Assembly (NCBI GenBank): GCA_019636285.1
Contig: JAHBXV010000050.1
Location: forward strand, 1-39,671
DNA from: Planctomycetaceae bacterium
Lineage (GTDB): Bacteria; Planctomycetota; Planctomycetia; Planctomycetales; Planctomycetaceae
Direction of reading: 5' to 3'
Length of the DNA: 39,671 nucleotides
The translations under genes and the position numbers were made by a program. Shown piece after piece: positions 1 to 39,671 of the stretch (its first letter is position 1; every line of letters starts with the position of its first letter). The notes under the pieces were generated by a model. That model had not been told where the DNA came from. It ran no database searches and saw only the letters and a program-made list of their open reading frames with translations.

Positions 1-2
1 TC

Positions 3-16
3 TGCGGACATCCGCA
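3..16. other. short hairpin after the first gene
   Basis: TGCGGA at 3-8 and TCCGCA at 11-16 form a perfect 6-bp stem with a 2-base spacer, 16 bp past the stop codon of the gene ending at 32. It may be the edge of a larger palindromic repeat cut by the window border, or part of a terminator. No T-run is visible. Confidence 0.3.
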
Positions 17-31
17 ATCCAACGTCCTGCC

Positions 32-604
32 TTATCCCTCTGCGTTAAACCGCTGGAGTGAGAGGACGAAGTGGGGGAGGGTGGGTTGTGGGCCGGGGCC
101 GTGGTTTCGGTCTGTTCCGGTTTGGGTCCATTCTCGTAGCGTGGTCTGGGGTTCGCCGCCGATGGCTTCGGCCATTTCGAGAGTGAAGTAGCGGGCGGGG
201 ATGCCTTGGGTGGGGTCGACGGGTTGACCGGGGTCGACATAGCCAACGAGAGCCGTGAAGTAGGCTTCCCCGGCGGCTTCGGGAGGGGGCATTTCCACCA
301 CGCCGACGGGGTGACCGTTCACGCGTCGCAAATGGACGAGAATTTGAGCCGGGCCGAAATCGGGATTCTCGCCTTGTTGCGAGAATCGTTCGCAGACGGC
401 TGAGTAAACGACTTCGACGAGTTGTTTCGACTCAGCCGATGCGAGCAGTTGCAGATAGCGCAGCGGGTCGTGCAGCGCGAACTCGCGGAGGGCTTCGTGC
501 GTGAAAGCCCGGTGAATGCCGCGCGGCTGGTCGCGCGAGGGTCGCCTCGCCACGTTTGCGTCGGTTCCTTCTCCGCCGGGAACAGATTCACCGAAGTCGG
601 TCAT
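32..604 (-). CDS. conserved hypothetical protein, 190 aa
   Basis: I do not recognise a family. The start ATG at 604 is preferred because an upstream extension to 688 would run into the 3' end of the neighbouring BNR gene (stop at 634). The product has no signal peptide and no clear membrane segment. It has a charged, Gly/Pro-rich N-terminus (about 1-30), then a helical-looking stretch ending in a segment with a HDPLRYLQLL motif (about 40-75), then a mixed alpha/beta part with the motif VEMPPPEAAGEAYF and a segment GIPARYFTLEMA near the C-terminus. It lies 29 bp downstream of the BNR-propeller gene on the same strand and is probably co-transcribed with it. The coding assignment is supported by an undisturbed frame and composition like its neighbours; the function is unknown. 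Confidence 0.7.
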   Translation of the reverse strand: MTDFGESVPGGEGTDANVARRPSRDQPRGIHRAFTHEALREFALHDPLRYLQLLASAESKQLVEVVYSAVCERFSQQGENPDFGPAQILVHLRRVNGHPVGVVEMPPPEAAGEAYFTALVGYVDPGQPVDPTQGIPARYFTLEMAEAIGGEPQTTLREWTQTGTDRNHGPGPQPTLPHFVLSLQRFNAEG

Positions 605-633
605 CGAACTCGTGTCTTTCAAAGGGCAAAACG

Positions 634-1704
634 TCAGGCCAGCTTGGCAACATAGACCGGGGGGAGATGCCAGGGGAGCGCGGTCCACGTGTCGCCGCCG
701 TTCTCGGTCGCGTAGGCGTTTCCGGTGGTCGAGCCGAACAGGAGTTGGTCGCCGGTCTCATCGATGGCGAGCGCGTGTCGAAAGACAAGGTCGTAGCAGT
801 TTTCGGCCGGGAGGCCGTTCGTGAGCACGGTTCCCGTCTTGCCGCCGTCGTCGGTGCGAGTCACCACCAGTCGGCCATCGACGGGAATCCGCATCTCGTC
901 CTTGATGGCCGGGACGAACCAGGCTCGCAGGGGATTCGCCGGATGGACGGCGACCGCGAAGCCGAAGAGAGAGACATCCAGCCCGGTGACTTCTTCCCAG
1001 GAATCGGCACCGTCCGTCGACCGGAAGATGCCGTTGTGATGCTGCACCCAGAGCGTGTCGGGATCGGCCGGGCACTGAACCATCAGATGGGGATCCTGAA
1101 TCTCGGGATTCATCTGTTCGTCGGGGGGCATGAAGTCGGCTCGCATGCCGATTCCGCCGATGGCCCAGGTCTGCCCGCCATCAAAGGTCCGCCAGACGCC
1201 GCCGCATGAGACGGCGATGCGCACATGCTGAGGATCGCGGGGATCGACGCAGATCGAGTGAATGGCCGGCTCATCGGCTCCGCCGCCAAACCACTTGGCG
1301 CGGGACGGATGATTCCAGAGCGGTTCGTTGAGCTGCCAGCTCGCACCCCGGTCGCGGGATTGGAAGAGTCCGCCGGGGATGGTGCCGAGCCAGAGGCCGT
1401 CGTCCACGTTGGGACCAGCCGCCTCGATTGACCAGATCTGCTTAAGGGTCGGAGCCCCTTCGCCTTCTGGGAAAACGGGGACCGCGACTTCGGTCCAGGT
1501 GGCACCGTCGTCGTCGGAGCGGTGGAGCTTGGCGCCAAAGTGGCCCAGATTCAGGGCGGCGTAGATGGCACCATCGCGGGGATCGACGAAGACATAGGAA
1601 ACCGGATGCCCGCGAAAGGCGACATCGGCAATTTCCCAGCTGCCGTTCATTTTTTGCAGCCGAAACAGACCTTTGCGGGTTCCCAGCCAACCGCGATCGC
1701 GCAT
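634..1704 (-). CDS. BNR/Asp-box beta-propeller protein (sialidase-like fold)
   Basis: The 356-aa protein carries at least five Asp-box (BNR) motifs of the form S/T-x-D-x-G-x-T/S-W: SDDDGATW, SRDRGASW, TFDGGQTW, STDGADSW and TENGGDTW. These mark successive blades of a sialidase-type beta-propeller. It starts with WLGTRKGLFRL, the first-blade signature of a large group usually annotated exo-alpha-sialidase or glycosyl hydrolase. There is no signal peptide, so it is probably cytoplasmic. I do not see a convincing sialidase arginine triad, so glycosidase activity is not supported. It follows a MoaD/ThiS-like gene on the same strand; that pairing is, as far as I recall, common in bacterial genomes and suggests a shared but unknown role. 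Confidence is high for the fold and low for the function. Confidence 0.88.
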   Translation of the reverse strand: MRDRGWLGTRKGLFRLQKMNGSWEIADVAFRGHPVSYVFVDPRDGAIYAALNLGHFGAKLHRSDDDGATWTEVAVPVFPEGEGAPTLKQIWSIEAAGPNVDDGLWLGTIPGGLFQSRDRGASWQLNEPLWNHPSRAKWFGGGADEPAIHSICVDPRDPQHVRIAVSCGGVWRTFDGGQTWAIGGIGMRADFMPPDEQMNPEIQDPHLMVQCPADPDTLWVQHHNGIFRSTDGADSWEEVTGLDVSLFGFAVAVHPANPLRAWFVPAIKDEMRIPVDGRLVVTRTDDGGKTGTVLTNGLPAENCYDLVFRHALAIDETGDQLLFGSTTGNAYATENGGDTWTALPWHLPPVYVAKLA

Positions 1705-1733
1705 GGTGAATGTTACTCAAAGGGGTGGAAAGA

Positions 1734-1754
1734 ATGCCGACAGGAGGTCGGCAT
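1734..1754. repeat. short palindrome between propeller and MoaD-like genes
   Basis: ATGCCGAC (1734-1741) and GTCGGCAT (1747-1754) form a perfect 8-bp stem around the loop AGGAG. It lies 30 bp upstream of the propeller start, so it would be transcribed in a read-through mRNA. It may be a REP-type repeat unit or a processing site. Confidence 0.5.
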
Positions 1755-1812
1755 GGCGTTCCAACATCGCGATTTTCCGGACCAAGGGCAACCGGAATTG
1801 CAGCGGCGAATT

Positions 1813-1841
1813 GCTGGGATACGCCTAGCGGCTATCCCAGC
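1813..1841 (-). terminator. hairpin downstream of MoaD/ThiS-like gene
   Basis: GCTGGGATA (1813-1821) pairs with TATCCCAGC (1833-1841). A further GCC/GGC pair inside, with one bulged base, leaves the tetraloop TAGC, giving about 12 paired bases. It sits 18 bp past the stop of the MoaD-like gene on the minus strand. There is no clear U-tract after it, so it may attenuate or protect the 3' end rather than terminate fully. Confidence 0.45.
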
Positions 1842-1858
1842 CTATGATGTTGGCCGAT

Positions 1859-2128
1859 CTATCCGCCGGAAAGGGCCTGGAGGACGTCGATGCGGTCGCC
1901 CGGCGCGACCGCGTCGCTTTGGCGGGTTCGATCCTGGATCAGCGTGCTGTTCAGAAAGATGACCACGTGCTTGCGAACCGCGCCATGGTCGTCGAGCACG
2001 TACCCCCGCGCGGTGGGCATGACTTCGAATGCGGAATTCAGCACCTCGGCGACCGTCGCCCCGGCGAACTCGCCGTCGCGAACGTCGACATGCATGCGCA
2101 GATGAGGGGTGAAGTGGACGAAGGCCAT
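1859..2128 (-). CDS. MoaD/ThiS-family sulfur carrier-like protein
   Basis: The 89-aa product ends exactly in Gly-Gly (ALSGG), the hallmark of beta-grasp sulfur carriers that are adenylated and thiocarboxylated at the C-terminal Gly. The segments VHFTPHLRMHVDVRDGEF, the VAEVLNSAF helix, RGYVLDDHGAVRKHVVIFLN and APGDRIDVLQALSGG match the order expected for MoaD/ThiS. The ATG at 2128 gives the family's usual length; an in-frame extension to 2206 would translate through an interspersed repeat. No E1-like activator (MoeB/ThiF) and no MoaE or ThiG partner lies in the window. The gene is followed by the BNR propeller, so it may serve a pathway other than molybdopterin or thiamine synthesis. The fold is well supported; the pathway is not known. 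Confidence 0.85.
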   Translation of the reverse strand: MAFVHFTPHLRMHVDVRDGEFAGATVAEVLNSAFEVMPTARGYVLDDHGAVRKHVVIFLNSTLIQDRTRQSDAVAPGDRIDVLQALSGG

Positions 2129-2164
2129 GACGGGATTAGTGCTCTGCCGTGATGAAAGATTCGG

Positions 2165-2243
2165 ATGTGTGCCACTGGCTTCGCCAGTGTGCCTTGTTAA
2201 TGCCAATCAAATTAAGGCCCACTGGCAAAGCCAGTGGCACACG
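2165..2243. repeat. CACTGGC-type palindromic repeat, full two-arm copy
   Basis: Two arms (about 2165-2194 and 2214-2243) are inverted copies of each other around the core GTGCCACTGGC. Each arm is itself a hairpin (CACTGGC/GCCAGTG). The intervening 19 bases are AT-richer. This layout is REPIN-like. A closely similar copy is at 19365-19443, and single or split arms occur at 6081-6101, 6218-6245, 13716-13740 and near 15285-15302. Confidence 0.9.
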
Positions 2244-2260
2244 AAGTCAAGCCGTGACCA

Positions 2261-3574
<1,314 letters not shown>

Positions 3575-3588
3575 GCAGCACCTGTTGT

Positions 3589-3667
3589 GAGCGGAAAGCT
3601 GAAAGCGAAAAGCTGAGAGCCAGAAGTAAGAATCTCGATCTGGCTTTCCGCTTTCAGCCTTCCGCTC
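3589..3667. repeat. 79-bp inverted repeat, GCTGAAAGC class
   Basis: The left arm (3589-3621), starting GAGCGGAAAGCTGAAAGC, is an inverted copy of the right arm (3641-3667) with few mismatches. Each arm is built of short degenerate AAAGC units. It fills the gap between the PQQ-like gene stop (3673) and the radical SAM start (3574), so it would fold in the leader of the radical SAM mRNA. Confidence 0.85.
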
Positions 3668-3672
3668 AACCG

Positions 3673-4857
3673 CTATTTGGTCCCGAAGCAATACACTTTG
3701 CCGTCTCGGGACTCCGAGCCAATCACGAGAACGCCTTCGCCGATGGCCGGCGAGGCGGTAATGGGCTTGCCGGCGGAAAACCGCCAGCGTTCCTGGCCGT
3801 CGGCCAGCCCGAGTTCGTACAAGTTGCCGTCACCCGAGCCGATGAAGACGCGATCGCCGATCACGACTGGTGAACTGTCGACGCGAGCCCTGGTTCGAAA
3901 CGTCCAGGCTCCTTCGCCCGTGGCCCGGTTGATGCCATGCACGAGCTTGTCGCGCCCCCCGACCACGACCAGCTTTTCGGTCAATGAGACCGATGAGTGG
4001 TAGGGGAAGTCGCCGCGTGAAGCCTGATACCGCCACTTGACGTCTCCCGTCTTCCAATCGACGGCGACGACTTCGCTGGCATAGGTGCCGACATACAACA
4101 GGCCGTCCGCCACGGCTGGGGAGGCGATGAGGTAGGTCATCAGCGGGATGTCCTTGAACTCCTTGCCGGTCTCGATGTCGATGACCCGCAGGTGTTCGTC
4201 GCAACCGGCGATGAAGGTGTACTTGTCAGCGATCGCCGGGGCGCAGTGGACATAGCCCTGCGTCTCGAACCGCCAAGCCGTCGAGCCGTCCTTGATGTTG
4301 AGACAGTAGAGGTTGTTGTCGTACGACCCGAATATGATCCGCTCGCCGACGACGGCCGCGGCGCTGTAGATTTCGCCGTTGGTCTGCATCGACCAGCGCT
4401 TCTTGCCCGTCGCGCGATCGACCGCATGAAAGACGCCGTCTTCATCGCCGAGGTAGACGGCATCGGCTGTCACGGTGGGAGCGGCTTTGAAGCCCGGCGC
4501 GAACGAGTTGTCCGGAACGACCTCCACGGACTTGTACGACCAGATTTTCTCGCCCGTCCGCTTGTCGAGACAGGCGAGTTCGCCGGAGAGGCAGGGGACA
4601 TAGACCCGGTCGCCGACGATGGCGCTCGTCGCGACGATCTGATCGCCCAGTTCGATTTCCCACAGCTTTTCGAGCTTGTCCGGCAGACTCGACTGGGCCA
4701 CGCCGGTCTGGGACAGGTTGCCCCGAAAACTCGCCCAACTCGAGGAATCGGGAGTCTTCAGTTCCGCGGCTTCGCCCAGGTTGGGCGCGACCAGCAGAAC
4801 CAGCGCCGCGGACCAGCAGAGCCGTCTGGTGCCAGTCCTCAGTCGGTTAACGCACAT
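3673..4857 (-). CDS. secreted PQQ-like beta-propeller repeat protein, 394 aa
   Basis: The N-terminus (about 1-30) is basic, then hydrophobic, and ends in GEAAE, a signal peptide. The mature part is made of PQQ-like blades, seen as repeats of the type G-x-x-Y-x-LD/D-x-x-TG-x-x-x-W: [60 protein letters not shown] and [27 protein letters not shown] near the start is the common planctomycete entry motif. No PQQ-ligating residues can be confirmed, so a scaffold or binding role is as likely as dehydrogenase activity. The start ATG lies 19 bp inside the end of the upstream alcohol dehydrogenase gene, so the two are probably translationally coupled. Confidence 0.9.
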
Positions 4858-6023
4858 CGGTACAACTCCTCAAGGGAGGCTGGAGTGACGGGGCGCGGGT
4901 TGAATGTGCCGGTCCATTGTTTCGCGGCCTCGGCGGCCAGTTGCGGCAGTTTGGCCGGGTCGACTTCAAAGGGTGCCAGCGACGAGGGCAAACCCGCCAG
5001 ATTCGCCATGTCGCGGAGCGCGCGGGCGAGCAATTCACCCGCCTGCGGAGAACTTTCAGGACACAAACGCAGGTCGGCCGCGAGTTGTCCATACTGTGCG
5101 GCCACCGTCTGGGCATTGTACCGCACGACGTGCGGCAGCATGATCCCAATTGCGACGCCGTGCGTGATGCCGTAGTGGGCCGTCAGCGGATTGACGAGTG
5201 CATGCGTGGCCCCGAGCATCGAGTTTTCGATCGCCGCACCGGCCAGATGCGCCCCGAGCAACATGGCTCCTCGCGCCGCGCGCGACTGGGGATCGCGGAT
5301 GGACGTGGGATAAGCCTGCGACAACAGTCGCCAGGACCGCCGGCTGAAGAGTTGCGAGATTGGGTTCCGCCGCAGCGTGACATACGATTCGACCGCATGG
5401 CTGATGGCGTCCATGCCCGTTGCCGCGGCAACGCTCGGGGGCATGCTGGCCGTCAGGTCAGGGTCGAGAATGGCGACGCGGCAGGCGGCTTTCTTGTCGC
5501 CGCAGGCCATCTTCGCATGAGTCTCGGCGTCGGCAATCAATGCGTAGGACTGGGCCTCGCTGCCGGTGCCGGCTGTCGTCGGTACGGCGATCAAAGGGAG
5601 CATCGGCTTGGTGGCCTTGCCGGTCCCCCAGTAGTCGCGCATCGCTCCGGCGTTGGTCAGCAGAAAGTTCACGCCCTTGGCGCAGTCCATGGCGCTGCCG
5701 CCGCCGACGGCGATCAGGAAGTCGACATTCGCCGACTTCGCGGCCGCGACACCGCGGTCGACGTCGTCGGTGGTCGGGTTGGGCTGCACGTCGCTGAAGA
5801 CAGTCGTTTCGACACCCGCCGACCGCAGGCTATTCAGGGCGGGTTCGACATGCCCGGCCTGAAGAATTCCCGCATCGGTGACCAGGAGGGCTCGGTGGCC
5901 GCCAGACTCGCGGACCAGTTCGCCCAGTCGCTGAATCGATCCGGCACCGAACACAACTCGGGTGCGCGGATCGAAATCGAATCCGGGCAGGTCATCGTCG
6001 GTCGCGGTAACGGGCGCGGACAT
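4839..6023 (-). CDS. iron-containing (group III) alcohol dehydrogenase
   Basis: The 394-aa enzyme has the family nucleotide-binding motif [10 protein letters not shown] (107-116) and PTTAGTGSE (148-156). Metal ligands fit Asp205, His209, His274 and His288, with the D-x3-H and 14-residue H-H spacing of FucO-type enzymes. It should reduce aldehydes or oxidise alcohols with NAD(P) in the cytoplasm; the substrate is not predictable. ATG at 6023 gives the usual family length; an in-frame TTG at 6128 would translate a REP arm. Upstream (6139-6206) lies a pair of CACAA-TTGTG palindromes shared with the HxlR regulator gene at 38 kb, so induction by an aldehyde or other electrophile through HxlR is plausible. 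The 3' end overlaps the PQQ-like gene by 19 bp. Confidence 0.93.
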
Positions 6024-6080
6024 CGTCGATTCCGGCGGGAAGTGGGCGGTAGGCTCGGTCGCGGTCACCGATTCGGGTGG

Positions 6081-6101
6081 GTGGCACTGGCAGGGCCAGT
6101 G
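6081..6101. repeat. CACTGGC-type repeat, single arm (left of operator)
   Basis: TGGCACTGG and CCAGTG form the hairpin arm of the repeat family seen complete at 2165-2243. The matching second arm is at 6218-6245, with the putative operator pair lying between them. Confidence 0.7.
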
Positions 6102-6138
6102 TCGATTTCCAGGGGCAAGAAGAATCAAGAATTCCTAA

Positions 6139-6206
6139 CACAACCTCTGTGCACTGACGCTCTCGCTGGGATTCTCGCAGGTTTCCGACAGGCACAATCG
6201 GTTGTG
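6139..6206 (-). promoter_or_regulatory. putative HxlR operator pair upstream of the alcohol dehydrogenase
   Basis: Two palindromes occur: CACAA-CCT-CTGTG (6139-6151) and CACAA-TCGG-TTGTG (6193-6206), with centres about 55 bp apart. The second is followed by TCAGGGA. The same two palindromes in the same order, with the same flanking TCAGGGA and centres about 57 bp apart, lie in front of the HxlR-family gene at 38396-38465. The near palindrome proximal to the gene is 116 bp from the dehydrogenase start. Regulation by HxlR is an inference from this shared motif. Confidence 0.6.
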
Positions 6207-6217
6207 TCAGGGATTCC

Positions 6218-6245
6218 AAGGCACACTGGCGGAGCAGTGGCACAC
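6218..6245. repeat. CACTGGC-type repeat, single arm (right of operator)
   Basis: AAGGCACACTGGC followed by a CAGTGGCACAC half repeats the right arm of the full copies at 2214-2243 and 19414-19443. It has lost one base of the inner stem (GGAGCAGTGG where GCCAGTGG is usual). Confidence 0.7.
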
Positions 6246-6302
6246 AAACATGAAGACACGCGAATTCCGCGTCTCGAATTCCCAGCACCTCAGTTTACGC
6301 AA

Positions 6303-6337
6303 CGAGACCGTTTTCGGGGAATTCGAAAACGGTCTCG
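6303..6337 (-). terminator. perfect 14-bp hairpin after PQQ-like gene
   Basis: CGAGACCGTTTTCG (6303-6316) and its exact complement (6324-6337) flank a 7-base loop. It starts 30 bp past the stop of the 560-aa PQQ-like gene on the minus strand. The stem contains an A/T block, but no T-run follows it. It is probably a transcription terminator or a 3' stabilising hairpin. Confidence 0.6.
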
Positions 6338-6366
6338 CGGGGGAAAGTCAGGGAAAGTCGTCCGGG

Positions 6367-8049
6367 CTACTTGCCGGCGGCCACCTTTTCCAGTTGAGCC
6401 CCAGCCTTGATCGCGAACAGCGTCGACTTGTTCGAAATGTACAGGGTGTCATTCGCACAGACCGGCGTGCTGTAGATCGAGTTGACCATGTTCGGCTCCG
6501 CGAGAATGTTCAGCTCTTTGGAAAGCTCGAAGACGGTGATGTCGCCGTCTTCGTCACCGATGAAGACCTTGCCATCCACAATCAGCGGCGAGCCCCACGA
6601 GGCCGCGAACATGTCGTGCGTCCAATAGACGACCGGATGCCCGTCTTCGACCTTCTTCGCATCGACGCAATGGACCAGTCCGCTGAAGTCGGCGATGAAG
6701 ACCAGATCGTCCTTGATGGCCACGCTGCCGATGGTGCGGTGCATGGTTTCTTCAAAGTCGAACTTTCCATTGCCGTTGGTATCGACCTGACTGTAGTGCC
6801 AGACGACCGCCGAGTTCGGGTTGGGCTTCGAGGATTCCCCCTTCTTCGTGTCGACAGCCTGCAAACGCTTGTGCGGCAGCGGCTGACCATCCGAGCCGAG
6901 AGCCAGTTCGGGACTCACGTCGCCGCGCTTGGTGGGGTCGATGCAGTACAGGTGACCGACCCCTTCGCCGTGTTCCGGGTCTTCGCCCACGGCTGCGAAG
7001 ACATGGCCGTCGTAGAAGACCGGCGTTCCGATGAGGTGGTTGCGCGTGGCGCGGCCGCCCAAGAGGTAGATTGACTCTTTCGGGTTGGCGTCGAACTTCC
7101 ACAGCAGCTTGCTGTTTCCCTTGCCGTCGCCGGCCGGGTCGAAGCTGTAGAGCCAGCCGTCGCCCGCGCCGAACACGACCTGCAATTGTCCGCCCGCTTC
7201 AAAGACAGTGGGGGACGACCACTGGCCATGCAGGATGTTGAGTCCGGGGCTGTTATCGGTCCAGGCGACCTTGCCGGTATTTTTGTCCATCACCACGAAG
7301 CTGGCAGCGCGAGGAGCGGGGATGTTGATGTGGGATTCATCGACGCCGTTCGAGGTGTTGACGAAGAGCATGTCGCCCCAGGCGGTCAGCGAGCAACTGC
7401 ACATGTTGTGCTGCGACACGCCGAGTTCGCCCATCAGGTCGTACTGCCAGATGATGTCGGCTTCGTCCTTGTTTTCGTTCGGCTCGGCCTTGAACGGGCC
7501 GTTGTTCACGCCGTCGTGAAAACCATTGGCATCGAGGCAGGTGACTTCGCCGCGGCTGGTGACGTACCAGACGCGATCCCCTTCACAGTAGGCGGTCGAG
7601 CAGATCCCTTGCTGCGGCCAGTCGTGAACGCGGCCAGTCGGCAGTTTGGGGCTGGACGCCTGCCACAGAAACTTGCCATCGGCGGCATCGAACGCGAGCA
7701 GGCAGCCCAGGTCAACATCGCTGGGATAGCGCTTCAGGTAGCCGTTGTTGTTGTTCGTCCCGACGAACACCTTGCCGTTGGCGACCACCGGGTTGCCATA
7801 GGTCTGCGATCCCAGCGGCACCGCGAAAACGACGTTCTCGCCAGACTCGACGTCCCACTCGGTGGGGATGTTTTCGCCCGACGCGGTGTTATTGCGGTAC
7901 GGGCTTCCGCCCCACTGGGGCCAGTCCTTCGCCCCGACGTGCATGCGCGAGATGAAATCGAGCGCCGATGCGACGGGGTCGAATTTCTCCTGAGCCTGAA
8001 GAGGGGCCGATACGGCCAGCAGGCCGATCAGGGCAATCGCGCGTGTCAT
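6367..8049 (-). CDS. secreted PQQ-like propeller protein with EF-hand-like loop, 560 aa
   Basis: A signal peptide (IALIGLLAVSAPLQAQ) begins the protein. DWPQWGGSPYRNN is the usual first-blade motif of planctomycete outer-wing PQQ-like proteins. Blades follow with CLLAFDAADGKFLWQA, VTCLDANG, FVVMDKNTGKVAWT, WLYSFDPAGDG, LYCIDP and VHCVDAKK. Around residues 422-433, DTNGNGKFDFEE matches a calcium-binding EF-hand/dockerin loop (D-x-N-x-N-G-x-x-D/F-x-x-E), inserted between blades. ATG at 8049 is chosen over 8055 because AAGGG then stands at proper distance. It is 117 bp downstream of the 849-aa PQQ-like gene and probably in one transcript with it. It is likely periplasmic or surface-exposed; enzymatic function is unproven. 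Confidence 0.9.
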   Translation of the reverse strand: MTRAIALIGLLAVSAPLQAQEKFDPVASALDFISRMHVGAKDWPQWGGSPYRNNTASGENIPTEWDVESGENVVFAVPLGSQTYGNPVVANGKVFVGTNNNNGYLKRYPSDVDLGCLLAFDAADGKFLWQASSPKLPTGRVHDWPQQGICSTAYCEGDRVWYVTSRGEVTCLDANGFHDGVNNGPFKAEPNENKDEADIIWQYDLMGELGVSQHNMCSCSLTAWGDMLFVNTSNGVDESHINIPAPRAASFVVMDKNTGKVAWTDNSPGLNILHGQWSSPTVFEAGGQLQVVFGAGDGWLYSFDPAGDGKGNSKLLWKFDANPKESIYLLGGRATRNHLIGTPVFYDGHVFAAVGEDPEHGEGVGHLYCIDPTKRGDVSPELALGSDGQPLPHKRLQAVDTKKGESSKPNPNSAVVWHYSQVDTNGNGKFDFEETMHRTIGSVAIKDDLVFIADFSGLVHCVDAKKVEDGHPVVYWTHDMFAASWGSPLIVDGKVFIGDEDGDITVFELSKELNILAEPNMVNSIYSTPVCANDTLYISNKSTLFAIKAGAQLEKVAAGK

Positions 8050-8166
8050 GGTCATCCCTTATGCTCTCGCTGATGAAAGACTGATGTCGGGGGGGATCTT
8101 CAGGAACAACTGGCCGGGATCCCGGGATCGTGGCCGGTTGTCTGTACTCGTTAATCGGGTCCGTCG

Positions 8167-10716
8167 TCACTTGGCCGCCGTGGTGGTCGGCTTCAGCGAG
8201 GTGACTTTCACATTGTCGAAGAACAGTTCCGACTGCTTGACGTTACCAAACAATCCGGGGCTGCCGCTGTAGTTCGCGGGGCGGTCGCGCCATTCAATCG
8301 ACCAGGCTTCGGGCTCGGGAGTTCCCGTCTCCCAGACCTTCCCCTGGACCAGCGACCAGTCTTCGCCATCGCGCGAATCGGTCGTGACCTGCAGCTTCAT
8401 GGTGTACCACTTCTCGGTCGACCACTGGAACGGAACTTCGAAGTACTTCTGATCGTGCGGATACCACGAATAGACCTTGAGTTGCTGACTGGCCCCCATC
8501 AGCTCCAACCGGTAGCGCTGCCCCATGATCCCCGCGTCGGGCATCAGGGCAATGGGGTCGGGAGCTTCGGTCGGCCACGCGACGGCGTAGACGTCGGCCT
8601 GGATCACATAGTCCCGTGAGTCGGCATGTCCCAGCCAGCCCTGGCTGCGGGTTCCTTTGGGAATCGTGGTGATTTTGCACATCACGCCGTTGCCAATCTC
8701 GCGACCTTTGCCGGCCTTCACCGACAACTGCGTCCCGGTCTCGGGAGCGCCCGTCCAGGCGAAGCTTTCCAGCACTCCTTCTTCGACCATCCGCTTGAGA
8801 TGCGGGTCGAGCGTGGCCTTGGCCTGTTCGGCGTTGGTGACGGACTCCAGCAATCCGAGGTAACGGCGGAACTGGGTCCACGCCTGGGCAGGAGTCGAGT
8901 CGTCGTACTTGGCCGCGTCGCGTCCCGAATTGACGAATGACGTCTTCAGATAGGTGTAGACCTTGGCGGTGAGGACATCCTCGGCCTTGAGCTTCTGGAA
9001 CAGGTCGAAGTCGAGACCGATGTGGCGGTAGCGCATCCCCACGCCGGTGATCGGGACAATGGCGTCGTCGTACGTGAACGACCACGGAAACTCGGGAACC
9101 ACGCGGATCCGGGCCGTGCCGGTCAATTCGCCGACCTTGGCGGTGACAATCGCGGCGGTGTGTTCGCGGCTGTTTTCCGAGACGTACTTGCCATCAGCGC
9201 CAATCGTTCCCGGCCCGTCGACGGTGAATGTCACGTCCTTGGAATCAACGACCTTCAGGAACTGGCCCAGCTTGTTGTACAGCCGGACCTGATACGGCTG
9301 CTTCTGGCCCGGATAGAGGAGCGACTCGACCGGCGCGACCACGACGGTGGCCGGTTCGGGGTTCTCGGCAACGGGAGTCTCTTCGGGCTGCGGAGGAATC
9401 GGATCGGCCGACGGTTCCACGTCCTTGAGGCCGATGCAGTACATCATGTTGTCGGTGGGAATGTAGACCCGGCCGTGCGAGATGATCGGTGAGCCGTTGA
9501 TTTCCGCGTCGAGCCGAACCTGGTGGATCTTTTTCAGACCTTTCTTCTCATCGGGAGCGAAGATATAGATGCGGCCATTGGCCTCGGCGCAGTAGAACTT
9601 GCCATCCCCGTAGACGGGACTGCCGCGGCCCATCGTCCCCAGCTTCTGCTTGCCGATCTCTTCGCCAGTTTTCAGATCGACGACGAAGAAGTTACCGCCA
9701 TCGTCGATCGCGTAGATCCGGCCGTCGAGAACAATCGGCGCCGTCTTGCCGATGAACATCTCCTTGGTCTTCCAGATCTCCCCGGTCTTGGTGATGTCGC
9801 CCGACTTGGTGGGGTCGATGGCAAACAGGGCCCCCATCTTGTTGTCGCCAAGGTTCTCTTCGCTGTGACCGCAGATCACCATGCCATCGGCATAGACCGG
9901 AGCGGTGTTCAAGCCACGCAGCGAGACGAAATAGCTCCACAGCGGCTTGCCGGTGCGAGGTTGGAACGACCAGACGCCGCCATCACCCGTGCCAAGTATG
10001 AACTGCTTCTGCCCGTTGATGGTGGCGATGATCGGGGCGCTGTAGGTGGTGTCTTCCGGGCTCGGCCGCGTGCTAGAAAACCAGACGGCCTGTCCGTTCG
10101 ATTTCTGGAATCCCAGTACGCGGTGCGAGGGGCGGGCCATCTCGCCCCAGCCAATCACCACGCCGCTGATGATGACCAGGTCTTCGTGAATGATCGGAAA
10201 GTTGGTCCGGCCGCCGTAGGTGGTGAGGAGGCCGAATTCTTCGTGCAGCGGACGCGACCAGATGGTGGCTCCCGTTTCGCCGTTGATGCAGAGGAAATTC
10301 CCAGAAACACCCTGGCAGAAGACATTTCCCGTTTCCGGATCGCCGACGACCGCCGACCAGCCGACGCGAGTATCGGGAACGTCGCTTTCGAAGACGTTGA
10401 AGATGTTTTCCCACAGCACCTTGCCGGTGGCGGCATCGGCACAGACGACCTTCTCGGCTTCGTATTTCGTGTGCGGGTTGTGGCGGCAGATCGTGTAGAG
10501 CTTGCCCCCCATCACAATCGGGGTGGAGCGGCTGCCGAGGGCGTCGCTCGCCCAGACGAGGTTTTCCCCATCGGGAGACCACTTGTCGGGGAGATTCTTT
10601 TCGCGAGAGATCCCGTTCAGTTCGGGACCACGCCAGTAGGTCCAGTCAAGCGGGTCGTTTTCCGCGGCGGAGACCGAAGAGGCGACGACAAGCAGCGGCA
10701 TCAGCAGGCGGATCAT
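8167..10716 (-). CDS. large secreted PQQ-like propeller protein with C-terminal extension, 849 aa
   Basis: The signal peptide (MIRLLMPLLVVASSVSA) precedes WTYWRGPELNGISREKNLPDKW, the typical entry of this family. The first half (to about residue 440) is a PQQ-like propeller with VVCADAATGKVLWEN, FLCINGETGATIWSR, VWSFQPRTGKPLWSY, LFAIDPT and FFVVDLKTGEEIG. A Pro/Glu-rich linker (PIPPQPEETPVAENPEP) follows. After it comes an Ig-like stretch (about 465-545, YPGQKQPYQVRLYN onward), and finally a jelly-roll-like region with DYVIQADVYAVAW and LFFDNVKVTSL, resembling concanavalin A-type lectin domains that bind polysaccharide. The ATG at 10716 fits the signal peptide. The domain string suggests an extracellular or periplasmic carbohydrate-associated protein. 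Confidence 0.88.
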   Translation of the reverse strand: MIRLLMPLLVVASSVSAAENDPLDWTYWRGPELNGISREKNLPDKWSPDGENLVWASDALGSRSTPIVMGGKLYTICRHNPHTKYEAEKVVCADAATGKVLWENIFNVFESDVPDTRVGWSAVVGDPETGNVFCQGVSGNFLCINGETGATIWSRPLHEEFGLLTTYGGRTNFPIIHEDLVIISGVVIGWGEMARPSHRVLGFQKSNGQAVWFSSTRPSPEDTTYSAPIIATINGQKQFILGTGDGGVWSFQPRTGKPLWSYFVSLRGLNTAPVYADGMVICGHSEENLGDNKMGALFAIDPTKSGDITKTGEIWKTKEMFIGKTAPIVLDGRIYAIDDGGNFFVVDLKTGEEIGKQKLGTMGRGSPVYGDGKFYCAEANGRIYIFAPDEKKGLKKIHQVRLDAEINGSPIISHGRVYIPTDNMMYCIGLKDVEPSADPIPPQPEETPVAENPEPATVVVAPVESLLYPGQKQPYQVRLYNKLGQFLKVVDSKDVTFTVDGPGTIGADGKYVSENSREHTAAIVTAKVGELTGTARIRVVPEFPWSFTYDDAIVPITGVGMRYRHIGLDFDLFQKLKAEDVLTAKVYTYLKTSFVNSGRDAAKYDDSTPAQAWTQFRRYLGLLESVTNAEQAKATLDPHLKRMVEEGVLESFAWTGAPETGTQLSVKAGKGREIGNGVMCKITTIPKGTRSQGWLGHADSRDYVIQADVYAVAWPTEAPDPIALMPDAGIMGQRYRLELMGASQQLKVYSWYPHDQKYFEVPFQWSTEKWYTMKLQVTTDSRDGEDWSLVQGKVWETGTPEPEAWSIEWRDRPANYSGSPGLFGNVKQSELFFDNVKVTSLKPTTTAAK

Positions 10717-10982
10717 GGGGCCTTTCCTTGGATTCGAGACCGAGGCCGTCAATTGTTTCAACAAGTTTTAGATCGCGCGATCACGCAGATTCGTTCCGGG
10801 GGTGGCTCGTGCGACCGTGCTCAACAGAAAAGGCTAACCGATCCCCAACGGATCGACAAGCTGCCATGTACTGTACGTCGCCCGCAGCGAATTCGACAAG
10901 CCGATCGACGAGCCGGGCGAATTTCATCGGATGAAGCTGTCCTCAACGCGGCGGCACGACACCTGGTTTGGTCGCGCCGTCT

Positions 10983-11456
10983 TCAGCGATCGACCTTGCC
11001 CGGGTACATGGCGAAGGTCATTCCGGCGAGATAGATGACGACCAGCACGGCCCAGACGATGATGTCGGTCGGCGTGGCCACCATCGCGCCGCGCGGCATC
11101 TCGTGGGCCAGAATCACCAGCGAATCGATCAGCAGCAGTACGAAAATGGCCACGCAGACGGCGGCCAGTTGCAGTCGCCGCATCAGCCGCGAGCAGGCAT
11201 TCGAGTCAATATGCCGTCTCGCGACGAAGAACCGGACGAACAGCGCCACGATCGGCCACATGACCGCCGCCAGTTCCATTGCTCCGCGTTGCCTGGGAAA
11301 CAGAAACTCGACAATCCCCGGCAGCAACAAGATGGACGCGGCCAGAATGCCATCCCACGTGAGCACCCGCAAAAACCACGAGCCATAGGGAACACCCGGC
11401 ACGGACGAGGGGGCGTCGTCGAAACTGTCGGCACTTGTTGAGTCAAGAATCGACAT
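10983..11456 (-). CDS. membrane protein of unknown function, about four TM segments
   Basis: The 157-aa product has a polar N-terminus (1-35) and then four hydrophobic stretches: LTWDGILAASILLLPGIVEFLF, AAVMWPIVALFVRFFV, LAAVCVAIFVLLLIDSLVIL and DIIVWAVLVVIYLAGMTFA. A short basic loop (RRHIDSNACSRLMRRL) lies between the second and third. ATG at 11456 is preferred over 11498 because the extension is basic and unlike the rest. It follows the DUF1559-like gene by 50 bp on the same strand. No family is recognised. Confidence 0.75.
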   Translation of the reverse strand: MSILDSTSADSFDDAPSSVPGVPYGSWFLRVLTWDGILAASILLLPGIVEFLFPRQRGAMELAAVMWPIVALFVRFFVARRHIDSNACSRLMRRLQLAAVCVAIFVLLLIDSLVILAHEMPRGAMVATPTDIIVWAVLVVIYLAGMTFAMYPGKVDR

Positions 11457-11506
11457 GGACCGGCTCGGCCACCTCCGCGGTAACGCGACTTCTTTCAACC
11501 ACCAGA

Positions 11507-12163
11507 CTACGGGACCAGCATGTCGAGATACTCCACGGTCGCAACCCGAGGGTGGGTGTCAATCGCACAAATGTAGACGGGGATCGGTCGTTCGCCGCGC
11601 GTTGCCAGGAGCTTCTTGAGTTCGTCGAGTGTGATATCGGCTGGTTTAAGGGTTTGGACAGTCGATTCGGGAATCAACGCCAATGCCGGTAAGAGACGTG
11701 TTTTTTCAGTCAGTGGCGCATCCCATGGTCCGCCGGGATAGCGAATCGCCAGAACTTGAGTGACGTCGTGGCGCGAGTGTCGCAGATTCGGCACGTCAAA
11801 AATGCCCCAATCCTCAACCTTCCGGGCAACCGCCAGATTCTCGGGCGAATTCCAGGGTAAGTCAGGCCGGTAGTCACTGACGACGAACGGATCCGCGTGC
11901 CGCAACAATTCGACCCGCCAACTTGCCTCCGTCTGGCTATTCACTTCGCGGCTGATGGCGGCCGGAATCGTACCGTGCTTGGCGATGTAATTACTGAGGA
12001 CAAATGCCCATCGGAACACAAGCCCTTTGCACTGCGACCTCGTGGCTGCATTTCGTGCCTGGACGATCGCGGAGACAAGCGAGACCCCGGCGGCGACGCA
12101 AACGACCAGCATCAGGGCGAGTAATGCCCAGCGCTGCGTCTGGCGGGACACTTTCCACGTCAT
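11507..12163 (-). CDS. membrane-anchored DUF1559-like protein
   Basis: The 218-aa protein has one N-terminal membrane segment (about 12-34, WALLALMLVVCVAAGVSLVSAIV). The following part, FVLSNYIAKHGTIPAA, then SWRVELLRHADP and DLPWNSPEN, matches the order of motifs in planctomycete DUF1559 proteins (NYHDxHGxFPPA, SWRVxLLPY, PWDSPxN). It lacks the prepilin cleavage motif (GFTLVELLV) those proteins carry, so it is a divergent, non-pilin-like member, if related at all. It would be exported and tethered to the membrane. It probably shares a transcript with the membrane protein 50 bp downstream. Confidence 0.72.
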   Translation of the reverse strand: MTWKVSRQTQRWALLALMLVVCVAAGVSLVSAIVQARNAATRSQCKGLVFRWAFVLSNYIAKHGTIPAAISREVNSQTEASWRVELLRHADPFVVSDYRPDLPWNSPENLAVARKVEDWGIFDVPNLRHSRHDVTQVLAIRYPGGPWDAPLTEKTRLLPALALIPESTVQTLKPADITLDELKKLLATRGERPIPVYICAIDTHPRVATVEYLDMLVP

Positions 12164-12176
12164 GCAGTTCTCTCTT

Positions 12177-12250
12177 CCCCTCCGCGATCTTCGCGCCCTC
12201 TGCGATGAAGCGAAGATTCTACCGCAGAGTGCGCGGAGAACGCGGAGGGG
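12177..12250. repeat. 74-bp inverted repeat, CCCCTCCGCG class
   Basis: The 28-base arms 12177-12204 and 12223-12250 are inverted copies with three mismatches (CCCCTCCGCG ... CTCTGCG). The 18-base loop is AT-richer. It lies between the DUF4832 gene stop (12295) and the DUF1559-like start (12163). Similar 'ctccgcg ttctccgcg' arms are widespread in several bacterial groups. Confidence 0.85.
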
Positions 12251-12294
12251 AAGACATCTTTGCCGATTGAAAATCGTCCTTCGGAAACGGCGGG

Positions 12295-13536
12295 CTACTC
12301 TGCTTCGTATTCGATCCGTTGTCCCGGGACCAGGCGGTCCGATTCGATCGTGAGAGTCGGTTTCTCACCGCCGGAGGAGACCGGGAACTGCTTCGATTCG
12401 CCCGGCAGCAGGCCCTTGAGCGATTCGGTCGAGCGGACGCCGTTCACAGCCGGGAAGGCGTCGTGATAGAGGGGGGCGATGCCGACGTTTTCGATGACGA
12501 CCTCGCTCGCCGAGGACGAGGCGGCGAATCGCTGCACACGGAACCGGTAGCCGCACGCGAGGCCGGCCTTACGAATCACGTCTGGTTTCTGGAAGCGGGG
12601 CTGGTCGTCACCGATGAGAAACGACACATGGAACCGGGCTGCCTGTTCAGCGAACGGGATGCCGTACGGTCCCCTGGGTGAGAGGGCCTCCTTCTGGTCG
12701 CGGGGCTTGAAGAAACTGAACTCGCCGCCGGCCGGAGATGTCTTCCAGCGATCACGGCCGAAGGTGTTCCAGTTCGGCTCGTTCTCCTGGCGATGTCGCT
12801 GGTGGTTGAACGAATCGTCGAACACGCCGAACGTCAGGCCGAGCAGTTCCGCATTCGCCGCGAAGGGGGTGTGTTCGCCCGCCGCGTCGACGGAGATCAT
12901 CCACGGTGTTTCCCGGAACTGCGTGGCCAGATGCCGGGCAAATTTGGCCTGATAGTCGAGTGACGGGAACGTCCCGCCGAGCGTCATGGGGCCATCGTAG
13001 ATGTGGTATTCGGACCAGAGCCCGAAACCAACCTGCACGAACGCCAGTCGCGGGTCGCGATCGTACTTCTTCGTGAACTCGGTGAAGAAGTCGAGCACGA
13101 AGGCTTGCCACTCGGCATGCGACCAGTCGGGGAAACCGGTCGGCTGGTTCTCGCTGTTCGCTGTCGTTTCGCGATAGTCGGGGAGCGCCTTGATGTAGGC
13201 CGGGACGCCTGTCGGCTGACCGACATATGTGTCGTGCCAGCGCAGAATCGCCTGGTGCTTTCGCCCGGCAATTTCGTCGAGCAACGTCTCGACCGGCTCC
13301 CAGTCGTACTGGCCTTTTTCACGAACGATCTTTCCGTACGTCAGATAGCTGTACTCCAACTGGATCGGAGCGGTGGCGGCTTCCGCGTTGGTGTTCCACA
13401 ACACGATCCCGGTCATCGGCTGGACGTTCGTGATCGCGGATTTCAGTGGAACCGGTCGCAAGTCGTCGGCTGTTGCCGTGGCAGCGACAGTCGACAAGCC
13501 ACCGATCAGGATCAGCAGGGTCCATCTGGAAGACAT
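12295..13536 (-). CDS. secreted DUF4832-type, glycoside hydrolase-like protein
   Basis: The 413-aa protein begins with a signal peptide (WTLLILIGGLSTVAATATA). The motifs GIVLWNTN, YSYLTYGKI, WEPVETLLDEIAGRKHQAILRW and FVQVGFGLWSEYH suggest a TIM-barrel glycosidase fold, like DUF4832 and beta-galactosidase-like proteins. The C-terminal part (from about 330), ENVGIAPLYHDAFPAV and LLPGESKQF, matches the beta-sandwich end of DUF4832. The Glu in GLWSEYH is placed where a catalytic acid could be, but this cannot be verified. ATG at 13536 fits the signal peptide. It is flanked on both sides by palindromic repeats and probably forms its own unit, exported to the periplasm or surface. Confidence 0.78.
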   Translation of the reverse strand: MSSRWTLLILIGGLSTVAATATADDLRPVPLKSAITNVQPMTGIVLWNTNAEAATAPIQLEYSYLTYGKIVREKGQYDWEPVETLLDEIAGRKHQAILRWHDTYVGQPTGVPAYIKALPDYRETTANSENQPTGFPDWSHAEWQAFVLDFFTEFTKKYDRDPRLAFVQVGFGLWSEYHIYDGPMTLGGTFPSLDYQAKFARHLATQFRETPWMISVDAAGEHTPFAANAELLGLTFGVFDDSFNHQRHRQENEPNWNTFGRDRWKTSPAGGEFSFFKPRDQKEALSPRGPYGIPFAEQAARFHVSFLIGDDQPRFQKPDVIRKAGLACGYRFRVQRFAASSSASEVVIENVGIAPLYHDAFPAVNGVRSTESLKGLLPGESKQFPVSSGGEKPTLTIESDRLVPGQRIEYEAE

Positions 13537-13640
13537 TGAGACCTCGCGGGCCAGAAAGCCCCATTGGTGGACGGTCGTCGGTGGCGTGAAGATTTGAGTC
13601 GATCGTACTCCGGTTCCGGCCAGACGACGAGATAAAAACA

Positions 13641-13700
13641 GCAACCCCGGCTGGAGTCGCGGAGCCCGGTACGGGGCTCCACGGCCACAGCCGGGGCTGC
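13641..13700. repeat. 60-bp palindrome, CCCCGGCT class
   Basis: GCAACCCCGGCTGGAG at 13641 is mirrored by CACAGCCGGGGCTGC ending at 13700, with inner GGAGCCC/GGGGCTCC pairing. A handful of mismatches lie in the stem. It sits 104 bp upstream of the DUF4832 start and just beside a second, unrelated repeat arm at 13716-13740. Confidence 0.8.
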
Positions 13701-13715
13701 AAGATTCGGACGCTC

Positions 13716-13740
13716 GGCACTGGTGAAGCCAGTGTCACAC
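13716..13740. repeat. CACTGGC-type repeat, single arm
   Basis: GGCACTGGTGAAGCCAGTG forms one hairpin of the family described at 2165-2243, followed by TCACAC. It lies 28 bp beyond the stop of the GlsB-like gene and could act as its 3' hairpin. Confidence 0.75.
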
Positions 13741-13767
13741 GCCTGATGTCCCGCTTTCGACAGCGCC

Positions 13768-14028
13768 TCACGCTCGGCGAGCGGCCGACGAGGAGAGCAG
13801 GAGAAGGACGACGACCGCGCCGAGGATCGAGGCAATCCAACCGCTGGTCCGGAATGCGTCGCCGCCAGTGATTAAGAAAGCGAGAAACCCGCCGACGAAG
13901 GAGCCAACAATACCGAGGACCATGGTTGCCAGGAGACCCATGACCTGCCGGCCTGGCATCAACAATCGGGCGATCGCTCCGGCGATCAGGCCGAACAACA
14001 TCATGCCTAGAATTTCGAGTAGACCCAT
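13768..14028 (-). CDS. GlsB/YeaQ/YmgE-family stress response membrane protein
   Basis: The 86-aa protein has three hydrophobic segments and the family signature: a Gly-rich first helix (LFGLIAGAIARLLMPG), followed by LATMVLGIVGSFVGGFLA and GWIASILGAVVVLLLL. This matches transglycosylase-associated proteins, small inner-membrane proteins linked to general stress. Length is typical. A good Shine-Dalgarno (AAAGGACG) precedes the ATG at 14028. It lies 54 bp downstream of the DUF4112 gene and could be co-transcribed. Confidence 0.92.
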   Translation of the reverse strand: MGLLEILGMMLFGLIAGAIARLLMPGRQVMGLLATMVLGIVGSFVGGFLAFLITGGDAFRTSGWIASILGAVVVLLLLSSSAARRA

Positions 14029-14082
14029 TTTGTCGTCCTTTCGTGAACAAGTTTGGCCGGCGTCCGATAGGAAACTGTCCGG

Positions 14083-14505
14083 CTAAGGTGATTTGGGCGG
14101 ATTTTTGGCGAGGTGCCGTTTCAGGAGGCGGACATTCATCCGATTGGCTTTCCACGCCACGTCGAAGGCATCGCCGACGACTGGCACGGCTCCCACTCCC
14201 ACGTCGACGGCAACATTCCAGACCATGCGAGCCAGCACCCAACGGGAAACTCCCAGTTGTCTCGCCTCGCGGATGATCCACAGCGAAACCCCGGCCGCGA
14301 GGAGATCGCCGATGCCGGGAATCAGCCCCAGGATGGCATCCCACCCCACATCAATTTTCGTGCCGGGAATCTTGAAAGCCCCTTCCATGACATTGGCGAG
14401 AGCTTCCAAGCGTTCGACGCGTTCATGTGTCTTGCGGTTCGTCACGACCTCGGGCGTCAGCACGCGCCGTGATTCGGAACGACCGGGATTGGTGGCAGAG
14501 AGCAT
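14083..14505 (-). CDS. DUF4112 domain protein
   Basis: The 140-aa product carries the DUF4112 pattern: LEALANVMEGAFKIPG, then VGWDAILGLIPGIGDLLAAGVSLWII, then VARMVWNVAVDVGVGAVPVVGDAFDVAWKANRMN (the last part is seen as LARMVWN and GAVPVVGDAFD). It is a small protein with two hydrophobic, Gly-rich helices that may associate with the membrane. The function is unknown in the family. The C-terminus is basic (LLKRHLAKNPPKSP). ATG at 14505 is the likely start; an extension to 14604 is possible but has weak coding character. Confidence 0.88.
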   Translation of the reverse strand: MLSATNPGRSESRRVLTPEVVTNRKTHERVERLEALANVMEGAFKIPGTKIDVGWDAILGLIPGIGDLLAAGVSLWIIREARQLGVSRWVLARMVWNVAVDVGVGAVPVVGDAFDVAWKANRMNVRLLKRHLAKNPPKSP

Positions 14506-14785
14506 GGGGAACTCGATTCTCGTTCCGCGTCTGAAGTCCTGTCGTTTTGGCGGGTCTTCTCGCGCGGCTCTCACTGGCTGGAAGCTTGATGGTAAAAGAT
14601 GCACATGGTCAGTGGGGTGGCGTGGTCGATTTTCATTCAGAATGATCGATCGGGGCGCGATAGCCGGGCGTCTAACGACGGTCGATCAAAAACTGCTTCT
14701 CGCGGACCTGAAACCGCAATTCGCGTTCCAAAGCGAGAATCGCCATTTTCTGGCTGAAGAAACGCCAAGATTGAGCAGCGATCGA

Positions 14786-15136
14786 TCAAACCGATCGTCC
14801 GCGACGCGCGATCTTCATCAACGTCAGGACGTCGACGAGATGCAACGCTCCCAGGAAGATCGTCACCAGACCGGCGCGGGTAATAGTGAACTCGATCGCC
14901 GCCGTGTAGGTCGTGAGCGACTGGCAGGCCCGCATCAGAATGAGAGTCACCGCGACATTGACGAGATAGTAGCCGACCAGGAGCAGATCGTTCACGCGGT
15001 CGGCGATGGCGGCGTTCTCCGGGAAGAGATCCAGCAGAAACAGTCGGCCATGGCGGTGGAGCGTGTGTCCCACGATCAGGATGATGGGCAGCATGCCGAT
15101 GAGATAGATCAGGTAAGCCAGCACGGTGGGAGACAT
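14786..15136 (-). CDS. small integral membrane protein (paralogue of 15326-15754)
   Basis: The 116-aa protein has three membrane segments: VLAYLIYLIGMLPIILIVG, VNDLLLVGYYLVNVAVTLILM and ITRAGLVTIFLGALHLVDVLTL. Between the first two sits HTLHRHGRLFLLD. It shares length, segment order and the motifs LLVxGxYLVN and LGxxHxxxxLT with the next gene, so the two arose by duplication. Start ATG at 15136; the upstream frame runs through a palindromic repeat. The function is unknown; similar membrane proteins occur in actinobacteria and planctomycetes. Confidence 0.8.
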   Translation of the reverse strand: MSPTVLAYLIYLIGMLPIILIVGHTLHRHGRLFLLDLFPENAAIADRVNDLLLVGYYLVNVAVTLILMRACQSLTTYTAAIEFTITRAGLVTIFLGALHLVDVLTLMKIARRGRSV

Positions 15137-15184
15137 GGAAGCGGCTCCGGGCCGGTTCGATCTGGGAGACTCGATGAGCACGGG

Positions 15185-15266
15185 GGTGGCACGCCCTGAA
15201 GGCTTTGCGAAAGGGCGTGGGAGTTGTTCATTCGCCACGCCCTTCGAAGACTCAGGGCGTGCCACC
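15185..15266. repeat. GGTGGCACGCCCTGA-class inverted repeat, copy 1
   Basis: GGTGGCACGCCCTGA (15185-15199) and its exact complement (15252-15266) form the ends. Inner AAGGGCGTGG/CCACGCCCTT add a second stem. The right arm (33 nt, 15234-15266) is identical to 24301-24333 in copy 2. It lies between the two paralogous membrane protein genes. A CACTGGC-type half arm (about 15285-15302) follows directly. Confidence 0.92.
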
Positions 15267-15325
15267 GGGTCGCAGAAACTGCATGCAAAGCCAGTGGCAC
15301 GCGAAGATCGCGCCCTGGCTGATCA

Positions 15326-15754
15326 CTAAATCGGCGTCGGTTCTTCGGCGTGTGTCTGGCGCAACCGGTAGAGTTCGGCGGCGGCGGTCCGGCGGTTTCT
15401 CAGGTCTTCGTCGCGCTCGGCATTTTTGCGAGATGTCAGGAACGTCAGCAGCAGGAGGAAGTGCATGCCGCCGAGGACGACCAGGATGATGCCGATCTTG
15501 GTAGAGAGCAGTTCGATGGCGGACTGCGCGTCTCGGACCTGGGTCGCGGACTTCATCAGGAAGCTGATCGCCCCGAAATTCACAAGGTAGAAGCCGATGA
15601 CCAAGAGGTGCGAGAGTGCCTCCGCGACCGGCCGCTGCTGCTCGTGCCGCAGAATGAGTTCCAGCCCGGACTGGCGAAGCGTCCGCCCGACCCAGACGGT
15701 CAATCCGATGGATACAGCCAGGTAGCCGAGATAGGTCCAGGCAAGGAGAGACAT
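15326..15754 (-). CDS. small integral membrane protein (paralogue of 14786-15136)
   Basis: The 142-aa protein has three membrane segments: AWTYLGYLAVSIGLTVWVG, LLVIGFYLVNFGAISFLM and IGIILVVLGGMHFLLLLTFL. A charged C-terminal tail (KNAERDEDLRNRRTAAAELYRLRQ) extends beyond its paralogue and is predicted cytoplasmic. Start ATG at 15754. The pair is separated by repeats (15185-15302) but on the same strand. No family with a known function is recognised. Confidence 0.82.
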   Translation of the reverse strand: MSLLAWTYLGYLAVSIGLTVWVGRTLRQSGLELILRHEQQRPVAEALSHLLVIGFYLVNFGAISFLMKSATQVRDAQSAIELLSTKIGIILVVLGGMHFLLLLTFLTSRKNAERDEDLRNRRTAAAELYRLRQTHAEEPTPI

Positions 15755-15875
15755 GATGAGGCCCTTTCAGAGAGTTTTGGCGAATTCGTGATCGCGTCAA
15801 CACTCTGACCGCCAGGAAAACCGGACATTAACCGGGAATTTGGCGAAGAAGGCGTTGCCAGCATGAACTACGGTG

Positions 15876-16625
15876 TTAGGCGACGTGGCGGAGCAGCATG
15901 AATGCAGCCATCGCGGCCATCGCAGCGTCTTCGATGAACGTCACCTTGGACATCGGCAGTTCAAAAACAGTCCCCAGGCAGGCGCACTGGATGCGTCGGC
16001 GATTGAGGAGGGCTTCGGAAACGCCCACCAGGCCGATCAGCATTAGCACCAATGTCGCGATATTGGTCGCGATGGGCGCCACTCCAGAGAGGTACGCAAC
16101 GCCCAGTAGCAGTTCAAGGAACGGGTAAACCAGGCCGTATGCCGGCCAGCGGCTCGCCAGCACATCGTAAGTGCGGTAAGCCGTGGCAAACGCGCGGACA
16201 TCCAGCATCTTGAAGAACGAAAACGCCAGGAAAAAGCCACCCATAAAGTTGGTCATCGCCCTTTCGGCATCGAAACGCGCGGCGGTGAGTTCGATGATCG
16301 CGGTGATGCCCAGAAGATAGCCGACGATCAGAAGCAGCGGGCGATACGTTGCCAGAAACGATCGCGGCGGCTGCGCCGGTTCAGCGCCGTCGATGGCTTC
16401 GTAGACCTGAAAGCCGCCGCGGGAGACCAGGTCGGCCACCCGCTCGCGCGAGGCATTGTCGCCCACGACGGTGAGCACTTTGCGGGAATCGTTGGTGTCG
16501 ACCGACCACTCCTCGATGGCCGGCTCGTCGTCCAGAAACGTGGCGACCTTCGCCACACACTTTCCGCAATTGAGATTCGTGCGGTAGCGGTGGACGGCCG
16601 GGGCGATAGTCAGTGGGGAATTCAT
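15876..16625 (-). CDS. HMA metal-binding domain fused to MauE/DoxX-like membrane domain
   Basis: Residues 12-70 form a heavy-metal-associated domain: NLNCGKCVAKV with Cys20-x2-Cys23, and the later GDNASRERVADLVSRGGFQVYE. The rest (about 90-249) has four membrane segments: RPLLLIVGYLLGITAI, AMTNFMGGFFLAFSFFKMLD, YPFLELLLGVAYLSGVA and ATLVLMLIGLVGV. After them comes CACLGTVFELPMSKVTFIED with Cys214 and Cys216, the conserved end of the MauE-type redox membrane family. Metal binding and thiol-redox coupling at the cytoplasmic membrane are likely; the partner is unknown. ATG at 16625 has GAGG at the right distance and is preferred over 16637. It is divergent from panC. Confidence 0.88.
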   Translation of the reverse strand: MNSPLTIAPAVHRYRTNLNCGKCVAKVATFLDDEPAIEEWSVDTNDSRKVLTVVGDNASRERVADLVSRGGFQVYEAIDGAEPAQPPRSFLATYRPLLLIVGYLLGITAIIELTAARFDAERAMTNFMGGFFLAFSFFKMLDVRAFATAYRTYDVLASRWPAYGLVYPFLELLLGVAYLSGVAPIATNIATLVLMLIGLVGVSEALLNRRRIQCACLGTVFELPMSKVTFIEDAAMAAMAAFMLLRHVA

Positions 16626-16657
16626 GATCGGCCTCATGCAACAGTTGGCAATTCCCT

Positions 16658-16663
16658 ATTATA
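16658..16663 (-). promoter_or_regulatory. candidate -10 box for the HMA-MauE gene
   Basis: On the minus strand a perfect TATAAT stands 32 bp upstream of the 16625 start, unusual in this GC-rich DNA. No good -35 box is visible at 17 bp. It is a weak, position-based prediction. Confidence 0.3.
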
Positions 16664-16765
16664 TCCGATGGTCAACCCGATCGGCCCGCATGACAACGCG
16701 GGATTGGAACAGTATGACGTGCATTTGTGCAGGGCTTGACCAGACATCGGCGTGAAGAGGGAATC

Positions 16766-17638
16766 ATGGAGGTCGTGTCGACCGTTGCGGAATTGCGGGC
16801 TCGCGTGAGCGGCTGGAAACGAGCCGGGGAGTCGGTGGGGCTGGTTCCCACGATGGGGGCGCTGCATGCGGGGCACATGAGCCTCGCCACGGCCAGCCGC
16901 GGGGAGTGCGCGAGGACCGTCCTGACGATTTTTGTGAATCCAACGCAGTTCGCGCCGCATGAGGATCTGACGCGCTATCCGCGCCCGCTCGAGCGGGACT
17001 TGGATTTGTGCCAGCGGGAAGGGGTCGACCTGGTCTTCACTCCAGCGGTCGAAGAAGTCTATCCTCCCGGCGACTCGACGTTTGTCGAGGTGACGGGAAT
17101 CACGAAGAATTGGGAAGGCGAATTGCGACCCAGCCATTTTCGGGGGGTGGCGACCGTCGTGACCAAATTGTTTTTGATGGCCCTGCCAGATCGGGCCTAT
17201 TTCGGACAAAAAGATTTCCAGCAGCAGGCCGTTATTCGTCGGATGACCCGCGACCTGCACTTGCCGCTCGAAATTGTCACCTGCCCGATTGTTCGCGACG
17301 CGGATGGTCTGGCGCTGAGCAGCCGGAATGTCTATCTTTCGCCGGGCGATCGACAGGCGGGGTTGTGTCTGCCGCGCTCGCTCAAACATGTCGAAGAACT
17401 GTGGCGAAACGGGGAACGCGATCCTGCTCGGCTGACGCGGGAATTACGGAGTGTCCTCGCGGCGGAACCGCGGATGTCCCTCAACTACGGGGTGCTGGTC
17501 GACCCGATGACCTTGGAAGAAGCCACAACTCCGAGGAATGAACTGGTCGCGCTGGTCGCGGGGCGCGTCGGTCAAACCCGAGTGCTGGATAACACCTGGC
17601 TGCGAATGTCCGCCAGCGATCATCAGGGAGGAAATTGA
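16766..17638 (+). CDS. panC: pantoate--beta-alanine ligase
   Basis: The 290-aa enzyme makes pantothenate from pantoate and beta-alanine with ATP in coenzyme A synthesis. Motifs are intact: VPTMGALHAGHMSL (27-40, the HIGH-like nucleotide site), TIFVNPTQF, the FRGVATVVTKLF substrate segment, YFGQKDFQQ, and ALSSRNVYLS near the ATP site. Length is as usual for PanC. The ATG at 16766 has GAAGAGGG upstream, so it is chosen over the GTG at 16727. The lgt gene begins 4 bp after the stop, so the two form an operon, an unusual functional pair probably linked only by transcription. Confidence 0.96.
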   Translation: MEVVSTVAELRARVSGWKRAGESVGLVPTMGALHAGHMSLATASRGECARTVLTIFVNPTQFAPHEDLTRYPRPLERDLDLCQREGVDLVFTPAVEEVYPPGDSTFVEVTGITKNWEGELRPSHFRGVATVVTKLFLMALPDRAYFGQKDFQQQAVIRRMTRDLHLPLEIVTCPIVRDADGLALSSRNVYLSPGDRQAGLCLPRSLKHVEELWRNGERDPARLTRELRSVLAAEPRMSLNYGVLVDPMTLEEATTPRNELVALVAGRVGQTRVLDNTWLRMSASDHQGGN

Positions 17639-17642
17639 ATCC

Positions 17643-18716
17643 ATGCGTCAGGTACTGTTTCGCATTCCCGTCTTGTCTCCGCTCGACCTTGGCCCGCTGG
17701 GACAGTGGCCGCTGTTCGGGCTGGGGATTCTCACGCTGGCATGGTTGGCTGTCGTCATCGCCTGGTTTATTCAGCGTCGCCGCGCGGGGAACTGGACGGC
17801 CGACGATACCGGCAGCGCCATTTTCGGACTGGTGATCGCCGGGGTTCTGTTCGCGCTCCCCAGTCTGCTCCCGCGGTTTGCCCCGGATCTGGCAAAGGCC
17901 GGGCTGCCGATCTATGGCTACGGTGTGATGTTGTTCCTGGCAATTCTCGCCGCGCTCGCGGTTACCACTCCCGCCGCGAAGAAAGCGGGCTACCCGCCGG
18001 ACACGCTGATCGATCTGATCGTCTGGCTCGTCGTTCCCGGCATTGTCGGCGGTCGCATTTTTTACCTGATGCGTTACTCGGAACAGACGTTCGCGGGGAC
18101 ATCGGGATTTTCCGCGCTGTTCGCCGCCATCAATCTGTCGAATGGCGGACTTGTCTTGCAGGGGGCGCTGCTGGGGGGAGCGGCCGGATTGGCCGCGTTC
18201 TGTGTGTTTCGGAAGCTCGACTTTTGGAAGCTCGCCGACCTGATTATTCCGGCCGTGTTCGTTGGCATTGCCATCGGACGCATTGGCTGCCTGCTGAACG
18301 GTTGCTGCTTTGGCGGCCCGTGCGATCTGCCGTGGGCGATTCAGTTTCCAAAAGATTCAGTCCCCTACGATGCGTACGTGTTCAAGGGTGTCATTCCGCC
18401 GGATGCCCCGGCAAGTCCACCACTGCATCCCACGCAAATCTACAGCACGATCGACGGGCTGGTGCTCGCGGGGGTGCTGGCCTTGTATCGGCCCTATCGA
18501 CGTCGGGACGGAGATGTGCTGGGGCTGGCGATGGTTCTCTCGGGCATCACGCGATTTTTGATTGAGATTCTGCGACAGGATGAGGTGGGCCTCTTGGGAT
18601 CGGCCTTCACGGGCGGGCAATGGATCAGTATCGCACTCTTGATTGGTGGCATTGCGATCCTGGCCTGGCCGGCGGGTTGGCCGCGAAAAACGCAGTCGGT
18701 GACCACTCCCGCGTGA
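17643..18716 (+). CDS. lgt: prolipoprotein diacylglyceryl transferase
   Basis: The 357-aa membrane enzyme transfers diacylglycerol from phosphatidylglycerol to the lipobox cysteine of prolipoproteins. The Lgt signature is GRIGCLLNGCCFGGPCD (about 212-228) followed by HPTQIYST (about 260). Earlier parts YGYGVMLFLAILAALAV and NGGLVLQGALLGGAAGL match the family's YGLM and HGGLVYGG regions; here the canonical His of HGG is replaced by Asn in NGG. About seven membrane segments are seen, with an extra one at the N-terminus compared with short Lgt proteins. Start ATG at 17643 follows panC by 4 bp. The export of several lipoproteins encoded here (SLBB protein, small lipoprotein at 21 kb) would depend on it. 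Confidence 0.95.
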   Translation: MRQVLFRIPVLSPLDLGPLGQWPLFGLGILTLAWLAVVIAWFIQRRRAGNWTADDTGSAIFGLVIAGVLFALPSLLPRFAPDLAKAGLPIYGYGVMLFLAILAALAVTTPAAKKAGYPPDTLIDLIVWLVVPGIVGGRIFYLMRYSEQTFAGTSGFSALFAAINLSNGGLVLQGALLGGAAGLAAFCVFRKLDFWKLADLIIPAVFVGIAIGRIGCLLNGCCFGGPCDLPWAIQFPKDSVPYDAYVFKGVIPPDAPASPPLHPTQIYSTIDGLVLAGVLALYRPYRRRDGDVLGLAMVLSGITRFLIEILRQDEVGLLGSAFTGGQWISIALLIGGIAILAWPAGWPRKTQSVTTPA

Positions 18717-18776
18717 TCCAACCGCTCCCTTCGTGCGTTCCGTGCAGCAATAACTTTCCTCTCGCTGAGGCCGGTC

Positions 18777-19271
18777 GTGGTTACCCAGTTGCAGCCCTTT
18801 CCCGACCGGCGACGCCGACTGATCATTCTGGGCGTTCTCCTGGTTCCCATATTATTGTCGTACAAGATCGGCTTTTTGTGGCGGGGGATGGCCTGCATCG
18901 TGCCGTTGGTTTTCACGGGGACATTCCGCGAGTCGCAGATTGTCAAAGAGCGGTTTCGGACGCAGTTTTTCTTTGCGTGGATTCCGTTTCGGAAACAAAG
19001 CTGCGACCTGCGCGCGGTGGTTTCGTTGCGGGCCAAGCATGAAGAGGACAAATACGGCTGTTTGACGCTGGTGCTGTTCGGGCCTTTTCAGTGGGTCTTC
19101 GGCAAGGTGTTCGACCAGATTATTCCCGCGATTGGCGGTCCGCTGGAACTGTGGGTCGAAACCGCCAAAGGCCGGGAATTGATGGCCTGGAATGGCCACA
19201 GCCAGGAACTGTTTGAGCAGAACCTGGCGATTCTCGAAGCCAGAACGGGCGCGCCGATCCGCACGGTGTAG
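18777..19271 (+). CDS. membrane protein of unknown function, 164 aa
   Basis: The protein begins at a GTG at 18777 and has one or two hydrophobic segments (LIILGVLLVPILLSY and ACIVPLVFTGTF). The rest appears cytoplasmic, with a PH-like or beta-rich look: SCDLRAVVSLRAKHEEDKYGCLTLVLFGPFQWV, then LELWVETAKGRELMAWNG and the helix SQELFEQNLAILEARTG. The upstream region contains no strong Shine-Dalgarno, so the start is uncertain. It lies 60 bp after lgt on the same strand and may be read through from it. No family is recognised. Confidence 0.72.
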   Translation: MVTQLQPFPDRRRRLIILGVLLVPILLSYKIGFLWRGMACIVPLVFTGTFRESQIVKERFRTQFFFAWIPFRKQSCDLRAVVSLRAKHEEDKYGCLTLVLFGPFQWVFGKVFDQIIPAIGGPLELWVETAKGRELMAWNGHSQELFEQNLAILEARTGAPIRTV

Positions 19272-19364
19272 CGGTGTGGACTCGCTTTGCCCGATCGTGC
19301 TCGGGTACTCTGCCGGTCGCGTCTGGTGTCGTCATTTGGACTGGCAATTTCAAGAATTCGGGTG

Positions 19365-19443
19365 TGTGTGCCACTGGCTTTGCCAGGGCATCTTGTGATT
19401 GCCAATTCCCGTAAGGCACACTGGCAGAGCCAGTGGCACACCC
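19365..19443. repeat. CACTGGC-type palindromic repeat, full two-arm copy
   Basis: TGTGCCACTGGC at the left and GCCAGTGGCACA at the right are inverted copies, with a middle part that keeps GGCACACTGG as in the 2165-2243 copy. The layout and about 79-bp length equal that copy. It lies between the membrane protein (stop 19271) and the isomerase-like gene (start 19502). Confidence 0.9.
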
Positions 19444-19501
19444 GATGAAGCCGTGACAAAGCAGCAGGACGCGCGGAACAGGATTGGGGAGAGAATCGAC
19501 G

Positions 19502-20437
19502 ATGATGTCACTCGGATTGGTGAGCGCCATTCTGCCGGACCAGTCCCTTGATGACGTGCTGGGGACCGCGGCCCGGTTGGACTATGACTGCGTCGAAGTC
19601 ATGTGCTGGCCAATGGGGAAAGCCGAGCGTCGCTACGCCGGGGTCACGCATCTCGACGTGGCTGGCCTGAACGCAGCCAGGGTGAAAGAAACCCGAGACC
19701 TCTGCGAGAAGCACGGCGTCGCGATCAGCGCGCTGGGCTACTACCCGAATCCGCTCGCTCCCGACCGTGGCGAAGCCGAGCAGGCGGTTGGCCAGATTCG
19801 CCGCGTCATTGAAGCAGCCGCGCTGTTGGGGCTGTCGGGCATGAACACGTTCGTCGGCCGCGACTGGACGCGTTCGGTTGACGACAACTGGGACCGGTTC
19901 CTGGAAACCTGGACGCCGCTGATCGCCTTTGCCGAACAGCATGGCGTGCGCGTGGGGATCGAGAACTGTCCTATGCTATTTACAAAAGACGAGTGGCCGG
20001 GCGGAAAGAACCTCGCGATCACGCCCGCCATCTGGAGACGAATGTTCACGGCGATTCCGAGCCCGTCTTTCGGTTTGAACTTTGATCCGTCGCACCTGGT
20101 CTGGCAGCAGATCGACTATCTGCCGCCACTGGTCGAATTCCGCGATCGGATTTTCCATGTTCACGCCAAGGACGTGCGGGTCGATCAATCGCGGCTGAAC
20201 GAGGTCGGCATCCTCGCGCATCCGCTGGAATATCACACTCCGAAGCTGCCGGGCCTGGGGGATGTCAACTGGGGCCAATTCTTTTCAGTACTGGGCGATG
20301 CCGGTTACCGGGGGCCGGTTTCCGTCGAGGTGGAAGACCGGGTCTACGAGGGTTCGCTCGCCGCGCGGCTCGCGTCGCTCGAACAAAGCAGCCGATATCT
20401 GCGCAACTTCGTGACGCGGCTTCGGGAAGGTGACTGA
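19502..20437 (+). CDS. sugar phosphate isomerase/epimerase-family TIM-barrel protein
   Basis: The 311-aa protein belongs to the xylose isomerase-like TIM-barrel (AP endonuclease 2) group, which isomerises or epimerises sugars and inositols with a divalent metal. Typical strands and metal-ligand candidates are RVGIENCPM (Glu), [11 protein letters not shown] (Asp and His), FHVHAKDV (His) and PVSVEVED (Glu). The start ATG at 19502 (or 19505) has GGGGAGAG upstream. There is no signal peptide, so it is cytoplasmic. The substrate cannot be assigned. It stands alone between repeats; the next gene, the receiver protein, is 243 bp away. Confidence 0.9.
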
Positions 20438-20680
20438 TCGACAGATTCTTGCGCGTTCACTGAACAAGGAGTGGCAGGCGGTTGCCATCTTGAGAATACG
20501 GGCCGCCCGGCCTAGCATGATCGAAGAGAAATCATCCCACGCAGACAGCCCCACGCCAGATATCCGGGCGAAACCGGTCGAGTTCGCGAGAGAACGCCGT
20601 CGCCGCCCCTCCCGCCACCGCCGTGCCGATTGAAGCCTCGCACAATCCGCGTCACGTTCTCTGGAAGATTTGAGCCGCCG

Positions 20681-21097
20681 ATGACCACGACGCAAAAGAC
20701 AATCCTGATCATTGATGACGACCGGGAAATTGCCGCCATGCTGCAAGGAGTCTTGCAGGCCAACGGCTACAAGATCGAGATGGCCAACAATGGCATCGAC
20801 GGTCAGCGGATGATCGAATCGGTGAAGCCGGATCTCGTCATCACCGACATGATGATGCCCCGCATGGGGGGCTTTCCGGTGCTGGAATTCATTCGCCAAC
20901 TGGAGTCGCCCCCCAAGGTCATCATGATTACCGCGAACGAGGGTGGGCGGCATAAGGCGTATGCCGAAATGCTGGGAGTCGTCGAATACCTTCGCAAACC
21001 GTTTCCGATGGAAAACCTGCTGGGAGCGGTGTCGCGGGCCTTTGAACCGGCCGATGACAAGCCGGTCAAGCGCGCCACGCGCAAGAAGGCGACGTAG
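20681..21097 (+). CDS. single-domain response regulator (CheY-like receiver)
   Basis: The 138-aa protein is a lone receiver domain: acidic pocket Asp12-Asp13, phosphoacceptor Asp56 in VITDMMMP, Thr84 in MITA, and Lys106 in RKPF. It would be phosphorylated by a histidine kinase encoded elsewhere. A basic C-terminal tail ([12 protein letters not shown]) follows and has no DNA-binding fold, so it probably acts by protein contact. ATG at 20681 follows GAGCCGCCG; the upstream frame shows no coding features. No kinase is in the window, so it is an orphan regulator. Confidence 0.93.
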
Positions 21098-21110
21098 CCC
21101 CGGTGTTGCT

Positions 21111-21154
21111 TTTCCGATTTCCCAAGCGGAGCCTGGGAACAAGCGATTCGGAAA
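21111..21154. terminator. bidirectional hairpin between convergent genes
   Basis: TTTCCGA (21111-21117) pairs with TCGGAAA (21148-21154). Inside, CCCAAGC and GCCTGGG form a second stem around GGA. It lies between the receiver gene (stop 21097, plus) and the lipoprotein gene (stop 21161, minus), so it can end transcription from both sides. The TTCCCAAGC/GCCTGGGAAC core also resembles a widespread interspersed palindrome. Confidence 0.6.
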
Positions 21155-21160
21155 CGCGTG

Positions 21161-21421
21161 CTACTTGTATCCGAGGCTGCGTTCGATCTCGGCGGCTTTT
21201 TCCGAGCGCAGCCACTTGTTGAGCGGGTCGCCCTCGTCGGTCATCGGCTGATGACTGCGGCCTTCTTTGTGGACCACATCCCACTTTTGCTCTTCCGTCT
21301 TCACCTGCGGTTCCCACTGTTCGCCGGACTTGAATCCGCCGCCGGGGAAGGCTGCGCAACCCAACATGCCGGCAGCCACGAGCAGACCTGACAGTACGGC
21401 GGGCGCGAGGATGGGACGCAT
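21161..21421 (-). CDS. small lipoprotein, 86 aa
   Basis: The N-terminus (PILAPAVLSGLLVAAGMLGC) is a lipoprotein signal peptide with the lipobox MLGC. The mature part is short and charged: FPGGGFKSGEQWEPQ, KTEEQKWDVVHKEGRSHQPMTDEGDPLNKWLRSEKAAEIERSLGY (seen in pieces). It would be lipidated by Lgt and anchored in a membrane. The function is unknown; small lipoproteins of this kind are common in planctomycetes. ATG at 21421 is chosen for the signal peptide; a start at 21436 adds only five residues. Confidence 0.8.
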   Translation of the reverse strand: MRPILAPAVLSGLLVAAGMLGCAAFPGGGFKSGEQWEPQVKTEEQKWDVVHKEGRSHQPMTDEGDPLNKWLRSEKAAEIERSLGYK

Positions 21422-21601
21422 GACGGTCTCCTGCATGTCGGACGAAGCCGAATCGGGGCTCAGGGGGAAGGGGCGGTGTAGTTTCGCGGCCGATCGGCTG
21501 TCGAGACAGGGCCGGGCAATTCTCGCCGACGCGAAGGACTTCTAACCCGCTTCGCGCGGGAGATCGGCGAGTTCTGCCGTTAGGATGGTGGAGGATTAGC
21601 C

Positions 21602-21760
21602 GTCAGGGGTCAGGAATCAGCAGTCAGCTCAAGAAGCGGCCAGCCGCCAGCTTCCAGCGGCCAGGAATAGGAAGACACTCAACCGGGTCTATGTTGCAGA
21701 AATGTGAGTTTGATAATTTTCGCATTAAGAATCCTGCAGTTCCTGAATGCTGACGGCTGA
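21602..21760. repeat. degenerate TCAG-rich inverted repeat
   Basis: GTCAGGGGTCAGGAATCAGC (from 21602) is matched inversely by GCTGACGGCTGATCCCTGATCC (to 21760, quoted in part). Both arms consist of 6-8-base units of the type RTCAGSN. A second CCAGC-rich block (about 21638-21662) lies in the left half, and the middle is unusually AT-rich (about 21690-21730). It fills the gap before the BshB1-like gene and could carry its promoter. Confidence 0.7.
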
Positions 21761-21805
21761 TCCCTGATCCGGCATTCCCACCGGCAACTACGAGAATTCA
21801 TCTTG

Positions 21806-22528
21806 ATGTCTCTTTCGGTTCCTCTCGATGTTCCGCTCGACGTGCTGGTGGTCGCGCCCCATCCCGATGATGCGGAGATCAGCACCGGAGGAACGCTGAT
21901 CGCCTGTGGACGTCGTGGTTTGCGGACCGGCGTGATCGAACTGACCAATGGCGAGCCGACGCCGCATGGCAGCCCGGAATTGCGGCAATCGGAAACCGAT
22001 GCGGCGACCAAAATCCTGGGGCTGACTTGGCGCGGTCAGTTGAACTTGCCCAATCGAAAGCTGGAGTCGTCTCTCGCGGCACGGCGGCAACTGGCCGGAA
22101 TATTCCGCCTGACACGTCCTCGAGTGATCCTGGCTCCGTACTGGGACGATGCCCATCCCGATCATATTGCTGCTACGCAGTTGACCGATGCGGCTCGCTT
22201 CTGGGCGAAACTGTCGCGAACCGACCTGCCCGGGCAGCCCTATCATCCGCCGCGTGTCTTCTATTACTGGAGCATCCATCTGCGGAACCATCCGGCTCCG
22301 TCGTTTGTCTTTGACATCAGCGACGTGATGGACGAAAAAATGCGGGCCGTCGAGTGCTACAAGAGTCAATTTCACACCGGGAAGTCGCAGGAGTTTCCGA
22401 CCGCGTTGGACGACATCCGCGATCGCGGGCGATATTGGGGCTGGGCGATTCATGCGAAGTACGGTGAACCGTTCGCCAGCCGCGAAAGCGTGAGGGTGGT
22501 CGATTTCTTTTCTTCGGGCCTCGCGTGA
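21806..22528 (+). CDS. bshB1: PIG-L family deacetylase, BshB1-like (bacillithiol pathway)
   Basis: The 240-aa protein has the zinc motif HPDD (His19-Pro-Asp-Asp22, APHPDDAEISTGGT) and the second motif DDAHPDHIAA (about 115-124), which mark the LmbE/PIG-L zinc deacetylases. BshB1 deacetylates N-acetylglucosaminyl-malate to glucosaminyl-malate in bacillithiol synthesis. The long spacing, YYWSIHLRNHPAPSFVFDISDV and KMRAVECYKSQF fit BshB1 better than MshB or GlcNAc-PI deacetylases, but other bsh genes are not in the window. ATG at 21806 is the likely start. It is 41 bp ahead of the formylmethanofuran dehydrogenase gene and likely co-transcribed. Confidence 0.8.
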   Translation: MSLSVPLDVPLDVLVVAPHPDDAEISTGGTLIACGRRGLRTGVIELTNGEPTPHGSPELRQSETDAATKILGLTWRGQLNLPNRKLESSLAARRQLAGIFRLTRPRVILAPYWDDAHPDHIAATQLTDAARFWAKLSRTDLPGQPYHPPRVFYYWSIHLRNHPAPSFVFDISDVMDEKMRAVECYKSQFHTGKSQEFPTALDDIRDRGRYWGWAIHAKYGEPFASRESVRVVDFFSSGLA

Positions 22529-22569
22529 CCGACGCTGATCGAACTTGACGTGATGAAGGTTGACGGGGC

Positions 22570-24219
22570 ATGGCGACACTGTGTCTGAAAGGTGGAACGG
22601 TCCACGATCCGGCAAACGGCATCGACGGCGAAGTCCGTGATGTCTGGATCGCCGATGGCCGGATCGTCGCCTCCCCCGATGCCCCGTCAGCCCGTCCGGA
22701 CCGAACGATTGACGTCACGGGCATGGTGGTAATGCCTGGCGGCATCGACATGCATTGCCATATCGCGGGCCCGAAGGTGAACGCAGCCCGCAAGCTGCTT
22801 CCCGAAAATCGCCGCGATGCTCCGGTTCTCAAGCGAACGCCGCTCACACGAAGCGGAACCACGGGGAGCATTCCCAGTACATTCGCCACGGGGTACCTGT
22901 ACGCGGGACTGGGTTACACGACGGCGGTCGACGCGGCGATCCCACCGCTGGCCGCGCGACACGCCCACGAAGAATTCGCCGATACGCCGCAACTCGACAA
23001 GGCGTTTCTGCTTCTGCTCGGCAATAACCAGTTCGTGCTGCGCGAACTGTCGCGCCAGCGTCCGCAACTGGTGAAGCACTACGTCAGTTGGGTCTTGCGG
23101 GCGACGCGCGGCTATGGCGTCAAGATCGTCAATCCCGGAGGCGTGGAAGCCTGGAAATCGGGAAGCGGCAACCTGCGGGAACTCGATGCGTCTGTCCCCG
23201 GCTTCGACACTTCGCCACGTGAGATACTCCGCGGCCTGGCGGCAGCGGCTGACGAATTGCAACTGCCACATCCAGTTCACATCCATTGCAACAACCTGGG
23301 AATGCCGGGGAACGCCCGCGTCACGCTGGCGACCATGCAGGCCCTGGAAGGACATCGCGGACACCTGACGCACATTCAGTTTCAAAGCTATAGCGGCGAC
23401 CCGGACGATCAGACGACGTTTCGCTCGGGGACGAAGGAATTGGTCGAGTACGTCAACGCTCATCCCAATCTGTCGGTCGATGTCGGTCAGGTGATGTTCG
23501 GCTCCACCGTCTCGATGACGGGTGACGGACCGCTGGGCTACTACCTGCACAAGGTGACCGGCGGCAAATGGTTCAGCGGGGATCTCGAACAGGAAGCCGG
23601 CTGCGGCATCGTGCCGATTGTCTATAAGAACAAAAGCTTCGTGCATGCCCTGCAGTGGGCCGTCGGCATGGAGTGGTTCCTGATGATGAACGACCCCTGG
23701 CGACTGGCGTTGTCGACCGACCATCCCAACGGCGCGGCCTTTCTGGCTTATCCCCAAGTGATCGCGCTCCTGATGAGCCGTAGCCTGCGTGACGAATGGC
23801 TGGCCCGGTTGCCTCCGCTTGCACGAGAGCGTTGTGGTCTCGCCGACCTGACTCGTGAGTATACGCTGAACGAGATCGCCATCATCACCCGCGCCGCTCC
23901 TGCGAAGCTGCTGGGGCTGTCAACTAAGGGTCACCTCGGTCCGGGAGCCGATGCGGATGTCACCGTCTATCAGCCCGACGACGATCGCCGCCGCATGTTC
24001 GAACTCCCCCGCTACGTGATCAAGGGGGGCGATGTTCTCATTGACAACGGCGAACTGCGGAAGGTTGTGGACGGAACCACCCACACCGTGCTGCGAGATC
24101 ACGACCCCGCGAGCGAAGCCGTCATTCGGGAATGGTTCGAACAGCGCTACACGTTGCAGTTCGCCAATTACCCACTCCACGAAGAAGAAATCGCCGAACT
24201 GGCGCTGCGCGAGAGCTGA
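22570..24219 (+). CDS. fhcA: formylmethanofuran dehydrogenase subunit A (Fhc/Fmd type)
   Basis: The 549-aa protein is an amidohydrolase-fold subunit that handles the formyl group on methanofuran in the H4MPT-linked C1 pathway. His62-x-His64 (DMHCHIAGPKV) is the metal motif. YGVKIVNPGG carries the lysine expected to be carboxylated, and PVHIHCNNLG and LTHIQFQS carry further histidines. Late in the sequence LSTDHPNGA has the Asp ligand. Length equals the family's. In bacteria the FhcA subunit acts in formyltransferase/hydrolase complexes rather than as a tungsten/molybdenum dehydrogenase. The B, C and D subunit genes are not in the window. It starts 41 bp after bshB1 and is followed by a repeat at 24224. 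Confidence 0.92.
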   Translation: MATLCLKGGTVHDPANGIDGEVRDVWIADGRIVASPDAPSARPDRTIDVTGMVVMPGGIDMHCHIAGPKVNAARKLLPENRRDAPVLKRTPLTRSGTTGSIPSTFATGYLYAGLGYTTAVDAAIPPLAARHAHEEFADTPQLDKAFLLLLGNNQFVLRELSRQRPQLVKHYVSWVLRATRGYGVKIVNPGGVEAWKSGSGNLRELDASVPGFDTSPREILRGLAAAADELQLPHPVHIHCNNLGMPGNARVTLATMQALEGHRGHLTHIQFQSYSGDPDDQTTFRSGTKELVEYVNAHPNLSVDVGQVMFGSTVSMTGDGPLGYYLHKVTGGKWFSGDLEQEAGCGIVPIVYKNKSFVHALQWAVGMEWFLMMNDPWRLALSTDHPNGAAFLAYPQVIALLMSRSLRDEWLARLPPLARERCGLADLTREYTLNEIAIITRAAPAKLLGLSTKGHLGPGADADVTVYQPDDDRRRMFELPRYVIKGGDVLIDNGELRKVVDGTTHTVLRDHDPASEAVIREWFEQRYTLQFANYPLHEEEIAELALRES

Positions 24220-24223
24220 TGGT

Positions 24224-24334
24224 GGGTGGCACGCCCTGAAAGGGCGTGGTCTTCGCGCGATACGAAAATAGCGAAATGGCCTGATTACGCCTTCAATTTT
24301 GCCACGCCCTTCGAAGACTCAGGGCGTGCCACCC
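24224..24334. repeat. GGTGGCACGCCCTGA-class inverted repeat, copy 2
   Basis: The outer arms GGGTGGCACGCCCTGA (left) and its complement (right, ending 24334) enclose a second stem (AAGGGCGTGG/CCACGCCCTT) and a 53-base AT-richer loop. The right arm is identical to copy 1 (15234-15266) over 33 nt; the left arm lacks 9 bases found in copy 1. It lies between the 3' ends of fhcA (stop 24219) and the UxaA-type gene (stop 24357), two converging genes, so it may also terminate both. Confidence 0.9.
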
Positions 24335-24356
24335 GGAGTCAACGACGCACGCCTCG

Positions 24357-25913
24357 CTACGTAATCGGTCCGGACGTCCAGGGGCAGAATTCCTCGTCGC
24401 CGATGCCTTGCGCTTCGCTCTTTGTCTCTTCACCGCTGGCGACCGCGACGATCTTTTCGAAGATCTCGTGGCCCAGTTCCTCCACGGAAACACCGTCGAG
24501 AATCTGGCCGGCGTCGATGTCCATGTCGTCGATCATCTTCCGATACATGGGCGTGTTGGTCGCAATCTTGATCGTGGGAACCGGCTTGCAGCCGTAACAG
24601 CTCCCCCGGCCTGTCGTGAAGCAGACCACATTCGCCCCGCCGGCCACCATCCCCGTGACCGAAGCCGGGTCGTATCCCGGCGTATCCATGATGACGAAGC
24701 CCTTCTCGCGCACCGCTTCAGCATATTCATAGACGGCGCGCAGCGGGGCGGTTCCCCCCTTGGCGATGGCCCCGAGTGACTTTTCGTAAATGGTCGTCAG
24801 CCCGCCTTTTTTGTTCCCCACCGACGGATTGATGGCAATTGACCAGCCGAACTTTCCGGTGTACTCGTGCCACCAGCGGATGCGATCGAGCAATTTTTCG
24901 CCGACTTCGCGCGAGACAGCCCGCCGCGTCAGCAGATGTTCGCCGCCGACGATTTCCGGAACCTCGCTGAGAATCGACGTTCCGCCAGCCCCCACGAGCA
25001 GGTCGCTCGCGTATCCCAGCGCGGGGTTGGCCGTGATGCCGCTGTTGCCATCGCTGCCGCCACACTCGAGCCCGAGTACCAGTTCCGAGACGGGAATCGG
25101 CTCTCGACGTGCCTTGTCGACTTCCGGAATCAGTTCCTGGATCAGTTCGACGCCGCGCCGGACGGTCTTCGCGATTCCACCTTCGTCCTGAATGTTCATG
25201 ACCAGGGGGCCGCGTTTGGGCTGCACGGCCGACCAGCCGGTCCCGACTCCCAATTGAACGAGGTCGCCGTGTTCAACAAGGAACGAGGTTTGTGCAGTCT
25301 CGCAGCCGAGTCCGATCACCACATAGGCGGCAATATTGGGATGCCGCGCGAACCCGGACAGGGTCCGCGTCAGTTGAGCATGGTCTTCGCCACCGTACTG
25401 AAACGCGCACCCTCCCTTGTGAACGAGGGGAACGACGCCGTGCACGTGCGGATAATCATGCAACAGGGCTTCGTCGAACGCCTTGGCGACATACTTCGAA
25501 GCGGTCGCAGAGCAGTTGACCGTGCTCACGATGCCGATGTAGTTCCGCGTGGCGGCTCGGCCATCGGGCCGACGGTATCCCTGAAAGAACCGGGGTTCGG
25601 GAAGTTTGGGAGTTTCGCGCAAGTCGGTACCGAACTCGTAGTCCACATCGCCGCGCTCGATGCCGACGTTGTGCGTGTGGACCCAGTCGCCCGGCGAAAT
25701 GGCCACTGTCGCCCGTCCGATTTCCTGGCCATATCGCCGGACCGATTCCCCGATCCCGATGGGTCGAACAGCGACCTTGTGGCCCATATCGATGGCTTCG
25801 CGGATGACGATCTCCGCCGTACCATCCGGCAGGGACACCCCGGCCACCAGAGGTTGAATCGCCACCATCACATTGTCGTCGGCATGCAGCCGCAGGGCCA
25901 TCGGGCGAGACAT
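24357..25913 (-). CDS. UxaA/GarD-family hydro-lyase (altronate or galactarate dehydratase type)
   Basis: The 518-aa protein combines an N-terminal SAF-like domain (about 10-85, VMVAIQPLVAGVSL to DWVHTHNVG) and a C-terminal UxaA domain (from about 115). Key pieces are GYRRPDGRAATRNYIGIVSTVNCSAT, GGCAFQYGG, GLECGGSDGNSGITANPALG and TGRGSCYGCKPVPTIKIATN. The Cys-rich ends fit the iron-dependent dehydratase family that acts on altronate, galactarate or sulfolactate. Fused SAF-UxaA proteins are the usual one-chain form of altronate/galactarate dehydratases. The substrate remains open. ATG at 25913 is the likely start. It faces the EPS operon across a 397-bp gap, divergently transcribed. Confidence 0.93.
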   Translation of the reverse strand: MSRPMALRLHADDNVMVAIQPLVAGVSLPDGTAEIVIREAIDMGHKVAVRPIGIGESVRRYGQEIGRATVAISPGDWVHTHNVGIERGDVDYEFGTDLRETPKLPEPRFFQGYRRPDGRAATRNYIGIVSTVNCSATASKYVAKAFDEALLHDYPHVHGVVPLVHKGGCAFQYGGEDHAQLTRTLSGFARHPNIAAYVVIGLGCETAQTSFLVEHGDLVQLGVGTGWSAVQPKRGPLVMNIQDEGGIAKTVRRGVELIQELIPEVDKARREPIPVSELVLGLECGGSDGNSGITANPALGYASDLLVGAGGTSILSEVPEIVGGEHLLTRRAVSREVGEKLLDRIRWWHEYTGKFGWSIAINPSVGNKKGGLTTIYEKSLGAIAKGGTAPLRAVYEYAEAVREKGFVIMDTPGYDPASVTGMVAGGANVVCFTTGRGSCYGCKPVPTIKIATNTPMYRKMIDDMDIDAGQILDGVSVEELGHEIFEKIVAVASGEETKSEAQGIGDEEFCPWTSGPIT

Positions 25914-26310
25914 CGGGTTTCCGAACCTGTTCCGTCAAAGGAAGTTACGGGGGTGTTGAGCGAGCGGAATGTATTGTGGCGAGCGGAGTCAGCGATTGGA
26001 AATGTGACGAGGGATGACAATTCGATCAACTCGGCTCACTTACGATTCGGACGTCGAGTTAGGTTGCCCGCCTGGTCGAAATGGCGCGAACCGCGATGGC
26101 GGCCGGGAATTCTCGCCGTGAGCATTTCCGCAACCAATTCTCCCACCGCCGGTTGCAGTTATTCGATCCTTCGATCCGCAATATCCGCCGATTTGTCTTG
26201 ACCCTCTTTCCCGTCATCTTCTACAAGTCCCAGACCCTCCCGTGGGCCACCGGACCGGGCGGGTAGACCTGTTGAATGACGGATTGGATTCGCTGTCTCA
26301 GCAAAAGGGA
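25914..26310. other. divergent intergenic region between uxaA-like gene and EPS operon
   Basis: I see no gene in this 397-bp stretch. It holds a loose inverted repeat (AACTCG near 26028 and CGAGTT at 26055-26060), a tandem pair of TTCGATCC (26162-26177), and a candidate promoter for the EPS operon. The tandem pair lies 20 bp upstream of the -35 box, where an operator could sit. Confidence 0.5.
26198..26227 (+). promoter_or_regulatory. candidate sigma70 promoter for the EPS operon
   Basis: TTGACC at 26198-26203 and TACAAG at 26222-26227 lie 18 bp apart, 84 bp upstream of the likely ATG at 26311. The match to -35 is 5/6 and to -10 is 4/6. The tandem TTCGATCC upstream may be a regulator site. 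Confidence 0.35.
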
Positions 26311-27498
26311 ATGCCAGTGGGGCCGCAAAGGACTGCGGACTCTTGGGATCAGCCGCGACCGGCGCCGGCGGCGTCCGCGTGGGGGCTTTGTCCCATCGCG
26401 CGGTTGAGCGTCGTCGCGATCGGGCTCGTGGCCGTGCTGAGCGGTTGTCGCAGCACGGGCGTGTCGTACAACTACGATGAATTACCCTCCCGGTTATTTG
26501 CCCAGCGCCGCTCGAATGCCCGGACGGTCGATCTGTCGAAGCTGTCACGGGCGCAAGGTCCGAGCAACCGCGTGGCAGCGGGCGACGTGGTCGAAGTGAC
26601 GATTGCCGCGACGCTGGACGAAGACGATGCGGTCGTTGTCCCCACCCGTATCAATGAACAGGGAATTGCCCAGTTGCCGCTAATTGGTCCGCTGGCTGTC
26701 GGCGGACTGGAACTCGAAGCGGTCGAGGCGGTGATTGCCGCGGCGTGCGTGGATCGCGGACTGTATCGATCGCCGCACGTGACGGTGACAATGAAGTCGC
26801 AGCGGACGAATCGGATTACCGTAGTCGGCGCTGTGGAGGAACCGGGGACTTACGAGATTCCCCGCTCGCAAAGTGACCTTCTCGGCGCGCTCGTGGCGGC
26901 CGGCAGTCTTTCCAAAGAGGCTGGTACAAATGTTGAAATTCGAAATCCCGTGTCGGTTAGCGAACCATCGGAACCGGACCCGATTGCCGGCAGCCCCGAA
27001 AGCGTGAACGCCGTGGGTCACGAAGTGCAGCGTGCTTCGCGCGGTGCAAACCGAGTCTTTCAGTCAATTCAGGTCGACCTGATATCGGCCACGCAGGGTG
27101 GCGGCGGCGGATTTCAACTCGAAGATGGGAGCGTGGTGAACGTGGAGCGCCGCGAATCGGAGCCGATCCACGTTCGCGGTCTGGTGCGCAAACCCGACCG
27201 CTATGAGTACCCGGTCTCCGAAAACATGCATGTACTCGATGCGATTTCGCTGGCCGGGGGCGAGAGCATGACGGTGGCAAACAAGGTGTACATCATCCGT
27301 CGCGACCCGGAAAGCAATGAGCTGGTGGTCATCAAGACCAGCCTGGGGAAGGCGAAGCGAGACAGCCGGGCAAATCTGGTTCTGGCACCGGGGGACATCG
27401 TCAGCCTGGAGAGCACGCCGATGACAGCCCTGTTGGAAACACTGTCGATTATTCGATTCGGCATTGGAGCCTCGCTGCCGATCAACACGTTGTACTAG
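26311..27498 (+). CDS. polysaccharide export lipoprotein (Wza-like, SLBB)
   Basis: The 395-aa protein has a lipoprotein signal peptide ending in VLSGC (about 30-43). The Poly_export region follows (VAAGDVVEVTIAATLDEDD to RINEQGIAQLPLIGPLAVGGL). Two SLBB-like parts are seen: TVVGAVEEPGTYEI-SQSDLLGALVAAGSLSKEAGTN and VRGLVRKPDRYEYPVSENMHVLDAISLAGG. LAPGDIVSLESTP closes the export domain. Wza-type proteins form the outer-membrane channel for capsule or EPS export. ATG at 26311 has AAAAGGGA upstream. The tyrosine kinase gene begins 37 bp after the stop, so they form one operon. Confidence 0.92.
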   Translation: MPVGPQRTADSWDQPRPAPAASAWGLCPIARLSVVAIGLVAVLSGCRSTGVSYNYDELPSRLFAQRRSNARTVDLSKLSRAQGPSNRVAAGDVVEVTIAATLDEDDAVVVPTRINEQGIAQLPLIGPLAVGGLELEAVEAVIAAACVDRGLYRSPHVTVTMKSQRTNRITVVGAVEEPGTYEIPRSQSDLLGALVAAGSLSKEAGTNVEIRNPVSVSEPSEPDPIAGSPESVNAVGHEVQRASRGANRVFQSIQVDLISATQGGGGGFQLEDGSVVNVERRESEPIHVRGLVRKPDRYEYPVSENMHVLDAISLAGGESMTVANKVYIIRRDPESNELVVIKTSLGKAKRDSRANLVLAPGDIVSLESTPMTALLETLSIIRFGIGASLPINTLY

Positions 27499-27535
27499 CG
27501 AAGACGCGCGGCGGCAGGACGTTCTGTGGGGGATC

Positions 27536-29827
27536 ATGACAACCGATCTGTTACCGCCAGAAGTTCCGCACACCGGGCCGAATCCCCTGTTGCATGAGCT
27601 GCTCAGGCTGTGTCAGGTGGTCCGGCAACGGCGGAGAATTCTTTACGTCGGACTGGGGGTGGCGATTGCGCTCGGAGCCGCGTTCTACCTGTCGGCGACG
27701 CGGCTGTACGACGCCACAGCGGAAATCCTCGTGCTCGAAACTTCGGGCAACGTCATGGAGAAGAGCGAATCCAGTCCGCGGCAAATCCAGGATTCGATGC
27801 CCACGTTCCAAAAGGTGATCACTAGCGACACTGTGCTACAGCTCGCGATGCGCGGGTTGCCCGTGGAACACCGGATCGACCTGAAGGGAGTTCCCAAGGC
27901 GAAGTGGCTCGCCAAACTTCGTGAGAAGACGTCCGTCAGTTCGACGCGGCTGACAAACGTGATGACGGTGCGCTATGTCTCCGTACGCCCGGAGACGGCG
28001 GCATACATCACGGGCGCGATTGTCGACGCGTATGTCAGATTCATGAATGAGACGCATCGCAGCAATTCGCGCGAGTTACTGGACGTGCTCACTCGCGAGA
28101 AGTCGGACCTTGAGCATCGCCTGCGCGAGAAAGAATCCGAATTGGTTTCGCTCAAGACGAACTCTGGCGTCTTGCTGGGGAACGGCGAAAAGACGACAAA
28201 TGTTCTCGCCGAGCGAACCAGCCAGCTCAACAACGCGCTGGTGGAAGCTCAGAAGAAGACTTTGGAGGCCCGTGCTTTTCTGCTGGCCGTGGAACATGCT
28301 CAGCAAACCGGCGGAGACATTCAACCGCTTATCATGCAGCTTTCCGACGTGGTGGGACGAGAGTTCCTGCTGAAAGAAATGGGGCTGTCCACTCAAGACA
28401 GTTATCTCGTCGCGCGGTTCGAACAGCAGATGATCGACGATCAGAACCGCCTTCAGGAAGCGCTGCGGCACTACGGCCCCAATCACCCGAACGTGGCACA
28501 GTTGCAGCAACGAATCGGATCGACTCGCGACTGGCTCAGCGAGCGGCAGCAGGCGGTTTCCAGCGACCTGCGGCAGATGCGCAATCGGGAACTGGGACCG
28601 CGGCTTTATGAAATGGCCCAGCAGCGGCTTCAACATGCCGTCTCGCACGAAGAGGCGATTTCCCAGCAGTTCGAGCGCGAGCGGCAGGCTGCCGTCGCGA
28701 TGAACGGCCAACTGGCGACGCTGGAAATTCTCGAACTGGACGTGAAGCGGATGCGTTCGTTCTACGACCTGGTACTCGAACGCATGAAGGACATCGACCT
28801 GGGGGCCGACGCGGGCCTGAAGATCCGCGTGGTGAGCGAACCGCGAGTTCCCACCGGCCCGGTGTTTCCTCGGCTATCGACCGTCGGGATGCTCAGCCTG
28901 GTTCTCGGCGGCGCGGCCAGCCTGCTGTTGATTTATGCGATGGATCTCCTGGACGATCGCTTCCGCTCGCCTGACGAACTGCAGATGCAGCTTGGTCTTC
29001 CCATCCTTGCCATGATGCGCCGCCTGCCGGAGACGATGGGTTCAGGACGCGACAAGATTTTCACCGCCATTCGGCCGGACAGCGTCGAGTCGGAAGGATA
29101 TCGCAGCCTTCGCAGTGCCATCACGTTCTCGGACGGCGACAGTCATCGCCTGGTGCTGACCAGTTCCGAGCCCGGCGATGGAAAAACAACCACGCTCGCC
29201 AACCTGGCTGCCGTTTTCGCGCAGACCGGAAAGAGAACTCTGGTCATCGACGCCGATTTGCGTCGCCCTGGACTGACTCAGATGCTGGAAATGCGGGGGA
29301 CGCAGGGGCTATCGCAGGTGCTTCGCGATCCACGACCCGTCGCCGAGGCCTGCATCGATGGAATCTTCGACATCGGCGTGCCAAATCTGGACGTCATGCC
29401 ATCGGGACCGCGACCGGCGAATCCGTCGGAACTGCTGTCGAGCGATCGCTTCAGCGATATCATCGCCTGGGCGGAAACGGTTTACGACCAGATTCTGATC
29501 GACGCGCCGCCTGTCCTCGCCGTCACTGATCCTTCGATCATTGGTCGGCTCGTCGACGCGGCGATTGTCGTTGTCCGCCCCGACAAAAACCGCCGCAAGT
29601 TCGTCACGCGGGCGATTCGTTCGTATCAATCGGCTGGTGTTCGCGTGATGGGCGTCGTCGTGAACAGTCTGGCGGACAATGACCGCGACGGATATGGCTA
29701 CGGGTATGGTTACGGCTATGGATATGGCTACGGCTACGGGCATGACGAAGGTCATGATGACCATACTGGCCAAGAGCCACAGTCGGTTGGAAATCTTCAC
29801 ACGCCAAAAGGACGTCGCGCTGCCTGA
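27536..29827 (+). CDS. polysaccharide co-polymerase / tyrosine autokinase (Wzc-like BY-kinase)
   Basis: The 763-aa protein has an N-terminal Wzz-type domain with a first membrane helix (about 41-57, LYVGLGVAIALGAAFYL), a long coiled coil (about 190-400), a GNVR-like part, and a second helix (about 450-470). A C-terminal BY-kinase follows: Walker A PGDGKTTTLA (about 545), Walker A' LVIDADLRRP (about 570) and Walker B ILIDAPP (about 652). The tail from about 718 is (Gly-Tyr)8, then a His/Asp-rich stretch. The Tyr run is the likely autophosphorylation cluster, as in Wzc. It controls EPS chain length and export. ATG at 27536 is the likely start. Confidence 0.95.
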   Translation: MTTDLLPPEVPHTGPNPLLHELLRLCQVVRQRRRILYVGLGVAIALGAAFYLSATRLYDATAEILVLETSGNVMEKSESSPRQIQDSMPTFQKVITSDTVLQLAMRGLPVEHRIDLKGVPKAKWLAKLREKTSVSSTRLTNVMTVRYVSVRPETAAYITGAIVDAYVRFMNETHRSNSRELLDVLTREKSDLEHRLREKESELVSLKTNSGVLLGNGEKTTNVLAERTSQLNNALVEAQKKTLEARAFLLAVEHAQQTGGDIQPLIMQLSDVVGREFLLKEMGLSTQDSYLVARFEQQMIDDQNRLQEALRHYGPNHPNVAQLQQRIGSTRDWLSERQQAVSSDLRQMRNRELGPRLYEMAQQRLQHAVSHEEAISQQFERERQAAVAMNGQLATLEILELDVKRMRSFYDLVLERMKDIDLGADAGLKIRVVSEPRVPTGPVFPRLSTVGMLSLVLGGAASLLLIYAMDLLDDRFRSPDELQMQLGLPILAMMRRLPETMGSGRDKIFTAIRPDSVESEGYRSLRSAITFSDGDSHRLVLTSSEPGDGKTTTLANLAAVFAQTGKRTLVIDADLRRPGLTQMLEMRGTQGLSQVLRDPRPVAEACIDGIFDIGVPNLDVMPSGPRPANPSELLSSDRFSDIIAWAETVYDQILIDAPPVLAVTDPSIIGRLVDAAIVVVRPDKNRRKFVTRAIRSYQSAGVRVMGVVVNSLADNDRDGYGYGYGYGYGYGYGYGHDEGHDDHTGQEPQSVGNLHTPKGRRAA

Positions 29828-29926
29828 CGCGCCGACCGAAACCGCAAGAAACTCGACTCATCGGCGGGTCGATCACGTGAATTCCGGATCGCCTTCATGT
29901 CGAGAATGCACCCACGCGGGAGGCGG

Positions 29927-32575
29927 ATGGCTGAATTCGGCACCGGTTGGTCGTCGGGCAGACAAGCAACTCGGCTCGATGTCGATGTCCGTGTATGGTC
30001 GACGGTTGGTTTGCTCGGGGCCCTGGCGATTATCCCGATCCATTTCGCCGGACGGTCCGCGACTGGCCAACTGCTGTTTCTGGTAGCCTCCTTGGGAGCC
30101 GCCCTGATCTGCCTGGGCGAAGCATTCCTGCGCGGGCGGCGGCTGGAACGCGTGCCATTAAGTATCTCGATCTGGTGGATGCTGGGTTTCGGCGTCGTCC
30201 TGTTTCAGGTGGCTCCTCTTTCGTCCGGCTGGTTGCCCTCGCTGTCGCCACGGGCCTGGGAATTGGTCCGAAACGTCGAGCATGTGCCGAATCTCGCCTC
30301 GACCTGGAAGACGTTGTCCTTGGAACCTTCGGGAACACTTTTGGGCTTATCGACTTTTTGCGGATATAGCCTGATTTTCTGGACGGCATGGCAGGTCTTG
30401 CAAACGCCGCGCGACTTTCAGCGCGTGACCTGGGGAATTGGCTTCGTGCTCGCCGCATACGCGTTGCAGGCAGTCGCGCAACAACTCTTGCCCAACGGTC
30501 GGTATCTGTGGTTATGGACACACTCGATCGGCCAGGCGGACAGGTACGTCTGCGGCTCATTTTCGAATCGGAATCACTTCTCGCAGTTCCTGATTCTCGG
30601 AATCGGACCGCTCTTGTGGCTGGGGCTTCGGGAAGTCTTCGCTCCGATTCGGAGTGACGAGCAAAATTCTCGCTACCGGCGACAATTAACCCATGGAACA
30701 TTGGCCATGGGACTGGCGGCCTGGTTGCTGGTTGTCGCTCTCGCGACAGCTTCTCGCGGCGGCGCCATGGCGGCAAGCTGCGCGCTGGCAACAGCCGTGA
30801 TACTGATGGGGCTCGCTCGCCTGATTTCCGCCGGAACGCTCGCGGCGCTGGCAATTGTGGTGATTGGAGGCGGCTCCGTTCTGATTCAAAGCAGCGTTGG
30901 GCGTACACTCCTTGCGAGATTTCTAAATTCCGAGACCGTGTCGCGTTTGACCATCTGGCAGGCGAACTGGGAGGTCTGGCAGGATTTTTTCTGGTTCGGG
31001 ACGGGTATTGGAACGCATGCGGACGCTCATCTTCTCAAGATGAGCGTCAAAGATCCGGACCACATATTCACCCATGCCGAGTCGGGTTTTTTGCAGGTGG
31101 CTTCCGAGACCGGCGTGGTTGGCCTGGTCGTTCTTGCCGGATTCCTGCTGACGGTTCTCGGTCGAGCCGGATGGGCCTGGTTCCGGCAGCGTTCGCCGGC
31201 CGGGCGAATGGCCGCGGCTGGGCTACTGACCGCATTCGCGGGTCATCTGCCTCATGCCATGGCGGATTTCTTCTGGTATACGCCGGCCTGCATGGCGGTC
31301 GTCACAGTCTGGGGAGCGGCGGCTTGCCGCCTCGTTGGCTATCGGGAAGAAGAGTGGCAGGGAGCGACAGAGGCCGTCGACTCATCCGTGCCCACTTCAA
31401 AACTCCGATATGCGTTGACGGCGCTCGTGCTCATCGGCCTGGCGGGATGGGGCATCGATCAGCGAATTCCCTCCTGGCGCGCCGAGGCCGCCCGAGAGAG
31501 CTATTTGCGACTGGTCCATTTTGAAGAGGAATCTCTCACCGAGCTTGCGATGACTTCCGCGGAAAGTATTGACATTCATGACCCAGCGCAGACCGAACAG
31601 CGAAAGTTGGCGCTACTGCTCGAAGCCGCAAAGGCCGACCCTGGGAACGCTGCTCTCCGTGAAGGCCTGTCCGCCGCTCATGTCAAACTGTACGACACGC
31701 TGCAACGAAAGACTGAAGATGGCTGGACGCTAACCCGAGTTCGCCAGCATCTCGCCACGGACTTCGATGGCCCATCCTCTCGGCGTGCCCAGCAATTAAA
31801 GGAGTCGGCAGGCGCCACAGCCGCGCATCTCGTGGCGGCACGCCGTCATGCCCTGACCTGCGTCTCCCGAGCCCCCCTCAAAGCGAATGCCTGGCTGCAA
31901 TTGGCGCGGCTCTCGTGTCTTGAGGACGATTCCTCCGAGGTCGCGGACGAACGCCGACAACAGGCCAAGCTGACGCGTCCGCTGGATGGACGCGTGGAAC
32001 TCGAACGTGGACTGGAACAACTGATTTCCGGAAATCCGCTGGCCGCACTCGAAACGTGGGAAACGGCGTGCGAACTTACACCGCCGCTTCGACGCCAGAT
32101 CATCGATCTTCTCGGACCGAAGATGCCCGCGACGATTCTGATCGAACGATATCATCTGGCACTCGACGACTTGCTCTACCTGTCTCAAAAGATGCTGGAA
32201 TGGAAACGAGACAACCAGATATCCATCGTCCGGGAAGCCATCGTGCAGCATCTTGCCGATCGTCAGACATCGGGCGAGGAACTGCCCGCCAGGGAATCGG
32301 AAATTTTAGGACGGGCCTTGCTCGATCTGGGACGCCTGGCGGAAGCCGCCGAGCAGAGTGCCGCAGGAATTGAAGCGCATCCCCAGTCGTATCACCTCAA
32401 GCAACTCCGCGCGCAGATCCTGTTTGAGCAGGGAGAGTTCGCCGAATCGGCTGAACTCTATCGCTGGTGCCTCACGCGGAAACCTGATGATGCTAGCTTG
32501 GAACGTCGCGCGAAAGCCGCGATCGACGCGGCTCTGAGGGTCACTGGCAATTCCACTGGCACTTCCATCCGTTAG
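29927..32575 (+). CDS. O-antigen ligase/polymerase family membrane protein with C-terminal TPRs
   Basis: The N-terminal 480 residues or so hold about ten membrane segments. The motif GSFSNRNHFSQFLILG is the mark of the O-antigen ligase (Wzy_C) family. HIFTHAESGFLQVASETGVVGLVVL corresponds to the conserved large loop. The C-terminal 400 residues are helical, with TPR-like units (AAEQSAAGIEAHPQSYHLKQLRAQILFEQGEFAESAELYRWCL, seen in pieces). It would ligate or polymerise the polysaccharide chains at the outer face of the cytoplasmic membrane. The start is not firm: ATG at 29927 has GGGAGG only 3 bp upstream, and ATG at 29897 is 10 residues longer. It is the last gene of the EPS operon. Confidence 0.9.
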   Translation: MAEFGTGWSSGRQATRLDVDVRVWSTVGLLGALAIIPIHFAGRSATGQLLFLVASLGAALICLGEAFLRGRRLERVPLSISIWWMLGFGVVLFQVAPLSSGWLPSLSPRAWELVRNVEHVPNLASTWKTLSLEPSGTLLGLSTFCGYSLIFWTAWQVLQTPRDFQRVTWGIGFVLAAYALQAVAQQLLPNGRYLWLWTHSIGQADRYVCGSFSNRNHFSQFLILGIGPLLWLGLREVFAPIRSDEQNSRYRRQLTHGTLAMGLAAWLLVVALATASRGGAMAASCALATAVILMGLARLISAGTLAALAIVVIGGGSVLIQSSVGRTLLARFLNSETVSRLTIWQANWEVWQDFFWFGTGIGTHADAHLLKMSVKDPDHIFTHAESGFLQVASETGVVGLVVLAGFLLTVLGRAGWAWFRQRSPAGRMAAAGLLTAFAGHLPHAMADFFWYTPACMAVVTVWGAAACRLVGYREEEWQGATEAVDSSVPTSKLRYALTALVLIGLAGWGIDQRIPSWRAEAARESYLRLVHFEEESLTELAMTSAESIDIHDPAQTEQRKLALLLEAAKADPGNAALREGLSAAHVKLYDTLQRKTEDGWTLTRVRQHLATDFDGPSSRRAQQLKESAGATAAHLVAARRHALTCVSRAPLKANAWLQLARLSCLEDDSSEVADERRQQAKLTRPLDGRVELERGLEQLISGNPLAALETWETACELTPPLRRQIIDLLGPKMPATILIERYHLALDDLLYLSQKMLEWKRDNQISIVREAIVQHLADRQTSGEELPARESEILGRALLDLGRLAEAAEQSAAGIEAHPQSYHLKQLRAQILFEQGEFAESAELYRWCLTRKPDDASLERRAKAAIDAALRVTGNSTGTSIR

Positions 32576-32610
32576 TCGGAATTGGACGGACGCCCAAGGC
32601 GACCTTTGTC

Positions 32611-33783
32611 TCAACGAGTTCCGCTTGCTCCGGCCGGTGTCCCCCGGTCGATGGTGATGCGGCGGGCGGGTTCGGTGGATGTCACCCAGAGAAATGGGTG
32701 ACCGGCTTCGTCCTGCCACAACTCGCGCGTCAGCTTCTTGCTCGCGATGACCTGCCGGAGCACGAGACTCCAAGTTGTTTTCTTGGGAACCGCGTTGACG
32801 CGAAACGTCTTGAGGTCGACGCCCAGCCGCGAGATTTCCGCGACATCCAGCCCAACGGCAACGCCGGTTTCCTTGCCGATGCGATCGGCCAGTTCCGTCA
32901 GCAGGACGTTGTCGACGACGATCGTCTGGATGTCGAACAGTTTGGGGGCGGCTTCGTTCCGGCGGGCCTCCAGGGGCCAGCCCAGCGGCCAGACCAGGCG
33001 ATCAGGTTCCGTCGGAATTACGTCGAGAACGATTCCCCCGGCTGGCGTGCGGACCGGCTGATAGGCCAGGCCAAATTCATTGAGCAGCCAGGCCAGCGTG
33101 ATGCCGCGACTGAAACCGGGACGGACGTACTGAACGACGGTCGCTTCAGGACGCTTTTCGAGAAGTTTGAGGGCCTCGTCGGTCCACCGGACCGGGCATG
33201 TTTCATCGAGTCCGATCTTCGAGACGGCATCGAGCAAACCGAGACCCACAAGCGATTCGGAAACCGTCGGAGTGAGTTTTGTCAGAAGCTCATTGAACTG
33301 CTGCTGGGTCAGCCCCCATATCGGCTGCCCATCCGGCGAGCCCTGGGCGCCGTAGACTTTCAGTTCATCGATCCACTTCTTGAGCTTCTCGCGATCGGCC
33401 GTCGTGAAGATACGATTGGGGAATTCGATCGATCCATCGCGGCGCAGCCCTCCTTTGGCCGTGACCACGCGCAGACGGCCGACAGATCGCTCGGTCACTT
33501 CGACCTTGTCGTCGAGAATCGGCTTCTTGATTTGAAGTTCGAGTTCCAGGCTTTCGAAGACGGTTCGCCAATTCTGTGCCTGAAGCGAGGCAGCGTTGTC
33601 AGCCGCATACAGCATGATCTCGACCAGCGTCTGCCGGGGTGCCGCCGCGGGGGTGTTCTGCGCCTCGATGGTCCGCGCCCCGAATCCGCCGGCCAGCACG
33701 AACGCGATGAGGCTCAGCGCTTTGAACTCGCGACGAATCGGAAAAGCGCCATGGAGGCGAGGGATGCCTAAGTGCCAGTTCAT
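32611..33783 (-). CDS. secreted protein with STN-like C-terminal domain
   Basis: The 390-aa protein has a signal peptide-like start (ALSLIAFVLAGGFGARTIEAQ, about 22-42, quoted in part). The part from about 160 to 280 is helical and repeats the pattern LxxAxxxLGLxxT. The C-terminal segment LFDIQTIVVDNVLLTELADRIGKETGVAVGLDVAEISRLGVDLKTFRVNAVPKKTTWSLVLRQVIA (in pieces) resembles an STN (secretin and TonB N-terminal) domain: a beta-strand, an alpha helix with LADRIG, then a VxFDVxxI-type strand and VxAxLxxLL-like helix. Such domains interact in the periplasm. It ends 36 bp from the EPS operon, convergently. ATG at 33783 is the likely start; the family is not known to me. Confidence 0.75.
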   Translation of the reverse strand: MNWHLGIPRLHGAFPIRREFKALSLIAFVLAGGFGARTIEAQNTPAAAPRQTLVEIMLYAADNAASLQAQNWRTVFESLELELQIKKPILDDKVEVTERSVGRLRVVTAKGGLRRDGSIEFPNRIFTTADREKLKKWIDELKVYGAQGSPDGQPIWGLTQQQFNELLTKLTPTVSESLVGLGLLDAVSKIGLDETCPVRWTDEALKLLEKRPEATVVQYVRPGFSRGITLAWLLNEFGLAYQPVRTPAGGIVLDVIPTEPDRLVWPLGWPLEARRNEAAPKLFDIQTIVVDNVLLTELADRIGKETGVAVGLDVAEISRLGVDLKTFRVNAVPKKTTWSLVLRQVIASKKLTRELWQDEAGHPFLWVTSTEPARRITIDRGTPAGASGTR

Positions 33784-33990
33784 TTCGCGACTTCCGGCTG
33801 ACGGGAACAGGCCAAGGGATAACACCGACAGCTCACCAGACGGTGTCCGACGTTTCGTTGTCCCGCTCTGGCCGCTGGATCGTCAAGAGGAATTCTTCGA
33901 TTCACGAGTCTCCCGCCGATTTTTTGTCAAGTTTCGAGGCACGTCGGCCGATGCTGAGGAGGCACTCAGGTCCGAGGAAGGGGTCCGCGC

Positions 33991-34839
33991 GTGTCGGAAC
34001 AGGGAGGCTCCCACTGGAGCGAGTATCTCGCGAGCCAGGTGCCAGAGAAGCTCGGCGATCTGTCGACTTCTCTCGCACAGGCGGTCGAGGTTCCCTTTCA
34101 GATTGCCGCGGCCGAGATCGTCGCCTGGGAAGATCTCCAGCCGCACCTTGAAGAATGGCAGGTTCCGGGGCTCCTCGCCGAGTTCTCCGTCGATGAACTG
34201 ACGGTCGGCATTGCGTTGCCCGAGTCGATCGGCCTGCCGACGTGGTACCGCCAGCCGAATATGTCGCAGCAGTCCCGGCTGGACACGCTGGGCATGGAGT
34301 GGGCTCTCCACCTGCTGCCGGAAGACATCATTTCGGAAGTCTTCAAGGCGAACGCCGCCGAAGACCTGATGCGGTCACTGCTGGATCGCACCGTACCCCA
34401 GACTGCTCAGGCAGCCATCCTGACGTTGGGGGACGAAACGCCCGGCAAGCTGCTTCTGGTCTGGCCGCTCGGTCCGGCTCCCGCTGCCACACCGGAGGCT
34501 GTACCAGCACCTGTCGCCGAGTCGCGGGTGATTGATATTCCCGCCCTGGTCCCCAACGAAGCGCCGCAAGGCCAAACTGGCTGGGAACGTATTCGCGGGC
34601 TGCCAATTCAGATCAGCGTGCGGCTGGCGGAAAAGCGGATTTCGCTGGGGCAGCTTCTCGCGATCACCCCCGGCGCGCTCATTACGTTCGACAAGTCGTG
34701 CGAAGACCTGCTCGACATGTATGTCAACAACCACCGGCTGTGTCAGGGCGAGGCGGTCAAGACGGGCGAAAATTTCGGTCTGAAAATCACCGCCATGCAT
34801 CCCAGAACGATGCGAGCCAACCGCATCATCGATTCGTGA
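33991..34839 (+). CDS. FliM/FliN-type protein with C-terminal SpoA domain
   Basis: The 282-aa protein ends in a SpoA (surface presentation of antigens) domain (about 203-275): LPIQISVRLAEKRISLGQLLAITPGALITFDKSCEDLLDMYVNN, then GEAVKTGENFGLKITAM (quoted in parts). SpoA domains build the FliN/FliM ring of flagellar and type III secretion C-rings. The N-terminal two thirds is a mixed domain with no match I recognise, joined by an Ala/Pro linker (PAPAATPEAVPAPVAES). GTG at 33991 is the start. No other flagellar or secretion gene is in the window, so it is a lone gene. A chemotaxis- or flagellum-linked role is likely but not proved. Confidence 0.86.
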   Translation: MSEQGGSHWSEYLASQVPEKLGDLSTSLAQAVEVPFQIAAAEIVAWEDLQPHLEEWQVPGLLAEFSVDELTVGIALPESIGLPTWYRQPNMSQQSRLDTLGMEWALHLLPEDIISEVFKANAAEDLMRSLLDRTVPQTAQAAILTLGDETPGKLLLVWPLGPAPAATPEAVPAPVAESRVIDIPALVPNEAPQGQTGWERIRGLPIQISVRLAEKRISLGQLLAITPGALITFDKSCEDLLDMYVNNHRLCQGEAVKTGENFGLKITAMHPRTMRANRIIDS

Positions 34840-34884
34840 TGCGATTGGCTCGGCTAAGTCGTCGCTCGTGCGGAACGTCAGTCG

Positions 34885-36192
34885 CTACTTCAGCGACTTG
34901 ATTGACACGTTGCGGAATTCGACGGGGTCGGAATGGCCCGCGAAGCCGAAGTATCCCGACGTCCGGTCCTTGCCGGGATGTGGACGATCGGCCATGAACT
35001 CGGTGACCTTCGACAGGTCGGCGTCGAGAATGACCGAGCCGTTCAGTTCCACCTTCACGTTGGAACCGTTCACGGTCACTTCCTGGAAGTTCCATTCGCC
35101 GATCGGTCGCTGAAAACCACGGGCGGCTGCGGCCATGCCGTACGCTGATCCGTGGAATTGCCGCTTGTCGAGCTTGGCGTACTTCTCGGCGTCGTTGTCG
35201 AGCACCTGCAATTCGCACATTCCCACGTAGGCGGTGTCCCCTTCGCCGGGGTAACGAATCGCCAGGCCGTTGTTGCCGCCGGGCGGCAGACGGAATTCGA
35301 CGCGAGCGACGAAGTCGGAGTATTCGTCCGGCGTGTGGAGAACGCCGCCTTTGCCGGGCTTGCAGCGAATCGCGCCGTCGGCGACTTCGTAGCTCTCAAC
35401 CGCACCCTTCCAGCCGTCGAGGCTTTTGCCATCGAAGAGCGGCTTGAAGCCCTCGTTCCCCTTCGAGGCGAGAATCTTGTTCGCCTCTTCGGCGGGAATC
35501 TCACGCACGAAGATGTTCTTCCAGCGGATCTCGCCGCCGTGGGTCTGCAACTGCACCGGGCCGGCCGCGAACAACGGCTGGCTGCGGTCCCAGTAGTTGT
35601 CCATGACCGCATGATCGACGACGAGCTTGTCGTTCAGATAGACCGTGGTGCGGCCGCCGACCTGCAGAATGCGGAACTTGTTCCATTCGCCGAACGGCTT
35701 GTCGGCCAGGACGAGCGGATCCTTGCCGGGATTGCCGGGATTATTGTTCCACAGGCCGCCGCTTCCCTTGTCGGCTCCCAGATTGAACTTGGATTCTTCG
35801 GTCCAGTCCCAGATCTGGACCTGGGGCGAACCCTTCAGGTAGATGCCGCTGTCGGCCTTCGGAACGGTCTTGTAGTCGATCCAGAATTCGTAATCGCGGA
35901 ACGAGTCTTCGGTGGTCGCGTAAACGCCGTGGCCATCGTTGACGAGTTCGCCGTTTTCGACGGTCCAGTGCGTCTTCAGATCTTCGAGATCGGCCGTCTT
36001 CTTGGCAGCCCGTTCTTCGGGAGTCATTTCCGCGAGCTTGCGCGGGTCGAAATGGCTGAGACCATACCAGCCGGTCAAGTCTTTCCCATTGAAGACGGCC
36101 CGAAAACCCTCGGGCGGCACATTGTCTTCCGCCATCACGGGAACTGCCGCGAGGCACAGGCTCGCCAACGCAAACCACACTTTCACAGTCAC
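34885..36192 (-). CDS. secreted two-domain DUF1080 (3-keto-disaccharide hydrolase) protein
   Basis: The 435-aa protein has a signal peptide (VWFALASLCLAAVPVMA). Two copies of the DUF1080 fold (LamG-like beta-sandwich) follow. The first is about 26-230: GFRAVFNGKDLTGWYG and SFRDYEFWIDYKTVPKADSGIYLKG. The second is about 245-434: GFKPLFDGKSLDGWKG and EYSDFVARVEFRLPPGGNNGLAIR. The pair is an internal duplication. DUF1080 proteins are large families in planctomycetes and include 3-keto-glycoside hydrolases that act on keto-sugars in the periplasm. WNNNPGNPGKDPLVLADKPFGEWNKF and RPIGEWNFQEVTVNG are the late motifs of each copy. The gene is divergent from the dienelactone hydrolase gene. Confidence 0.94.
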   Translation of the reverse strand: MTVKVWFALASLCLAAVPVMAEDNVPPEGFRAVFNGKDLTGWYGLSHFDPRKLAEMTPEERAAKKTADLEDLKTHWTVENGELVNDGHGVYATTEDSFRDYEFWIDYKTVPKADSGIYLKGSPQVQIWDWTEESKFNLGADKGSGGLWNNNPGNPGKDPLVLADKPFGEWNKFRILQVGGRTTVYLNDKLVVDHAVMDNYWDRSQPLFAAGPVQLQTHGGEIRWKNIFVREIPAEEANKILASKGNEGFKPLFDGKSLDGWKGAVESYEVADGAIRCKPGKGGVLHTPDEYSDFVARVEFRLPPGGNNGLAIRYPGEGDTAYVGMCELQVLDNDAEKYAKLDKRQFHGSAYGMAAAARGFQRPIGEWNFQEVTVNGSNVKVELNGSVILDADLSKVTEFMADRPHPGKDRTSGYFGFAGHSDPVEFRNVSIKSLK

Positions 36193-36387
36193 TCTCCAGC
36201 CTCAAAGTCTTGAACTACCCGACGGCTCCATGACCTTCACAACCAGAACGTCGCAAAGCGGAAGCCGGACCGATTCACAGTTGGCCATTCACCCTGGCCC
36301 GTCGCATCAAATTTCATGCATGGACACAATAGCCGGACCACGAACCGCTCGCCAGCGACGGCTTCCCGCGCTTCGCTACGTAGTACG

Positions 36388-36459
36388 GTCAAAACCCTCT
36401 GGACATCTGAAACATTCGTGAATTTGCTGGGGTTTCCGAGCCGCCAACCGGGTTTTGAC
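36388..36459. repeat. 72-bp element with 10-bp terminal inverted repeats, copy 1
   Basis: The element opens with GTCAAAACCC and closes with its exact complement GGGTTTTGAC. It contains an inner GAAAC/GTTTC pair and the core GGGGTTTCCGAGCCGCCAAC. Copy 2 (38559-38630, inverted) matches it over 72 of 72 positions without gaps, 64 identical. Similarity extends a few bases outside (AGTAC on the left, GCTC on the right). It is 126 bp upstream of the dienelactone hydrolase start. Confidence 0.9.
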
Positions 36460-36584
36460 GAACGCTCACGGCATCGCTGGGTGGTTGCCGGGAAACTTGA
36501 CCGGGTACGATTTCCCTCGTGGAACATCGCGCGCGTCGCAAGCCGCGCGATGGCAGGACATCCCGACGATTCTGGAAGGACAAG

Positions 36585-37370
36585 ATGATGGTTCCGCGAT
36601 TACTCGCCATTTGTACGGCTCTCCTGGTCACTTCGACGGCAAGTGCCGCCGTGAAGCATGAGACGATCAAGTACAAGCACGGCGACACTCAGTGCGTGGG
36701 CTATCTCGCCTACGACGACTCCATCTCCGGCAAGCGGCCGGGAGTTCTGGTCGTCCACGAGTGGTGGGGGCTGGACGACTACGCCCGCAAGCGAGCCGAC
36801 ATGCTGGCCGAGCAGGGCTACGTGGCGTTCGCGGTCGATATGTACGGCGAAGGGAAGACCGTCAAGCATCCGCAGGACGCCGGGGCGATGGCGGGCAAGG
36901 TGCGGGCGAACATCGAAACCTGGCGAGCCCGCGCTTTGGCTGGCCTGGAAGTTCTCAAATCGCAACCACAGTGCGACCCGACGAAGCTGGCCGCCATCGG
37001 CTACTGCTTCGGCGGCTCAACAGCCCTGCAACTGGGACTGGCGGGAGCCGACCTCGACGCCATCGCCACCTTCCACGGCGCGCTGCCGACGCCGACGGCC
37101 GAGGAAGCCAAGGCGATCAAGGCCCAGGTGCTGATCTGCCACGGCGCGGACGATTCGTTCATCCCGGCCGAAGTCATCACCAAGTTCCGGAGCGCACTCG
37201 ACGCGGCCAAGACCGACTACGAATTCATCGCCTACCCGGGAGCCGTCCACAGCTTCACGGTCCCGACGGCCGATTCCCACAACATTCCGGGGATCAAGTA
37301 CAACAAGGCCGCGGACGAAGCGAGTTGGAAGTCACTGCTGGCGCTGCTGAAGGAGGCGTTTGCGTCTTGA
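36585..37370 (+). CDS. secreted dienelactone hydrolase-family protein
   Basis: The 261-aa protein has a signal peptide (LLAICTALLVTSTASAA). The alpha/beta hydrolase with a Cys nucleophile is seen: Cys141 in GYCFGG, Asp189 in GADDSF and His222 in GAVHSF give the Cys-Asp-His triad of dienelactone hydrolase (carboxymethylenebutenolidase). VHEWWGLDDYARKRADMLAEQGYVAFAVDMYGEG (in parts) holds the oxyanion region. It would hydrolyse lactones or esters in the periplasm. ATG at 36585 has GGAAGGA at good distance. It stands divergent from the DUF1080 gene, with the 72-bp element in its leader. Confidence 0.94.
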   Translation: MMVPRLLAICTALLVTSTASAAVKHETIKYKHGDTQCVGYLAYDDSISGKRPGVLVVHEWWGLDDYARKRADMLAEQGYVAFAVDMYGEGKTVKHPQDAGAMAGKVRANIETWRARALAGLEVLKSQPQCDPTKLAAIGYCFGGSTALQLGLAGADLDAIATFHGALPTPTAEEAKAIKAQVLICHGADDSFIPAEVITKFRSALDAAKTDYEFIAYPGAVHSFTVPTADSHNIPGIKYNKAADEASWKSLLALLKEAFAS

Positions 37371-37390
37371 GGGATGTTTAAGAGTAGCGT

Positions 37391-37424
37391 CGCAGGGGTT
37401 GGATGTTCTTGTCTGACCCCTGCG
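37391..37424 (+). terminator. hairpin after dienelactone hydrolase gene
   Basis: CGCAGGGGT (37391-37399) pairs with ACCCCTGCG (37416-37424), a perfect 9-bp stem with partial extension into the 16-base loop. It starts 20 bp past the stop. No U-run follows. Confidence 0.5.
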
Positions 37425-37496
37425 AGAGGGCGATATCTGGAGGGGGCTCACGAAGACGCGAAGGCACGGAGAAAGCAACGGGAGGGAGACAATGGC

Positions 37497-37886
37497 ATGA
37501 AAACTTCTCTCATGGACATCTTCATCGGTGAATGCGACGGAAGGGACTTCGTTTATGCCTTGAGCCATGAAGAGGCGGTCAAGACTGTTGGGAGAAGCTG
37601 GGCCTTTGGCGACCCTTCGGAGAGCGAGATGGCCATCTGCGACGTATGGGCCTCTTCGCAAAGCGAACGTGGATGGAAAATACGGAAAACACGAATGGAG
37701 GTCACCCACATCCCAGTCGTGATCAATGCAGCGCCGGGTACGACCGGCCACGTCATCTGGACTTGCTGGGAGTGCGGAAAAGGATTTAGCGATGACTGGG
37801 ATGATGACGATCAACTGCCGGTTCTTCTGATGTGTGGTTGCAATAAGCGACTAAAAGTCCTTATCGGCGATGTCCAAAAGACGTAA
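37497..37886 (+). CDS. orphan zinc-ribbon-like protein, 129 aa
   Basis: I do not recognise a family. The product has an N-terminal part MKTSLMDIFIGECDGRDFVYALSHEEAVKTVG (in parts) and a C-terminal metal-binding pattern Cys90-x2-Cys93 (CWECGKGF) and Cys113-x-Cys115 (CGCNKRLKV), with an Asp-rich stretch (DDWDDDD) between. The four Cys could hold one zinc. No signal peptide is present. GGGAGGG precedes the ATG at 37497, which supports a real start. The gene is bordered by a single-arm repeat (about 37449-37475) and a palindrome (37904-37983), and may be a recent addition. Confidence 0.7.
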   Translation: MKTSLMDIFIGECDGRDFVYALSHEEAVKTVGRSWAFGDPSESEMAICDVWASSQSERGWKIRKTRMEVTHIPVVINAAPGTTGHVIWTCWECGKGFSDDWDDDDQLPVLLMCGCNKRLKVLIGDVQKT

Positions 37887-37903
37887 GTCTGCGGCGTAGT
37901 CAA

Positions 37904-37983
37904 GTAGGGTCCGCTGCGCGGGCCATTTCTGTTTGTCATGCCGGCGATTCGAAGCAATCAATGGTCCGCACAGCGGGACCCTA
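37904..37983. repeat. 80-bp inverted repeat, GTAGGGTCC class
   Basis: GTAGGGTCCGCTGCGCGGGCC (left, 37904 on; quoted in part as GTAGGGTCC-GCTGCGCGG) is mirrored by GGTCCGCACAGCGGGACCC, ending in TAC at 37983. The arms differ by a few substitutions and one base. The middle holds about 33 bases. It lies between the zinc-ribbon gene (stop 37886) and the HxlR gene (stop 38019), two converging genes. Confidence 0.85.
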
Positions 37984-38018
37984 CGATGCATAAGAAACGC
38001 CTCTGGGCAGGGGTTGGC

Positions 38019-38372
38019 TTATCGGGTTTTGGCCTTCCATTTTTCTGCTTCTTCGCCCCAGACGTGCATGGCAGCCAGAATTGGGGTAAGCTTTCGGCCG
38101 AAGGGGGTCAGCGAGTATTCGACCTTCGGTGGGATCTGGGCATGCACCTTGCGATCGAGGATGCCCGATTCTTCGAGTTCGCGTAACTGTCGCGTGAGCG
38201 TGCGCGCGGAGACGCCGTCGAGCAGACGGGTCAGTTCGCCGAATCGCCTGGTCCGTTCCAGAAGATGGTGGATGACCAGAACCTTCCAGCGCCCGCCGAT
38301 CGCCTCGATCGTCGTCTCCACGGGGCAACAGACCTTCTTCCGGTCGTTCTTTCTTGCCGTGGCCCTCGCCAT
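38019..38372 (-). CDS. HxlR-family transcriptional regulator
   Basis: The 117-aa protein is a winged-helix dimeric regulator: IEAIGGRWKVLVIHHLL, then RRFGELTRLLDGVSARTLTRQLRELEESGILDRKV and the wing VEYSLTPFGRKL, as in HxlR/YodB/MarR-like DUF24. Cys15-Cys16 (KVCCPVE) sit where HxlR and YodB carry the redox- or aldehyde-sensing cysteine. ATG at 38372 has AAAGGGG at good distance. Its own upstream region contains two CACAA-TTGTG palindromes, found again before the alcohol dehydrogenase gene at 6.1 kb, so it probably controls itself and that gene. It is divergent from the isochorismatase-family gene. Confidence 0.93.
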   Translation of the reverse strand: MARATARKNDRKKVCCPVETTIEAIGGRWKVLVIHHLLERTRRFGELTRLLDGVSARTLTRQLRELEESGILDRKVHAQIPPKVEYSLTPFGRKLTPILAAMHVWGEEAEKWKAKTR

Positions 38373-38395
38373 GCCGTCCCCTTTCGAGATCCTGA

Positions 38396-38465
38396 CACAA
38401 CCTTTGTGCAAGGTGAGTTGATTGCCCGGTCTTCCACGGGTCTTTGACAGGCACAACCGGTCGTG
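38396..38465 (-). promoter_or_regulatory. putative HxlR operator pair upstream of the regulator
   Basis: CACAA-CCT-TTGTG (38396-38408) is a perfect palindrome 24 bp upstream of the regulator start. CACAA-CCGG-TCGTG (38452-38465) is nearly perfect, and is flanked by TGACAGG and TCAGGGA. The centres are about 57 bp apart. The layout equals the one at 6139-6206. The proximal palindrome would overlap the RNA polymerase site for the regulator, fitting autorepression. Confidence 0.65.
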
Positions 38466-38558
38466 TCAGGGAAGGCTGGTATCCTGAATGTTACTGACAC
38501 GCAAAAAAGACCGTACTTGATAAGTCGCCAGGCGAGGCATAAATGTCAAGGAGCTTCC

Positions 38559-38630
38559 GTCAAGACCCGGTTGGCGGCTCGGAAACCCCTGCGAATTCAG
38601 GAAAGTTTCGGACGCCCAGAGGGTTTTGAC
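38559..38630. repeat. 72-bp element with terminal inverted repeats, copy 2 (inverted)
   Basis: The element lies between GTCAAGACCC and GGGTTTTGAC, reversed with respect to copy 1 (36388-36459). The single change in the terminal repeat (A to G) turns one pair into G-U on the plus-strand RNA. It stands 70 bp upstream of the isochorismatase-family start, in the leader between the HxlR operator and the gene. Confidence 0.9.
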
Positions 38631-38700
38631 GGTACTCCAAGGAGCATCGCGGCCGACAGTCGAGCTTGCGGCTCACCATCATCAAATGGAGGAGAGAACA

Positions 38701-39390
38701 ATGTCCGGTTTCAACAAATGGATGATCGACCCCAGCGATGCGGTCCTGCTGTTGATCGATCATCAGAGCGGGTTGTTTCAACTCGTCAAGGACATGGACA
38801 TGCTCACGCTGCGCCAGAACGTGATCGCGCTGGCGAAAGCGGCTAAGCTCACGAACACCCCCACCATCACGACAGCTTCGGTTCCCGACGGTCCCAACGG
38901 CCCGCTGATTCCGGAAATTCATGAAGCGAACCCCGACGCGGTCTATATTCCGCGAACCGGCCAGATCAATGCCTGGGACAACCCCAAATGGGTTGAAGCC
39001 ATCGAAAAGACGGGTCGCAAGACACTGATTATCGCGGGGACGCTGACGAGCGTCTGCATGGCGTTTCCGACACTCAGCGCGCTGGAAGCCGGGTACAAGG
39101 TCTTCAACGTGGTCGATGCCTCGGGGAATTTCTCCGCGATGGCGACCGACATCACGTTGGCTCGCGTGGTACAGGCGGGGGCCATCCCGACGGACACCTT
39201 CGCCACGCTCGGCGAGCTGATGAGCACGTGGAATCGGCCGGATGCGATGGAGTTCGCGGCGATCATGAAGGATCACATCGTCCCGCACTATCAGTTGCTG
39301 TTCGAGAGCTTCGCCAAGGCCCAGAGTGTCCAGAAAGACGGACGCGAGACCAAACTGGATAAATTCGAAGCGGCAGCGGGCAGGAAGTAA
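38701..39390 (+). CDS. isochorismatase-family hydrolase (YcaC-like)
   Basis: The 229-aa protein belongs to the isochorismatase-like cysteine hydrolases. Asp20 ([11 protein letters not shown]) and Cys119 ([10 protein letters not shown]) are two of the three catalytic residues, placed as in YcaC. The active-site stretch [13 protein letters not shown] is also YcaC-like. The substrate is unknown; the family cleaves amides or vinyl ethers in nicotinamide, ureidoacrylate and siderophore metabolism. GGAGGAGAG stands well placed before the ATG at 38701. It is divergent from the HxlR gene, so control by that regulator is possible. A clear terminator follows. Confidence 0.93.
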
Positions 39391-39671
39391 CCCCTCGTGG
39401 ATTTGATTCCTTGAAAGGCCCGAAGCGCGCTCCCACTTTAAGCGGGAGCGCGTTTTGCGGTGCCTCGATCATTGACAGCTCGATCCTCCCGTCCAGCCGC
39501 CATTCCAAATACTTGGCAAGCGAGGGGGCGACCCAATTGCGGCTGTCGTCTTCATGAGTCCACACAAAGACATCGAGGCGATTGATCGAGCCGTTGCGGA
39601 TTCCCGGCACGACTATCCGGGCGCTTCTGGTGGCCCCGACTGATCGCGGGCCGAACGACTCAGCAACGTAG
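39263..39671 (-). CDS. possible 3' end of a gene cut by the window border (doubtful)
   Basis: On the minus strand a frame stays open from the window end (39671) to 39263. It encodes a segment with [20 protein letters not shown] and [20 protein letters not shown] (in parts). The last part (about 39263-39390) is antisense to the isochorismatase-family gene and reads through the terminator hairpin, which argues against a real gene reaching 39263. A different frame, also open at the window edge, stops near 39613. I cannot decide which, if any, is real. Confidence 0.25.
39426..39456 (+). terminator. Rho-independent terminator after the isochorismatase-family gene
   Basis: CGCGCTCCC (39426-39434) pairs with GGGAGCGCG (39444-39452) around a 9-base loop, and TTTT follows at 39453-39456. 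It is 35 bp past the stop, a textbook layout and the only hairpin in the window with a U-tract I could find. Confidence 0.85.

Follow-up and report, generated by a model that had tools for sequence, protein, structure and literature searches.

A dispersed 88-bp inverted-repeat family, probably of MITE-like non-autonomous elements, in a member of the Planctomycetaceae

Introduction

The small repeats RUP, NEMIS, ERIC and Nezha produce 2-bp TA target duplications. All four are named as MITEs in the pertinent passages of PMC3733652, where TIRtrons and TIRYTs are likewise described as families of inverted repeats that lack a classical parent, the repeats flanking a tyrosine transposase gene. REPINs are hairpin repeat pairs that a REP-associated tyrosine (Y1/HUH) transposase moves in single-stranded form. 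For their spacer, length and hairpin capacity have been called critical, with compensatory changes being common (Bertels and Rainey 2011, PMC3116915).

The 88-bp family described here shares with RUP, NEMIS, ERIC and Nezha the size class, the non-coding nature, terminal inverted repeats, a short target duplication and intergenic dispersal. It differs in that no parent insertion sequence with its ends was seen among the matches listed, in that the duplicated bases vary (subfamily A and genome G043), and in that it remains near 88 bp long in ten genera despite a diverging middle, with arms that differ from each other in a conserved manner. With TIRtrons and TIRYTs (PMC3733652) it shares being an inverted-repeat family, with no classical parent element among the matches listed, whereas none of the 30 Y1 loci examined here was flanked by copies. 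Like REPIN populations (PMC3116915), it consists of a short unit that forms a hairpin, with ends that are conserved and a length that hardly varies, in large populations and with no autonomous copy found; the 2–3 bp flanking repeats, the absence of a flanked RAYT-type gene among the 30 Y1 loci and the lack of a GTAG or CGTC tag conserved between genera are different.

Results

Two copies of the repeat are located in the window, i.e. the whole analysed stretch of 39,671 nucleotides (Table 1). The earlier note had described a 72-bp repeat at 36388–36459 and, inverted, at 38559–38630; this repeat is real, with 64 of 72 positions identical and no indel, and most changes are transitions (5, vs. 3 transversions), as had been stated. 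The suspicion that the true borders lie further out proved correct, the unit being 88 bp long and containing the flank-shared bases AGTAC and GCTC. Borders of copy 1 were placed by the flanking duplications of the whole repeat family. The two 88-bp units are identical at 76 of 88 positions, and their ungapped extension covers 102 bases at 82%. Both neighbouring hydrolase genes were confirmed by Pfam (DLH, E 3.9e-49; Isochorismatase, E 1.9e-21); the reported distance of 70 bp to the isochorismatase ATG was right, and that of 126 bp to the dienelactone hydrolase ATG became 125 bp on recount.

Table 1 Features of the two repeat copies in the window
Feature	Position	Strand	Remark
Copy 1, 88-bp element, subfamily A	36380..36467	+	Scores 101.7 bits with the covariance model, spanning its positions 1-88
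Copy 2, 88-bp element, subfamily A, inverted	38551..38638	-	Scores 107.8 bits with the covariance model, spanning its positions 1-88
Left AC of copy 1, 2-bp target duplication	36378..36379	.	AC flanks both sides
Right AC of copy 1, 2-bp target duplication	36468..36469	.	AC flanks both sides
3-bp target duplication of copy 2, one side, AAG (+ strand)	38548..38550	.	CTT/CTT read in element orientation
3-bp target duplication of copy 2, other side, AAG (+ strand)	38639..38641	.	CTT/CTT read in element orientation
Left-end motif TCAAAACCCTCTGGAC, copy 1	36389..36404	+	Mostly conserved between subfamilies and genera
Right-end motif GCCAACCGGGTTTTGA, copy 1	36443..36458	+	Mostly conserved between subfamilies and genera

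A BLAST search of the own genome with copy 1 as query gave at least 40 matches of 83–100% identity (40 scored among 121 candidates), so the similarity of the window copies is not due to chance. With a covariance model, the search that the earlier note had proposed, at least 107 places were found (150 scored among 3245 candidates), dispersed through the genome in both orientations with differing flanks; 108 matches were reduced to 107 places by dropping the minus-strand match at C83:826-913, which duplicates the plus-strand one. Match length was exactly 88 at 78 of the 107 places, 87 at 15 and 71–90 at the remainder, to be read with the caution that covariance-model searches favour full-length matches; the scripts used for relatives accepted only a limited length range around 88. 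One copy in genome G018 (L222) spans about 100 bases with a short internal duplication. The family thereby lies within the MITE range (about 70–300 bp, non-coding, many dispersed copies). In the own genome, a main subfamily A (tier A) and a subfamily B (tier B) were distinguished, and several copies are situated at or near contig ends.

Further copies were also present in relatives. A broader model gave matches in 10 of the 61 genomes sampled from the same bacterial family, equal to 10 of 58 genera, which places the element in nine related genera besides its own genome. The phylum-wide search, at 11 candidates scored per genome, was positive in 3 of 392 genomes; seven of the ten positive genera were missing from it, either undrawn or lost.

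The terminal inverted repeats comprise 12 paired positions (alignment columns 7–18 with 72–83), the outermost six bases lying outside the stem, and 94.0% of outer-stem cells are paired among 84 distinct copies. The inverted arms can fold back into a single bulged hairpin, and the asymmetry between left arm (CCC-TCTGG) and right arm (CCAACC-GGG) is kept between genera. The ends are conserved across the family and the middle is variable. Hairpins were predicted for both window copies in element orientation (z −1.8 and −4.0); middle regions fold hardly better than shuffles (mean z −0.89 to +0.44). Pair changes on both sides of the stems, the compensatory changes that had been suggested for inspection, occur across lineages. 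Stem changes were counted in copies of exactly 88 bp: in the outer stem of A, B and G051 together, 20 wobble-making vs. 28 A-C-making changes were obtained, in the TGG/CCA stem 1 vs. 13 (A), 1 vs. 10 (B) and 10 vs. 7 (G051), and for subfamily A's middle helix the count was 26 to 16 in favour of wobble-making changes (p 0.16).

Target site duplications, also proposed for inspection, were found. Among the 77 tier-A copies with both flanks, exact 2-bp direct repeats occur at 43 (2000 shuffles: mean 13.5, maximum 28) and 2- or 3-bp repeats at 50 (5000 shuffles: mean 14.1, maximum 26); 25 copies carry no 2–4 bp repeat at all, which counts against a MITE-like reading. Of the first 30 copies, one lacked the left flank, and in the 29 usable ones the top-excess column pairs out of 400 were the two duplication positions (24/29 and 23/29). 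C1:1-88, which has no left flank, was excluded from duplication counts, which for some tier-B copies used a left border displaced by 3 or 5 bases. The 2-bp repeats of subfamily A were AT (16), TT (9), AA (6), CT (4), AG (2), AC (2), GT (2), GG (1) and TC (1), i.e. not the strict TA target of IS630/Tc1-mariner elements; subfamily B and G051 show mostly TA. In TA-flanked lineages duplication and a fixed TA are indistinguishable, a further count against a MITE-like reading: in tier B 12 of 29 copies have a flanking repeat (shuffled mean 8.4, maximum 14), and in G044 just 2 of 8. In its favour, variable 2-bp repeats flank 6 of 7 copies in G043, and 2-bp repeats flank 37 of 55 copies in G051, 35 of them TA. 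Target preference is weak (C-AT-G in subfamily A, C-TA-G in subfamily B and several relatives). In G051, one copy splits a Y1 transposase gene, the frame of which is restored by deleting the element and one TA. By its flanking direct repeats and this interrupted transposase gene, the family is mobile.

All 98 copies evaluated in the own genome with a rough gene caller lie between genes (9 copies with short flanks excluded), gene starts are faced by either element end equally (56:56), and the gap classes are close to the intergenic-base share. The window contig was entered twice in this count, doubling its genes in training and listing and leaving the per-copy classes unaffected. The position upstream of hydrolase genes applies to both window copies; among 107 places, the hydrolase neighbours look incidental. 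An in-frame insertion (88 + 2 = 90 bases) was considered, 15 of the 31 sites whose joined frame spans at least 300 codons staying open (10 copies excluded for short flanks); it lost ground when 11 of the proteins were read by eye, since most copies there apparently precede the start codon. A reading as integron attC site was dropped because the copies occur singly at scattered places, with duplications on their flanks.

No longer, transposase-bearing element with these ends was present among the matches listed in G000 (90 of 90 and 100 of 102), G051 (best 100 of 142 and 100 of 147; 44 regions inspected) and single-contig G018 (twelve regions inspected, covering a subset of the weak matches). 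Seven right and two left ends in G000 had no clear partner; open reading frames near six of these seven right ends appeared ordinary by eye, and the genes between 18 close copy pairs in G000 included no transposase (15 proteins, by eye). The negative outcome of these end searches counts against a MITE-like reading, as do a few lone ends without explanation (L182, L189, L250). Two pairs of opposed end matches in G018 were at insertion-sequence distance: 5184001/5185335 consists of an ordinary copy and an accidental match within a coding gene, not an autonomous element; in 125848/128633 the right end belongs to an ordinary copy, whereas the left-like end is doubtful and may stem from a decayed copy, the intervening genes not being transposase-like by eye. 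IS630-type (DDE_3) transposase genes numbered 1, 1, 0 and 0 in G000, G051, G044 and G043, with no matching element ends beside either gene, likewise a point against the MITE-like reading. Y1 genes are plentiful (10, 14, 14 and 7 matches in the same order); among 30 of the 45 matches examined in these four genomes none was flanked by copies. At 2 of the 30, a copy was present at a distance of up to about 1.5 kb: one is the interrupted gene, and the other lies about 1.3 kb from its copy. The 2–3 bp duplication is the sole feature by which an IS30-type transposase fits.

Discussion

Dispersed copies, terminal inverted repeats, 2–3 bp target duplications and an interrupted gene agree with the MITE option of the earlier note, and the family is in our judgement likely to consist of MITE-like non-autonomous transposable elements moved in trans, probably by a DDE-type transposase. 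A single segmental duplication of a longer piece inside the window could have produced two inverted copies 2.1 kb apart and their ungapped extension; it is already refuted, since copies with differing flanks occur genome-wide, and has practically no probability left. Hardly more can be said for a structured RNA acting in cis on downstream genes, be it a leader, a riboswitch or an attenuator. This is very improbable although hairpins are predicted in both window copies, pairs change on both sides across lineages and the count for subfamily A's middle helix leans towards wobble-making changes. The equal facing of gene starts, the intergenic position of the copies and the absence of a wobble preference in the outer stem speak against both a riboswitch and a leader RNA, the latter being the last of the options raised earlier; the gap classes, unrelated neighbour genes, middle folds barely above shuffles, the rarity of wobble-making changes in the TGG/CCA stem of A and B (not G051) and the lack of any Rfam match in the window at gathering scores stand against it as well.

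The population features of the family resemble those of REPINs, a likeness that follows from the near-fixed length and the conserved internal loop. A REPIN-type element would also agree with conserved ends around a variable middle, an autonomous form that was not found, occurrence in many genera, Y1 genes abundant in all four genomes tested, GTAG (the tag of one REP superfamily) at the start of 33 of 78 tier-A copies and CGTC inside the tier-A stem. However, neither of these tags, which in REP and REPIN sequences sit beside the palindrome, is conserved in other genera, where copies start with CAAG, GAAG, CGAG and others. The 88-bp copies are moreover flanked by variable 2–3 bp direct repeats, which Y1 transposition is not known to produce, and no examined Y1 locus is flanked by copies. 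As defined, the REP type does not describe such a unit, and we regard a REPIN-type element as improbable.

For the preferred MITE-like reading, a transposase, most likely a DDE-type enzyme whose gene lies elsewhere in the genome, would recognise both element ends in trans and make a short staggered cut. The left and right arms probably play different roles, because their asymmetry is kept between genera. Inserted copies would then decay without visible selection on their sequence and persist mainly between genes. A more tentative and rather doubtful extension is a REPIN-like lifestyle on a different enzyme, in which parentless 88-nt hairpins would be copied by a dedicated host transposase making 2–3 bp duplications and reading the hairpin in its folded, bulged form, with the TC/ACC internal loop, the TG/CA pair and the apical ATTT. 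Such recognition, if true, would account for a length and an arm asymmetry that persist through ten genera while the stem sequence co-changes.

The REPIN/RAYT system is the most familiar case of small repeats that persist without an autonomous parent. Another population of this kind, marked by target duplications and with no Y1 partner apparent, would raise the question of other domesticated transposases sustaining tiny repeats. With about a hundred copies per genome, several of them near contig ends, the element may break assemblies, and the 88-bp family is a possible marker for strain comparison within this bacterial family.

Element borders, copy number and spread

The two inverted 72-base copies of the earlier note proved real, with 64/72 identical bases, 5 transitions and 3 transversions, and comparison of 30 copies set the element borders at 88 bp. 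Copy 1 is flanked by an AC/AC and copy 2 by an AAG/AAG (plus strand) direct repeat. At the element ends in the window an outward-reading TTGAC resembles a -35 box, from which it is predicted that copies and flanking sequence might form hybrid promoters. The open reading frame of 129 aa between the copies had no Pfam match. Gene content is in keeping with a planctomycete origin.

BLAST of the window's own genome (G000) with copy 1 gave at least 40 matches (40 scored among 121 candidates). A whole-genome search with a covariance model, as proposed in the earlier note, was performed with R1, built from 30 copies, and revealed further copies: 108 matches with E ≤ 0.01, corresponding to 107 places (best 150 of 3245 candidates scored). 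Match length was exactly 88 in 78 of the 107, 87 in 15 and 71–90 in the remainder; flanking sequence differed between the copies inspected. Copies with R1 scores above 60 bits were assigned to subfamily A (tier A; 78 copies, both window copies included) and lower-scoring ones to subfamily B (tier B; 29 copies, ends mostly GGTTTCAAAACCC and GGGTTTTGAAACGTGTTC), the weakest of which may in part be decayed or doubtful. One diverged G000 copy, in which the right arm is replaced by another (CACGAACCGGGTTTCAACG), suggests that the models missed additional subfamilies of greater age.

Same-family genomes were also screened, and the presence in relatives suggested for checking was found. Of 61 genomes sampled, 4 gave R1 matches. 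A second model, R2, whose 84 distinct source copies came from G000, G051, G044 and G043, matched 10 of the 61 genomes (10 of 58 genera) with E ≤ 1e-4: there were at least 72 matches each in G000 and G051, 68 in G044, 56 in G023, 23 in G018, 21 in G050, 14 in G043, 3 each in G020 and G034, and 1 in G016; six of these ten had supplied no sequence to the model. Among 70 copies taken from G051, G044 and G043 (lengths 84–92 admitted), 57 measured exactly 88 bp. An exception in length is a G018 copy of ~100 bases, whose middle contains a short duplication. Across genera the left part TCA[A/T]AAC(C)CTCTG and the right part CAACCGG(G)TT[T/A]TGA are largely constant, and a central ATTT is kept less strictly than the ends. 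The phylum-wide search, insensitive with 11 candidates scored per genome, was positive in 3 of 392 genomes, all of the same family.

Coordinates of element copies and associated features (G, genome; C, contig; L, fetched region)
Feature	Location	Strand	Basis
Copy 1, 88-bp element	window 36380-36467	+	30-copy comparison, covariance model
Copy 2, 88-bp element	window 38551-38638	-	30-copy comparison, covariance model
TTGAC at element end	window 36455-36459	+	
TTGAC at element end	window 38626-38630	+	
129-aa open reading frame	window 37497-37886		
Copy within Y1 transposase gene	L147 1418-1505 = G051:C21:10057-10144		
Back-to-back A and B copies	G000:C26:66865-67041 (L066)		
Diverged copy	L044 2270-2350 (G000:C58:24269)		
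Copy before an ATG	L090 1501-1588 (G000:C48:180351-180438)		
~100-base copy	L222 about 1450-1550 (G018:C1:5312956)		
Copies at or near contig ends	G000:C1:1-88, C80:115-202, C36:135-222, C38:185-272		

Target duplications

Target-site duplications, likewise proposed for checking, were detected above shuffled controls. The last two bases before and the first two after the element were identical in 43 of 77 subfamily-A copies (partner shuffling ×2000: mean 13.5, maximum 28), three-base repeats occurred in 9/77 (shuffled mean 0.9, maximum 5), and a direct repeat of 2 or 3 bp was present in 50/77 (5000 shuffles: mean 14.1, maximum 26); 25 of the 77 had no flank repeat of 2–4 bp. The duplicated pairs vary (AT 16, TT 9, AA 6, CT 4, others 8) and so can be explained neither as an invariant portion of the element nor by pairing of its arms. 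Flanks showed a weak preference for T..C-NN-G..A, each position in about half of the copies. Subfamily-B flanks are mostly TA, a dominance which makes the shuffle test undecidable (12/29 repeats versus shuffled mean 8.4, maximum 14). In G051 a copy lies within a Y1 transposase gene (PF01797), after ...LIYSTK, and removal of the 88 bp and one TA restores a single open frame across the junction. In L066, subfamily-A and -B copies stand back to back two bases apart, an arrangement that looks like insertion of one copy at the other's edge.

Predicted fold and genomic context

In most representatives the predicted fold begins with an outer stem of 12 bp. Inward of it come an internal loop that is asymmetric (TC against ACC), a short TGG/CCA stem carrying a single bulged base, and an inner stem that varies. 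Two of the 13 sequences folded (B1, G044b) gave clearly different structures. The stems do co-change, as the earlier note had asked. Among 84 distinct copies, 94.0% of outer-stem cells were paired, and both sides had changed in 26 to 40 sequences at outer pairs 7-83, 8-82, 9-81 and 13-77 (columns) and in 30 and 23 at inner pairs 29-60 and 32-57. By eye, TTTC/GAAA became TCCC/GGGA in one G050 copy, CCC/GGG became CTC/GAG in G020, and one base was lost from both arms in G034. The outer-stem co-changes are no proof of folding, because two ends read by one protein would be expected to give the same. For the inner helices alone, pairing (64.5% of cells versus 55.0% shuffled) and covariation score lay beyond all 500 shuffles, and the count of pairs changed on both sides equalled that of shuffles (10 vs 10.0).

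What favours selection on a fold in inserted copies is a lead of wobble-making over A-C-making transitions in the middle of subfamily A (26:16, p 0.16; G051, 2:5). The same comparison speaks against it in the outer stem (12:18, 3:3 and 5:7 for A, B and G051) and in the stem that follows (1:13, 1:10 and 10:7), as does the middle, whose stability hardly exceeds that of shuffled sequence (mean z: A -0.55, B -0.47, G051 -0.89, G044 +0.44, G043 -0.40).

The reading as a leader RNA was not supported. Rfam search of the window matched no family, and the window's hydrolase genes (Pfam DLH, Isochorismatase) are two among many unrelated neighbours. With a home-made hexamer gene caller, by which 98 of 107 copies were usable, all 98 were intergenic: 62 in tandem, 25 in divergent and 11 in convergent gaps (total intergenic length of these classes: 37.7, 19.8 and 5.6 kb, respectively), with gene starts faced equally often by the right and the left end (56 each). 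A cruder test, in which stop-to-stop frames of at least 250 codons spanned 50/97 copy sites versus 468/600 random positions, pointed in the same direction less sharply. In L090 the GGAGG-bearing right end stands 7 bases upstream of the ATG of a gatA-like gene, and the inserted copy may supply that gene's putative ribosome binding site.

Search for a transposase and relation to known repeats

Seemingly unpaired ends in G051, inspected in 44 regions among the matches listed (100 of 142 and 100 of 147), mostly belonged to ~88-bp copies whose partner end had changed; the exceptions were a few truncated copies and lone ends (L182, L189, L250). G018, one 6.1-Mb contig, held 69 end matches at up to 2 mismatches; both opposed end pairs at insertion-sequence distance were explained otherwise. 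DDE_3 (IS630) genes numbered 1 in G000, 1 in G051 and 0 in G044 and G043, and those present lacked element-like ends. Y1_Tnp matches numbered 10, 14, 14 and 7 in G000, G051, G044 and G043, and 0 of 30 inspected loci were flanked by the element.

The element is a mobile, non-coding 88-bp unit with inverted arms and target duplications of 2–3 bp, which supports the MITE-like reading of the earlier note. A transposase that cuts with a short stagger would move it in trans, a DDE enzyme being the simplest candidate. The arms differ from each other in a conserved way, which suggests that the left and right ends play separate roles.

For REPINs, PMC3116915 names spacer length and hairpin capacity as critical features, and near-fixed length is common to both. 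PMC3733652 describes GTAG and CGTC repeats, Planctomycetes included, TIR repeats next to tyrosine transposases and, in R. baltica, numerous tyrosine transposase genes and flanking repeats; a relative of the 88-bp family may be among these repeats. The four element end sequences had no match in a full-text literature search, and the family was not found in the listed titles and abstract openings on planctomycete MITEs, palindromic intergenic repeats, REPIN/RAYT and TIRYT; it is new relative to the literature searched. Its nearly constant size, patchy distribution and lack of a parent element mark the family as a MITE variant whose population features resemble those of REPINs. Given copies at or near contig ends, it may contribute to assembly breaks.
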